Source of the DNA: Marchantia polymorpha subsp. ruderalis
Lineage: Eukaryota > Streptophyta > Marchantiopsida > Marchantiales > Marchantiaceae
Length of the DNA stretch: 64,000 nt
NCBI GenBank assembly: GCA_037833965.1
Contig: AP031354.1
Location: 9,526,001-9,590,000 of the forward strand
Reading direction: 5' to 3'
Shown here one piece after another: positions 1 to 64,000 of this stretch. The notes under the pieces are model-generated. The model had not been told where the DNA came from. It was given only the letters and a program-made list of their open reading frames with translations, and did no database searches. Each line of letters opens with the position of its first letter. The first letter of the stretch is position 1. The position numbers were made by a program, and so were the translations under genes.

Positions 1-1560
1 AGTGACAGATGTCATTCACAGTCCGTCGTGTCTGGTGTGATGTTTGGAGTACATGAGGAACCCGTCCCCAAGTAGTAGCAGCAGCTCCTTGGCCCCATTC
101 TAGGTTTTTCTCGCATTGACGGTTTGCGGTTATTGCGCCACCCCCACCCCTAAAACTGGAGTGCGAAGCAGAGAAGGCCACATGGAGATAAATGTTGGAG
201 CTGAGTCCTCTCTGGCTTAGCAGTCCATAATGTTTGGTGAAGTTTGACGTCGCCATCGAATCTAAAGGTGCCATCTGATGTTCTCCAACGACATGGGACA
301 ACTCTACGCACGAGGTTCTATGGTTTGATTAATTAATTCTTCGAGGGTTAACATTTGGAACGAGGAGCGACGACGACGACGACGAGGAAAAGCGAACCGC
401 AAGTCAGTCGAGTCGAGTCGTGGTGCACTGAGCATGACATGTGCTTCGCCGCGGTTTCTTCCAGCACGAAGCCAGTTCAATTCAACCCAATTCAATCCAA
501 TTCAATTGCAATAGAATGATTATCGATCAATTATTCCTCGGACTTTCGTTCCCAGACGGCCGAGGCAGGAACACGAACACGACCGATGGCCAGTTGGAGT
601 GACGTCGCTTGATTCATAGAAGACCGTGTCATCGCACGTCACAGGCTTCGGAATCCACGGGAAGCACGGTTGCAACGAGAACACACAATCCAGGGCTACC
701 GAGAACGAGAAGGTGCAGCGCAGGGGGGACGTATGGCCGCGGGTGCGCTGTCGCGAGAAGCCGTTTCCGGGCAAAGTTTCGTTTGTCGAGCGAGCGAGGG
801 CCGAGAGATTCACTTCCTTGGGCTTCTGGAACTTCCGGGAGAATGGGAAATTTGTCCGCACTCGGGGACGCGCGGAAGAACGCCCCGCGAGGAGAGTGAC
901 GGTGACCGGGACAACGCGGGGGCCCGGTCGGCAGCGACATGGGGAGACCATAACTTGCCAATTAGACTGACCTCGGGTCCCGAAATATCGAAGCCTTAAT
1001 GGGAACCCTAATCGCGCAGCGCCACGTCGCGGGTGTCAGCCCCGAAGGAGTCCGACGTCAGCACCCACATGCAATCTTGCGAGGTCGCCTGTAACTACCT
1101 GGCTGGCACGGTGGCCGCCTACGTGCGTCGTTCGGGCCAGCATCCCCACACCGACATCATCATCGACGGCGCGCCGTTCCTCGACGCTCGCTCGCCAAGA
1201 TCCGTCCATCGTCGTCCGTCGACTGCCACCGAACTCCGTCCTCTCTGTTCGCAAAAGTCCCAGCTCCTTCCTTCCTTCCATCCATCCATCCTTCCGGGGC
1301 TCTGTTTCCAATAATTTAGTGCCGTCTCCAAGCTCTCGCAGTCGACGGTCGACGAAGTAGGTGACCCACATGAGCCACCACGTTCTCCACTAAATTGTCT
1401 ACCTGATTGGTCCAAGTGCACATCAGACAAAAGGGATGTTAGAACACCACCGTCGTTTGTTTTTCTCGATAAGGATAAAAATGGCCCCCCCCCGCCCCCA
1501 CAATTCACTATTGTGGCGTAGATGGATTAATTAAATGGGCTTGCGGTTGTCTTCTGCAAC
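1..1560. other. No gene recognised; GC-rich flank
   Basis: Open frames occur on both strands between about 300 and 1510, but they overlap each other in GC-rich DNA and none resembles a known protein. The stretch 600-1300 is rich in CpG and has short simple repeats (CATC-type near 1280). It could be the promoter or 5' leader of a gene beyond the left edge. I see nothing that fixes this. Confidence 0.4.
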
Positions 1561-1869
1561 ATTCTGCCCTGTAGAAAATCTTGCATAAATCTGATCCAGT
1601 TCGAGTCTGTGATATCGAAAATTAATTGTTTACGTTTCTGGATGATGAATGCATATTCTCACCATTCTGCCCCGTAGTAAATCTTGCATAAATCTGATCC
1701 AGTTCGAGTCTGTGATATCGAAAGTGAACTATTTATGTTTCTGGAAGTTGAATGAATTTTCTCACTATTCTGCCCTGTAGAAAATCTTGCATAAATCAGA
1801 TCCAGTTCGAGTCTGTGGTATTGAAAACAACTGACTAATGTTTTTAGAAGTTAAATGAATATTTTCACC
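1561..1869. repeat. Three tandem copies of a 103-bp unit
   Basis: Copies begin at 1561, 1664 and 1767, each opening with ATTCTGCCC and sharing the core TAAATC(T/A)GATCCAGTTCGAG. The spacing is exactly 103 bp both times. The last third of each unit is more diverged than the first two thirds. No open frame runs through the array. Confidence 0.9.
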
Positions 1870-2294
1870 ATGCATGTTGTACGCTCTCTTAAATGAATTA
1901 CTAACTAGATCTGCGAGAAACCCTTCGGTGGACTCAAAGATTTTACGTTGCCAAGAAACACGACCGGATGGTTATGTAAATGCCGAAAGTATTAATTGTG
2001 GCAACTACCATCTGAGCACTAACATTGTAACGTTCAAGAACCATAATTCGATATCTGCACGAATGAATGTGTTTGGAAAGGAACTTCTTCTTTTCCTGCT
2101 TCTTTGAGCCTTTTTTATTACTGCTCAAATGCCCTTTTATCTTCGTATGCACGTGACGACGACATCGAATCAGCTCCCTTGGACCGCATGGTGCTGGCTA
2201 GATCACTCGTGCTGCCCGTGCTGCCTACAAAGTTGGAAGCATGGCGATGGATGGAGGAAGAAGATGATGATGAAGATGGTGCACAGTATCTTCT
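1870..2294. other. No gene recognised
   Basis: Only short overlapping frames are present. A small GAT/GAA-type simple repeat lies at about 2255-2280. Nothing resembles a conserved protein. Confidence 0.4.
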
Positions 2295-2555
2295 CCAGCT
2301 TCCCTCGCTGTACTGAGCCATCATCTGCTGCACTCTCTGGATCTGATTACAGTCTGATTACATTTAATGGCATGTGGAAAGATTGGTGGACTTATCTCGA
2401 AGGAATGCTTATCGAGAATTGTTAAGAGTCTATTGTCCAGCTTCCCTCGCTGTACTGAGCAATCATCTGCTGCCCTCTCTGGATCTGATTACATTTAATG
2501 TCATGTGGAAAGATTGGTGTACTTATCTCGAAGGAATGCTTATCGAGAACTGGTA
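2295..2555. repeat. Direct duplication of a ~120-140-bp block
   Basis: Copy 1 is about 2295-2436 and copy 2 about 2437-2555. Both open with CCAGCTTCCCTCGCTGTACT and close with GGAATGCTTATCGAGAA. Copy 1 carries an extra internal CAGTCTGATTA, itself a local duplication. Both copies begin after a CAG and copy 2 ends with GGTAAG, so each could be read as an exon-like unit. No long frame supports a protein. Confidence 0.85.
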
Positions 2556-5500
2556 AGTTGTGTCCAGCCGTAATATTAGCATGCCAGATGTAACTTATGT
2601 TCATAGCTATATTTGACGCATGCTCATGTGCGGGTGTCAATTGCTCTGCAACAATTCGGTGATGTTTCATGGTGTACGGACTGTTTATATATACAAGCAT
2701 TTCCTCAACCCTGACTTATGGATTGAGCCATATATATTGTTATTTGTTGAGTTACACAAAGGAAGCTCAATGCTTTATCAAAAAACAATATCGACCGATC
2801 TCTTTACCTGAAGATGTAGTGATCAAGTGCAACACTTGTTCCAACTTATGGAATTCGTCTTATGATTCAAGATACATACAAAACTTTAAGAAAAATCAAT
2901 TCCAAAAGATTAATAAAAGCTAATCTATTAGACTAAAATGAAATGAAAGAAAAATATAATGTAAATACCACTCTTGATTTTTATACCTGTCATGAAATCA
3001 GTCATTTTATTCAGTTGAGCTTTATGATGACGACTGCTATGTTTCCACTTCCGTGATTGGATGATAAGTGACATCTCCAGTGAACATCATTCTTGACGTG
3101 TCCATTGCAAAACATGAAGCTTTAACGCTCCTTTTTTGTTGTTGTGTCATCCCAATATCTTTCTATCAATGCTCTAGTGAAATTCGATACACTACAAGCC
3201 ATGTTGATTTCAAGCTTCATCAATCATCATCGGAATATGATTGGGTTGTTGTCTACAATTTAGACTAATTATGGAATGGAATTGATTCTAATCTCATCAC
3301 TCAGGCTCTAACTTCATATATCTTATAATACCCAAAGACCTCTGTACTGCTAACAAAAGTCAGCAGTACATAGATGTGTGGATGCAAAAACTTGACACTA
3401 GAATGAAGAGTTACAATGCAAAGATCGAACATCTTTCGCTTTAGCCTTCTTGTCAGTTGAATAAGAATGAGGATTTAGTAATTTAGATTGTGAATTCTAT
3501 ACCTGAATGATTCCGATAGTGATCCCCTCCCTGGTTCATTTGTTAAACTCGAGGCGACTTCTATTCATTTCAAAATTCATAATCTATCTTTAAACCAGGA
3601 GGTTAATGTCGGCAAAGATTTCTGTGAGAAGGAATGACTTAAGGTAGTTCATGACGAAATAGGTCATGGAATATGCGAGAATGTTCAAAATCACAGTTCT
3701 GCAGCTAATATTGGTTCCAGAGAGTTCCATACTACAATCAGTGATACATTTTACTTAGGAATCAAATTAGGATCCACAAAACATGAACAAGCTTATTGAC
3801 ATCGTTCAAAGCAAAGAGTTTGTAGAACTTGATTAAAATTTTTCTTTTTGATACATAGTATAAAATGATTTGGAGGATCGATGTGGACTAATCGAAATCA
3901 ACATGTGTCCACGTTGTGTATTGATGTATGACATGTTGCAAGGTATTTATGCGAGACCATGCGTGATATGTATTCTCATATTATATAATATGGTTTTTAT
4001 CTCTTTACCATTCCAATGCGTACTGACGCATTTCCAATGGTTATTGAGAATTAGCCCTCAGGCTTCATCATTGCACACCTTCGTGAGGTCTTTCCATCCT
4101 TTTTCACACTCTTGCCCCCCAAGTACGCCATTCGACCTCGAAAAGTTTTCTTCAAAGTAAAGTAACATAACATAACATCAAGTGGTGTCTTATCTCGTCC
4201 GTCGTCAAGCATATCGCTCTGCCTCAGAATCTGTCGCAAGCTCATTCTTCCCGTCATTTCGGCCTCGGCTTTTGGTCCAATCTCTCCGACAGCAGGCAAA
4301 GCAAGAACTGAGGAGAGAATAAAATCTGCCAGCGACGAGCGTATCGTTGACTTCACTCGAGACCGAGCTGTGAATCTAGTCCACATCCTGATGCTGTAGC
4401 GCTGACCTCGCGCAACTTACTCTCAGCAAACCAGAACCGAGAGAGCTTACTGCGTTCGTCTGCTCATGTCGTGTCTTTTAGGAGAAAGATGTCCGATCCT
4501 CTGGGTGATGAGGCACATGGAATATCCGCCCTTGCTTTACATGATGACTTCACCTGAAATATACAGTAGCTTGTGAAAAAAGCCTTACGTTGTGTTCCAA
4601 ATACCAGATGGCGGTAAAGAATTTGCGTAGTGTCTGAGTACAATTGATGGTGAGAACCTATGATGACGAATACACAAGCATTCAATTTCAATATGTCATA
4701 ACAATGAGTGCTGTCGATGAGTTTCAAAATTCCACGATGCAGGAATTTTAAGTGATATGCTTGCTGTGCAGTGTGTCCTTCTGGCTTCACCCGAACGTCA
4801 AGAACACACCACGACGATGACGTTGAAGTATGCAGACATAACTAATGATCTGCATTCGTTTCCTCATTACCTGATGTGGATATTGAAAAAGGGGCCATCA
4901 TCGACAGCACACATTCACAGATCCACATAGATATACCCTGCCTTTATTCCATCACGCTTTATAGTTCATTCACGCGGAACAATGATGGTTGTTGAAACAG
5001 TACTGACACACGCATGTACCTTTGCGTGATGGGTGATCTAAACTCTGGTTTCGGAGACTGGTCTCACATCTTTCGCCCAAGGACAATGGACAGATGAGAA
5101 AAATGAAAGTGATCACTGATCTGGTTATACATGGGTGTGTGGATTACACATAACGAGAACCCACAATTTTTTAGAGTATACAACTGCTTGAATCAAGTTC
5201 TCATGTTCGTGTGAAAAGAAAGTCGGAAGAGATAAATCTTTCGACAACTAATGCTTTCACTGCTTCCGTGCCTTGTTTGTTCTGCATTGAAGTCTAGGGG
5301 GAGCCACGGTCTAAGACTGGTCTCAAATTTCTTTGGTCTTGTATCCTACACTGCATCCATAAGCACGTAGCCAGTGAGAACGAGAAACAAGCAACCAGGG
5401 TGATCGGTGTCAAAATCGCCCTTTACGACATTCCAATATGTACACGGCGCAGCAATACGATGTCCAATGTTTACAAAGAACAGCGCCTCCTTCCTAAGTA

Positions 5501-5811
5501 CGCCATCATCCTAAATATTCCAAAGATTCGCCAAAATATGAATGAGGGGCTACAGGTTTTAACAGTCGCAAGGTGAGAACAAGATAACCCTATAATACAT
5601 AAAAAGCCATCCATTCCAGTCTAGTGTTTTGAACACTAGCTGCTGAGAGATTAAGCGCACACATGAGATAGGTTTCTCCAGTATGGCACCTTTACCAAAC
5701 TTAACATTGCCAGAACTTTCTACGCACGTAGCATAACGAAAAGAAGCGGAACTCAAAACAAATGCAAGTTCACAGATTTTTGCTCGAGAATTTACCTGTA
5801 AATCTCAACCA
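2556..5811. other. Gene-poor stretch upstream of the RRP17 3' end
   Basis: About 3.2 kb without a recognisable gene. It is moderately AT-rich with only short frames. The longest are two minus-strand frames at 4051-4386 and 4464-4790, neither of which I recognise. No RNA gene, transposon terminus or array was seen. Confidence 0.4.
4051..4386 (-). CDS. Doubtful hypothetical ORF, 111 codons
   Basis: An uninterrupted minus-strand frame with a basic middle section and no recognisable domain, signal peptide or membrane segment. There is no clear initiation context, and it could be chance or the last exon of an unknown gene. I list it only because it is one of the longer isolated frames in this gap. 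Function cannot be assigned. Confidence 0.12.
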   Translation of the reverse strand: MWTRFTARSRVKSTIRSSLADFILSSVLALPAVGEIGPKAEAEMTGRMSLRQILRQSDMLDDGRDKTPLDVMLCYFTLKKTFRGRMAYLGGKSVKKDGKTSRRCAMMKPEG

Positions 5812-7342
5812 CTACTTTTTCTTCCGCTTCTTGGTTCTTAAATTTCTTGGCACTGTTTTCTCTCGCCTAGACAGCTTTCGAGTTCTCTTCTCTGATTGTG
5901 GCCTCTTCGGCTTTTTGAACTTTGGCTTCTTCACCTTCAGAGCTGGTGCATCCATACCGGCACCGGAGGTCCTAACCTCTTTCTCTTCATCATCATCATC
6001 AGATTCCGGATTGATAGGAGTAATATTCACTACAGTCCTAGTTTCCCGCTCATCATAAGTTATCGTGTCTGCATCAATCACACAAGATCGTTAGTCTTCC
6101 ATCCACACCCATCTTGAGTACAAACTGAATTTGATCATGTTCGTAGGCAACAATGTACAATTTCGTGCAAGACAAGGAGATTACGGGGGTTAAAAGGTGT
6201 CGCTTTCGCTTTCAGAATGTTCGTGAGGTTAACTCAAAAAGTTCACGCAATGTTGGTGCATCGAAAAACCTCAATTCTCCAAATGGTAACTCTCGACACA
6301 TAAACTCTCCACAAGGGGTCTAGTTATTTTGAGATATTAAAACCTTGACGCATGACCAGTATGCTCGAATCAGTGAACATTTAATAAGTTCTTGAAGCTC
6401 AATGGTTGAAGGGTTTACTACCGGTTCAGCAGCTCTACCATTGCGTAATTTTGAAAACACAAAAGTCCGTGAGAAGTGAGAATGTCAACCCCGACATAAA
6501 TGCAGCGCTTCCCGAGTGGATTGGTATATAATTAATGAGCTAAAATTTGTTCTGTCATATACTCCCCACACTACTGTCGATTACCAGGGAGTTATCCAGA
6601 AGGTAACGATAAGAAAGAGCGAACAATTCCCTTATTTTCCAAGTACATAAGAATTGGGAGAACGATGAGATTCACCCCTTACCCGCAATTGTTGTCTCGT
6701 TTGCTTCGACGTCTTCTTCCTCTTCTGCGTCGGCAGCACCGTTCTCCTCTCCTCCTTGGCCTTTCGAAGCTTCTTCTTTCGCTTCCTTCAACGCTTGGCG
6801 CCTCTGATATCAGTGATAGATGCGCACATCTGCTTGTAAGCAAATTCGATTTGATAAGCTGAGCAAGACGATTTCTGTAAAAACAAGAAACCCACGACTG
6901 ATATTCTAGAGACTAGCGGAAGAGAACCACATTCGAGCTGTGGAAAATTGGCAACCGTAGAGTTTTCACAATCATGAAGACCAGAAAAATCACACCAGTA
7001 ATACGCTGTTGTATACGAACCTCTTTCCGATCTTGGAGTCTTTTCTGCCTTTCTTTGATTTGATTTTGTTCAGCCGCAATTTGCCTCCTCTTATTCTTCC
7101 GTTTTCGAAACCCACTCAAAAACTCCCTAAATAACAGCACGTGTATATGAGCATTAGTATCGCACAGCAAATCAAGCAGCTATGGAAAGAGTGACGAAAA
7201 GAAAAGAAACAAGCGTACAGTATCAAACATACTTCCTGGCCTCGTCGTCGAACACCACGACCGAAGTCTTATTGTAACGCGCTCGCTTGGAGAGATGAAA
7301 TTTCTGCACCTCGTCATCTCTCCCATCGTTGTCGTCGTCCAT
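5812..7342 (-). CDS. RRP17: RRP17/NOL12-family nucleolar rRNA-processing protein
   Basis: Four exons on the minus strand: 7233-7342, 7021-7126, 6683-6803 and 5812-6068. They sum to 594 nt, coding for 197 aa, with phases agreeing at every junction. The start is the ATG at 7342, followed by an acidic run (MDDDNDGRDDE). Residues ~28-72 carry the family signature: VVVFDDEARKEFLSGFRKRK, then a strongly basic helix rich in Lys, Arg and Gln, as in yeast Rrp17 and animal NOL12 (Nop25). The middle is acidic (Glu/Asp, ~90-115). The tail is Lys/Arg-rich, consistent with nucleolar targeting. Known members act in pre-60S ribosome assembly; yeast Rrp17 is a 5'-3' exonuclease. The donor of exon 2 (GAG/GTTCGT) is weak, but it is the only one that keeps phase with exon 3. 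Assignment rests on the N-terminal motif; catalytic activity is not evident from sequence. Confidence 0.85.
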
Positions 7343-8442
7343 TTCTGCAGGCCTGCGAAATCAAGCCCGCAATCGTTCCCAGATTCAGAATTGAGGACCT
7401 CAAATCTTCAGCAGCCTAATTTCCGAGATCTCGCTGAGCAAAGTCCTGGACAATCTGCATCCTCAAACCCTAAACCCCCAACATTCAACCAAACGGACCT
7501 CTGTCTCCTTTGTACGACACATTCCATTCTGAGAACTCGTCAAGACTAAACTTTAACGTTCTGGTGAGCCATTCCTCTGTTTGTTATCTCTAACACATAA
7601 CGAATACGTGCTATATCTCCCAAACTCAGTGTGATACTATTAGTCCTATACCTTTGTTCCGTTTCATCTTCTTACTATTTTTTATATTTTTTATTTACTT
7701 TGGCGCCAAGTTACTCATTAGAATACCCGAAATCCCATGATCATGGGAGAGATGTGCACTCTACTAACATTCCCTCCACCGACGTCTCACTACCATTCCA
7801 GTTAGATTGCATTGATTAAACATTAGACATTGTATCTATCCATCTCCCTTTGACTACTGCAGTGATCCATATACAATGTGTGCATCGATATCTCAAATTC
7901 AAACACCACGTTATGGATGCATATCATTTTCTTAGTTTCTAAGTCTACCAAATAGCTCACCCAATGGATGAATTGTTTTGTTGTGGACAATATGAACAAA
8001 TGAGTAAGTTTGATTCTCGGCCAATTTTCCATTCTTTAGAAATCCAACAAACGATATATATGCTCACTAATTTGTCTTGCAACGTAATTCTAATCAATCG
8101 CACATGCTTGTATTGTTGAACAATAGTAATGTATCATCTCTCTTCATCATCATATGATGTAGGTTCATACACTCTAGTCTTACATGTGTTGTTATATAAT
8201 AAAAATTAAGATTCTGCTCTAGTTTGGGATACCAAATTCTCATGATTCGTCTTATATACTTAGTGATGTGACTATAAATAGTTAGAGACCAATATGGGAT
8301 CCAAAAGGTTAAAAGCTGACAAACACAATACAAGCGAAAACCAAAAACAAGGGAAACGATCCCAAAAATCAATCCGTAGCTAGTGCCAAGAGCACTAGAA
8401 CAATAACTTATAATATAACAATCTAAATAAAAAAGAAACTAA
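7343..8442. other. No gene recognised
   Basis: This holds the presumed promoter of the RRP17 gene (read leftward from 7342) followed by AT-rich DNA. A perfect 14-bp palindrome, CCCATGATCATGGG, lies at about 7733-7746. Short frames have no recognisable similarity. Confidence 0.4.
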
Positions 8443-9245
8443 CTATAATAAAGAATAGAAATTCTCTACATCTATATTATGAGCAAGCCTAATGTCTTTA
8501 TACATAAAACAAGTAACAAATTTATGCTCTTCATTCTCAATGTATCCATCGGCACATAATCTACAACTACGTTCACTCCTATCAATATTAAGCCAACGTA
8601 CTTCCTCAATTTCAAGCCTATGAGATTTAGTTCTATGCCTAGCAATAATATGACGTAAGGACGTAGACATTATTGCAAGTAGTTAATACTGTTCACAATA
8701 AACAAGCATAGGATTCACATGAAGTTGATAAAATTGCATCTTGGTGCCGCGTTTGCTCCAAATAGTGTTCAAAAACTCTTCCTTTAGACGTTCACGTAAT
8801 GCTATAGTAACCAATCGCGTTCCGTCACATTTCACCTCAAAGACCAAGTTATCACATCTGCTAACCATCCTTTGGCACGTATAGCACTCAAAGTTTGAGA
8901 AGTAATGCAAGAAGCATCAAGATATCTCACCGTTATGATGTAAGTGATAGTCAAGTATAGAGCTTCAGCCTCTAGAGGTAAACAACATGTTTCCTTCACC
9001 TCTTCCTTCTTAGATTGAGGTAGATCAAAAATTCTCACATTCTTTCTACGAGCAAATTCAATAGCCTTTTCAATCTCTTGTTTTCGACAGAAAGAGATAT
9101 GAGCAGACTTGGTGGCTTCAGCATAAGATTTCATCTTCACCTCTAGACCTTCAACCACTTCATGCAATCTAGAAGTAGCAACAATGTGAGCTTGAGAACC
9201 AACTTTCTCATGAGTGTCCTCTACGTGTTCTGAAATATCAACCAT
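8443..9245 (-). mobile_element. LINE-like retrotransposon relic
   Basis: Three short minus-strand frames lie next to each other. The upstream one (8832-9245) has a coiled-coil-like start, then KSYAEATK and KNVRIFDLPQSKKEEV, which recall the RNA-binding part of LINE ORF1 proteins. The last one (8443-8670) contains CRLC, then H and C spaced as in the zinc-binding tail (zf-RVT) at the end of many LINE reverse transcriptases. No reverse transcriptase core is seen between them, so this would be a heavily deleted copy. The assignment is inference from short motifs. An ordinary degraded gene is the alternative. Confidence 0.4.
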
Positions 9246-10796
9246 GATCTTTTTAAAACTTCAACTCCCAAATTTCATATTTAGCAACAATTAAAGAAAA
9301 AAATGTGTACCTTGAATTTTGCACAGAGTACTTTCAACTCTTCCAAAACCGTTTGAAGAAGATTGAGTATCAAATTGTCTTGAGAAGCCATCATGTGAAT
9401 GTTTTCAAAAAACTCGAGACTCCAATATGTCTCAACTTCGTTCTCCAAATTGTGTTCAGCCTTCAATTTTGCATGCTTGTGCTTCCTGCCCAGCTCCAAG
9501 CTCCCACAAAGTTTTAGGTCGAAAACACTCTCCACTCCGAAGTAAAGCCCCTACAAGATTCGGCTCTCTCCTCTCAAAAAGCTCAAACCTCCAAGACGTC
9601 TCAACTTTGTGCTCCGAATTGCGTTCAGTCTGAGATTTTGCAGGCTTGTGTGCCCTGCCCAACTTCAACTTTTCACAAAGTTTCAGGTCCAGTGCACACC
9701 TAATTTCTAAGAAATAGCTTCCCTAAAAATTGACTCTCCTGCTCTTACATCTTGAAACTTGAAACTCAAAATTAGACGCACTCTAACTTAAGAACTCTGT
9801 TTGATCTGAAAATTGAAAAGCTACAGCGCCCTGCCTTACCTCACAATGACACAAAATTTCAGTCCTCGTTCACAAAGCCCAAAGCTCCGGCCCCTGCAAG
9901 ATTTGGCCATCCCCTCTCAAAAAGCTCAAACCTCCATGAGGTCTCAACTTTGTGCCTCCAATTGCGTTCGGTTTGAGATTTTGCACGCTTGTGCGCCCTG
10001 TTCAATTTCAACTTCTCACAAAGTTTCAGGTTGAATGCACATCCAAGCTTGAAGAAGTATCTCCCGGAAAAATTGACTCTCTTGACCTCAAATCTTGAAA
10101 CTTGAAACTCAAAACTCAAAATTGAACGCACTCTATTTTTAAAACTTGGTTCAATTTAAAAATTGACAAGCTACAGCGCTTTGACTAACCTCACAATGTC
10201 GCAAAATTTCAGGCACGGTTCACACTTCAGGCCAAAGTTACGGTCCCTTCAAGATTTGGCCATCCACTATCAAAAAACTCAAATCTCCAAGACATTTCAA
10301 CTTCGTGCTTTGAATTGCGTTTGATATGAGATTTTGCATGCTCGTGCGCCATGTTGAATTTCAACTTCCCACAAAGTTTCAAGTCCAGTGCACATCCAAC
10401 CTCAAAGGAAGATCTCACGTAAAAATTGACTCTCTTGCGCTTAAATCTTAAAATTCAAAGCTCGAAACTCAAAATTGGACGCACTCTGTCTTTGATACTC
10501 CGTTCAATATGAAAATTGACAAGCTACAGCGCCTTGCATATTCTCACAATGGCACTAAATTTTAGGCCTGGTTCACATTCCAGCCCGGAGTTACGGCCCT
10601 TGCAAGATTTGGCCATACCATTTCAAAAAGCTCAAACCTCCAAGACGTCTCACTTTGTGCTCCAAATTTGTTTGGTCTAAGATTTTGCAAGCTCATGCGC
10701 TCTATCCAACTGTAACCATCTTTAGTTAGTTAGAACTAAAGTAGAGGTTACTCTAAATATTGATGTAGATACTTTAGTGTGCACTAGTCATAGCAA

Positions 10797-10966
10797 CCAC
10801 GTCAGCGATCCGCACACTTGGTAGGTACAGAGTGGATGTGTTAGTTGACAGTGCCACGTCAGCAATCCGTGTGCTTGTAGGTAAGGATTGAGTGTGTTAG
10901 TTAGTGTGTTAGTTGGGTGCGCCACGTCAGCGATCCGTGTGCTTGTTAGGGTTATCCGCCACGTCA
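10797..10966 (+). promoter_or_regulatory. Four CCACGTCA (bZIP-type) sites in the LTR
   Basis: CCACGTCA occurs at 10797-10804, 10854-10861, 10922-10929 and 10959-10966, each within a longer repeat GCCACGTCAGC(G/A)ATCCGTG. The reverse complement TGACGTGG is a known plant bZIP binding sequence (hybrid of G-box and C-box). Their place upstream of the TATA box suggests an LTR enhancer. Function is inferred. Confidence 0.6.
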
Positions 10967-11034
10967 GCCATCCACTATGAGTGGGTTGGATGGTGGGGAT
11001 TAGATCTTATCACCTTGTACTTCTTGGTGAGAGC

Positions 11035-11042
11035 TATATAAG
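11035..11042 (+). promoter_or_regulatory. TATA box of the solo LTR
   Basis: TATATAAG lies about 90 bp before the LTR 3' end and 70 bp after the last CCACGTCA repeat, as expected for an LTR core promoter read on the plus strand. Confidence 0.6.
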
Positions 11043-13028
11043 GGAGAGGAGAACCATTGTTGGGATCTCTCATCTTCAGAGTTTACGTTTCTATCTTCGA
11101 GTGAGCTTCTCTCTAAACCCTAGTGTTACACCAATTTCAACTTCCGAGATAGTTCCACATCCAGTGCACATCCAAGCTCAAAAAAACAACTCCCGTAAAA
11201 ATCGACTCTCTTGCTTTCAAATTTTGAAACTCGAAGCTCGAAACTCAAAAGTGGACGCACTCTATCTATGGAACTCCGTTCTATTTGAAAATTGACAAGC
11301 TATAGCGTACAACATAATCTCACAATGGCAGTTAATTTCAAGCACCGTTTACACTCCAGTCCGAAGTTTCGGCTCTTGCAAGATCCAGCCATCCCCTCAA
11401 ACTTCCAAGACGTATCAACTTTGTGCTCCAGATTGCGTTCGATTTGAGATTTTGCAGGATTGCGATATTTGTCCAACTTCAACTTTACATAAAGTTTCAA
11501 GTTTAGTGCAGACCCAAGCTCAAAGAAACAGCTCCTGTTAAAATTGACTCTCTTGCCCTCAAATCTTGAAACTCAAAGCTCAAAACTCAAAATTGGACGC
11601 ACTCTGATTCTAGAACTCCGTTCGATTTGAAAATTAACACGCTAGAGCGTCATGCTTAATCTTACAATGGTACAAAATTTCAGGCTTGGTTCAAACTTGA
11701 TCCCAAATTTACGGCACTTGCAATTTTTTGCCATACCTTCTCAAAAGGCTCAAACCTCAAAGACGTCTCAACTTTGTGCTTCAAATTACGTTCGGTCTTA
11801 GATTTTGCACGCTCGTTTGCCCAGTTTAACTTCAACTTTCCACAAAGTTTCAGGTCTAGTGCAGATCCAAGCTTGAAGAAACAGCCCCCAAAAAATTGAT
11901 TCTCTTGATTTCAAATCTTGAAACTCGAATCTTAAAATTGAACGTACTTTGTCTTTGGAATTCCGTTCAATCTGAAAATTGACAAGCTATAGCGCTCTAG
12001 GTAATCTTACAATGGCACAAAATTTCAGACTCGTTCACACTCCAACCCGAAGTTACGACCCTTACAAGATTCAGCCATCCCCTCTCAAAAAGCTCAAATC
12101 TCCAAAACGTCTCAACTTTGTGATCCGGATTGCATTCAATTTGAGAGATTTTGCAAGCTCGCGCGCCCTGTCTAACTTCATACTTCTCGCAAAGTTTCAG
12201 GTCCAATGCACACCCAAGCTTAAAGAAACAACTTCAATAAAAATTGATTTTCTTGCTCTCAAATCTTGAAACTCAAAGCTCAAAACTCAAAATTGGACTC
12301 ACTATGTTTTTGGAACTCTGTTCTATTTGAGAATTGACATGCTATAGCGCCTTGCTTAAACTCACAGTGGCCCAAAATTTCAGAACCGGTTCACACTCCA
12401 GCCCAGAGTTACAACTCTTGCAAGATCGAGCCATCCTCTCTCAAAAAGCTCAAACCTTCAATATGTCTCAACTTTGTGCTCCAAATTGCATTCGGTTTGA
12501 GATTTTGCACGCTAAGAAAATTGACAGGCTATAGCGGCCTGCCTAACCTTGCAATGCCACAAAATTTCAGGTCCGGTTCACACTCCATCCCGAAGTCACG
12601 GCCTTGCAAGATTCGGCTCTCCCCTCTCAAAAAGCTCAAACCTCAAAGACATCTCAATTTTGTGCTCCGAATTGCGTTAGGTTTGAGATTTTGCACGCTC
12701 GTGCGCCTTGTCCAACTTCAACTTTCCACAAAGTTTCAAGTCTAGTGAACACCCAACCTTAAAGATTCAGCTCCCGTAAAAATCAACTCTCTTGTTTTCA
12801 AATTTTGAAACTCGAAGTTCAAAACTCAAAATTGGACGCACTCTGTCATTGAACTCCGTTAAATCTGAAAATTGACAGGTCTGCCTAACCTCACAATGGG
12901 CGAAATATCAAGCCCGGTTCACGCTCCAGTCTGAAATTACGACCTCTACAAGATTTGGCTCTACATTCTCAAAAAACTCAAACCTCCAAGACATCTCAAT
13001 TTTGTGGTCCAAATTGCGTTCCGTCTAT

Positions 13029-14369
13029 GAACATCAACTTGAATTTTGTTTTATATTCAAAAGCTTTCATGACATTTTTTCTCATGTTATATATGGATTT
13101 AAATAAATGACAATGCTCATGTAGTTTTAATCCAATAATATAAAATATTCCATCTTAAAACTAAAAATTCATTACATGATGAGCACATACTCTAACTATT
13201 TTAATATAAATGATTTATCATTTGCACAATAATGATAGTTGTCATGTGTATATAAGTAACATCAGATCAGTGTTAATCTAAGTAGAGTTTATGTTAGTTT
13301 CACACTTGTCGTAAAGTATAGTTAAGTGGACTTGAAGAACTATGTGTTCTTCGAGTTGAGTCTTTCAGCAGTATGTTAACTTTTAGTAAGTTGGCTATGA
13401 TGTTCCACAATATTGGTTTGTATTTTTTGAGTGTGTGTGTGAAATGGACTTGGTTTGATTTTCATGTGAGGTTTTGTGATTTACACAGGTAGGGTTGACA
13501 CGAATTTTTTTTACTTGAAGAACTCATAACTCGTTTTTGTATTATGGATATTATGCTTTCTTGCTTGCTAGATTCAGGAGCTTGAAGAATGGACGTATTG
13601 ACATCATGATAAGAAATTAGTGTTCACATAGAGAAAGCTTTAAATGGTTTTTGAATTACGAGTGGACGTGCGTCATTGTCAGTGTTATGTTTTTCCGGAT
13701 TTGAAATACTGTTGTGATCAATCGCTGGAGAAGATCAATGAAGCGTGGAAGAGTGACATCGGAGAAATCCTATCACCTATTAATTGCAAGTTGAATTGAA
13801 TTTATTGACCATAGAGGAGACCTCCTGAATTTGTATGGTTTGTTTGATATTGAATCATTGGTAGGCCCTATACGAATTGAAGATGTGATCTCGTTAGATT
13901 GTATAGGAGTAATTAAATACTCTGTCAATGTTATTGAATTGAATCGCGAGACACTCATCAGTTTAATTTTGGAACAATACAGTTTAGTGAATTGATTGCT
14001 GAAGCTTTATTCTAGCCTTGAAGTTGTGCAGACGTTACGAAAACTTTCTGGCTCGTGTGTACTAGATTGGTAGTAAGAAAAATACTTATTGCGCTTTGGA
14101 GAAGCGTTCCAACGAACTGCGTGAGGATGGTGTCGAGAAAGTTTACAGTATCAGGGATGCATATATGTTTTCTCTTAGGAGATTTGGATGGCGTTCTTTG
14201 GTGACAATGGAGATAAGATGTCATGAGCTGTGTCTGTGGTTTTTGATTTTTTAAAGTGAGTTGGTATTCGAGTACACATGACTATATACTCCAACGTGAG
14301 TGAAAATAAACTAGGCTCTACTGAGGATTAACTCGACTAGATTGAATCCTAATCCGATGTTAATTATAG
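13029..14369. other. AT-rich stretch without a gene
   Basis: The satellite ends abruptly and AT-rich unique-looking DNA follows. Short frames, for example around 13650-13790, do not resemble a known protein. Nothing else was supported. Confidence 0.4.
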
Positions 14370-14590
14370 ATAACACGTATACACATGACAGTTGTCGTGC
14401 GAATGTATATTGTCATATAATTACATTGTTGACATGCTATACTCACAAACACATAATTTGTGGTATATTTATGTATGTGTAAATACTCGTTCCTATATAT
14501 GTGTGTTTGTGAGTATAACATGTCAGCGATGTAGGTTGTATGACGATACATATGCGCACAACATTGTGTGTTAAAATTTTTCTTCACTAC
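14370..14590. repeat. Long inverted repeat, MITE-like hairpin
   Basis: The arm at about 14390-14455 is matched, reversed and complemented, by 14496-14565. Key matched blocks are GACATG(C/T)TATACTCACAAAC and GTCATA, with outer similarity GTGCG...(A/C)ACAC extending toward 14370 and 14590. Loop length is about 40 bp. The folded unit is roughly 200 bp. It fits a small non-autonomous DNA transposon or a hairpin transcript. No clear target-site duplication was found. Confidence 0.75.
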
Positions 14591-16756
14591 ATCCAATTGA
14601 TTTAAACTATCGCAATTTTCTAACATAAACACGATGAAATAGTTATGTCAATTGTTAATGTGAAAAATTCAAGTTGATAAATACTCGGAAACTAATTATT
14701 TGTTATTATTTATTCACAACATATGAAACACACAATTTAATTAAAATATGATAATGAAATGACATTTTAAATCTAATATTCATTATGTATATTCAATATT
14801 TTTACCTTACAATTTAATGGCTACGATCTTGTATTTTCATGGATTTACTAATTCAGATATTTACTTGAAATCCAATTTCTGAAACTCCAAAGTTTTTGTT
14901 AGACTAACATGCAAATTTGTAGTTTTTTTATTTTTCACAAATTAGAATTTCTTCAATTGTTTAGAAAAATAAAAATAATTATTTTATGACACCAAAGGTT
15001 TTTAATTTACAATCAATCAATATATCTTTAATAGATATATTGTGTTTTCAAATTTGCTAGAATTTCTGCAATTTTTAGCTTATGAATATTTACATTATAT
15101 TAATTTAATTCTATTAAAAAATATCTTTAAGAAAAAATGTGACATTTAACTTTGTTTAGTATGATTAAGTTCAATTTTAACTTACAAGTTAATATTGAAA
15201 TAAGAAGGTATGATAAGGAGATGTTTTCTAAATATTGATAAATCCAAAACTTTCATGCTATTTTCATGGCAATTGATAATGAAAATCCTCTAAATTTAAA
15301 AATAAATGTTTAATTTATCCCAAACAAAATACTAAGATATTTTTTTAGAATTTTTCAATATGATTTGAACTATTGTAATACATCAATCACTCAATCAAAT
15401 AAATCAATACAATTGAATGGTACATGACTATTGAACAAGTCTTACGGAAAAAACTACAACTTGACACCATAGTCTTATATATATATATATATATGAAGAT
15501 TGGCAAAATGCAACTTTTCCTCGTGCTGTCTTCAGCGATCGATTCTTTTAAATGGTTCTTCGAGGCAATACCACATCTCATACGCCATCAGTATGAGGTT
15601 GTGCATCGACGTACACGCCTTGTTGTACCCTCCTCTATACTTCCTCAATGCTTGATTCTAAATCAGCTCATCATTATTGTGAGACGATGACTGTAACTTT
15701 TAAAATCTTGCTGCTCTTTCCCGTGTGAGTTTGGAATAATTATCACAAATCAACCGGCTTTGATTAAACGTTGGTTTATCACGATCAAGTTAATTGATCA
15801 TTCATCCTGATACAAAGTAAACCGAGGGCATTGCTGCATCGTCTACACCCATCACAGACCCGTCTGCGTCTGATGCTAGGCATAGCCTTTCTCCATACAT
15901 GGGTTTTGGATTCTTCAGATTCAAGCCTTGAATACGGTGCAAGATACTCTAGACTTCGAACGTGGATTTCAAGTCCTGATCACTGGAGATACAGAATGTC
16001 AATATCGAAGTATTTGTTGACATAAACTCCAATCCTCAAAAGGATAAATCCAGATATCGAATTATTCAGATGAAATGTAACGGAAGATCAGAGGCATTAT
16101 GACGTTAAAAGTATCACAGTAATACGGCTGTAAGGTACACATGTTCAACCGCAGTGTTTATGGAACATCTATGTTCTATCGATCAATATGCTCACTTGAC
16201 AGCAGACAGCAACATTCTTCAATCTTCAGCGTAGATGTGGACTTCGATTCTCTTCTCAGACAATGTAATCAAACGCGGAATGCAATTCTGACGTTGAAAG
16301 AGTTGAGGTTAGACAAGAATGTAATGTATGTATCAATATATACATATATATATTTATATAAATATTACAAAGAAGAAGCCAACTTGGCTTCTTTTAAGTT
16401 TGCCTTGAGTCCTCACTTTCGGAGAATAGAATATTGAATCCGAGCCCAAGCAAGTTCGTGCTTAGTGAGCCAAGATCATCGGTGTCTATGTTGTAGATGC
16501 TGTAGTGGTCTGTACAAAATCTTCTCGTGATATGCGTCGATAAAGAATGATAAGTGGACGTGACGTTCCTAAATTGAATGCATACTCCTACTTCACGCTT
16601 CCTTTCATAGGTCTTCGTGGACTTTCGAGAAATTGTCTTGGCTTTCGAGTCCAATCCATGTTGGTGTGACCAGCACACCGCGATAACGTCCGTTCCGTGT
16701 ATGAGCTAGCCCGTTAGTTTATGTTACGCAATCTAGCTCGAGCAGGCTTTGCTCGC
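14591..16756. other. AT-rich intergenic DNA and NYC1 3' flank
   Basis: Very AT-rich to about 15490, with an (AT)n microsatellite at 15476-15494 and another TA-rich run at about 16340-16370. The segment nearest 16756 should hold the NYC1 3' untranslated region. No gene was recognised. Confidence 0.4.
15476..15494. repeat. (TA)n microsatellite
   Basis: About nine uninterrupted TA dinucleotides. Confidence 0.9.
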
Positions 16757-19700
16757 TTATGTTCCTGGCATGTTTCCGTTTGAGCTACTCGTGAAGATGA
16801 TGTAGGCACATATAACAGAGGATGAGAAAAGAGAAACCCAAGTGCCGCTCGGTACAAGTTCCATGGCTGCTGTCACTGACGATCTTTCACGACCTTCCGC
16901 CCACATACGAAGCCTTTCAGTTTCTGCAGCATACACTGCTCTTCCCTGCGCAACGATAGGATGCAATGAGGATGAGCTTCTTGGCTAAGCCTGTAGTCGG
17001 CTTCTCAGAGTTCCAGCTAGTAGAAATGAGTAACGAGGGAACTTGAAAGAGTATTCTTGAGAAGGATTTACATGTGCTCCATTACTTTGGCTAAAACTGC
17101 AAGTTGGAAGCTTCCAAATCGCCCCATTTCTTATATCTGACTACTCTGCGTTTAACTGATAGTTTGAGATAGAAAATGCTGACCTCTTCATCAAACCAGC
17201 GTCCCCGTCGGATCCAAGCCGTCACAATTGCCAAAACGATGCGTGTGGGAGTAAGATAGTTGACTGCCTTGCCTGTACCCGATACGAGACGCATATTTGG
17301 TACCAAAGCTCTTGCAACAGTTTCAGGTTGCTCACATATGAAGTTAAACATCTTCTTGTTTCTAAGAGAAGCACCACTGCACAGGCGACATAGAAAAGGA
17401 GGTTAATATTGAACATCTTTTTCACGCTATAAAGAGAACCCTCGACTCGAATGATCTATCTGATAACTACACCACCCACGTGTTTCGACGTTCACAAAGT
17501 AAACCTTGACATGCGTCAGAATATTGACTTTGCGGCTAATGTCGGGCTACAAACGTCGGTAATGCAGAGCTGTACATGATGGTTGAAAGGTTTTAGTTTT
17601 TGTCAATCAGCTCAAGCCATAAGGTTCTGTAACTGGGGAGAAGAAATTGTCTTCGACGCACGTGGTAAGTGATGAGTCATACCTTAGGAGCAAATCTGTG
17701 AGAACCATGCCAGGTGAAGCAGTATGTAGACCTACACGCGAGCCTTTGTTCTCCTCTAGCAAAGATGAGTTGAGCTGTCTTAAACCACATTTGGTTGCTC
17801 CGTATCTGATTAAAGCTTAAGTTGTCAGAATAATTACAGATTTTGTACTCAAATTCTTAAGTCGAGATAAAAGCACATTACAGCAGAAAAAAAGGCGACA
17901 AAGACTCACGCTGCAGTTAAGGGCGTGCTAGAACCTCCTGACCCAGCTCCATCCATGTTGAAAACATGCCCTCCTTTGGGCTGACTTTTCATCAACTTAA
18001 TAGCTTCTCTGGTACATATCATCGATCCCAACATGTTCGTCGAAACAATCTGCATATAGACTCCTTGTTTAGTTTAAGAATTTAAGAGCAATTTTCGACT
18101 CCGCAAGTAGCATCTTCACTCTAACGCAATGAGAAAGCTTTTATGAGGACACTGAAAGTTTCAGCTAAACGAATCACATAATAAAAGTAATTGAAACCCT
18201 TTGAGCAATATTCTTGCAGCTTTTACTAACTGTTAACAACACATTCTTAAAATCATTGAAAAAAAAACGTGAACGGATGCAACATTCACCTGCTCTAACT
18301 CCTCTCCTGAAAACTCCAATAAGGGTCTGAACCCTTTGTTCACGCCAGCATTATTGATCTGCAACACGTCCGAATTGTAATATTAGCATTTGTGAAATAC
18401 ATAAACCTCATGCTTCAATTCATTCTTCGCAATTTCGGCCTTTTCAAAATCTTCCATGTATAGAGTTCAAGAACCTTAAACGAAATGTGAAGTCACATAA
18501 AACCAGGTCAACGCACCCATATGTTCACAGCTCCAAACTCTTCGACAGCGAAAGCAGCCAACGCTTTCACATCTTCGCTTTTGGATACATCACACGCGAT
18601 CCCTACAACCCGAGGATCAGGTCTTTCAAGCCTAGGCAGTCCAAATAACTCCATCTGAGCTTCTTGAGTTGAAAGTGTGCCACTTTGCTCCTGTACCTCA
18701 GCGCGGAGCTCTTCTACGGTGCTGTTTACTGCTTCAGCGCTGGAAAATAATCATAACAGAAAATTGGCATCCACGCTTTAGACCTTGAAGTGAGGGTCAG
18801 CTGATCTTCTCTAAAGCATGGAACAGCCGTTGCTATGACCGTGTTCATGATTATAGATTGAACAACCATACGAAGAAGAAGAATGGCTAAACATTATTTG
18901 CTAGTACCTGCGAGAAGTTACCACAACGTTGTCTCCATGTCGCAAAAACTCTCGAGCTAGAGCTTTACCCAGTCCACGAGTACTGCAAGTACATACTTGG
19001 TCAGCGGAGCATTGCCAACATTTTTAATCCACATGCATATCATTACTAGAACTGACAGACGTTTCAAAATCCACACGTGAAGATGCTGACCTTCCAGTAA
19101 TCACAACGGTCCGACGTCCAGCCTTGGCATGATTCTCGAGGACCTGACCTGCTCCGATCATAGAACCAACCACAACTCCTGCAAGCCAACTAAACCACAG
19201 CACCCCTTGCTCATGAGGACTACCACCTGCACGGCCAATTGACCTCATCATCAGATAACCGAGGATAAAGAAGTAGGTGATGAGCAAACGGTTCCGCAGT
19301 CGTGAAGTCGTAAAACTGTTGTTAGATTGTGAACATTAAGTGCTGTTGACATTTCAGTGACTCCATCCATCATGTGGGAGTTTGAGGGAAGGTTTTCCCG
19401 TGAACATAGACGACAGCAGGACTCCTAAGACCTTGACGTGTAACATGCAAGCGAATGATAGGCGAGAATACTGCAGAAAACACAGTCAATCGTTTCGTTC
19501 GTACCACGCGCCAAACCTTGTATGCTAGTCTACCTCTTTCAGAAAATACGTAGAAATGGGAAATGCTAAAAAAAATACGATTAACACCCAAGAGAAAACT
19601 TGTTTTACTGGAAGATTGCGAAATTCACCAGTCAATTCGAAGCCTGCTGCCAAGACAGCTCCTGTTCCGGTAGTAATGAAAACGTACTTTCCTAGTTGCC

Positions 19701-20739
19701 TCGAAAACTGCAGAATTCAGGATGAGCGAAAAATGTCGGATTAACGTTCTAGTAGCATAGTCGAAAGAGCCGAAGCAGTACATAATGAAATATGATTGAC
19801 ATAGTCAACTGCTGTGGGCAGCAAAACTGCGTCGGCACTTAATCAAGTCTGCCCAGCAAAACTAGCGTCGTCACCAGGAGCGGACTGTACAGTCAGCTGC
19901 ATAACTATGACCCAAATGTCGGAAGTCCAGAACTTAGTACGTCTTGTAATTAGACACTAAAGATATTCTTAAGAAAAATTCTGACATGAACAACTTACAG
20001 CCATGAAGTCCGATTCGGCCCTCCGCCAAGTGTCAGCAAGTTTCTTCCTCAACGGACCAGCTGGAGATGGGTCAGTGCCATCAAGCAGACGGTATGGTTT
20101 CGGTAGTAGATCAATTTTCTTCTCCTTCTGGGCAGCTGCTGCATTGTCTATCCACGACGCTCCACTAAGAACCCGTATAATTGAGCTTGCAACTTTCTTC
20201 ACACCATCTAGAGTCCCACTAGCGACCCTAATGTCTGCCTCCATAATCTTCAACTGATCCTCAAACATGAAATTTTCGGCAGGTACAACTTCTGGTTCTC
20301 CACCCTCTACATTCTCTTCAGATTCCACGCTAGACAGTGACCCACTTTCTGACTTCTCGACGGTGTCAGCACTTTCACCTTCATTTCCAGCTGCACTGGA
20401 AGTAATCGACAAATATTTTTTTCTGTAAGATAATCTATGGACTTGTTTCCCGCGAGAAAAGAAGTCTAAATTTGAACTTCGCAAAGACTGCTTTCCTCCT
20501 CGGCAACCGCTTCTACAGCCGCTTGGTACTAGCAATGACGCACAAGGCCTGACTAAGACTCGCTGTTGATGCATTCCACATCTCAATCGCTTGGGCAGCT
20601 GGGTACAACACTGAGCGGACAGAGGGCGAAGTTCCGAGAGCGAAGAAAACGCGTCCTTTTCTCTGCCACCTCCACGAATCCGAGAGAAACTCACAAAAAC
20701 GTGCACACCGAGGCAGTTGCCCACCCCGACGATGGCCAT
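16757..20739 (-). CDS. NYC1: Chlorophyll b reductase NYC1 (short-chain dehydrogenase)
   Basis: Ten exons: 19999-20739, 19629-19707, 19091-19226, 18908-18982, 18517-18739, 18290-18358, 17910-18049, 17683-17805, 17184-17361 and 16757-16945. They sum to 1953 nt (650 aa) and all phases agree. NYC1 reduces chlorophyll b to 7-hydroxymethyl chlorophyll a in the thylakoid membrane, the first step of chlorophyll b and LHCII breakdown. Visible features: an N-terminal basic, Ser-rich plastid transit region; two hydrophobic segments (~256-275 and ~290-310); the NADPH-binding motif TGSTRGLG at 317-324; the inserted helix region after TSRS; INNAG at 419-423; MDGAGSGGSS with the probable catalytic Ser near 478; and YGATK (Tyr489, Lys493). 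The C-terminal motifs NYLTP, RRGRWFDEEG and a last membrane segment (TWVSLFSSSVICAYIIF) mark NYC1 rather than the shorter paralogue NOL. The ATG at 20739 is chosen as the first in frame. Met55 is an alternative. The gene appears intact. Confidence 0.95.
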
Positions 20740-20940
20740 CGCTTCAGCCTAACAGCTCAAAGAATCACACGAACACCAAACTCGGGTCCCCAACTCCACC
20801 AGCTCAACGTCAAAACAAAAGCAGAACGAAAAACTCGGTCCACCGACGAGAATTATTGCCACAAAGAATCCCCACAACACTTGCACGAAGCACTGATCAA
20901 ATTCCTACAGATTCCAAGCCTTCGGAGGACAGCATCTGCT

Positions 20941-20949
20941 CTCTTTATA
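20941..20949 (-). promoter_or_regulatory. Candidate TATA box of NYC1
   Basis: Read on the minus strand the sequence is TTATAAAGA, about 200 bp upstream of the NYC1 ATG at 20739. This would give a leader of roughly 170 nt. It lies in GC-rich DNA where such a motif is uncommon. Inferred only. Confidence 0.35.
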
Positions 20950-23900
20950 ACCCTGAGCTCCCGCTCCGTCCAACATCATCTCGCATCGAAATTGATGAAA
21001 CGAGAGAGAGAGAGGGGAGGAAGAAGAAGAAGTCCGGATTGTCGTTGGAGCGTCGGAGCAGAATTCTCCTCGTGGCAAGGTCCACACGCCGCGAGCAGGA
21101 GATCGAACTGACAAGCAAGAGATTACGTGCAATACTTCGAAATGCAACCCTGAAACCTTCCGATTCTGCTCCGGGCTGCACTCTGCAGCAGATCGTCCCT
21201 GGGCTCGAGCACGCTCTCCGCTCTCCGCTCTCCAGCAGCCCCGCGCGCTCCCGCCGGGACCTCGCCGGCAGCCCAGCCTCGCTCTCGGGGGCAGACGCGT
21301 TCCGAGCCGGGCTCGTGGAAGTGGCCCCACATTCAAGCTTGGGCAGTTTCCAACGGGCACGGGACGCTCCCGCCGGGAGGCGTTTTGTACGGGGAGCGTC
21401 CCGACCCTCCCTCCGCGCTTGCTTGCGTGAAGCCCCGAGCCAGCCACGGAGTCGGGGCGCTTTCCACGTGGGCCTCGTCTGTTGCAGCTCGTCGCGTGTT
21501 CATCCCAGACCTACGGAAACAGGCTACTCCCAGTCGGGGCCGCGTCTTGAGCCCTGCCGTCCACTCAAACACCCCGATTTCTTCCCCCACCTCCAATCAC
21601 CAGTCTGCAGTTTCCTCCCCCACCGGGAAACCGGTCGCATCCAGTCACTTTGTCGGCGGCCCACAGCGAAATACTTGCCCGATCGAATCAGACAGTCAGC
21701 CCGTGAAAAACAACCCGGTCTGACCGCGGCTCCCCACCGTCGTTCGATTCTTACCGTGGATCGGTGAACCACAGTGGGGAGGATTTGCAGGTGCTCGGTG
21801 AACTCCGACTGCGCAGTTTGTCGAATATGTACGCTACTGTGAAGCCTATGCGCCGTTAATGTTGCTGGACCGTCCGGTACCGTATCGGAGTATATCAGCG
21901 TGGACTTCAGTAAGCGACGTAAACCACGTCAGAGCGGCTATTAGAGTTGCCACTCGTGCTGATGCAGTCGAATGAACCACGTGGTTACCACGTGGCCATA
22001 TATTTGCAGACATTGTTGCGTGGGGACCGGGTTGCTTACGGAGACCTTACTCCCCGGTCCCGGGTTTGGGTGACAGTTACGCACTGGTCTACAACTGACT
22101 GCCATAACACGATACCCAAAAGTGCGATTGCGACAAGAATGGCTGCGTCGACAACTTCATGCTCACATTCCCATCACGTAGTCCAGTGAGCGAGCGAGCG
22201 AGTTGAAAGCACCCGAGAAATGTACAAGACATGCCAAGATTTGTGTCGAGCTTAAGCTGGTGGTTGCTGCATTTCCTTTCCAGTACTGAATCTTATAATT
22301 CCTGTGCGAACGATTTGGTGCTGTCGCATCGCGACTGTGGCGAAGGAGGTGGCAGGAAATGAATTTTGACGATATTATGCAGCTGCAACCTGCTGTGGCA
22401 GGGGACAATGGGACACATATGCGGAAGAAACGAATTTTGTTTAATGTTCAGAATTTGAAGGAGAAAGCATTAATAAGTCTTATCCGTTCTCTGATCAGTC
22501 TTCGGCTTATAGTGAAACGCATACGATGTGCTTGTACTTACTTGTACGATGCAAGTGTACCAACAACTGCTGCTTGAATCTGGCTTGATGTTCATGTATT
22601 GACCAGGAAATGGCAATCCCAGTAGTTTTCTTGCACATTTGAGCGAGTCTAATGCGAGTACCTAGCATTATTATTTGAAGCTAACCTGCAGACACGACAA
22701 GATACATTGAAAAGCTTGTGGAAGATCCAGAAGTACACTCCCCACAATAATTGGTTTAACTTCTGGGGCTACCCTCTATTACTCGTTTTTCCATCTCTGT
22801 ACGGGCTTATGGGGTGTTCTTATCTTTTTGCTTTTTACTTGGCCACGTACAGAAATTAATGTGTGAGTGGAGTAAATGTTCTGCTTCTAGTGACTGCAAT
22901 TTTTTTCCCTTTCTAATGAAAATCGGTGGTGTTTGATTCTCAGTACCTTGAGAGGATTAGATCCGATGCATAGAGGTGAACAAAGGACAATGAGTCATTG
23001 TCAATGACATAGCTATCATAAAGAAGAGAAACAATCAAAAGAGTGGAGGCATAAGATGGTTCAATGTATCATTGAATGTAGCATGATCCGCACTTGGTCT
23101 TTCTTCTTCGAAAGAGTGCTTTATGCTTGTAAGTACGATCGACTCCTTAAACACGATAAGACAGTTTCAGTCACGAGGAGGTTTCAAAAAGGGGAGCCAT
23201 TAGATAACAAAAAGGAAGACCCCCATCCATTTTGTTATCTACTGCCGTACAAGGAAAAAATGAACCGCACGAAAATATGGGGACTGGAATATTTTCCATT
23301 GCACAATAAATTCAGTTTTGATTCCTTTATGTAGTACTTCCCTCCCAGGCATAGGACAGTCATGACAAATGAAAGCCCTGCGAATATTAAACCCCTATTA
23401 AGCCGTATTAAGTGTACAAGCCAAGGGTATTTAATCCCGCAATGATGTATTTGTCCTAGTAATCCCGAACATACATCGTAGTTGTCGTTAAAATATACGT
23501 ATATTATACCAATACCCAGAAAATGCTGAGAACTGGACTTCAGAAGAAACATCCCGGACTTAAATCTCGAGTTACTGAAATTCATTAACCATAATGTGAC
23601 TTCTTGTGACATACGCTCTTAGAAACATCGAGATTTGATTTAGTAGAACGTGTTTCGGGTGGTGAAAACATGCCGACGTAGCCGTAGTGGACACGGATGG
23701 GCCATAGTCCGGCCCGTTTAGTGTAGGCGCTCGTATGCCGAGACGCCTAAACTACCTAAAATAGACTACGCGGGTGCGCCTACTTATTCTACCCTTCATT
23801 TACGCACACATCTTTTCTCTACAATTACAAGGTACCTGCATCTACTGGAGACATTGGATATGCTAGACACAAAACCATCCACGTTCAGTTTCTATCAAAA

Positions 23901-24714
23901 CCTTTAGAAAAACCTCGGGCATATTAGATGTCACCTTAACGTTTCTCTAAACTGCCTACTCCAAGCATTAGTGTTTATGAATCGAGTGGATATTGAACTC
24001 CATTGTAGTGTAAGAAGGGATGTGGTGAGTTGCGTGGTAGGTTATTGAGAGGAGTGGGAGTTGTTCTGTCGTTTCTAAGCTTGCAAATGACTTCCCTTTG
24101 AGTATGAAACATGTTGATGAAGTTATTATGAAAAAAATACAGGTGCGTCCTTGATTGTAACTAAGTTTGCACATTAAGAACTTCCAGAGAACCAAAACTG
24201 TTACTCGAGGATTATTGAGAAGATTCAAGGACATGTCCCAGGTGCACCCTCACCCTGTGCACTTAGTCAAATAAGGTTGCTGGATTTTATGGAGATAAAC
24301 TGAACAGTTCAGTCAATATAAGGTTTCTTCGGATGACATATTAGAGTTCTTTCATAGAGGTGGATTGCTGATAATCACAGAAATCATATTGGGCTACTGT
24401 AAGCTCCGGAGAAAAGCATTGTAATATTGAACAGGAGGGGAAATCCAGAGAAGGAATTCAAAACAGGGTGATTTAAAACCAGGCCAGGTAGGAATTGAAC
24501 TAAAGTTCTGTTGTTCATGAAATGCACATGGCTCCATTTTGTGCACTCTAATTGATTAAAAAAACTCACATTTGCCCATCATGTAAACTAAGCCTAAATG
24601 AGGTCTCCTCGTGCCACTAAATTTAGGCGCCCGAGACTAACCAAGCCGGGTCATAGTCAGACTTTGACATCTGGAACCACTCTAGGTCCAAAAATGAGCA
24701 TATAGAAACAGAGA

Positions 24715-25222
24715 AATTTGCTTGATGGGACCCCATCAGAACCCTAACTGCTTGATGGGACCCAATACGTTCCATTTTACCCGATGGGACCCTTCGACTG
24801 TTCACCGTCAGTTATGTTCTTGTAACTGATTTGTTTCGACTTCAATGAAAAACAATAATTTCATCCTTTAAGTTAGTCAGATTTTCCATGGCTCCCAATC
24901 TTCATCGTGGAAGAGCCCAATTTCTCACGTCCCATAATGATTTTACAATTATAATGTATAGGCATAATCTACTCACTCCTTTTTTTTTTTTTTCTAAAAC
25001 TCTTGGTCGAAATCATGTCATTTGCGTATTTGGTCCGTGAAATGCATTTCACTTTTCAACAAAGAGCCTCAGTGATTTTCCTAACCCGGATTTAAAGGAA
25101 TTACAAGAACTCGTAGTAGAACATAGGTGACGGTGTACTGAATTGCGGTCTTAAAGGTCCCATGGGGTAAAATGGAACTTCAACATGGTCAATTTTATGA
25201 TGGGGTCCCATCAAGCAAAGTA
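24715..25222. repeat. ~0.5-kb element with inverted termini
   Basis: The left end, at about 24716-24793, contains TTTGCTTGATGGGACCCCAT and TTCCATTTTACCCGATGGG. The right end, at about 25153-25222, contains their reverse complements, ending ATGGGGTCCCATCAAGCAAA. The arms are ~70-80 bp with a ~360-bp spacer. The left arm has a second internal copy of the GCTTGATGGGACCC motif. This suits a non-autonomous TIR transposon. I did not find a convincing target-site duplication. Confidence 0.75.
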
Positions 25223-26021
25223 TTCTAACATACATCTGAAACATGCTACTTATACGGAAGTATAAGACGAGACATCAATACGATAATACGTGTCGTCTGG
25301 ATCACACTCAAGCTTTCTACGATGCAACTTGCAGACCGTGGCCGAGTTTGGGTGCGGTGTGGTCTCAGATGAGCTTGTCCCAACAGCCTTCGAACATCAA
25401 CAAAGATCTAGATCTGGTGTGAAATCTGCGGACTATGAGCGCCAAGGGTCAAATATCCTCCCACTTTTCGCTCTCTTTTCGTTATCCTCTTCTGTATGCA
25501 TGTACGTCCGATACTTCTGGAAGTGCAGTAACTAAAGGGCCACAATTTCCCAATCGCTTCACGTTCTTTTTCGCAGACATGCGGTGAAAAGGGAAGGCAG
25601 AACCCCTTTACCAGTTTCGAAAACCTTTCCAATAGATTGCCAAGTAAAAAGGTGGTCTTTTTATTGCAAAATTGTACTGTGACAATAAATATCCGACGAT
25701 AAATGATCACCGGTCTAGTCTGTTCATCCTAGCCATACAACTTTTCACATCCTCCCATTTGTATGCATTAGATTTATTGTGATATTGAACTTCAGATGCT
25801 CTCATTTATATAACTGAAGGACTCAAGGATTATTTTGTACGCTATATTAGATTAAAAAACATAATAAATAAAATGTATATACGTAGATATGTACAAACAT
25901 GTATACTATTCTATGAAAAAAAAATAGCCTCCTCCACTTGTGTTTCGCTCCGAGATGGTCCGAAATGTTTTCTCGCAACATCCTCATCTGAACCTATGCT
26001 ACAGAATCGAAGAACTTTTTA

Positions 26022-26278
26022 TTCGAGACCCTGATGAACTTCATTCAAATCCTTGCAAAGTCTTAGATCCGAGTCTACGACGTTCGAGGTTCTACCCGGT
26101 CCGTGACAGTAGCTTCTGAGCTACCACGTAACGCGAGAGGCTCAAGGTTGTTCTGAGACCATGCTGAAGTTCCTTCAAATCCTTGCGGAGTCCTAAATCC
26201 GAATCTACGACGTTCGAGGTTCTACCCCGTTCGTGACAGCAGCAGTAGCTTCGGAGCTACCACGTAAGGCGAGAGGAA
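26022..26278. repeat. Tandem duplication, ~135-bp unit
   Basis: 26022-26140 and 26157-26278 align along their length. Both contain TTCAAATCCTTGC, TCTACGACGTTCGAGGTTCT and GAGCTACCACGTAA. The second copy has a short CAG insertion. It lies just upstream of the TraB gene leader. Confidence 0.85.
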
Positions 26279-26970
26279 CAACACCGCCTGCCTGAATCGT
26301 GTGTGTGTGGCCAAAACAGCCGATCGAAGCCGCAGAGAAGGTCCTTTCGTTCAGATATTTCGGCCGCTGAAACCAAAAGGAGAGGAGGAGACGATGGCCC
26401 CGGAATTGGGCACAGCCGTATCTGGTACTGTACATGTACCGCGTAGGGACTGCAGGAGAAAGGCCAGTTAAGTTTTATTCTTGTTACCGGATAATGTAAA
26501 TCGAGAGCTTGGCTCTCGGCTCTCGTTCTGCAGCGAAGAGCTGTGCGTGTCGAGAGAGGGGATGTCGAATTGTCGGGTCAGCCTGTAGGTTTTACTGATC
26601 TGCCAGCGCAATGAGTGCATTGAATTGAGGCTCGAGCGAAACCTGTCTCTCGGTTCGGTCCAGAGAATTGCTTGCGGCACAATGTGCGCACGGGGTCTGG
26701 TGTCATTTCGGAATTGTCTCGGACGATTTGTCGTCGACGTCGATTCGGGATTGTTTTTACGTTTATCTACGTCGAGGCTCGAGTCGTCGGGAGATCGGCA
26801 TTTGCCCTCGCGGTAGAATGCGTGAAACAGTGCCTTAACTCTTTTTACGTGGCTACACTTGAGTAATCGGTTCCCCGGGGCCTTGTCTCTTGGTCATTCG
26901 CGAAGGCCCCTTTCCCACGACAACTTCTCTGCGCGGAGCTCCTGTGCGGCAGGAGCTCGAGCTGCAAGCC

Positions 26971-29900
26971 ATGGCGGAAGCTCTGATGACTGTACGAAGC
27001 TCTCCTCATTCTGCAGGTCTTGTCAATTCCAGGCCCGCGATGGCTGCCGTTTGTAGACTATCCAACCTTGCAATTCTGGTCGAACCTGCCGGCTCACGTG
27101 ATTTTCCGACTTTAACGAATGGCACCAGTGAAGGGGTTTGTCGTAGAGGAGTGAGGTCTCGTGTAGAGCCGAGTATGAGGTCGATGATCTGCGAAGCGCA
27201 TGCTCGGAGCGGAGGACTGGGAAGTGGTTGCATCTCTGGATGCTGCAGCCTTCCCTCCTCGAGTGCAACATTTCAAGCGCTGCACGAAAGAACTGGCGGT
27301 AGGGGGAATAATTATCTGGGAGTGCTCAGGAAGGAAAAGAGCCCCATGCTGAAGGTTAACTCGGTTCGATGTGGTGGTGCATCTCCTTCTGATGTTGGCG
27401 GCGAGCGAAGATTGAGTCGTGGGGGTAGACGATTCAGGCTTCAGTCGAAGAAGGACGTTGGAACCAGCATCCGGAACGAAGACGACGAGATGGACTTTGC
27501 AGGGTTCGCTCGTGGACGACCTAGAGCCAGAGCCGGAAGGAAAAAGTCAGGAAAGGTTAAGGCATTCTGGAAGTGGGGAGACAATGACATGGGTGCCGAA
27601 TTATCGGAGGCAGAAGAGGTAGAGGCAGAGCTCATGGGACCTTTGAATTCAATTGGCGACTTTACCCGGTTTATGGATAATGGCGATAATGGGGCCGAGC
27701 TTCAAACAGCTATTGTCACATACAGAAAACCATTTCCCTGGAATTTGATCTCCAACACGCAGGTTCAGTTCAATGCATCATTTACTTTGTGGCAATCATG
27801 TGTGAGGCAAAAGTTTGGTCTACTTCCTTTCATGATACATTCAGTATACAATGTGTTAATGAAGAACTCGCCACTTTGTATTTTTTCGTGACCTGCCTAC
27901 TTTTAAATTGGGTGGAGTCTAGAGTTTGTGATAGAAGAGAAAATTTCAGACGAACTTTTTTGTGTCTTAATTTTGTGGAACTGTCAGGGACAAAACTAGA
28001 GTCCGACAACTCTCTTCTACATTATGCCCCAATATTTTCACGTGTCGATTGTCTTCATGAAATAGTAGTAAACTTTGACTTGTAATTTCGCCGACTTTTA
28101 AGCACATCTGGCAGACCTCAAGGACTTGACAAGGAAATTGGTCGGGGATCAGCTGAAACTAGATGCTCTACTTATGAAATGTTGTGATTCTGTTCATGGG
28201 GATAGTTTGAACAATTCTGTTGGAGGGTGGTGCTCCAGTCAGTTCCGACCTTTTATTAAGATGTGTCATTTTGTCCAATTGCAACAGGTGGACCTAGTGG
28301 CCGCAGTGCACATAGCGGACGAGAAGTAAGTGCATATTGCTTGTTATGATTTGGATCAGAATGAGCATACGAGAAGAAAAGCATATTTCACTGTTAAAAG
28401 TTCAGACGGTAGGATCTGGTAGCATGCCATATATCTTATCGATACTTTGTTCATCTCGGCATTGAGAATACATTGCAAGCACTTCGTTGAATTGACGTCG
28501 CCTGTGTGTGGGGGGCGTGCAGATTTTTTAGAAACCTCCAGGAAGAACTCGCTTCGTACGATCGCGTTCTTTATGAAATGGTGGCTGATAAAAACCCCAA
28601 GCTTACCAACAGAAACGCGAAGTACAGATGGAGGCCTTCAAAGCGACGAGGTCGGAGCGGTTTTAGCATTATAGGGACAATTCAGAAACTTATGGCACGG
28701 GTATTGACTTTAGATTTCCAGCTTGAGTGCATGGATTATAGAAGAGACAATTGGTTTCATGCAGATCTCGACTATGAGACCTTCCAGAAACTACAGGTAT
28801 GGGACTTGAGAATTTCGTGGGAAGGATTTAAGACAATTTTCAAAATAGCGCTGACCGTTTTATATTTAGAATTGGTTCTTTAAACCACACTGTCGAGTGG
28901 AGTCATCTAGTTCAGTACCACTGTGTTATGCTGGGTGGAAGACCATCTGCTGCAGACCTCTCACGTCGGTTTTTGTTCACTTGCTTTTGGCAGAACGAGC
29001 GAGGCGAGACCTTTTTCTCGTTCGCAAGAGATTTGACGGAAATTTCCACGAAGACAGTTATGAGGAGCTTATCCGTCTCATCTGAGTTGGAGCCCTGGAG
29101 GTCGAAGCTGCTATGGGTAGCGCGTGTATTCCCTATGCCTCTACTCGGATTGGTGGTGATTGAAAGTGTATGTGCTCCTTCGGATGCACCTCTGAATAAA
29201 TCCCCCGAGATGAAAGCTTTGTTAGAGCTCGACTTGGCATCTGCGTTGAAAGTGTACCTGGCCAAGCAAATTACAACAGAGTAAGGAAATTTTTTCCAGC
29301 GAATGCACTTTTCGCTTTGACTAGACTGTAACTCTGTCTACCGCCGTATTCGTGGAATTATCTCATCTGGAGATTTGTCAAACGGATAGGGCATGTCTCT
29401 CTCCAGATGTTGTCTTTTCAAGTACCTGTCTGCAAGCTCTTAAGGCGTTACGTGGGCACGAGTTGATTTTGCATTTTGGCCCTTAGAGGTGGTTTCTGGT
29501 ATTTCTTCACTAGATTCCTGAAATCTCTCTCATTTTGGCTTCATAAGATTGACCTCGTGAGAATTGTTGACGTCTGGTTTGTGAGCAGCTTGACATCCGA
29601 TGCATCATCACTCGTGGAGAACTCGGTTATCATCGGGGAGCGGAACAGAGTCGCTATGGAAGAACTCCAAGAAGCTATGCGAGAAGGCTGCAAGAAGATT
29701 GCCATATTTTACGGCAGTGGCCATCTTCCTGATATGCATACTCGATTAACGAGGGACTTCGGTCTAGAAGCGAGGGATATCCAGTGGCGAACCGCATGGT
29801 CCATTCAGAGCCGGAAGACGATTCGGGAAGGAGCTCTCACCAATTTTCTTGGATATTTGGCCAGAGTTTCCGGTTGGCCACTGAATAGGTACCAAACCTT

Positions 29901-30036
29901 GGCTCTGTTATTCCTCTCTGGAGTTTTGGCCGTGGATTTATGGTTCTGGGAACTTTTCTTGGGTGCCATCAACGACTATGCCCAGCAAACAGTTGTGTTA
30001 GTAGTGAACCTTTTAGAAAGAGGTTGGGATCTCTGA
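26971..30036 (+). CDS. TraB-domain family protein
   Basis: Five exons: 26971-27762, 28288-28325, 28523-28796, 28994-29280 and 29589-30036. They total 1839 nt (612 aa) with consistent phases. The chosen start (MAEALMTVRSS) opens a basic, Ser-rich N-terminus resembling an organelle transit peptide; an in-frame ATG at 26890 is possible. The TraB/PrgY-like domain starts around residue 250: QTAIVTYRKP, then VDLVAAVHIADEKFFRNL, YDRVLYEMVADKN, DFQLECMDYRRDNWFHADLD, NERGETFFSFARD, SVIIGERNR and IAIFYGSGHLPD. These are the usual conserved blocks of plant TraB proteins. A hydrophobic segment (LALLFLSGVLAVDLWFWELF) lies near the C-terminus, so membrane anchoring is likely. Some plant TraB proteins work at ER-mitochondria contacts, and biochemical activity is unknown in general. 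Plastid, mitochondrial or ER location cannot be decided here. Confidence 0.9.
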
Positions 30037-31777
30037 GATGCTTTCTCTTCGTCCCTGGAAAGATTTGAGTATTCTTCTTAGTTAAACGGAAGGCCTCGTA
30101 GCGGGACCTTGAATTTTCAGAAAGACACAGCAGGAAGTGTACACTCCTCTGTGGCACTGAAGAGTACTTATTCGGGTCATCTGTCCTTTGAGCTTCGTCT
30201 ATCAGCAACACCAAATGGGGCCACACTACTGGCGGAGGCATCGCATGATTGTACAGTTCTTGTAAACACACGCTTGTTGGGTTCGTCCCGCATGATCCTA
30301 GATTCACGTCAGTGTGATTGTCACATACATTGTCAAGCTTAAGGTTGAGATCTTCAACCGCTGCAAGAAATTAATTCCAGGAATGAAGAGTTCGCCGTTG
30401 GCAGATTTTGCTCATGAGTGCCCGCCTTCTCCTCGATGTTTCTCACTTCCAACATCTGGCCTTGTGCATTTTGTCATTGCTGTAATCGTGTTTTCTGGGG
30501 TGGGCTCTAGGTCAATACATCCTTGCCTCGAATATATTTCGGGATCGGTATCATCCGCTGGCAAGGCATATATTGAACAGACTGTGTCTCGATGCCTGTC
30601 AACGACTCTAAGCCCGAAACCTCCTCCTCGTCCGCCGAGCTCTTTCTGTACGCCAGAGGTCAGCCACTTGACTCCGCGAAGTCTTTCGAGTCACCGCTTG
30701 GGCAGCGAAGTCGTCGAGGAGGAAGGACGATCTGCAATGGTCGTACTAACTGTTTCACGTTGACCTTCGCGTTGAGTGATCTAGACCTGGTTGTCAATTC
30801 GCCCGTCCTCCGTGATACTCTCTATTCTCCTTGGGAAACATAGCTCCGATATCTGGCCAAACAGGGCATCCGCCATGTTCCTAGATTCTCGGTGCCTGAA
30901 TCTCTCGTTGTTGTACACGATGTGTGAGATTCTCGGGTTCGTCAACTCCGATCGAAGTGAACAATCGAGCTGAAATCTGAAGGATCTCCAGCGATACTCG
31001 ACAACGGGAAAAGACACCGTTGTGAAAATATCCGCAACAGAGTCAAACCGGAACAGCGGCAGGCTGTACCCGGTTTGAACGGACGCGCCTCCATCCATCC
31101 ATTCATACATCCATCCAACCATCAATTAATTCATCCACCGTCGCACGAGGCTCCAGAACCGGAAACCAAATCGCTGACAGACGGAAAGCGACATCCCCAA
31201 ACAGGACGCTCGGAACTGCCCCCCCGTGGTACCGTCCTTCACGTACGGAGCACGAGCAGTAAGTCCTTCACGGAGGCAGGCACCGGCACGCCCCCCGGTA
31301 ACCTGAAGCACGAACCGGGTCAAACTCCCGAGCCCCAGCCTAACCCGCCGTCCCCACAATGCCACCCCGGCGATATTATCTTGAACGATTCACGGGCCCG
31401 GGGGAGATCCACCGGGAGCTGCGAGCCGGGGGACCGGGGACGGGCCCACTCTAAGAAGACTTCGGCCCTGTCTGAAGAGAGAAACGGAATGGCCCGGTCG
31501 CCCGGCCGGCGTCGGGGTCGGGACCGTGTGCATGGATGGATCATCAGATGGTGGAGGCGCGGGCGGGATGGGTTTGTGGATAACGTTGTTATGGCTGCCG
31601 TGGCCACGTAAGGAGGGAGGAGCTGGCGATGGATGGTGACCGGGCGACGTACAGGGGCGCCTGGGGAGGATAGGTTGGAGGTCGACAGTCGCTCGAGGGT
31701 CTGAGAGCGCGAGAGCGAGCGCGAGGACGAGGACGAGGAGAGGCCGACGCTCGAAGGCTCGAAGGACTCAGGAAGCT
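30037..31777. other. TraB 3' flank and RPL10 promoter/leader
   Basis: Frames here (for example 30314-30763 and 31075-31611) overlap opposite-strand frames in GC-rich DNA and match nothing I know. Just before the L10 ATG, 31690-31745 is a GAG/GCGAG-rich purine run, probably leader sequence. Short ATCCATCCATT-type repeats lie at about 31090-31140. Confidence 0.4.
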
Positions 31778-32515
31778 ATGGCGATGGCAGCGCAGGCGAT
31801 CGCTTGCGGGTGCAGCTACAATGTAGGCAGTGTTTCATCGTCTCCGTCTTCGGAGCTGAGGTCGGAATTTTTGGGTGCGCAGGGGAAGAATGGTAGGGTT
31901 TCGCTCCGGTGCAAGGAGCCGAGGAGCAGCAGCAGTAGAGCTGCTGGGAGTTTGGTGGTAGAGGCAGCCATTAGCCGGGAAAAGAAGGAAGCGACCGTGG
32001 AGAAGGCGAGGCAGCAGCTCGAGGGTGCGTACCTCGTCGCCGGGATTAAGTACACTGGTCTGACTGTGAAGCAATTTCAGAATTTGCGCAAGGCGCTGCC
32101 CGAAACCACGACCTTGATTGTGGCCAAGAACAAGCTGATTGGCAAGGCCATCGAGGGCACGAAATGGGAGGCTTTGAAGCCGGCCTTGAAAGGCATGAAT
32201 GCGTGGTTGTTTGTTCACACCGAGGAGATTCCCACCGCTCTGAAGCCGTACAGAGACATGCAAAAGGAATTGAAGCTCGAGAACAACGACTTCACCGGCG
32301 CTGTCTTTGAGGGCAAATTCTACTCGCCCGAGGAGTTCAAGCAGCTGGAAACCATGCCCACCAGGGCCGAGATGTACGCCAAATTGTTGGGTGGCCTGCA
32401 AGCCCCTGCGTCGAATTTGGTTGCAACTTTGCAAGCTCCAGCCCGTGATGTTGTGTTGACACTGAAGGCCTACGTTGCCAAATTAGAGGAACAGGAAGGT
32501 CAGGGACAAGCGTAG
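31778..32515 (+). CDS. RPL10: Plastid 50S ribosomal protein L10 (bL10c)
   Basis: A single intronless frame of 245 aa. The first ~62 residues are Ser/Ala/Arg-rich without acidic clusters until the maturation region, typical of a plastid transit peptide. The mature part starts around AISREKKEATVEKARQQL. It shows the bL10 fold signature: YTGLTVKQFQNLRKALPE, VAKNKLIGKAIEGTKW, GMNAWLFVHTEEIPTALKPY, and a C-terminal helix (YAKLLGGLQAPASNLVATL...LTLKAYVAKLEEQ) that in bL10 carries bL12 dimers. bL10 forms the base of the ribosomal stalk that recruits translation factors. Length fits plastid homologues. A mitochondrial L10 is less likely given the transit peptide style and sequence. No defect is seen. 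Confidence 0.93.
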   Translation: MAMAAQAIACGCSYNVGSVSSSPSSELRSEFLGAQGKNGRVSLRCKEPRSSSSRAAGSLVVEAAISREKKEATVEKARQQLEGAYLVAGIKYTGLTVKQFQNLRKALPETTTLIVAKNKLIGKAIEGTKWEALKPALKGMNAWLFVHTEEIPTALKPYRDMQKELKLENNDFTGAVFEGKFYSPEEFKQLETMPTRAEMYAKLLGGLQAPASNLVATLQAPARDVVLTLKAYVAKLEEQEGQGQA

Positions 32516-35500
32516 AGCAGGAATTCGCATATTGTAGAGTCTCACAAATGAAGACGTAGCAATGGCTTTAAATGTTATCATTCTATATACTGATTTTTTG
32601 GTCGCAAGTCGAACCTGTAGTGTCGTTAGTGCCAGCGAAACATTTCTGAGTCAATCGAACCGTTCCCCACTCGGACTAGAAGCTCAATGCGCTGGTCAGA
32701 GTTTTCCAATCTATCTCCGATAACCGAAAGGTGTTGAAGTGTGTATAGCGATGATCGTTTGCCATTTACCATGTGCCGATGGGTTGTGGACTTCCGTTTG
32801 ACCATCTCACACCTTCACACGGCATACTTCTTTTCGAAATTACTCCTTCGCAAACTTTTTCGATCATTGCTTTCCAGTTCAACACCATGAAATTCTTGTA
32901 TGATCAGCTACCTGGATTCGGATTATAAATTATCCCGTTGTCAAATTTCGTCTTGATTCGAGCATCTGAATTGAAATCGCGAGGGATGAGGAAATTGGGT
33001 GCCCATTTGAATATTGTTTTGCCTCTGATTTGGCAAAAGCTATCTGGTTCGAAACTATAGTTGATGACATCTACTGTGAGGACAGAGCAGGTGTGATGTA
33101 TGGAATCTACCATACGAGGTAAGTGCGCTTCGCAGGTGACGAGAGTGCCCTAAAGAAATCGGCCAGGTAAGATTCACCTTTCATCCTATGCGAGTCAACA
33201 ATCTTAAGTCATGTGCAGGCAGCCATGGCGCCATGGCCTGAGCCTCTGCTTCTAACAGGAGAGTGGTAGACGGGGCAACCGTGATGAAGATGCTCCTACA
33301 GTGTCTCCACCGCGACCAAAAAATCTTTTGGTTTCCTAAGTCCGCTGCAGGGAGTGTTGAATTGGCAATCTGAGTTCTGGTTCATGCGGCCGATGTGGCT
33401 GCATCACTGCATCCGCACTATTCGCATGACCATCGGGCCAGATGTGACACCACAGCGCTTTCAGGTCTCTTCTCACAGCTCTCACCTAGCATGAGGTAGG
33501 TGAGTGCAGCCTTCGGACCCTTCATCACATTCCCAGGAGAAAGCGTGTGGGCACACCCGCCACACAACACGTAAAGCACAGCTTCTGAAACACAGTATCG
33601 TGCTCCTTCTGGTGGAAGGAAAGGAATGGAGTAAGAGCAACATCATCCATTAGCAAAAGTACAACCCTGCACTGCTCCCGCTGCCCAACCAAACTGGCTC
33701 TCTCTCCACCTTCTTCTTATGGCACGGAAGCTGAAGAGAAAGAGTCCCTGTGACTACGAACGCAACATCAGCTTGATGGCCAGATCAGAGCAATTGGATC
33801 CGGAACCACACAAGCGATTCGAAAGGACTCAGCGTAGTCGAGAGTAGGGTTTCTGATGAACCACGTTCTGAGCCCATCTCGAGATCAATCGTGGTGAGCA
33901 TCGACATGTGCCAAGAGCGTGACGGGCGGATGATGACATTCCTCTGGATGGATGGCCTGGTGAGCGAGTGGAAGGGAAGAGGTTACAGGGAATATGGTGC
34001 AGCCTCCGGAGTGCTGGGACTGAACCGTAAGACGGGGTTTATGGCAGCGGGAACACTCGCGGGCCGACATTAAGTGGTAGAACGTCATTGATGAGCGTTC
34101 TAGATTGGAGCCAATTCCCAATCTACTGGTGAAGGAGGAAGTTTCGTCTCGTGTAGTTCTGATCTGCCGACAGCTCCCCCAACACTAAACTGGCAGGACT
34201 TGTCTTGTCGACCTGACCCCGAGGGCGTGAAAGGCGTGAGCTCGACAGAGACGACCATCGCCTCGTCTTCGGCGATGGCTTCCGCCAATGCGAAGTGTGA
34301 GTGTTGAGATGGAAACCGTCGAGAATCGGTAGGTGTGAATGCTGGCGGAAGAGTCCATAACTCGGCCGTGGAGACAAGATTTGAAGCCATGTGGTGACCG
34401 AAGGAAGGCAGTGGTTGGATTAGCTCCGCAAACGTCAGTGTCATGCCCAGTGAACCCTGCGGGCAAGCAACATCTGCAATTTTGCCAGCATGAACCTTCC
34501 TCCGGTAGCCCAAGGAAGCGTCGACACACAAGGCCTGAAAGAAAAGGACGCCATGCCATCCGCTGGGCAGACCAGGAAGCTTTCGGCCAGCTTCAGTTCC
34601 TTGTTAGCGCGGATGCAGCCCTGGGTATCCTGCCAGGTGCAGGGGATAGCACCTGCCTGGCAATTGCTGCATTAGCAATTGCTGTACCAAAACCCACAAA
34701 ACACGCAAAACTTCTCCACTCTCAGCGTGACAGTTTAATTAAGGCCCCGGTAACCACCCTCAGGCAGTTACCGATGTGGAACAGACAACAGGACCAGCAG
34801 CAGCAGCAGCAGAAGAGAATGACAGTTGGAGTTCTCCTCTTCTGACTGCCTTTGCTGGCTCAAATCTGTTTCTCTGTGTTGGTTCTTTGGAGAAGGGCTT
34901 GGACATTGACTCGGCCGATGAGCAGAAGCCAACGAGAAATGTTGAGGATTGAGCGAATGCGAGGTGAGGTCCGGAGGCGAGGCACCGAGGCGGACCGACA
35001 AAGACTCACTGAATCGTCTGTCACGGACTCGCTACATGTATGCATGCATGAAGACTATGGCGGGTCTTTGGTAGTTTAATCTAAAATTCGGCTCTCGCCA
35101 AATCTGAGTCTGCACTCCAGTAAAGCATCTGGTGAGCAGGCAGGGTCGCTTCTGGGAAACGCCGGTAGCGCTCTGTTGAGCTCTTGTACAAGGATCTCGA
35201 TTCCTCATGATTCAAATCATGAGATCCCAGTATCTTTTGCTATTTTCCAAGAGACTGAAGAGGCTGCCAAGCATTTGAGTGTCATAGACTCCAAAGCCTA
35301 GCAGGCGTACACCCCCACAGGTGCACTTTATTTCAAACTCTTGCACAAACTGCTGCGAAGGAAAGAAGAGAATCAATGAAAGTCAGTGCTCCCGACTGTG
35401 ATGCGAGGCTACTGTGGGAATCCTTTCGGTCCCACAAAAGGTCCAGCCCGAACTTCAAAACCTCGTACTCTGAGCTGGGCTTACACAGAACTTACCCAAT

Positions 35501-38450
35501 TTATCTTTTGCACCTTTTCGGACCCCAGTCATGATATCTCCACCAAACTTGGCAAGGTACTCCCAAGTCACACACATCCGGTCGGTTCGTTGCAGCGGGC
35601 TCTCGCCGCTCTTCCAACAAAAGAGCTTGGAAAGGTTTCTTCTGATGGTGTGTGCCATCTCACGGCCAAGTTTAAGGTCCATATCTGGGTCTCGGCCCAT
35701 GTGGCTCGCAATGAGTGCTGTGGATTTTCAGATTAAATTATGCCCAGGGTTCATCCATCCCTCTCTCTCAGGGATCGGTACAAATTTTTATGGCACCGGA
35801 ATGAAGAACGCTTCTTGGTCATGCCATCCTCAAGGATCCAGTACACAACCCACACCAAGCGCCATTTAAGCACGACACTTCTGTTCTGCAGGTGGTGGTG
35901 GGTAGCTCTAGAAGAGTAGAAGATCTTGCGTAATCCAGCGGAAGTCTCACATCGCTGGTAAACACACCGAGTGCATGTTGTCGAGCACTCCTCCCCGGCA
36001 GCCGGCCCCGCTAATAATAATGTGTTTAACAAACCTTCCCTCTCTCACGGTCAAAGCTGGATGGCCATACCGCCATCGAGCATTGACGTCTCGGCGGAAA
36101 GACCTCACGCGCAGCTCGGAGCGAGTCAATCCGAGTCCAGTCGAGTCGGCCATTCGAGCCTTCTACTCTAAATTAATCAAAACGCTTGCTCGAGAAACGC
36201 AAAATCCATCCGAAATCCCACGGTCAAGGAAACAAACCATGACATGTCGGAATTCACGAGCGCACTGCCCCGCTTCGTCCATGAAATCTCGTCGACTGTT
36301 TCATCGCGTCCGGGCAGAAGACACAACGATCTTTTCTGACACAACGGTGTGTTCCGCAAAGGTCACATCGAAGAAGGCCGACGAGAAGCGCCGTGTCGCT
36401 CTCTCGTAACGCCCTGGCCGGCGAAATTTAAAGCTTGTACAACTCCCCCACGGAGGCCGCTCTCCTCCCCGCAGAAACACCGAGAAGGAAATCCGACACG
36501 AAACGAGGACTTTGATTTGGCCGCTAGCTCCATCGCGCTCGGTCTCTGAACCTTCGTGCATGCACATTCTTCTTCGTCGCCATCGGCCATCGGGACCTCA
36601 GGTTAGAGGTGAGGTGAGGTAAGGTGTGGTTAGGGCTAAAGTAAGGATAGAGTAAGGTTAAGGGAAGGCGAGGTCGGGGTTAGCAGGAGACCGCGGTCAT
36701 GATTTCAGTTCGAACTGCACACCTTCGCGGATCCCCCCTGGGTACAACCCGGGGGACCATCAAAGGTCACGTTTACTGGGGGAATATGCCACTCTCAATA
36801 CCTGCAGATCCATCGGACGGCCCAAATTCAATCCGCGACCGAATCATTGGCTTCCTCTCCACCACATCTCCACGATTCCGCCCACCGCAAATGATTCCCC
36901 TCCCCCGCTTAGAAGGAGCGCTCAAACGCTCGCCCTCCCCCACTTTAAAAAAATAAAATTACCCCCTCAAAATAGCACCGCTCCTCCTCCTCCTCCCCCT
37001 CCTCCATTTCAAACATGCGCCATCCGGACGGCCTTCGATTCCGAAGGAGGAAACGGCCTATAGACGCCGGGCAAGGGATGTTGGTTCATGACCCTATTCC
37101 GAGGGCGGGTTAAGTGTATTTTATGGGCTACATACAGGCTGGGATTCTCGGGCAAATGATGCCCCGGGGGGTTGCCTTTTTAACTTTCTCTGACTGCACG
37201 CGCTCCTATGGCCTTGAAAACCAAAAGGAGGGGAATATGGCACTTATTTTAAGCAGGCCGAAGGCTGCTGCTCGGGCCTTTAATTAATACGCGAAAAATG
37301 TTTATATGCGGGGTGGGGGTCCTGACTGACCATTGTCTAGAGGGGGGAGCGGGAGGGGACATCAATGGGCCATAAACGTCAAAGCGCTGGACGACGTCTT
37401 TCCGTGAGAGAAAACGTCGACGTGCCGAACGCCGCTTACCCGTGAACGCAACGAAACCGTGTCCCGTCCCGGCTCACGGAATCTCGGAGCCCGGCACGAG
37501 GATCTTCGGGGCAGGGGCGCCCATCTGGCAGGATTCATCGTCGCGCAAGATTCAACTCGGACCCAAATCTCGCCCTCAGCCCTGAGCCCTCGACGGACGA
37601 AGATTCCAGGTCCTCCATCATCATCATCATCATCGTCTTCCCGTCCTCCCGTCCCCTTCGATTAGAGCTTTACATAACACTACACGTGATCCATCGGTCC
37701 ATCGAACCACCGAAGCCCGAAGCCCGGTCGCTCTGGGAGAGGAGTTGGCGGGGGGGAATATCTGCTCCAACGATTCGATTGCCCCGGCCGAGCGACCGGC
37801 GAATATTCGGCCGCTACCTCCGCGCCTCCCGTATCCAATCTTCGCTCGCTCCGTCTCCATGCGGTGCACCGCGAAATGCCGGCCACGCTGGAGGTCGAAA
37901 TAACCTGATCCCCATCCTGTTCACACAGGAAGGCATTCGGGCATTTCGGACGAGTTCAGACATTCAGCTTTGCACAGAACCATATATTTTCGGAGCCTGA
38001 TCTGATGCAGCTAATAAATATTGAAGGTCATCAATGGGCAGTACTCGATGTTGCGAACTGTACCTGAACATGTTCAGTTAGAATAAAGTCTTAATCTAGC
38101 ACACGACTTCTGAAACATTGCTGTGATCTGTTGCTGTTGGGGATAGTGCTCTGCCTGTACAGGGCGAGCTCCGTGTATTAAAGGTTCCGGAATCACGTTA
38201 GAAAGTTTGAGCTTAAACTGCCAGATAAATATGCTAATTAAAGTCCAATTAAAAGAACACGTCTTATTAAAGATCGCCGAAGGATGTAGGTGATTTCACG
38301 TTATGAACTCAACTTGCGCCACAGATCATGCCCCCGACACCGCATTTCCGTGTACTTGCTCTCGACAGATTGGGCTCCAAGCTAAGTATCTCTGAATATC
38401 TGATTTCTTTCCGACGATGGTTTGCAAACTTCTTATTCAAGTTCCATAAT
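32516..38450. other. 6 kb without a recognised gene
   Basis: Ordinary to GC-rich DNA. Several 60-170-codon frames exist (notably 34339-34845 +, 34100-34531 -, 35386-35736 +, 35975-36409 +), but they overlap one another on opposite strands and none shows a domain I recognise. Local oddities are a 16-bp palindrome (33222-33237), a hairpin near 34633-34656, a (CAG)n run near 34796-34812 and purine/GGT-type low complexity near 36600-36690. A transcribed non-coding RNA is possible but cannot be shown. Confidence 0.4.
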
Positions 38451-40420
38451 TCTCCTGATTTCGACTAACTTATATTTCCTTCCTGCAACGGGTCGGACAT
38501 AAATATGGTCGATCTCGACAACAAAATCCCTTCAATTAACGATTTGATTGTGCAAGTGAGTAGGCAATTTTTCTGATATGGAATTTTCTACAACCAACTA
38601 GGGGAAAGTATATTTCTTTTAATATGAAGCTTCATAATTCTTCATACACAGCTTCATAAGATTTTTCCAAAATTATGGTTCTTCCAATATAAAGATACTG
38701 AAGTGTATTTTAGTTTGGCTCTTACATGTCATGTTAAAATAATTCCCTTGATCTTACCATTTTGCGTCTACATATGTGAATGATGATACCAAATCTTTAT
38801 TCAAGAAATTATAATTGCCTTTATATCATATACGAGAGAAATTAGAGTGATGAAGTAGAATAATATTGAAATCGTATGGAGTTATCTATTTACCTCAGTA
38901 AGGAATGGATCATTTGAAATATGAAAACGTTAACGGCTACTCAGCTAACCAATATATTGTAGTTAAAAAAGTAGTATCCTAAATTTAAAATTCCTTATTT
39001 AGATTTATTATAATATTATTTTTCATATCATTGAAAATATAAATATGAAAATATTTTAAAATTTGATCATGCTCGTTGAAAAAAATCTTCATGACAGAAA
39101 ATTCATTGAATTTTTCGTATAAAAGTTATAAATGAGTATGTAGAAATCTTTTTCAAATTATTCTTTTTATTCTTTTTGTTCTTTTGGAATAGAAATTTTC
39201 TACACTTACAAATTTTTTTATTAAGTATTCATAACAAATTCCACTATAATAAAGGTTTCATATTTTTTCATCAATAATAATTTTTCTTATCTATTTATTT
39301 GAAAATTTAAATAAAAATGTTTACATAATATAAACCGTAATAGTGCGACCAGTTGGAATGCATAATACATAAAAAAAAACTAATAATATGAGAATTTTTA
39401 TTTCTAAGAATTTAGATAGAAGTTTCATCGTGTATAAACCTCTATCAAATGAAATTTTTTTTATCTTTCACGACTGAAAACCTCTTAAATTTTTGGATTC
39501 AAACATTTCTTGGCATTGCGTGTGTACGATACATATTATTTTGATTTTGAATGAGGATCCATGAAAATAATTAGAGTGCAGGTATATGATATAAATTTAT
39601 AAAAAAGGTTCTTTAATAATATAGTATCATCTATCAAGTTTTATCCTACATATATTAATATTATAAAATTTACACAAATCAAATTATAAATATATAATAT
39701 AAATTTCAAGACTTGGTGTTTTCTTCTTAAATTTGAAGATGATATTTTAGCTCTTTAACTTTGTAAAAACATAACATAATTATGAATCTTGTATTCATAT
39801 AATAAGTAAATAAATTTTATTTTACATAAAAAAAGAGGATTTTTGAAATGCAAGAAGAGTAAAGCTGAGGGAATTGAGTTAGAACATCGAAGAAATATGA
39901 ATCTTGAAATCTTCAAATTCAATGAAAAAGTGATTGATTTATTTCATGATACTATCAAGCTTTTCAATAAGTAACATGTTTTCTCCGTCAACGAAAGCAT
40001 TTCATTGTAATTGAAGATGATGCGATAAAAAACTTGACAACTAGAACTGAACTCTGTAACGGAAATGCACGGGAAAACACAAGAAATCGAAACAACACAA
40101 GATGCACGCAGACTCGACTCCGAACCGATCTTCAAGAATGTGTTTGCTATTCAATGGAGGGTGGGATTTGTCCGAGATTTTTGAATATTATGTTTAAAAC
40201 ATGCACAGAAAAACGAGTTTCCAGCTGTTCATCAGGCCCACTTTGTTGACAGAGGACATCACACGAAAAAAATCATATGCATGCTATTTTCTTTGACCAT
40301 ATATCTCAATGGGTCAAAGAAAGGAGTCTTAAACCTACCCACAGAATAAATAGAAGGTGCAAGAGGAGGAAACCTTCTGAACAATAAGCACGTTGCTAAA
40401 CCTCATTTAGAAGGTATTCG
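38451..40420. other. Strongly AT-rich block
   Basis: Base composition drops sharply to AT-rich between about 38550 and 39900, with many homopolymer A/T runs and no open frame of note. It resembles decayed intergenic or transposon-derived DNA. A short hairpin (TTCTTTGACC ... GGTCAAAGAA) lies at about 40289-40323. Confidence 0.5.
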
Positions 40421-43400
40421 GATTAGAAGTATCTTGATGATGGTTAATTGAAAACCTTCTTAATCATGTCTCAGCAGCAGAAGAAGAAGATTTTAACCCG
40501 AGTATTACGGGTCTGGTCCAAAGAATCCTGCGAAAGAAAGAGTTCAGAACCGGTCGTTAGCAAGAAGAATCTCAACCTTAACTTTTCCAGGGGAGGGTCC
40601 ATCTGGGGGGGGGGGAGTGGGGTACGATCCTCGATAAAAATCAACCCCGTTGGCCAGCCAGGGGTGAAAGTAAACCAGGGGTGAAAGTAAAAAGGAGATC
40701 ACAATGGTCACATCTTCAGAGAGCTAAGAAAGAGACTAAAGCAAAAGAGGAACCTTCATGACTGGCTCCGTTTTATTCCATGTGAAAATGACCGGCACCC
40801 CCGAGAGGTAAATCACTGGCTCGGGCAGTGATATACCTTTGTACCGAAGCAAAGGGGATGGATATGTGGGCCGCATGGTCAACTCCTGGGGCTCCCTACC
40901 GTTGAGAGTCTTCATTAACAACCTCTCTTAGTATAGTAAATGTGATGCTGCGTCTACTACAGTCCACCGATGTAACTGGGGTTATCGGAAGGATGAGGTC
41001 AAACATGCCAGTCCGATCATTGGTGGACTTCCAAAGGTTCAGATTTTAAAATTATATTAACAGCAGTTTTACTGTTTCCCATTTGTTAAAGCCTACCACT
41101 CCCATTACTTCTTTTCTCTGAAATATTCCTCGACGAAATCTCGAAACTTTTGGCGATAGATTTGATACAATTTATATCAATTCGTTTCACTGCCGATTAT
41201 TATATCTCATGTCTGGCTTTGTACATCGCCACTTTCTCCGCAGTTCAACAAATATTATAAGATACGCCCATCAAGCATCTCTGCTCAAGTTGACAGTTTG
41301 ACTGTAAGTCTACAAACTAGGGTCGTGTGTCTGGCCCCTCTATACGTAGAGAGTACTGGATTTGAATCTAGCAGCAGGTGTTTCTTGCTGTTTTCCCATA
41401 CTAACTTTACTCGAGCACTTTTTAATTCTGATGTCAAGATTTTTTTTTTCTCTTCTGTTATCTTTTGCCTGCTTTCTCGAGAAAGCGTGCAATGCTCAGT
41501 ATTATTAGTGGATCAGGAGCGATCGAAAGTATCTTACCCAACGAGAGGATGATTGTGGCGTGAGGTCAATTCCGTTTGGAAAACTCTCCCAGCTTTCTCA
41601 ACCTGTACTATAAGCATGTCCTGCACTTTAAACCCCGACACCCCGACAACCCCACCCCAGGAACTGTATAGGAAGACTGCCGGTGATAACTAAATAAATG
41701 AATTTGCAGAAAAATATGTTTGAGTGGATTCTTTACGTTCCCTGTTTTATAATATTCATCCGAGTAAACAACAGACCCCAACCAAGTTGGAGAAGTTGTA
41801 GAGCTGCTGCATGTGACATGAGTCAGAAGAATTTAATACATGTACAACCCTGCACCGAGTAAACCGCAGAAGGGATTGTAGTCTGTTGTCATAGTGTTGA
41901 CACATATCAGGGGAGGCCACATTCAACACTGGTGAATGTATCATTTGAAGCTTTGCCTTTTTGGAATGGTATGCACAATACACATGTTTCGTGAATGAAA
42001 AGCTGTGTATTGCAGAAGCTGTGAAGGCCGACTTGCGGTGTCATAAACTCCCTCCACGAGTTCTCCTTATGTAACGTTTTATTCCGTTCAACCTCTTCTT
42101 CTTTTGCCGAAGAGTTTGGGCCTAAAGCTGTGTGATATATAATCGCAGCTGATCTTTCGATGCAAGAGGGTAATTGGTTGGACCAAACACGGGTTCTAAT
42201 CAATGGACGTTGAAGGTGAGCAAGAGATGATAGAGTAAACAGTTGGAGCTGTATGAATTCCCGAGTGATTTCGGATGGATTCATCAACAGCCGTAACTAC
42301 ATGACTACATCTCGTTCACAAGGTTTTACTCGACCAATAAATCGTCTCCTTCGCTAAGTTGAGGCTCGCACGGTCACTTTCAACAGATATAAAGCACGGA
42401 GAGTCGAGTTCATTCTGATTGTTGATATATAAAAGGGGGTGGGGGTTTCAAAATTACGAATGAATGCCCTTCGTCGACAGATACCTCATGTGATGCTATT
42501 AAGTGGAGTGTAATTATGCGGATCGTATGGTATACTCCTCTCGTGTCATGTCACGGCTCTACGTGCCGTATACTTTGCTTGGTGCGGCGAAGTAAGTGGA
42601 TGGGGTCAAACAGAGTCAGGAACAATGTCGATAGCGTAGTCAATAAGTCCAACATTACACATCACAAAGATTAGAATCTTTGGTGAAGGTATTTGGCACA
42701 GTAAAAAGTACTTCTCAGCAGATAATATTCTCGAAAGTACCCTCATACGTATAAGTGGAATTGAATATACTCATTACGTATAAGTTTGGCTCGTTTCAAA
42801 CCTGGTCAATCATCAAATAAGGTAAAAATCCACATCGATCTGTGTATGATGATGTATTTACCTACATATTTGTACCTTGTACCTCAACAAGGGACTCCAG
42901 AACTCCAGACAAGCTTCAATGGATGCAAAAGTATATAATTGATTAGTGGAATCATTGATCAGATGCCCAAGTACAGCCATCGACCTGTTTTTGCAGCTCC
43001 AACATTATCAATATCAATATGGTTATATACTGTTTCCTAGTCTACATATAGATCTGATACAGCGCCATTACCGATGCTCTCTCTACATGACATCCCGACC
43101 GTAGTGCTCCGGTTACCACTTTCTAATCTCTCATTAGATCTGAACTTTGTCCCAAAATTCCCAATCCTTGTCTTGAAGTCACCGTGCACCTTTGTTGGTG
43201 TCTCACTTGAACCAAGCAAGCAAGCAAGCAAGGAAGAATTGAAGGAAGCAAGGGGTTGCAGCTCGAGGCTCGGGTGTACATGTTGCAGTTCATTTGTGTA
43301 CGTGGTCACGTAAGACGGAAGCCGTGATTATTTATCAACACAGAGTTTGTGTGTCATGCAGCGCTATTAGTGTCTTGTACTGAAGACCATGTCGTCGATC

Positions 43401-44640
43401 ATCCATCCATTCATTCATTCATTCGGGAAATGCGATCAGTGATGCCATAAGTTCCTGCATCCGAGGACCAGACGCTGAGTACTGTTCTCTAACGACATGA
43501 AGCTCGCTCTGCCTGCTTCGAGGCCCCAGCAAGAGACAAATGTTTTCTCCGAGACTCGAGACCTGCGATCACACTCGTGTACTACAGTATTAGCATTGAG
43601 ATTAGAGACATGACATTACTGTTGAATCTGGCACTAATCTGGATTAATCAGCGCTCGGGTGGCAGGTAAGAAGTATGCGTAAAATGAAGGCCAAAAGTAG
43701 ACGGGAGGTGAAAAGTACAAACGAAAGTACGAGTCTGTAATTATTCATGGCCACCGCCATAAATACGTTGCGTATCGGGACCGGTCGGCGAGCGCACGCA
43801 GGCTCGGTGCAGCCGGTGTCGACGAGCGGGACTGCGCAGACCATGATTCGTGACCGGTGCCAACCAGTTCTTGGCCGTGACCGTTAGCAGCGTGGACAAC
43901 TGGGCATGCTCTCCCGGGCAGCGAGCGCGATGGGCAATAATGGTCTGGTGTTCTTCGCCGGCGAGCCTCGAAAGCACTTCCGGCGAGTTCCGATCGGCAA
44001 AATAATCTGGCCACCGCCGCCCGCCGGCCCGCCGAGGGATAGCGGATGCCGAAGTCGTGAAGCGAAGGGAGCCGAACTGTTAAACCCCGCACCACATCAG
44101 CAGCTCCGACCACGTGGCGGGAGGATGTCAGCGCACCGGAGCTTATTTAACGGGTGACAACAGGCCGGGAGCGTGGCGCTCGTCCAGGTGGCAGCTCGCG
44201 AGGATCCCGAGATAAAAATACGAGCCCACCCACCCACCGGCGAGAGCCGACGGTGGTCAGCCGAGGAGTGCCGACCGATCGAGCCGGGAGGCAGGCAGGC
44301 CTAGGCAGAGCACTGAGTAACGTCGCGTTGCGCGCATCAGCCTTTCGAGAGGTGTAGTATTGTAAGCGCGTGGAAATCCACCGGATGCAGGCGGTGTGCT
44401 ACCCTAGCAGGCAGGAAGGCCCAGCTCATGACCGTGGTTGCCCACGCCGACGACGTCCTCATCATCCTAATCATCTTCATCTTCTACTCCTTCTTCTTCT
44501 TCTTCTGCGCATTTTTCCCCGCTCAGGCGGGCAGCGCAGGTCAATTCAAGTCAGGTCAGCGCACCGCAGGTCAGGTCAGGTCAGGTCAGGTTAAACCAGA
44601 GAGAGAGAAGCGAGAGCGTCGAGCCAACAACGAACGAGGA
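40421..44640. other. No gene recognised; mixed composition
   Basis: 40600-40690 holds an 11-base G run and a direct repeat (CCAGGGGTGAAAGTAAA twice). A perfect 16-bp palindrome, GCTTTCTCGAGAAAGC, lies at 41471-41486. A TATATAAA at 42426-42433 is followed by a G-run, but no gene follows it. 43740-44640 is GC-rich with overlapping frames on both strands and AGGTC repeats at about 44567-44592. Simple repeats of AAGC (43215) and CATT (43410) type occur. Confidence 0.4.
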
Positions 44641-44644
44641 TTCG

Positions 44645-45790
44645 GCAGCAGCAGCAGCAGCAGCAAAATCAGCGTCGACAAGAAAAAGGAAGACATTTGG
44701 GGATCTCGCGAAAGGAGGGACGGGGATGGGGAGGGGAGGGCAGGGGAGGGAAGGCCAGGGAAGTGACGGAATGGATTCGGATGAGGGTGGGGGCAGTTTG
44801 CATGGCGTTGTGTAGAGGGATGAGGGTGGGGGACGGGGAGGATCAGGGGTAAATTGTGAGGGAGGGGGGGATTCCCCAAGTGTAGGAGGAGGAGGGGAGA
44901 CGAGACGAGCCCAAGAAAAGTGGGAGGAGAGACGGAGAGATGGAGGAATCACTATTTGGTTGACCGTTTGTCCAATGGAGCAGATACGATGCTTGATGGC
45001 GAGGAGGAGCATAAATAGATAGGGAGGGAGGGGGGGAGAGGTCCGAGGGCGGTCCTGAGGTCTGCTGCTCGGTGGTACTGGTGCTGCTGCTGTTGCGGCT
45101 GCACATACTTCAACCACTGACCGATGGTACTGCGCTGTGCTGAAAAACAAATCGAACCAGAGGGCTTCACTACAGGACGCTGGCTGCTGCTGCTGCTTCT
45201 TCTGCAGCGGATTGTTTTATATCATGTGTACACATTCCCCTGCGAGTGAGGGAATAAAGCGGTGGTCAGATCACGTCAGTCGGTCCGTCGCTGGCTCGGG
45301 TTCGGGTTGAGGTAGGCGTAGGGAGGGAGGGAGGGAGGGAGGGAGGAAGGAAGGGGAGGAGAGGAGAGGAGAAGAGGAGGAAGGAAGAGGGAGAGGGAGA
45401 GGAGGACGGAGGAATCGACAGAAATTAGATTGGGAAGGAGGAGGACGAACGGAGGCCGATCGGGACTGGTAATAGTGTTCACACGGCGAAGAAAAGACGA
45501 GGAGAATGAGATCAGAGTGTTGACAGACAGAGAGAGGAGAGAGAAGGAGCATTTTCAGCATTCCATGGAGTGCCACTTTCTTTTTCAGGCATTTTCCTTT
45601 TGACCGACCAGCGTTGTTCGCGGCCTGGCCTGCTCTCCTGCCTTCCCTTGTGCTGGCCTGCCTGCGCTTGGTGCCATAGGACCAGAGGGTGAGGTAGAGA
45701 GAGAGAGAGAGGTAGAAAGACGCGGAGGGGGAGAGAGAGAGAGAAAGAGTGAGAGGGAGAAAGAGGGAGATGGAGATTTGAGTCTGGGGC
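44645..45790 (+). repeat. Purine-rich simple-repeat tract (GA, GGGA, CAG)
   Basis: The plus strand is strongly purine-biased: (CAG)n at ~44646-44665; GGGGA/GGGAGG runs at 44715-44760 and 44820-44900; (GGGA)n at 45321-45352; GAGGA at 45355-45415; (GA)n at 45695-45770. Frames on the minus strand here are Pro/Ser/Leu-rich artefacts of the repeats. It lies 2.5 kb upstream of the MYB-CC start, so it may belong to its promoter or to an unseen divergent transcript. Confidence 0.8.
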
Positions 45791-48276
45791 CGAAAGAAAG
45801 AAGAACGTGTGCGCATTTTTGGGGGTCAAGAAGTGCGTCCCAGGTCTGTACTGCTTCTGTGCTGATGCTCTCCCAGGCTTCAGGGATCCCTTCGATGGAG
45901 CAATAAGGGGGAGACGGTCTGTAGGGGTGGGAATGTGGGTTTTGGCGCCGAGTATTCACTCATTGCTACAGGACGTATATCAAATTATTCCGCCGAACTC
46001 TCTTCTGAACGGAAATAAGAGCGCCTATTTCTCCATAGTCAGCTCTTCGCTGCCTTGAGCTGAATTTTGCCATGTCTACTTTCTTTCTTTCGGCATCGGA
46101 CTCCTTCCGCTGCTGATTCGTCGTCTGTGCAGGTCGAGTTTGTGCGACTGTCACTTTGCGCTAATTGGAAGGAGAGGAAAGGCGGCAACAGTTGGTTTCA
46201 GAGTGGGAGAGAGTTCATGTGCCGCTGCTCCAGTATTAGCTTGAAGCCTCAGCCTGGAAAGGAAAATCAAGTCAAGTGAGCAGCTTGAGCTGTGTTTCGG
46301 AGCCGGTTTGGATTCTAAGCACATCGGGGTTCAGCAGAGAAGGGCGATATCTGAGTGCGATTTGAACTTAGTCTTGACAAATTTGAATCGAGGTAGGACG
46401 GATAGACGCCGGGCACGATTTACTGATGTCTCCTGGAAATAACGCCAAGGAAGCGAGCTAGCCGACCGATTGAAATCGAACACGGAGGATGATTTTTTTG
46501 AATTGAGCAGGTGCAACTGCGAGGACTTGCTCTCGAGCAGTGGTGATGAGTACACAACCTGTTCGGGTCTGGCAACAACAAGCGGTCTCCGGACTGTCAT
46601 CTGCCGGTCGAACCTTTGGTTCCAGTGTGTACCTATCGGGAGTTTGCATTTGTTTAATGCGCGGGGTTGGAAAAAGTAATCCCCTAGATCCGACTCAACC
46701 AAACCTCGAGCGTTGTAATGGATCATTTGCCGTGGAAAGCGATCGAAGGGAGGTTACAGCATGCGGTTCCGTAATCTGCAATGTATCAGGCCTGCTCTAC
46801 TAATTCTCCCTGGAACAAACAGCTCTGGTTTATTGGAGGAAAGTTTCCAAGGTGACCTTCTGGATACTGGAGTGCTCAGAGGGCAAACGATATCAAGAGA
46901 CATGTAAGATTGGTCCGGAACATTTGTTATAGTCATATATCTAAACTTGTACTCCTCCTTTTAACGTAATCTATTTCATGGCTGGTGCCCTATTACATAG
47001 TATACTTCATTTCCAGCAAAAGGTTGTGCTGACATTATGATCACCAGGACTATTTGAGGGATAGCCGAATCGGAGCCTATTTGATTGGTGTTCTTTAGAA
47101 TCTGTTGTCTTCCTCCGATTTTACTTCGTGGAAGCAATTTTAGTCCGCTTATTGGCAATCTCTTGCCCACGAGAGTAAGTCAGTTATGTTGGGGCTTGGA
47201 GCCCACTAGCAAGGTTCACATTGCGAGGCTACCCTGTGATGACGAAGTAAGTCATATTCTGTCGGCACAATAATCCTTGTACCTGATCACGCACTGAACT
47301 TGTTCATAAGACAATGAGCATCTTAGTTCCCGATTGCTCAATGCTTTTCTTGGAACCTTAATAATGTGGAAATAAGTCGATGGACGCCACTCAAATCAGG
47401 AAATCGCTTGGCCCCTGGTTTCGAGGTTGTTATCTCCGATGAAGCATTAATGCTCCGCGTGAGTTTTGTGACCCCATCCTATATCCTTCAAGGTCGTAAT
47501 GGGTGGTTGGATCTATAACATGTGGTCGTACTTGTAGTTCTGTCTCTTGCGTCTTCTGCCAAGTATTACTGCCAAAATGGCGGCATTTTCCACCAATATT
47601 GGCATGGGCTTGGGTCTGCCTCTCTCAGAAATCCTATGTAAGTTGGAGACCAGATTTATCTCTAGGGTCTTCTAATTCAAAGGGGAATATCAAGGCATAC
47701 AATGCTAAACCATAAACAACTCACCACAAGTTCAACGGACTCATTGACATGATGATCAAACTTGCCTTCTACTTTTTTACTATAATCCTGCCGAGGGTCT
47801 TGTCAATTAGATGCTAGTTTTATTTCTTGTATCAGATTGTATTCGAACTCACTTTTATGTCAGGGTACGACTTTACTGCTTGTTGGATCCTTTTGTTAGA
47901 TTCAAGTGTCTGGAACCTGTGTTGTACATTCATACGTAGGCATCAAAGGTGAAAGAAGTTGAACTCCATGATTTTTATGCCGTTTCCTCCCAGTCGTTGA
48001 CTTGTGTTCTTGCCATTAGCCCTCTTTTTCCAGACTCTTGCCAATACATCCCAATACCTGAGTATTCGTGAACATTTGTTTTTTTATTGAAAGTTTAGAG
48101 TTATTTGTGGCAATGTTGTACGAAAACATCGTTACAAGATTCTCCGTTGATTCAGATAGCGCCTTAGGCAGTTGTTCTGCATTTGTTACTGTGAGGTATG
48201 AAATCCCAGTTTGTTTACGAACTTGTACAGATGATCAGTACAAATGAACTCCTCTCCACGTTTTAATGTTTTGCAG
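45791..48276 (+). other. Probable leader exon(s) and 5'-UTR intron of the MYB-CC gene
   Basis: The first coding exon opens immediately after a good acceptor (TTTTGCAG, ending 48276) and only 3 nt before the ATG. At least one non-coding exon must therefore lie upstream. A candidate donor, AA/GTGAGC, is at 46276. The exact leader cannot be fixed from sequence. No other coding potential was recognised. Confidence 0.4.
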
Positions 48277-48279
48277 ATC

Positions 48280-51200
48280 ATGTATGCTGCAAAGAAGTTT
48301 TCGACTTCAAGCCTTGTTCCACAAAGACCTGGACAGGTTCCTGACCCCCGTGGCTCGAACGCCGCCGGGGGATCCACGAACTCAGGGGGCAGTCCCGTCG
48401 CTTCTGGAGGTGGTGGCGGTGGATCTGCTGCGAAACAACGGCTTAGATGGACACCTGAGCTCCATGAAAGATTTGTCGATGCAGTCACCCAACTTGGTGG
48501 TGCTGACAGTGAGTTTCTGAAGTCATGTGCAAACCCTGAAATGCTTTTAAGATGACCGTTGTACGACACATCTTTTGGTATCACTTCAAGAGCCTGTAGA
48601 ATTATCTGCGAATCGCATGTCTGACATCACTCATGGGTGTGAGTGCGTAAGAGCAATCTTGGTTCCAAATTTCTATTACGCAATATTTGAAGGGTTCATG
48701 GTTTTGGGTCTCCCGCAGAGTCGTCCATGTGATGACAACCTCTCAGAAGCATTTTACGATTGCAGATGTCTTGCTTATGCCTAGGCCATTGTTCATACTA
48801 ACTTTGTGTATGTTGTTGACTTATGTTCGCAGGAGCTACTCCTAAAGGTGTGCTTAGGGTCATGGGTGTACAAGGTCTTACGATATACCATGTCAAGAGT
48901 CATCTTCAGGTCTACCATCTTTTCTTGCATCAGCCAATTGCTTTCTGCATGTTAAGTCATGCTTGGGAACTGTACCGACGAGAGGATGATCTGTGGGTAG
49001 TATTTATTTGTATGTCTAATAATCTTGATACAACAATGAGAAACGAAACGTTCAAGCAATCATTATGTGAGATTCCCTGAGTCCTGCTTGGTTGACAGTA
49101 GTTTGTTACCTCAACCACCATAAATATATTGCTTCAGTTCATAAGGTTTGCGGAGTAGTCTCTCTCTGAGTTCAATCATGAACAAAGTCACTCCTGTAAT
49201 CAGCTCAGGGCTCAGCTCGAATCCATCTAGCCGTAAGGTTTGTTGCCGATTGTTGTGTCTGAAGAAACCTTTGTTCAAGGAAGGTCTTTGCTGCATCAGT
49301 CTGTTGGGTAGTGTTGAAAATTTTGCGGTCAACTTTGCACCTATACCTGTTCTTACAGAGGTATCTGAGCATAGAGCCATCTTGCTGTCAGTCATGTCAT
49401 TGGTTGATCATTTGTATTTAGGGGTGAGTGCTATCTTTTCTTATTGTCCCTCGTAATGTACTCAGTGTTGTATGCGATTTTCAAATGTGCAGAAGTATCG
49501 ATTGGCCAAGTACATTCCAGAATCGATGTCCGATGGTGAGTGATAGGAGAATATTATAAAGATTGGAAGGTCTAGCTTGCAGTTAAAGACGTTGGAAGTT
49601 GGTCCTTGCCTAGCAGATGTACTTAGAGGGTCACATCCTAATATTTATACTTATGTTGCAGGCGGGAAATCGGAGAAGAAGAAGAACCCGGCTGACATCA
49701 TTCCATCTTTAGATGCAACTTCGTAAGTAACTACATCCGTGTATTGGTGTTAAAGTGACCGAACTGTAGATAAATCAGCCTAAATAATCCATGTGTTTTA
49801 TGACCTGTAGAGTTTTAGTGATCATGATCGTCTGAGTTGGTTCGACCCGATGTGACTTCAGATTATCTCCTTGCCTGGGTACAAAGTTTTTGCAAAATTT
49901 AGTTCCTTTTTGATTTTATACTTACCTGTTTTGGATCGTAATTTGAACAGTGGAATTCAGATTACGGAAGCATTACGTATGCAGATGGAAGTACAAAAAC
50001 GTCTCCATGAGCAATTAGAGGTACATAACCGTGTTGCGTAACCGTTATACGTTTAGTCCTTGAAGTACCAAATATACCTGAGGTGAATCACACATTTCGG
50101 GACGAAACCAATGCACTTCGGTATACTGTGGTGACGCCCCGAGCTGCGTGATGACACTGCAGTCCTTGATTCATGATCAACTACTTCTGTTGGCTTGTTG
50201 ACAGCCAACTCATCAAGTTTGTGCCTAAAGTATATGGACGGTCTCCTGCGTTCGGTTGAACCATTTTTGATAGATTCTTTTTGCCTTACCTGACCGTCAA
50301 ATGTCACTTTGCATCGATAGAGATATAGGATGCTTCACAACGTACTGACTTTATTGTAGAGAAAACTCAAGACGCTAGTTCCAAGTGATACGTTTCTCCT
50401 GACTATATCCTTCCTTCGTGGGTTGGGACTTTGCTGTACAGGTACAAAGACATCTCCAGTTACGTATTGAGGCCCAAGGTAAATATCTCCAGAAGATCAT
50501 AGAAGAGCAACAAAGACATGGAGGTCTCTTGAATGGACGTGCCGTGCCTTCTGAACCAGGTTCAGCAACATATCCAGTTCCGCTGGCAGAAATGGCCCCG
50601 GGACAAACTCCTGCTGGCGGAGTAAAGTATGATTCTACGTCGGTTTCTCTGCCTGAAGGTCCCGGAACGAGTAAACCATCCACTGAAAGCTTGGCCCCTG
50701 GTAGCAGTGTACAAGCTACTACGGAGGCACCCGCCTTGGAAACCAGTGGGCCAGTAGATCAAGCTTCAGGCCTTACGTCACAGCCTCAAGAAACGGCTCA
50801 GTTTTTAGGATACAGTAGTGCGGACAAATCTGGTGGACAAATTGCTCAGCCGCCACAGAAGAGGATTCGGCTGGATGAAAGTTCAGTACAATCCCAACCA
50901 CAGTCCGAAGCAGCCAACAATTTATCTGGTCAGGCGGCAAGTTTTCCTTCAGCCGACTCAATGTCAGTAGAGGGAGTCAGTACACCATTTCATTCCAATT
51001 CTCAGAACTATAATCCAAGTGCGCAGGAGTTTGCACCACTTTCTGCGTTTCAATCGTCTACGGGCGGATCTTTTCCGCAGCAGTCCTCGACGCAGCAAAG
51101 TGAGAATGTTCAAGGGCGAGCGCAATATCAAACAGGATTTCAGCAGCAATCTATGCAGCCGATTGACAGTAGCGTTGGCCTCGTAGCACCTCCACAACAT

Positions 51201-51440
51201 TCACCAAGACCCCAACCACCCTCACAGCCACAACTTTCTTCAACCCCTATTCGTAGTCAGTCACCCATGAGGCAAGAAGCGAGGGTTTTCTCCAGCTCTG
51301 GTGTTGACAACTTGGAGGAATCCGATAACGGTGGAGTTCCACGCAAGCCACAGTTCGGAGCTAATTCCCTGGACGTGGGGGGAGGGCAGGGACGAAACCT
51401 ACCTTCGTCTCAAACAGGAGTATATGAGCAGTGGGATTAG
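48280..51440 (+). CDS. PHL: MYB-CC transcription factor, PHL type
   Basis: Six coding exons: 48280-48508, 48833-48909, 49493-49535, 49662-49722, 49951-50020 and 50442-51440. They sum to 1479 nt (492 aa) with consistent phases. The start [15 protein letters not shown] matches the MY-x-x-KKF opening of many PHR/PHL proteins; an in-frame ATG at 48244 lies before the acceptor and is not used. A Gly-rich linker is followed by the single SHLQKYR-type MYB domain (~52-112: [16 protein letters not shown] ... [19 protein letters not shown]). The MYB-CC coiled coil (~137-185) has [20 protein letters not shown]. The last ~300 residues are Gln/Ser/Pro-rich, consistent with an activation region. The family binds P1BS-like GNATATNC sites and includes the phosphate-starvation regulators. 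The coiled coil looks closest to the PHL7-like subgroup from memory, so a direct phosphate role is not assured. Confidence 0.93.
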
Positions 51441-54154
51441 ATTATAGCTTTTCATTTAGTGAAACCCTGAAGGCGATGTCAAGCTTTTGCCAGTTTGACT
51501 TGGACTGGAACGAATATGTCGAAGATGAGGCCACTGGGTTCTTAGAGCAATGCGAGATTTAGATACTTGCACAAAGAAAGGCTTTTAGTTGGTAGCCACA
51601 ACTGAGGACCATGCAGATTTGAGCTGATGAGGATACTTGGTCTGAGCACAAGTTGATGGTCCTACCACGAATTGTTACTGGCAAGCCAATCGGCCACACC
51701 GAAGTGGAGATGTTTACGTAGAAGTAAAGTGGCTGATCTATAAGTGATTGAATATGCAAAGTTTCTAGATCTCGCCATCTACTGTCCTCCCGATTCCACC
51801 CCGGCTCGAGAAGGGTTACTACTGTTGACCCGAAAGCAGTGCAGGGTGCAAGAATCTACAGACCTGTACGGCAAAGAGGCAAGGGATTGTAGCTAGACTC
51901 CCTTATGCAATGTTCCCGCTTCCTTTTCTTGTTAGTGCGGGCAAAAGTGTTGAGGGACTAGATTTGAGTACAGTGGCTGTCTGTGGTTGATGTCCAGGAT
52001 CTGGAAGGGGCCTGGGCGTTGAAAACCTCTAAGCTGGTCTCTATTTGACGAAAGCCAGGATGTCGAGTGAAGAGGCCAGGAGCTGTCAAGAAATACTTGC
52101 CCTAACTTGTACTTTGAGAAGCGCACCCACTGGTGCTTACAGAATCTGGGGCCAGAGAGATCTGTTTAAAGTCCGGGACATGCCATGTCGCTAGGTAGAC
52201 CGACCTCCTTTCCTAATCTTCAGGAGCGGTATACTACCGATCACTTCTACCGAATTTCAGTAGAATCTACGGAGCCAGATTACCCGCCATTTCGGATATT
52301 CCTAGTACATTCACTCGGGGATTCACTAATTCCACAAGTCATCAATCAGGGTGAGCTTCGACCAAAACTGCCGTTGTGTTTCTTACGTTGCAGACCCCCT
52401 CGAAAGTCTTCGGCTGCTCGTGCTTTCAGAGGATGGTTAAAAGAGTTGGGACACTCTTTTTCTCCCTTTTGCGCTTTTGAGTCGAAATACCTTGGTACTT
52501 GATTGATGCTTGTTGTACTTTGATCGATGAAGTAATCTATCCACTATCCTTCCGGTGAACGGCAGAATTACTTGCACTTTATGCTCCAGTGAGCTAGAGA
52601 TTAGCGTTCTTGTAAAGCAGTCGATTAAATACACTTTTGAATAGAAGACTTAGAATTGAGTGAGACTTGCGACTGTCACATCATGTGTTATGACTGCAAT
52701 TCTGCTTCAACGATCTCCATTATGCAGATTAATCATTACTACTTGTTGTGGTTTATGGGGACATGTTTAGAACGTTGAATGAATCGGCTTGCTTGATTTT
52801 CGACTGCACATGATGTTAGCTGAGGTGCATGTGCAATAAGAAAACTTGCATAGCGTCCACTACTACTATGTGGTAGGAAGGTAAGTAAAGTGTTTCGCAC
52901 TTTTCATCGATTATAAAAATTCTCACTATTCTTGGTTCATTTTGTTGTCTGCTTGCCAGCTGTGGCTTGTGGCTAATTTGTTTGTATCTTTCCTGCATAA
53001 AGTAATGCGTTTGATTGTAATTTATCATGTTCTAATCAACATAATAATTTTCTTCCAAGTTTTTCTAAACCAGAGGGACCACATTGAGAGGGCAAGTCCT
53101 GTGATTGTATATGGGTTTACTAAGCTGCTCGTACTTGATCAAGAGATTTGATGCCAATGAAAATAGTATTTACATGATCGTGTGCATGTGTCTCTGGTCT
53201 TTCTTTGTAACCAGGATGCAAGGTGTTTCAGACTCTGGAATTTTATTATTTTCCATGACTAGTAGATGCCAACAGTGTCGTGTCAAGTATGAGTAGATGA
53301 TCACATATCTGCTCATATCAAATCCAATGGAAAGGAAACCACGTGAGTAAAGTTGTCACTTCCCTTGCATTTAATGTATGTGTATTTTGGAGTTTGCAAT
53401 CTGATTAACGTGAAAAGATAAAAAGATTGTTTGAGACCTAATTAAGAAATTCCTTAGGCAGCTCAGCAGCATGTATCAATCGTAATCTTGTTACAGAGGG
53501 TCGACTTTGTCACAGTCGTTAAATATTTGCCTCGATTACTGTAAGGTTTTACGACGTCTTGTTTAGGTGTAAAAAACCTATAAATTGACACTTTTGAGAG
53601 TAAACTGTGTTTTCCTATATACCAGGAGGTGATTTTACTTGGTGTACAGTCAATGTACCACTTGTTGTCAACTTGTGCCTGGGGAATTCTCGTGAACGTA
53701 CAAATTCTCTTTCATGCCCATACATGTGTATCTTCAATACTATATCACATTCTCTGGAACGTGAATTCTCGCCCATCCATACCGTACTGCCCGTACATCA
53801 GATGGACATCGTAAAACTGGTGACGATGTGGAATAATAGTGGACAACTGACGACTTACAACTGAGGAAATAACAATTCAGTGGAATGTACAACGTCCGGT
53901 AAGATACATAATATACATGAAATGGACACCATGACACCAGGACACCATGAAATGTACAAGTTACATTACGGAACCTGATCTGTTACATTCTCGGCTACCT
54001 CTTATATCCTACTATGGTAACCAGATTGTGGACCTACAACATAGTTGGTACAATCTTTGGGTCGAAGGGAAAATGGACACTGCCAAGTCCTGTGATTTGT
54101 GGACAGCTATTTTGACCCGACTTTCATTTCTCGTCCAGGCCACTGGCGAGCAAA
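51441..54154. other. 3' flank of the MYB-CC gene; no gene recognised
   Basis: The first part should be 3' untranslated region. Frames at 52185-52502 and elsewhere have no recognisable domain. A short direct repeat (AGGACACCATGAAATG-like) lies near 53915-53955. Nothing else was supported. Confidence 0.4.
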
Positions 54155-55901
54155 TCATATGTCTGTATCATCACTTTGTAACCAATGGACGTATCTCTGA
54201 AGGGAATTTCTGACCAGAGCCTTGGCATTTGTTTCGATTTCGAGGTCGAAGAATGCTCCGTAAAGCCGATCATACTCCAGCGTTTCCATGATTTTGGAGA
54301 TTCTCTGAGAGTGAGATCCAGACAGTGGGATGTAATTCGGAAACGAACGCATGACGCTGACCGCCTTCCTGTCCATAGTAACCTGCCAGAGCAAGCAAGG
54401 CGAGTGATAAAGAGCCCACAACGTCCTCTCTGAGAATTCCTTCCTAGCAAATGGGATCCTTCACGAACTACCAGACTGGTGGAGTACCAGAATGAAGACC
54501 CGTCACCGTGAGCCCAATTTGCTATCTTTTATGGTGCACAATCGAGCTGACGAGTGTTGAAATTGCCAGTCTAAGTGAGAATTAAGCGAACTAACTACAG
54601 GCTCAAAGGATGCCCACAATATGCTCTCATCTCTACAAACTAACATGCTTCGTTCGTGGTGTACCTGGAGAATGTCCCCGGAGATTACTGCACCTTTCCC
54701 ATCGGCGCCAGATGGCCAGTGCAAGATAGAGCCACCGGGGAAATGACCACCGAGGCGGACGAGCTGTATGCCATCCCACAAGGACAGAGTCTCGCCACTC
54801 CAGTAGCTCACATTCTCGTGGTCATATCCAGCCCACTTCCTGTCTCTGAAGAGCAGTCACGAAAAGGGTCAGACAGAGAGAGATGTAGCGAGGTCATCAA
54901 GACAAAACTCGCCACCATTCATCATTGAGGAGAAAGCTGATGGACGCGGAGGTGCCTACTTTTCATGCATGTACACTGGAATGTTACCGAAAGCTGCACT
55001 CCATTGTGCATTAGCACTGTAGAAATGCGGGTGCGAGATAGCTATAGCTCGCAGGCCACCTAAACCCTTGATAATGTCGATGGTAGCATCGTCCAAAAAC
55101 GTCACACAGTCGCAAAGCAGATTTCCATCTGCGCACACAGAACACCACATCCTGATCTGATCATCGAACTGCAGTCAATTACTTGTTCAGAGGAAGCTGT
55201 CTTCGCCTGAAGGCTACTTGTGAAGAAAACGGGGTCAATTTGACAGCGAAGGAAGGAAGGAAGGTGATCGTACTGGGAGTCTGAAGAAGAAACGCGCGTT
55301 GGCCTATGCCGAATTTGGGGACGGTGGCGATTCCATACAGATTCTGCTCATGCTTTTGGTACATATTTCGGTATCCTCGTTGCTTCAGTTGCTCTTGTTT
55401 GGTCCATCTCTGTCCTCCCCTGCTCGTCAGCCCAGCGTCCACAAATCAGAATCCCCTGCCTGATTCGGATTCCAAAAACCCTCAGACATGCCATGAACAT
55501 GTCTTCCACTTATGGAAAATCACACCTCCGTCTCATCTTCATAATCAAACATGAATCTGCTGTAAAATTCGTCGGAGGCAGAACTGATGGTGGATTGCAA
55601 ACAAAAGGGCAGAAAACCAGACGCGGCAAGGGATCCAGCAAATTGCAGATTGCAAATTGCTTTCCCCCGTGACGAGAACAACTCGAAAAGGGCACACCGT
55701 CCTCTTCGCAGTGAGTGAACGAGAGCACGACCGAATGAATGAACGAATGAATGAGAAGAGTCAGAGCACGAACTTGGGCACGAATTGGCGTTCGTCGACG
55801 CAGATGTGACACTCGGCTGGTGGATCGGAAGACGGTGCGAACTGAACCCCACAAGTTTCGCAGATCCAACATTCCTTATCGAGCCTCGCGACCTCCTCCA
55901 T
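54155..55901 (-). CDS. Metallo-beta-lactamase-fold protein with N-terminal zinc ribbon
   Basis: Five exons: 55774-55901, 55274-55419, 54960-55128, 54665-54845 and 54155-54382. They total 852 nt (283 aa), all phases agreeing. The start is the ATG at 55901. Residues 11-34 hold a Cys cluster (CETC at 14-17, CHIC at 31-34), a likely zinc ribbon. A bridge motif (GGQRWTKQEQL) and FGIGQRAFLLQTPNGNLLCDC follow. The MBL core has LDD, AIAISHPHFYS (His124, His126), LGGHFPGGSILHW (His182) and SGDILQ (Asp205). It ends with RSFPNYIPLS and DRLYGAFFD. The HPHFYS motif departs from the classical HxHxDH, as in a hydrolase-like MBL group seen in bacteria and plants, so the metal site may be mononuclear or altered. 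Substrate is unknown. A paralogue fragment lies at 63135-63782. Confidence 0.88.
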
Positions 55902-56680
55902 GCCTTCTCCTCTTCCGCACTCGATGCAAACAAATCTCGTGCAAACCCTGCGTTACCAAAATGGATCCGAGCTCGAGCTCGTGCGATGTCCGATTGACGA
56001 GGACGGCGAAGAGAAAGAAGAAGATACCAAATGTAGCTAGTCCAACGGGGCCATGATATCGTTAGCTGACCGGACATGTGCAGGTCAACGGGCGAGCACG
56101 TGAGTTGACCGGTGATGGGTAGATGTACGTTATCCCGAGTCCCATCTCTCTGAGTGCCAAGTGTTATCGAAACTATACACGGAACAGGAATTAGTTGATT
56201 CCGAGGATAAGGCATGTAATTGTATGAATTCAACTCACGCAGTGAGAAATAATATAATATGATTGCTTTGCCGCGACGTACAAGTCAAGGAATTTACTCG
56301 AACGAAAGAAAAGACAATTTCTACATTGTCATATACTAAGATCTACAACATCTTCAATCCGAGCCCGCATCACTAAATTCATCTACTTGGTGCAGTTTCA
56401 CATCCAGCTAAACCGTGACGGTGCTTTATGCAGGATAACACATTGAACTATTGGATCCAAACACTAACAACTATCCATAGATTTTAATTGTAAAGAGTGA
56501 GCAAGTTTTCAATACACTCATTTTGAGAAACATATTATATTGCATATATTACATACATGGTATATGTATAAATTGAAATAATTGTACTTCTAAAACATCA
56601 AAAATAATCATATAAACTCTATCGAAAGAGAAACGAAGCCATTAGAATATGACAAAGGTTAACGTCACTAGAAGGGGGTT
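55902..56680. other. Promoter side of the MBL gene and AT-rich DNA
   Basis: The GC-moderate part (55902-56250) is the presumed promoter of the leftward MBL gene. From 56250 the sequence is AT-rich with no frame of note, up to the retroelement relic. Confidence 0.4.
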
Positions 56681-56689
56681 TAAACCCAT

Positions 56690-59274
56690 TGCCCTCATTT
56701 TTTGTTCAAGAGCAAGAACCAACATGTTGGACATTTGGAGATAGTCATATGAGGAAGTATTGTACTCAAGAGTGCAGTGGAAGAGGTTCACATGCTAGAC
56801 CTTAGCCGACATTGGTTGTGTGTGATCATTGTTGTCGGGCGGATCATCCTCCAGAGCGATGTTTTGACCTTCATCCAGAGTTGAGATTTGGAGATAGAGG
56901 TCGTGGCAAAGGAGCTCCACAAGATCGAGGTGGTAGAGATGATGGTGCAGGTGCCACTGGACGGCCCATAGTGGGTGCTAAACATACCATAGAGACCGCT
57001 ATAACTGCTCGGATTAAACAATTGGAGTAGAGGCTTGCTGGGAAGGCTAGTTCTGAAGCAAGAGCTTTCACTTCTCATGATGGAGAAGATTTCTACTCTT
57101 TGGCAAGTGTAGCCCAAGTTGAGGCATCGGTTGCATTGACAAGAGTCGTTGCTCGTGCTTCAAATCCACGCGGTATGATCGTGAAGTTGGACCCTCAGAG
57201 GGGTGAGGGTGGGAGGCAAGCTAGGCTCATCCAATCATTCTTGTTGTCATAGGTGGGCATGACTTCATCCATGAACCCTACACCACCTAGTAATCATGTA
57301 GTGAGGATTGAGACATCTACATCACATGTTGCGAGCACAGAGACATCATCTAGTGCAATGATGCGGATGGCTACTTTGGTGATGAGATCTCCACTGTTTT
57401 CAATCACGAAGCTGATTGCCTCAGGATTGATGTGGCTTCTGTAATTCTCGTGTAGCAACCATGTTGTGTGAACGTGAAAATGTCACTGCCACAAGTGTCG
57501 AGATATGTGAGGGTATTGTTGAGAAGCAACCCTCAACGCCTACACTCAGAAATGAGGCAACTTGGCAGACGACATCAGCAAGGATGTACTTATTACCAGC
57601 CCGGCCAGCCATTGATTGTGATTGGATTGTCCCTAGTGTGTGTATGTTGGACAACCGGAGTGGTTTGTTTCGTTTGGTGAGTTCTACATAATATGTGTAT
57701 GTCCCAGCCAGAGTTTTGCTTGACTCTAGTGCACAACCCTTGATGTTGGCCAAGGTAACTTGCATTAGTTTGGAAGTTTGGAGATCCGAGTTGGAGCCTT
57801 GTACTTTCAAGATCAAGACATCATTTGGTAGTGCCAGTGATAGATCATACTTCATGGCCAAGGAGAGCGTATAAGTGCAGTTGAGTCATGATGACGTACA
57901 TGATAGCTCATAGCTTGTAGTTCGCGAGGTGGTTACATCAACAAAATTGTATGATGTGCTTGTTGGAGTAGTAATCTTGTATTCGATGGATTTTCAGATG
58001 GACTATTGGACAGAGATAACAACCTATTGCCCTGGTTGGCAGTTAGGAGATGGACGTATGAACGAGCTACTTGTGAGATTCATTCTAGAGCTAGACCGCT
58101 TGGATCTTCTCCTACAGTGTAGACATCTGTTGCCGGGTTTAGCGAAGTGCTTGTGTGGCTCAATAACTTGCTAGAGTGCAACATGATGGTCAACTATACT
58201 CCAGTCTATGAGGAAATGGAATGGATGCACCGGCAGTGTTCTCTTCCTTAGACGTTCCACTCTGGCGTTCTTGTCATGAGTTGCAGCTAGAAGCTGATAG
58301 GTTGGTGAAGAAGGCTTGGAGTGAAGCTTTTGAACCTAAGGAGATAGAGACATCTCAAGATATTCAGCTTTTTTGTAGTACTAGTGCGCTATCGCCATTG
58401 GTCACTGCATCCATTGCATGGGAGTACTTCCCAGAGGGCGTATGTATGTTGGATCTTTTTGGTGGAATAAACACAAGTTTGGCTGCAGTGTTGCAGTTAG
58501 GTATTCTCGTACGCATATAGTTATATGTGGAGAAGTATGAGACTACACTCAGAGTCTCCACACAATTACATGTTACATGTTACACAGTTGATGCAGCGTT
58601 ATACTTCCATATTGCTGCGATCTGTTGTCCGAACATACCAGAAGACGTTGCCTTTAGATATTTCATTGTTGGAGGCGCCAGACCTTGATCGGGTTGGCCA
58701 CATTGATCTGGTGATTGCAGGATGGCCATGCTAGGGTCACACACGTGCTGGTCATGGAGAAGGGTTGCAAGATCCTATATCTCGTATGTTTTGGGTGATG
58801 GGTGATGTTACGTATGTTAAGTTATCTCCATGTGTATCAAGCAAGTCCTCCGCCGTACATTTTAAAGAACATGCCATTGTTAGGTGACATTTGGACCTAA
58901 TTAATAGCGAGTGTACATGAGTTGCGGTCGTGAATTGGACCGGCTGTTTTGCTTGATGCAGCAAGAGTTGGAATCTGGCACATCGATCACGTTTGTGGTG
59001 GACAAACTTGTTGCCGAGGTAGGTCTTGCGACGTGCATATGACTTTGTGCAAAGCGACCATACTCTTACAATATATAGCATTTCAGATGTTGGGCAACGT
59101 TCACAATTGTTGAGGGTTGCTGATCGATCATCTATGCCGGTGGTGAACCGTGTGGAACAGCCTTGGATGATATTCTCCACGTTTGTGAGTTTCTTTACAT
59201 CACATGCTTTTAGGGATAGTGGTCTCGGGCTTGTATGGAATACTCGTGTGCAGCAATTGGTGGAAAGTTGAGAG
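56690..59274 (+). mobile_element. Degenerate retroelement with gag, protease-like and DNA methyltransferase parts
   Basis: The order on the plus strand is as follows. (1) 56725-56890: two nucleocapsid zinc-knuckle-like motifs, CWTFGDSHMRKYC (second Cys changed to Phe) and CDHCCRADHPPERC. (2) Linker rich in Ser/Thr (57200-57450). (3) 57690-58115: an aspartic-protease-like segment with ARVLLDSSAQPLML (DSG-type site changed to DSS), then YDVLVGVVILYSMDF, MDYWTE and GWQLGDGRM. (4) 58380-59271: a C5 DNA methyltransferase domain, listed separately. Many stops and frame changes show it is dead. No reverse transcriptase, integrase or LTR was seen in the interval. Gag and protease suggest an LTR element of Ty3/gypsy type, by inference. 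Confidence 0.7.
58221..59274 (+). pseudogene. C5 cytosine DNA methyltransferase domain, inactivated
   Basis: Methyltransferase motifs appear in the correct order. Motif I is MLDLFGGINTSLAAVLQLGI (58449 on), the S-adenosylmethionine site. The motif II-like YVEKYE starts at 58524, right after a stop at 58518. Motif IV is HIDLVIAGWPC at 58702-58731, followed by TAG where Gln is expected, then GHTRAGHGEG. The motif VI equivalent YILKNMPLLGD (58856 on) has Lys-Asn-Met in place of Glu-Asn-Val. The motif VIII-like RSRLWWTNL starts at 58984. A conserved tail (VADRSSMPVVNRV ... GLVWNTRVQQLVES) ends at 59271. Three reading frames are used, so at least two frameshifts occurred. It is not one of the normal plant genes MET1, CMT or DRM by domain layout. 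It stands alone next to retroelement gag and protease remnants. Catalysis is excluded in this copy. Confidence 0.75.
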
Positions 59275-59610
59275 AGTTTTCACGAATGCCAAATGTTTGT
59301 TCTTGGAAAATTTTGTATAGAGTAAATTACTTATTTGTGTCTTTCAAGTTAGACTTTGAAACTTTGTACGAGTGTGTATTGGAAGAAAACCTACATGCGA
59401 GATAGAAAATTTCATTGAGAGATTACGTCTAAAGACAAAGTTGTGTTATTTTGAAGTTCTGGGGTACAAAATCAAGATAAGAGAGCAAAAGTTTCGGACT
59501 TCTTTATTCATAGTTTTTGCCAAGTTATAGTCTAGGAGAGGTCTTTTGAATGGTTTGCATCTTATGGAAAAAGGAGTGAACAAGAAGGTTGGAAGGTTAG
59601 GTTATCCAAA

Positions 59611-61710
59611 GTGCTTCAAGGCTTGGATGTTATAGTGTTTTTAGATTTCAATACAAGAAAATTGAAGGTGAGGTTTGAAGAAATAGTAGTAAGTCAATCC
59701 CCAAGAGTCAAACGTGAGACTTGCTTCTATCGTGGAGAGGAGAGACATAAGGCTGTCAATTGTTTCCCGCGAAACAAGGATAAAAGATTGAAGACGAAGT
59801 GGAAATTGGAAGACTTGAAATTCCACTTGGGTCCATTATCATCACATGAATCCCAAATCGCAAACTACTGCAATAATTGTAGAGTGATTGTACTACCGGC
59901 GAGACATGAATGCAATGGAGTGAAGTCACTTCTTGAATCACTTGTGAAAGGTCTTGATGTCATATATAGTGAGGAGACGGAGAAGTTAATCTCGATTGAT
60001 TCAAGCTCTAACTAAAGATGGAAATCATTTCTCGGATGATGGAAAAGATGATGATGAGGGTAAGATTCATTGTGTGTTTAGGGGAGAAGAGAGCTATATT
60101 GGATGAGTGAATTATTTTTGTGTTTACTTTGATAAGAATTCAAGAATGAAGTTAATGATATTTGTGTTGTATTAAAAAGTTCCATATAAATTTCCAAGAG
60201 AACCAAAAAAGTTCAAAATGAGGAAACTTGTGGTGTTTTATGGGAGCAAGAATGAGGATGTAGAAGCTTTTGTTAGGGACTTCAAGAGTGCTTGCATAGA
60301 AAACAATGAGAGTAAGAATGACAAGTGAACTATGTTTTTGCCAATTTTTTTGGTGTATTCTACTGTCAAGTGGTTTAAATAATACAAGAGAGAGCATTTG
60401 GAGGATGACATTTGGAAAACGTTGACGGAAAACTTGATCTAAAACTTACTTCCAAATAAAAGTTATGAAAAGCTGATCTGTGAGGTCAACTTTTTGAAAC
60501 AAGGAGAGAAAAAGAAGGTGATGATCTATGTGGAGAGAACTGAGAAGTTGGAGTCTAGATTCAACGTGGTGTTTAGGAAGAATGGAGATGAAACGGATGC
60601 TACAATGATGAGGTAACTGGAAATGCTCATGAAGAACTTTATTGGAGGTTTTAGACCCGAAATTTGAAGTAAGTTGAGATATGAAAAGTATTCTTTTAAA
60701 ACTTAAGTCATTCAAATTGCTGTTAAAATGTAGGAAAGCTTAAAAGATGATGATTTTAGCTTGGTGGCTAGAGAAGTAATTCCACCGGTTGTAGGAATAT
60801 CCATTTTAAACTTGCAAAACTTTCATTTCAAAACTTGCTAGTTTAATCCTAATGTAAATTTGCAAAATGAGTTCAAATCTATCACGTAGCCTCTAGCGAA
60901 CCTCAAAGATCAATGTAATAAAGTTTTGGATGAAGAGGAATCAGAATGTAGGAGTAGGCTTTAGGGGGTATGGAAATTATAGTCCAAGAGAAAATTCATC
61001 TCCATGGAACTTTGTAGTTTCTTGTTTTACTTGTGGCGATACTCATTTTCAGCGAAATTGTCCTAACTCCCGACAACATGATGGAGTTCAGCACAACAAC
61101 AATGTATCGGCCACACAAACAACCAAAGATAAAGTATTAGCATCCAATGATATATTCTCTCATCAATGCACTTTTGAAAAAGTAGAGAGCTCAAAGTGGA
61201 TCCTTGCACATGAGAACATTTTCATTTTCAATTTTCATAGAGAACATGTCAAGTCGAAGTACATGGTCAAGTAGGGTGAATGACTTTTCAAGTAGTATCA
61301 AGGTTGAAATTGAGCATGAATGATTTTTCCATTTCATCTTTCTCAAGCTAAGTATGGCGTGGTGGAGTATGTAAGAAGTCATAAGGCCAATATAACAATT
61401 GGCCAACTCATTGTTTTAAATCCAGCCATACCAAAAGAGTTGAAAGTAAATCAAGTCACATATGACTAATGTGGGAGTTGGTGTTATGGATGCTGTTGCC
61501 TCGGAGTTATGTACACATGCTTCAAAGATCAAAGTGAGTATCGATGAACATGATATCTTTGACGTGCTAGTAGATGGTGGTTCTGCGGTAAATGCAATGT
61601 CTGAAAGATTGTTGTCAAAGTTGGGATGCGATGCCTCTTTGACCGTCTTCTTGACAGCGAGTGTACTTATCATCTTCAGAGGAGCCGCTCGAGTGCGGAG
61701 AGCACAATAA
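59611..61710 (+). mobile_element. Second gag-protease relic, Ty3/gypsy-like
   Basis: Plus-strand fragments with many in-frame stops. A first frame (59611-60015) has a broken zinc-knuckle-like CFYRGEERHKAVNC. A gag-like region (about 60180-60720) includes VFYGSKNEDVEAFVRDF and NFLKQGEKKKVMIYVERTEKL. CFTCGDTHFQRNC at about 61020-61060 is a CCHC knuckle one residue short. VSIDEHDIFDVLVDGGSAVN at 61535-61595 is a retroviral-type aspartic-protease site (DGGS). Its gag differs from the relic at 56.7 kb, so it is another family. No reverse transcriptase follows; the copy is truncated near 61.7 kb. Confidence 0.7.
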
Positions 61711-61794
61711 TGTCACGTTCGCTCACATCGCCATCCACTTTGATGTCATCTCAAATACCTTGGACTAGTTGGTTGATTTTCATCACAAACGTAC

Positions 61795-61955
61795 ACTCAA
61801 TGTAATTTGTGGATATTGGTGTGAGATAGACGATGATGCTACTGCTCCATGATTCCTTCATAACAAGTTCGTGGATGTAATTTGCAGACATTAGTGTGAG
61901 ATAGACAATGATGCTACCGCTACTTGATTTTTTCATGACAAGTTTGTGGACGTCG
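61795..61955. repeat. Tandem repeat, ~77-bp unit, about two copies
   Basis: TGTGAGATAGACGATGATGC at about 61820 recurs with few changes at about 61897, together with flanking GTAATTTG and ACAAGTT(C/T)GTGGA. A further partial copy of the ACAA...GTAATTTG portion lies just to the left. On the minus strand it encodes two near-identical ~25-residue repeats, probably incidental. Confidence 0.8.
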
Positions 61956-62008
61956 TTACCATACCTTCTCATACTGAACTGGCTATGATGTCCAAAGACT
62001 TCTCATGA

Positions 62009-62021
62009 GGCTCTGATACCA
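62009..62021 (-). mobile_element. Primer-binding-site-like sequence of an LTR element
   Basis: On the minus strand this reads TGGTATCAGAGCC, complementary to the 3' end of initiator tRNA-Met and the usual primer site of many plant LTR retrotransposons. The preceding bases (GTCGCCAAT) could be an LTR end plus spacer, placing an LTR at positions above 62023 and the element body below 62009 on the minus strand. No matching minus-strand protein domain was found, so a deleted element or chance match remains possible. Confidence 0.45.
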
Positions 62022-62029
62022 ATTGGCGA

Positions 62030-63134
62030 CAAAAGTATTGAGAATAGACAATACTCGACAGTGCCCTTTTTGATGTGCATGACGAGCTAGAGTCTACTGC
62101 AGGCCTCCTAAATTCTGATATTCAACTACAAAATCCCAGAATTAACCAAAATTAAAACTTGCGGCGTCCATAAATTAAGGATGCCGTCAATATCATAGTC
62201 CATAGTCAATCACGGTGCTGAGACACGGGGAATGTACGCTATAAGACGTCTGGAAGGAAAAGCTGAGTTTTTACGAAGAAGAATCTGAAAGAGATTTCTG
62301 TTTTGCAAATATTGCTTACTTTGCATGAAGCTTTATGATCTAATTCCCATGAACTTCTTACCGGATATCATTGTCTATACATCTTGCATCTAACATCTGG
62401 TTATTATCTTTTACATTTTTTGCCTGTTGAAGATTTCTCATCAATCACCAACCATTGTTGTTGTAATCCATATGTACTCAAAAGTGTGTAGCATATACCA
62501 CTTGCATCTAGAAGTTTGCTCCTTTCTTGCAGTATTGATTTTGCGTACTCTTGAACGTGTGCAGTCACATTGGCTCGATAATACAATCTCATTTGAAGAA
62601 TTCCAAGTGTACTTCACAATTGTTTCATGGCAGTGAGGGCTCGTGGTGTATACATATTCAGCTTCTAACACTCAAACTTTGTCACATATCTCAGAGACAA
62701 GTTATCGAAGTCACATTTAGACCATCATCGAGTAATAAAGTGCGTTTCTGAGAAAATCCCAGAATTAACAAAATTAAGAAGAATAGAATCCATAATTTAA
62801 GTTAATTTTGGTAATTATGGGAATTCCCAAGCCTTACGAGGCCTGGTCTACCGTGTCATCTCCAGCTCGAGTGAATGGAACTGAGGGTTTATCTTATGTA
62901 ACAACTCTGTTATACTCCTCACCTATATATCCTCACCTCACCTATACACTTTATTGATCTTCGTCATGACCATGTACGAGGCAGAAGCTTCGAGTGGTGT
63001 ACGAATCTCTACCACCGTGAATGTAACCTACTCACTTCGACCCGATTAGACGCCGAGTGCATGCCAGTTTGCGCATGAGGCGTAAATGATATCTGATTCC
63101 AGGCTGAAAGCGAAGAGAACTCCCCAAAGTATTA
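62030..63134. other. No gene recognised
   Basis: Mixed AT-rich DNA with short frames. A direct repeat of CCCAGAATTAAC(C)AAAATTAA lies at about 62134-62155 and 62758-62777, about 620 bp apart. It may mark ends of a decayed element or a duplicated segment. The last part is the 3' flank of the MBL-type gene. Confidence 0.35.
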
Positions 63135-63782
63135 TCAGCTATCGATAATCTTGCGCTTTCCTTTAGCCACAATTTTACGAGTGGCCTCCAGTGACTCTTT
63201 AGACCAGGGCTCTTCCAGGTCCTTCTCACGGCAAGACCACATAAGGTACTTCCTAAGTGAGGACATGACAATTTGCTTTCCCATTGCCTTAATATCATCT
63301 CCGGGCAAGCTCCCATAAACACGTTCATAATCTAGGTCCAGCCGTTCCATGATCTGGAACATTCGCAGAACAGTTCCAGGATTGGCCGGAATAAAGTTTC
63401 TATAGGATTTCATGACACTAACAGACATGCGGTCAGCTCCAACCTGCAACGAGACCAGCAAGTATTGCAACCGACGGGAACATTAATACTCTGCTCGATC
63501 TGACTTTTTGAAACTTGACCACAATCAGCCGAGGATGGTAAGTTAAGTTGAGACATGGATTTGTTCTGGACCTACCTTCAGGGTATTGCTTGACAGGATG
63601 AAACCACCATACCCTTTCCTGTGTAGGATGCAGCTTCCGTCGTAATGACCGCCCAGATTGATCACGCTTATGTCATCCCATAATTCATAAGTTTCGCCCC
63701 TCCAAAATATTATGTGCGAGTCTATGTAGCCTAAGGGCAAGGTCATATATGCGCTGTCGCTATAATTCCAAACAGGTAAAAA
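63135..63782 (-). CDS. Metallo-beta-lactamase-fold protein paralogue, 5' part missing
   Basis: Two exons are visible: 63576-63782 (possibly starting later) and 63135-63443. The last exon encodes VGADRMSVSVMKSYRNFIP ... ERVYGSLPGDD, aligning with the end of the protein at 54155-55901. It has a longer basic C-terminal tail ending at the stop at 63135. The other exon has IIFWRGETYELWDDISVINL, LGGHYDGSCILHRKG and FILSSNTLK, parallel to YWSGETLSLWD, LGGHFPGG and ISGDILQ of the neighbour. Intron position and phase between the two exons are identical in both genes, so they share ancestry. The Asp of the GD motif is Asn here, which may weaken metal binding. Upstream exons lie beyond 64000 or are lost. 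Confidence 0.75.
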
Positions 63783-64000
63783 CTGCACATATTAGGATAA
63801 GATGCATCGAATGCTACAGGACGCTAGAACCTGAAATTGAACCGCTAAAACATTTATAAAGCCGGGAAACTTTTGAAAAGAATATATTTTCCAGTGTGAA
63901 TAAATCATTGGGAAGTAAAGGCAAACTTCAATGTGAAGAAGGCCCCCATGATAAATCACAACTCGTACAGGATTCTGGATGATTCTGAATCTGTCATCCA
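63783..64000 (-). other. Probable intron of the MBL paralogue, to window edge
   Basis: AT-rich, no coding similarity to the expected upstream MBL exon. An acceptor-like TGTGCAG is at 63783-63789 (minus strand). The gene either continues past the window or is truncated. Confidence 0.35.

Follow-up and report, generated by a model that had tools for sequence, protein, structure and literature searches.

A methyltransferase relic in Marchantia polymorpha points to a Dnmt3-carrying retroelement family with split repeats and captured host mRNA segments

A stretch of 64,000 nucleotides from the liverwort Marchantia polymorpha (referred to here, at its full length, as the window) had been predicted from its letters alone to hold a dead DNA cytosine methyltransferase carried by the remains of a retroelement. 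Retroelement-borne cytosine methyltransferases have been reported from charophytes and dinoflagellates (PMC5890265, main text). We asked whether the enzyme at this locus came from a retroelement and, if so, what kind of element carries it in a land plant.

The relic in the window and its family

Our data indicate that the relic is what remains, after decay, of the interior of a retroelement whose family has young copies in this liverwort genome. A tblastn search of the window with an unbroken ORF1 (L009) gave five collinear plus-strand blocks, and the relic corresponds to residues 365-1230 of this 1358-aa retroelement ORF1. Since blastn aligned approximately 2.6 kb at 73% with E = 0.0 between the relic and each of three unbroken-ORF1 copies, the match is not due to chance. 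The features in the window are as follows.

56683..59265, + strand: relic of ORF1 (gag zinc knuckles, protease, methyltransferase), truncated at both ends; tblastn and blastn against unbroken-ORF1 copies
56683-57429, + strand: tblastn block, residues 365-620
56821..56862, + strand: second gag zinc knuckle, CDHCCRADHPPERC, aligned to CDHCHRPGHPRERC of copy c6a
57449-58084, + strand: tblastn block, residues 627-838 (protease region), 66.5% identity
57716, + strand: protease active-site motif LLDSSAQ where LLDSGAQ is expected; protease named by motif
58084-58221, + strand: tblastn block, residues 839-884
58233..59265, + strand: Dnmt3-type cytosine methyltransferase relic, from two tblastn blocks; unbroken copies match PF00145 and DNMT3 structures
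58233-58574, + strand: tblastn block, residues 892-1004 (methyltransferase)
58446, + strand: methyltransferase motif I, reading MLDLFGGINTSL
58576-59265, + strand: tblastn block, residues 1003-1230 (methyltransferase)
58720, + strand: methyltransferase motif IV, GWPC followed by a stop
58859, + strand: methyltransferase motif VI, ILKNMPLLGD (KNM for ENV)
58970, + strand: methyltransferase motif VIII region, frameshifted
14383..14455, - strand: fragment of the B repeat (119 bp in the element), apart from the relic; 82% identity across 74 nt by blastn, E = 1.8e-12

The last two tblastn blocks lie within 12 bases of where the original prediction had put the methyltransferase. Motif I, the GWPC followed by a stop and the KNM that it had read were seen in the alignment, with the region of motif VIII frameshifted, and the gag-like and protease-like remnants that it had described upstream on the same strand were recovered as the zinc knuckle CDHCCRADHPPERC and LLDSSAQ. 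The copy is dead, as had been proposed, with a stop after the catalytic Pro-Cys, KNM in place of ENV and, relative to copy c6a, 9 indels, 7 of them frameshifting; 1903 of the 2571 bases aligned between these two are identical (74% at the nucleotide level, K2P 0.326). The relic is recognizable only against the better preserved copies of this genome and is missed by Pfam alone: ten frames of the relic region gave no methylase and no clear retroelement family, and three frames across the relic methyltransferase gave no methylase family up to E 1. With c6a as a stand-in for the ancestor, C to T changes were found at 43 of 146 CHG, 26 of 124 CG and 48 of 307 CHH positions, G to A changes at 39 of 153, 33 of 124 and 75 of 522, and the reverse changes at 62 of 672 T and 65 of 519 A. 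Since C to T and G to A changes are more common at CHG and CG than at CHH, this is the pattern expected of a copy that was methylated for a long time.

The search of the whole genome (241 Mb, 9 contigs) gave 123 scored PF00145 places among 290 candidates, three of which proved to be host methyltransferase genes (described below). Counted from the match table, 24 of the 123 lie within stop-free frames of at least 1350 aa, which are the intact methyltransferase-bearing copies that the original prediction had proposed to look for. Thirteen copies with long ORF1s were fetched, three with their full neighbourhoods and ten at both ends. ORF1 runs from gag through two zinc knuckles and a protease (DSGA motif) to the methyltransferase (PF00145, E 5.5e-10), and it ends TAG CAA CCA in 13 of 13 copies, where UAG-CAR-YYA is the readthrough context of the TMV type. 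In the three copies that were read through (c8, c6a and c6b), ORF2 is in frame with ORF1 past the UAG and encodes, by Pfam, RT-RNaseH-integrase (H2C2, rve)-PHD, with the PHD finger at E 9.3e-11. The Ty3/gypsy order of gag, protease and RT-RNaseH-integrase is present, with gag as a sub-threshold Pfam match (15.6 bits against a cut-off of 24.1) and the protease identified by its motif, Pfam on ORF1 having given no protease match. ORF2 is intact in c8, whereas in-frame stops interrupt it once in c6a and twice in c6b; since it is unbroken in one of the three copies read, few copies may be complete.

The pooled dN/dS over 78 pairs of the 13 copies was 0.31 for gag, 0.23 for the protease part and 0.28 for the methyltransferase, values that, like the age of the copies, are biased by the choice of copies with long ORF1s. 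As judged from these ratios, our data show purifying selection on ORF1 in the 13 copies, including the methyltransferase. The suggestion that the family "once" carried such an enzyme is borne out as to the carrying and not as to the "once", given that 24 places still have the whole ORF1 open and that 13 such copies are under purifying selection. As the original prediction proposed, such an enzyme may mark the element's copies or manage host silencing.

Enzyme type and relatives

In a profile search of the PDB, DNMT3A (E 1.9e-24) came ahead of 4onj, named just "DNA methyltransferase" (E 9.9e-13), DRM2 (9.3e-11), DNMT2 (5e-8) and M.HhaI (1.3e-6). DNMT3A/B was on top both by single-sequence and by profile search, with DRM, DNMT2 and bacterial enzymes lower. 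One unbroken domain from an existing copy was modelled with AlphaFold2 (pLDDT 86.9, pTM 0.88), and all 50 Foldseek matches listed for the model were DNMT3 entries. The columns of the catalytic Cys, the motif VI Glu and the motif VIII Arg are invariant in a 12-row alignment, and the C5-methylase motifs keep their unrearranged order. By sequence and predicted fold, the unbroken element enzymes belong with the Dnmt3-type C5 methyltransferases, whereas the relic itself, with a stop after PC and with KNM, no longer shows the motifs intact. The element enzyme is presumably active on DNA.

Could the relic be the pseudogene of a host methyltransferase (MET1, CMT, DRM or DNMT3), placed only by coincidence next to gag and protease remnants? 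Possible sources are present in the genome, namely a DNMT3 gene at C6:12459429 and two DRM-like genes at C2:342518 and C3:19066770, all at loci separate from the elements. A phylogeny with all four host types had been suggested; the tree obtained (61 rows out of 190 sequences, midpoint root) includes the host DNMT3 and both DRM-like rows and sets the element enzymes apart from them, while MET1 and CMT are absent from it. The element enzyme and 57 homologues split from host DNMT3 and both DRMs with 99/99 support, though the host rows are long branches, flagged as such by the tree program. Together with the collinearity of the relic, over 2.6 kb, with unbroken gag-protease-methyltransferase frames, this makes the probability of a host pseudogene negligible. 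Rather than being stand-alone host or bacterial genes, which the original prediction had named as the finding that would speak against it, the unbroken methyltransferases sit in gag-protease frames followed by RT-RNaseH-integrase-PHD, with element ends and 4-bp duplications. A host-gene or bacterial origin was rejected on the separate host loci, the split in the tree and this element context, and we return to the retroelement family as the source of the relic.

Three protein searches gave 171, 301 and 36 hits. Among the 120, 120 and 36 of them listed, the organism-labelled matches come from Marchantia polymorpha (up to 96%), Riccia sorocarpa, Calypogeia fissa and Sphagnum species, many others are metagenome proteins, and no protein is named for Klebsormidium. 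One match, P0035, is labelled as a bacterial MAG and groups in the tree with rows lacking an organism label. The Marchantia, Calypogeia and Sphagnum rows form one clade with five rows without an organism label (100/100). The full-length metagenome relative P0176 has the order methyltransferase-RT-RNaseH-integrase-PHD, in contrast to RT-RNaseH-methyltransferase-integrase-PHD in P0177 and P0184; since these orders differ, the methyltransferase domain has changed place. A separate scan of viral contigs with the methyltransferase alignment gave 10 loci at 27-42% identity.

Element ends and a proposed replication cycle

The 5' end of the element is a 293-bp sequence, A, and its 3' end reads B (119 bp)-GC-A-B, with a one-base overlap between the last A and B. 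A conventional LTR pair is absent in the element copies, and the layout is one of split direct repeats, A1...B1-GC-A2-B2. Where gag-protease-methyltransferase-RT between LTRs had been anticipated, the domain order is found, with a UAG before the RT part, and the LTRs are replaced by these split repeats. All 12 copies with both ends read (of the 13) have a perfect 4-bp target duplication directly outside TGTC...GACA (AGGC, GGTT, TCTT, TGAT, ATGT, GATG, TGTC, CACA, AAGA, AAAG, ATCT and AGTG), which differs among the 12 sites on several chromosomes. Eleven of the 13 copies contain the B-GC-A junction, and the other two, c6b and k9, carry A1...B1 only, again with perfect duplications. Exact genome-wide counts are 101 for B-GC-A, 113 for A1 with the primer site described below and 56 for the A-B junction, and reversed-pattern controls gave 0 for each of the three. 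Eight copies have 0 to 3 differences between A1 and A2, and k7 has 6 (in k3 the A2 is rearranged, and c6b, k9 and k2 offer no pair to compare); this low divergence marks these insertions as recent.

We considered that nested insertion, recombination or an error of assembly might have scrambled what were ordinary LTRs into the split repeats. Two of the 13 copies do have deviant ends: k3 contains an extra B-A unit (B-A-B-A-B), and k2 has, on its 5' side, inverted A and B pieces and an inverted pol-length frame of 1042 aa, with A1 not found. Scrambling is nonetheless very unlikely given the same outer ends with perfect and differing duplications at 12 sites, the exact B-GC-A junction at 101 places, and the description of Klebsormidium nitens elements with DIRS-type repeats in the main text of PMC5890265. 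We therefore treat the split repeats as the element's own layout. The 4-bp duplication with TG...CA ends fits the 4-6 bp of Ty3/gypsy elements, whereas the long terminal repeats of that group are lacking.

DIRS, Ngaro and PAT elements have repeats in the arrangement A1-ORFs-B1-A2-B2. The liverwort element has the same layout and differs from them by its rve integrase and target duplications. It appears to work partly like DIRS, sharing the split repeats, and we do not file it as DIRS/Ngaro, which are defined by a tyrosine recombinase and no duplication where this element has rve and 4-bp duplications.

An 11-nt site, CTCGAAGAACT, follows directly after A1 in all 12 copies, which diverge beyond it. 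Its exact complement lies at position 113 of A, in the 3' arm of a hairpin, and a purine-rich tract stands just before B1. Tf1 uses an 11-nt self-primer complementary to its own RNA, and chromoviruses carry a chromodomain. Compared with the self-priming chromoviruses Tf1/Sushi and Tcn1, the liverwort element has no LTR pair and has a PHD finger in the place of the chromodomain. The likeness lies in the putative primer site, whose complement is found within the element itself (compare Neumann et al. 2019, PMC6317226); the main text of that paper contains none of the words "methyltransferase", "PHD" and "Marchantia".

From these features we propose the following cycle. The UAG-CAA-CCA stop after ORF1 places the enzyme on the Gag side of the stop, and, because it precedes this presumably leaky stop, the methyltransferase would be made at the level of Gag; it would then enter the particle and methylate the new cDNA of the element de novo. 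The RNA would start inside A (position 113) and prime itself on the 11-nt site in the manner of Tf1. Reverse transcription would yield B-GC-A terminal repeats, the cDNA would be circularized, giving the A-B junction, and the integrase would act on the internal B-GC-A site, leaving permuted ends (a start in A and an end in B). Circles with one repeat would give rise to the A1...B1-only copies, and A2-B2 is the junction expected of a two-repeat circle. The PHD finger would tether the integrase to histone H3. Readthrough, self-priming, circles and PHD binding are all proposed on the strength of sequence features.

The main alternative is a DIRS/Ngaro-like cycle in which the internal B1-A2 would template the lost ends of a linear cDNA, with no two-repeat circle, and in which the integrase would act on the linear molecule. 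It shares the A1-ORFs-B1-A2-B2 layout, and the GC spacer in B1-GC-A2 could preserve dinucleotides trimmed by the integrase. A putative self-primer site directly after A1 and a purine-rich tract directly before B1 are what ordinary priming would need if B-GC-A were the terminal repeat, and a one-repeat circle would account for the A1...B1-only copies and their perfect duplications. Neither point is proof; we regard the linear cycle as unlikely, if the strongest competitor, and continue with the circular one.

Captured host mRNA segments and known elements

Between the primer site and the gag leader, the 12 copies with A1 carry a variable segment of 0.9-3.0 kb. Most of the 66 pairs compared have no detectable sharing; shared parts comprise 914 bp in k3/k9, approximately 600 bp at the 5' side in k1/k7/c6a, some in k6/k8, and 58-98 bp in a few pairs. 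The ORF1s of k3b and k6 are 0.42% apart, yet BLAST found no match between their segments. Genome searches covered seven of the 12 segments (k6, c6b, k1b, k8b, k3b, c8 and k7), with a reach of one locus only for c6b and c8. The k6 segment draws on at least four loci, spread over two chromosomes, and the pieces named are these.

k6: C8:6649565; C8:10533111; BRR2/ASCC3-like gene C8:424060-426298, six blocks; SAWADEE gene C2:16619631 (nucleotide and protein matches)
c6b: DIS3L2-like gene C6:26133212, four blocks (nucleotide and protein match)
k1b: PEX1-like AAA gene C7:8670463, five blocks

Names such as PEX1 and BRR2/ASCC3 are provisional labels for the captured pieces. Among 28 captured-segment frames, Pfam matches above the curated cut-off were Sec63 (k6), AAA (k1b) and SAWADEE (k6), and sub-threshold matches were Macoilin, BBS2_GAE and two AAA-lid models.

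The gaps between blocks point to the origin of these pieces. In the BRR2-, DIS3L2- and PEX1-like genes, 10 of 11 gaps read CT...AC in the sense of the element, that is, GT-AG on the other strand; a splice-like pair would arise by chance in approximately 5-15% of gaps, as estimated by arithmetic with the offsets allowed. The one exception, a 153-bp gap in the PEX1-like gene, lacks splice-like ends and shows an overlap of 9 bases of the kind that a template jump would leave. One further antisense intron is missing from another k6 gene, for a total of 11 introns in 4 antisense genes. Since antisense introns cannot be spliced from element RNA, spliced host mRNA is the source there. Two captures are in the sense orientation with one GT-AG intron removed each, k6 SAWADEE (90-95% identity) and k3b C4:1365419. 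Two other gaps gave no clear intron, one at C5:19210 in c8, which is not readable as such, and one at C6:15810 in k1b, which is of low complexity. Three of the seven searched segments (k8b, c8 and k7) lack a clean intron test.

An origin from genomic DNA or pre-mRNA, for example by 5' transduction, with sense introns spliced later from element RNA, would account for the two sense captures and could be favored by an unexplained 277-bp gap in kin of the k8b segment, which is without splice signals and not readable as an intron. The 11 precise intron removals in four antisense genes, where element RNA is unable to splice, speak against it as the main route, as does the joining of at least four loci on two chromosomes in k6; we find this explanation quite improbable, and 5' transduction of flanking DNA as the main route was set aside on the spliced antisense pieces.

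We propose instead that, after the second strand transfer, the plus-strand DNA would recurrently leave its template, copy one or more host mRNAs, and then rejoin in the gag leader. Plus-strand copying of host mRNAs would give antisense, spliced pieces. Given that two of the six captured genes that have lost an intron are in sense, plus-strand switching would not be the sole route, unless introns left the element RNA later; minus-strand switching would give sense pieces, and both seem to occur. Segments are also inherited, since four of the seven (k6, k8b, c8 and k7) are matched almost over their whole length by a partner at another place, with 98-100% identity, and since k3/k9 and k1/k7/c6a have parts in common; capture is thus recurrent rather than occurring once per jump. 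Recombination between copies could also swap segments. We consider the scheme as a whole, a relic of a young Dnmt3-carrying family with the sequence features described and the replication and capture proposed from them, to be probable.

The closest known element is KnitGypsy-Dnmt3 of the charophyte K. nitens, likened here by its published description rather than by sequence (de Mendoza 2018, PMC5890265, main text). K. nitens has Gypsy elements with Dnmt3 and DIRS-type repeats, and both elements have a Gypsy-type polyprotein with a Dnmt3-type enzyme, DIRS-type repeats, an intronless enzyme and purifying selection on the enzyme. By this description, the liverwort element matches the KnitGypsy-Dnmt3 family in its Gypsy domains, Dnmt3 and DIRS-type repeats. 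The K. nitens enzyme is described in the Pol frame, whereas that of the liverwort element ends the gag-protease frame before a conserved UAG. The PHD finger of the liverwort element has no counterpart in that main text, which lacks the words "Marchantia", "liverwort", "PHD" and "split", and we met no self-primer site, target duplications or captured mRNAs in its account of KnitGypsy-Dnmt3. In yeast, no methylation was obtained with the K. nitens enzyme, a result called inconclusive in that paper, and the SymbioDIRS-Dnmt3 enzyme had de novo CG activity in yeast (PMC5890265). SymbioDIRS-Dnmt3 of Symbiodinium likewise has a Dnmt3-type enzyme inside a retroelement polyprotein, and is described as a DIRS element with a tyrosine recombinase, in contrast to the DDE integrase and 4-bp duplications of the liverwort element (PMC5890265). 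A 2025 paper (PMC12344493), in the part available, refers back to de Mendoza 2018.

Bs1 and the gene-capturing LTR elements of rice and sorghum also contain pieces of host genes, as covered in a 2026 capture review (PMC13317346), which in the part available contains neither "Marchantia" nor "bryophyte". Compared with capture of the Bs1 type as described there, the liverwort element captures at a fixed position after the primer site, mostly in antisense among the genes tested and from multiple genes, and its segments differ between most of the 12 copies compared. We found no land-plant report of this family in the literature searched, subscription papers and preprints lying outside its scope. 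As far as that literature goes, what is new is the presence in land plants, the placement before a presumably leaky stop, the PHD finger, the permuted ends and the mRNA capture; the kind itself is known. Annotation that relies on LTRs has probably overlooked the family, for want of an LTR pair.

A joint reading, which we offer tentatively, is that a land-plant Dnmt3 retroelement replicates via circles inserted by a DDE integrase at a permuted site, and that, with the 11-nt primer site regenerated from RNA, the plus-strand DNA would be free to wander over host mRNAs, producing ever-new antisense patchworks of spliced transcripts. If this is true, the element would generate chimeric gene fragments, from which antisense or small RNAs against host genes may arise, and would do so under a mark of its own making. 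The captured spliced mRNAs in themselves reveal an RNA-based route of exon shuffling at a fixed position of an element. Liverworts and Sphagnum join dinoflagellates and charophytes as hosts of methyltransferase retroelements, and, with 24 unbroken enzyme-bearing frames in the laboratory genus Marchantia, the question of why a transposon carries the silencing enzyme of its hosts becomes directly testable.

Surroundings of the relic in the window

Downstream of the decayed gag-protease-methyltransferase relic, we found further retroelement-like remnants, for which Pfam returned sub-threshold matches only.

59536-61710 (+), further retroelement-like remnants, including:
60897-61274 (+), CCHC-like motif
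61450-61710 (+), aspartic-protease-like frame

When copies of the Dnmt3-carrying element were compared with the window by blastn and tblastn, these remnants gave no match to it. By eye, the translations of 54124-54856 (-) and 63135-63791 (-) are similar, and these are possibly related host genes on either side of the relic. Farther away, a 420 bp stretch (10711-11130) has 80% identity by blastn to a repeat beside the element copy at C6:30.1 Mb; this dispersed repeat is unrelated.

Rearranged copies and captured segments

On the 5' side of element copy k2 lies an inverted frame accompanied by inverted pieces of the split repeats A and B.

L032 6330-9455 (+), inverted 1042-aa frame

Its length equals that of ORF2, and together with the inverted pieces it probably represents a head-to-head element pair. 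The captured segment of copy k6, between primer site and gag, recurs in the same genome at 100% in two adjoining halves (C4:2528054-2529830 and C4:2547647-2548829) separated by approximately 18 kb, as if another copy had been split through nested insertion. Kin of the k8b captured segment (C2:30886806-30889773 and C2:23975488-23976395) carry an extra 277-278 bp, in which splice signals were sought and none were found.

PHD finger and methyltransferase position

The integrase end of the element carries a PHD finger.

L010:1122-1301 (-), PHD finger

This finger is closest to those of CHD4, the MLL family, PHF12, DPF, and PHF21A. Some fingers in this set recognize histone H3 tails that carry no modification. 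Among metagenome proteins related to the element, the methyltransferase lies between RNaseH and integrase in P0177 and P0184 while it precedes the reverse transcriptase in P0176. Since its position differs, the methyltransferase has shifted place within the polyprotein.
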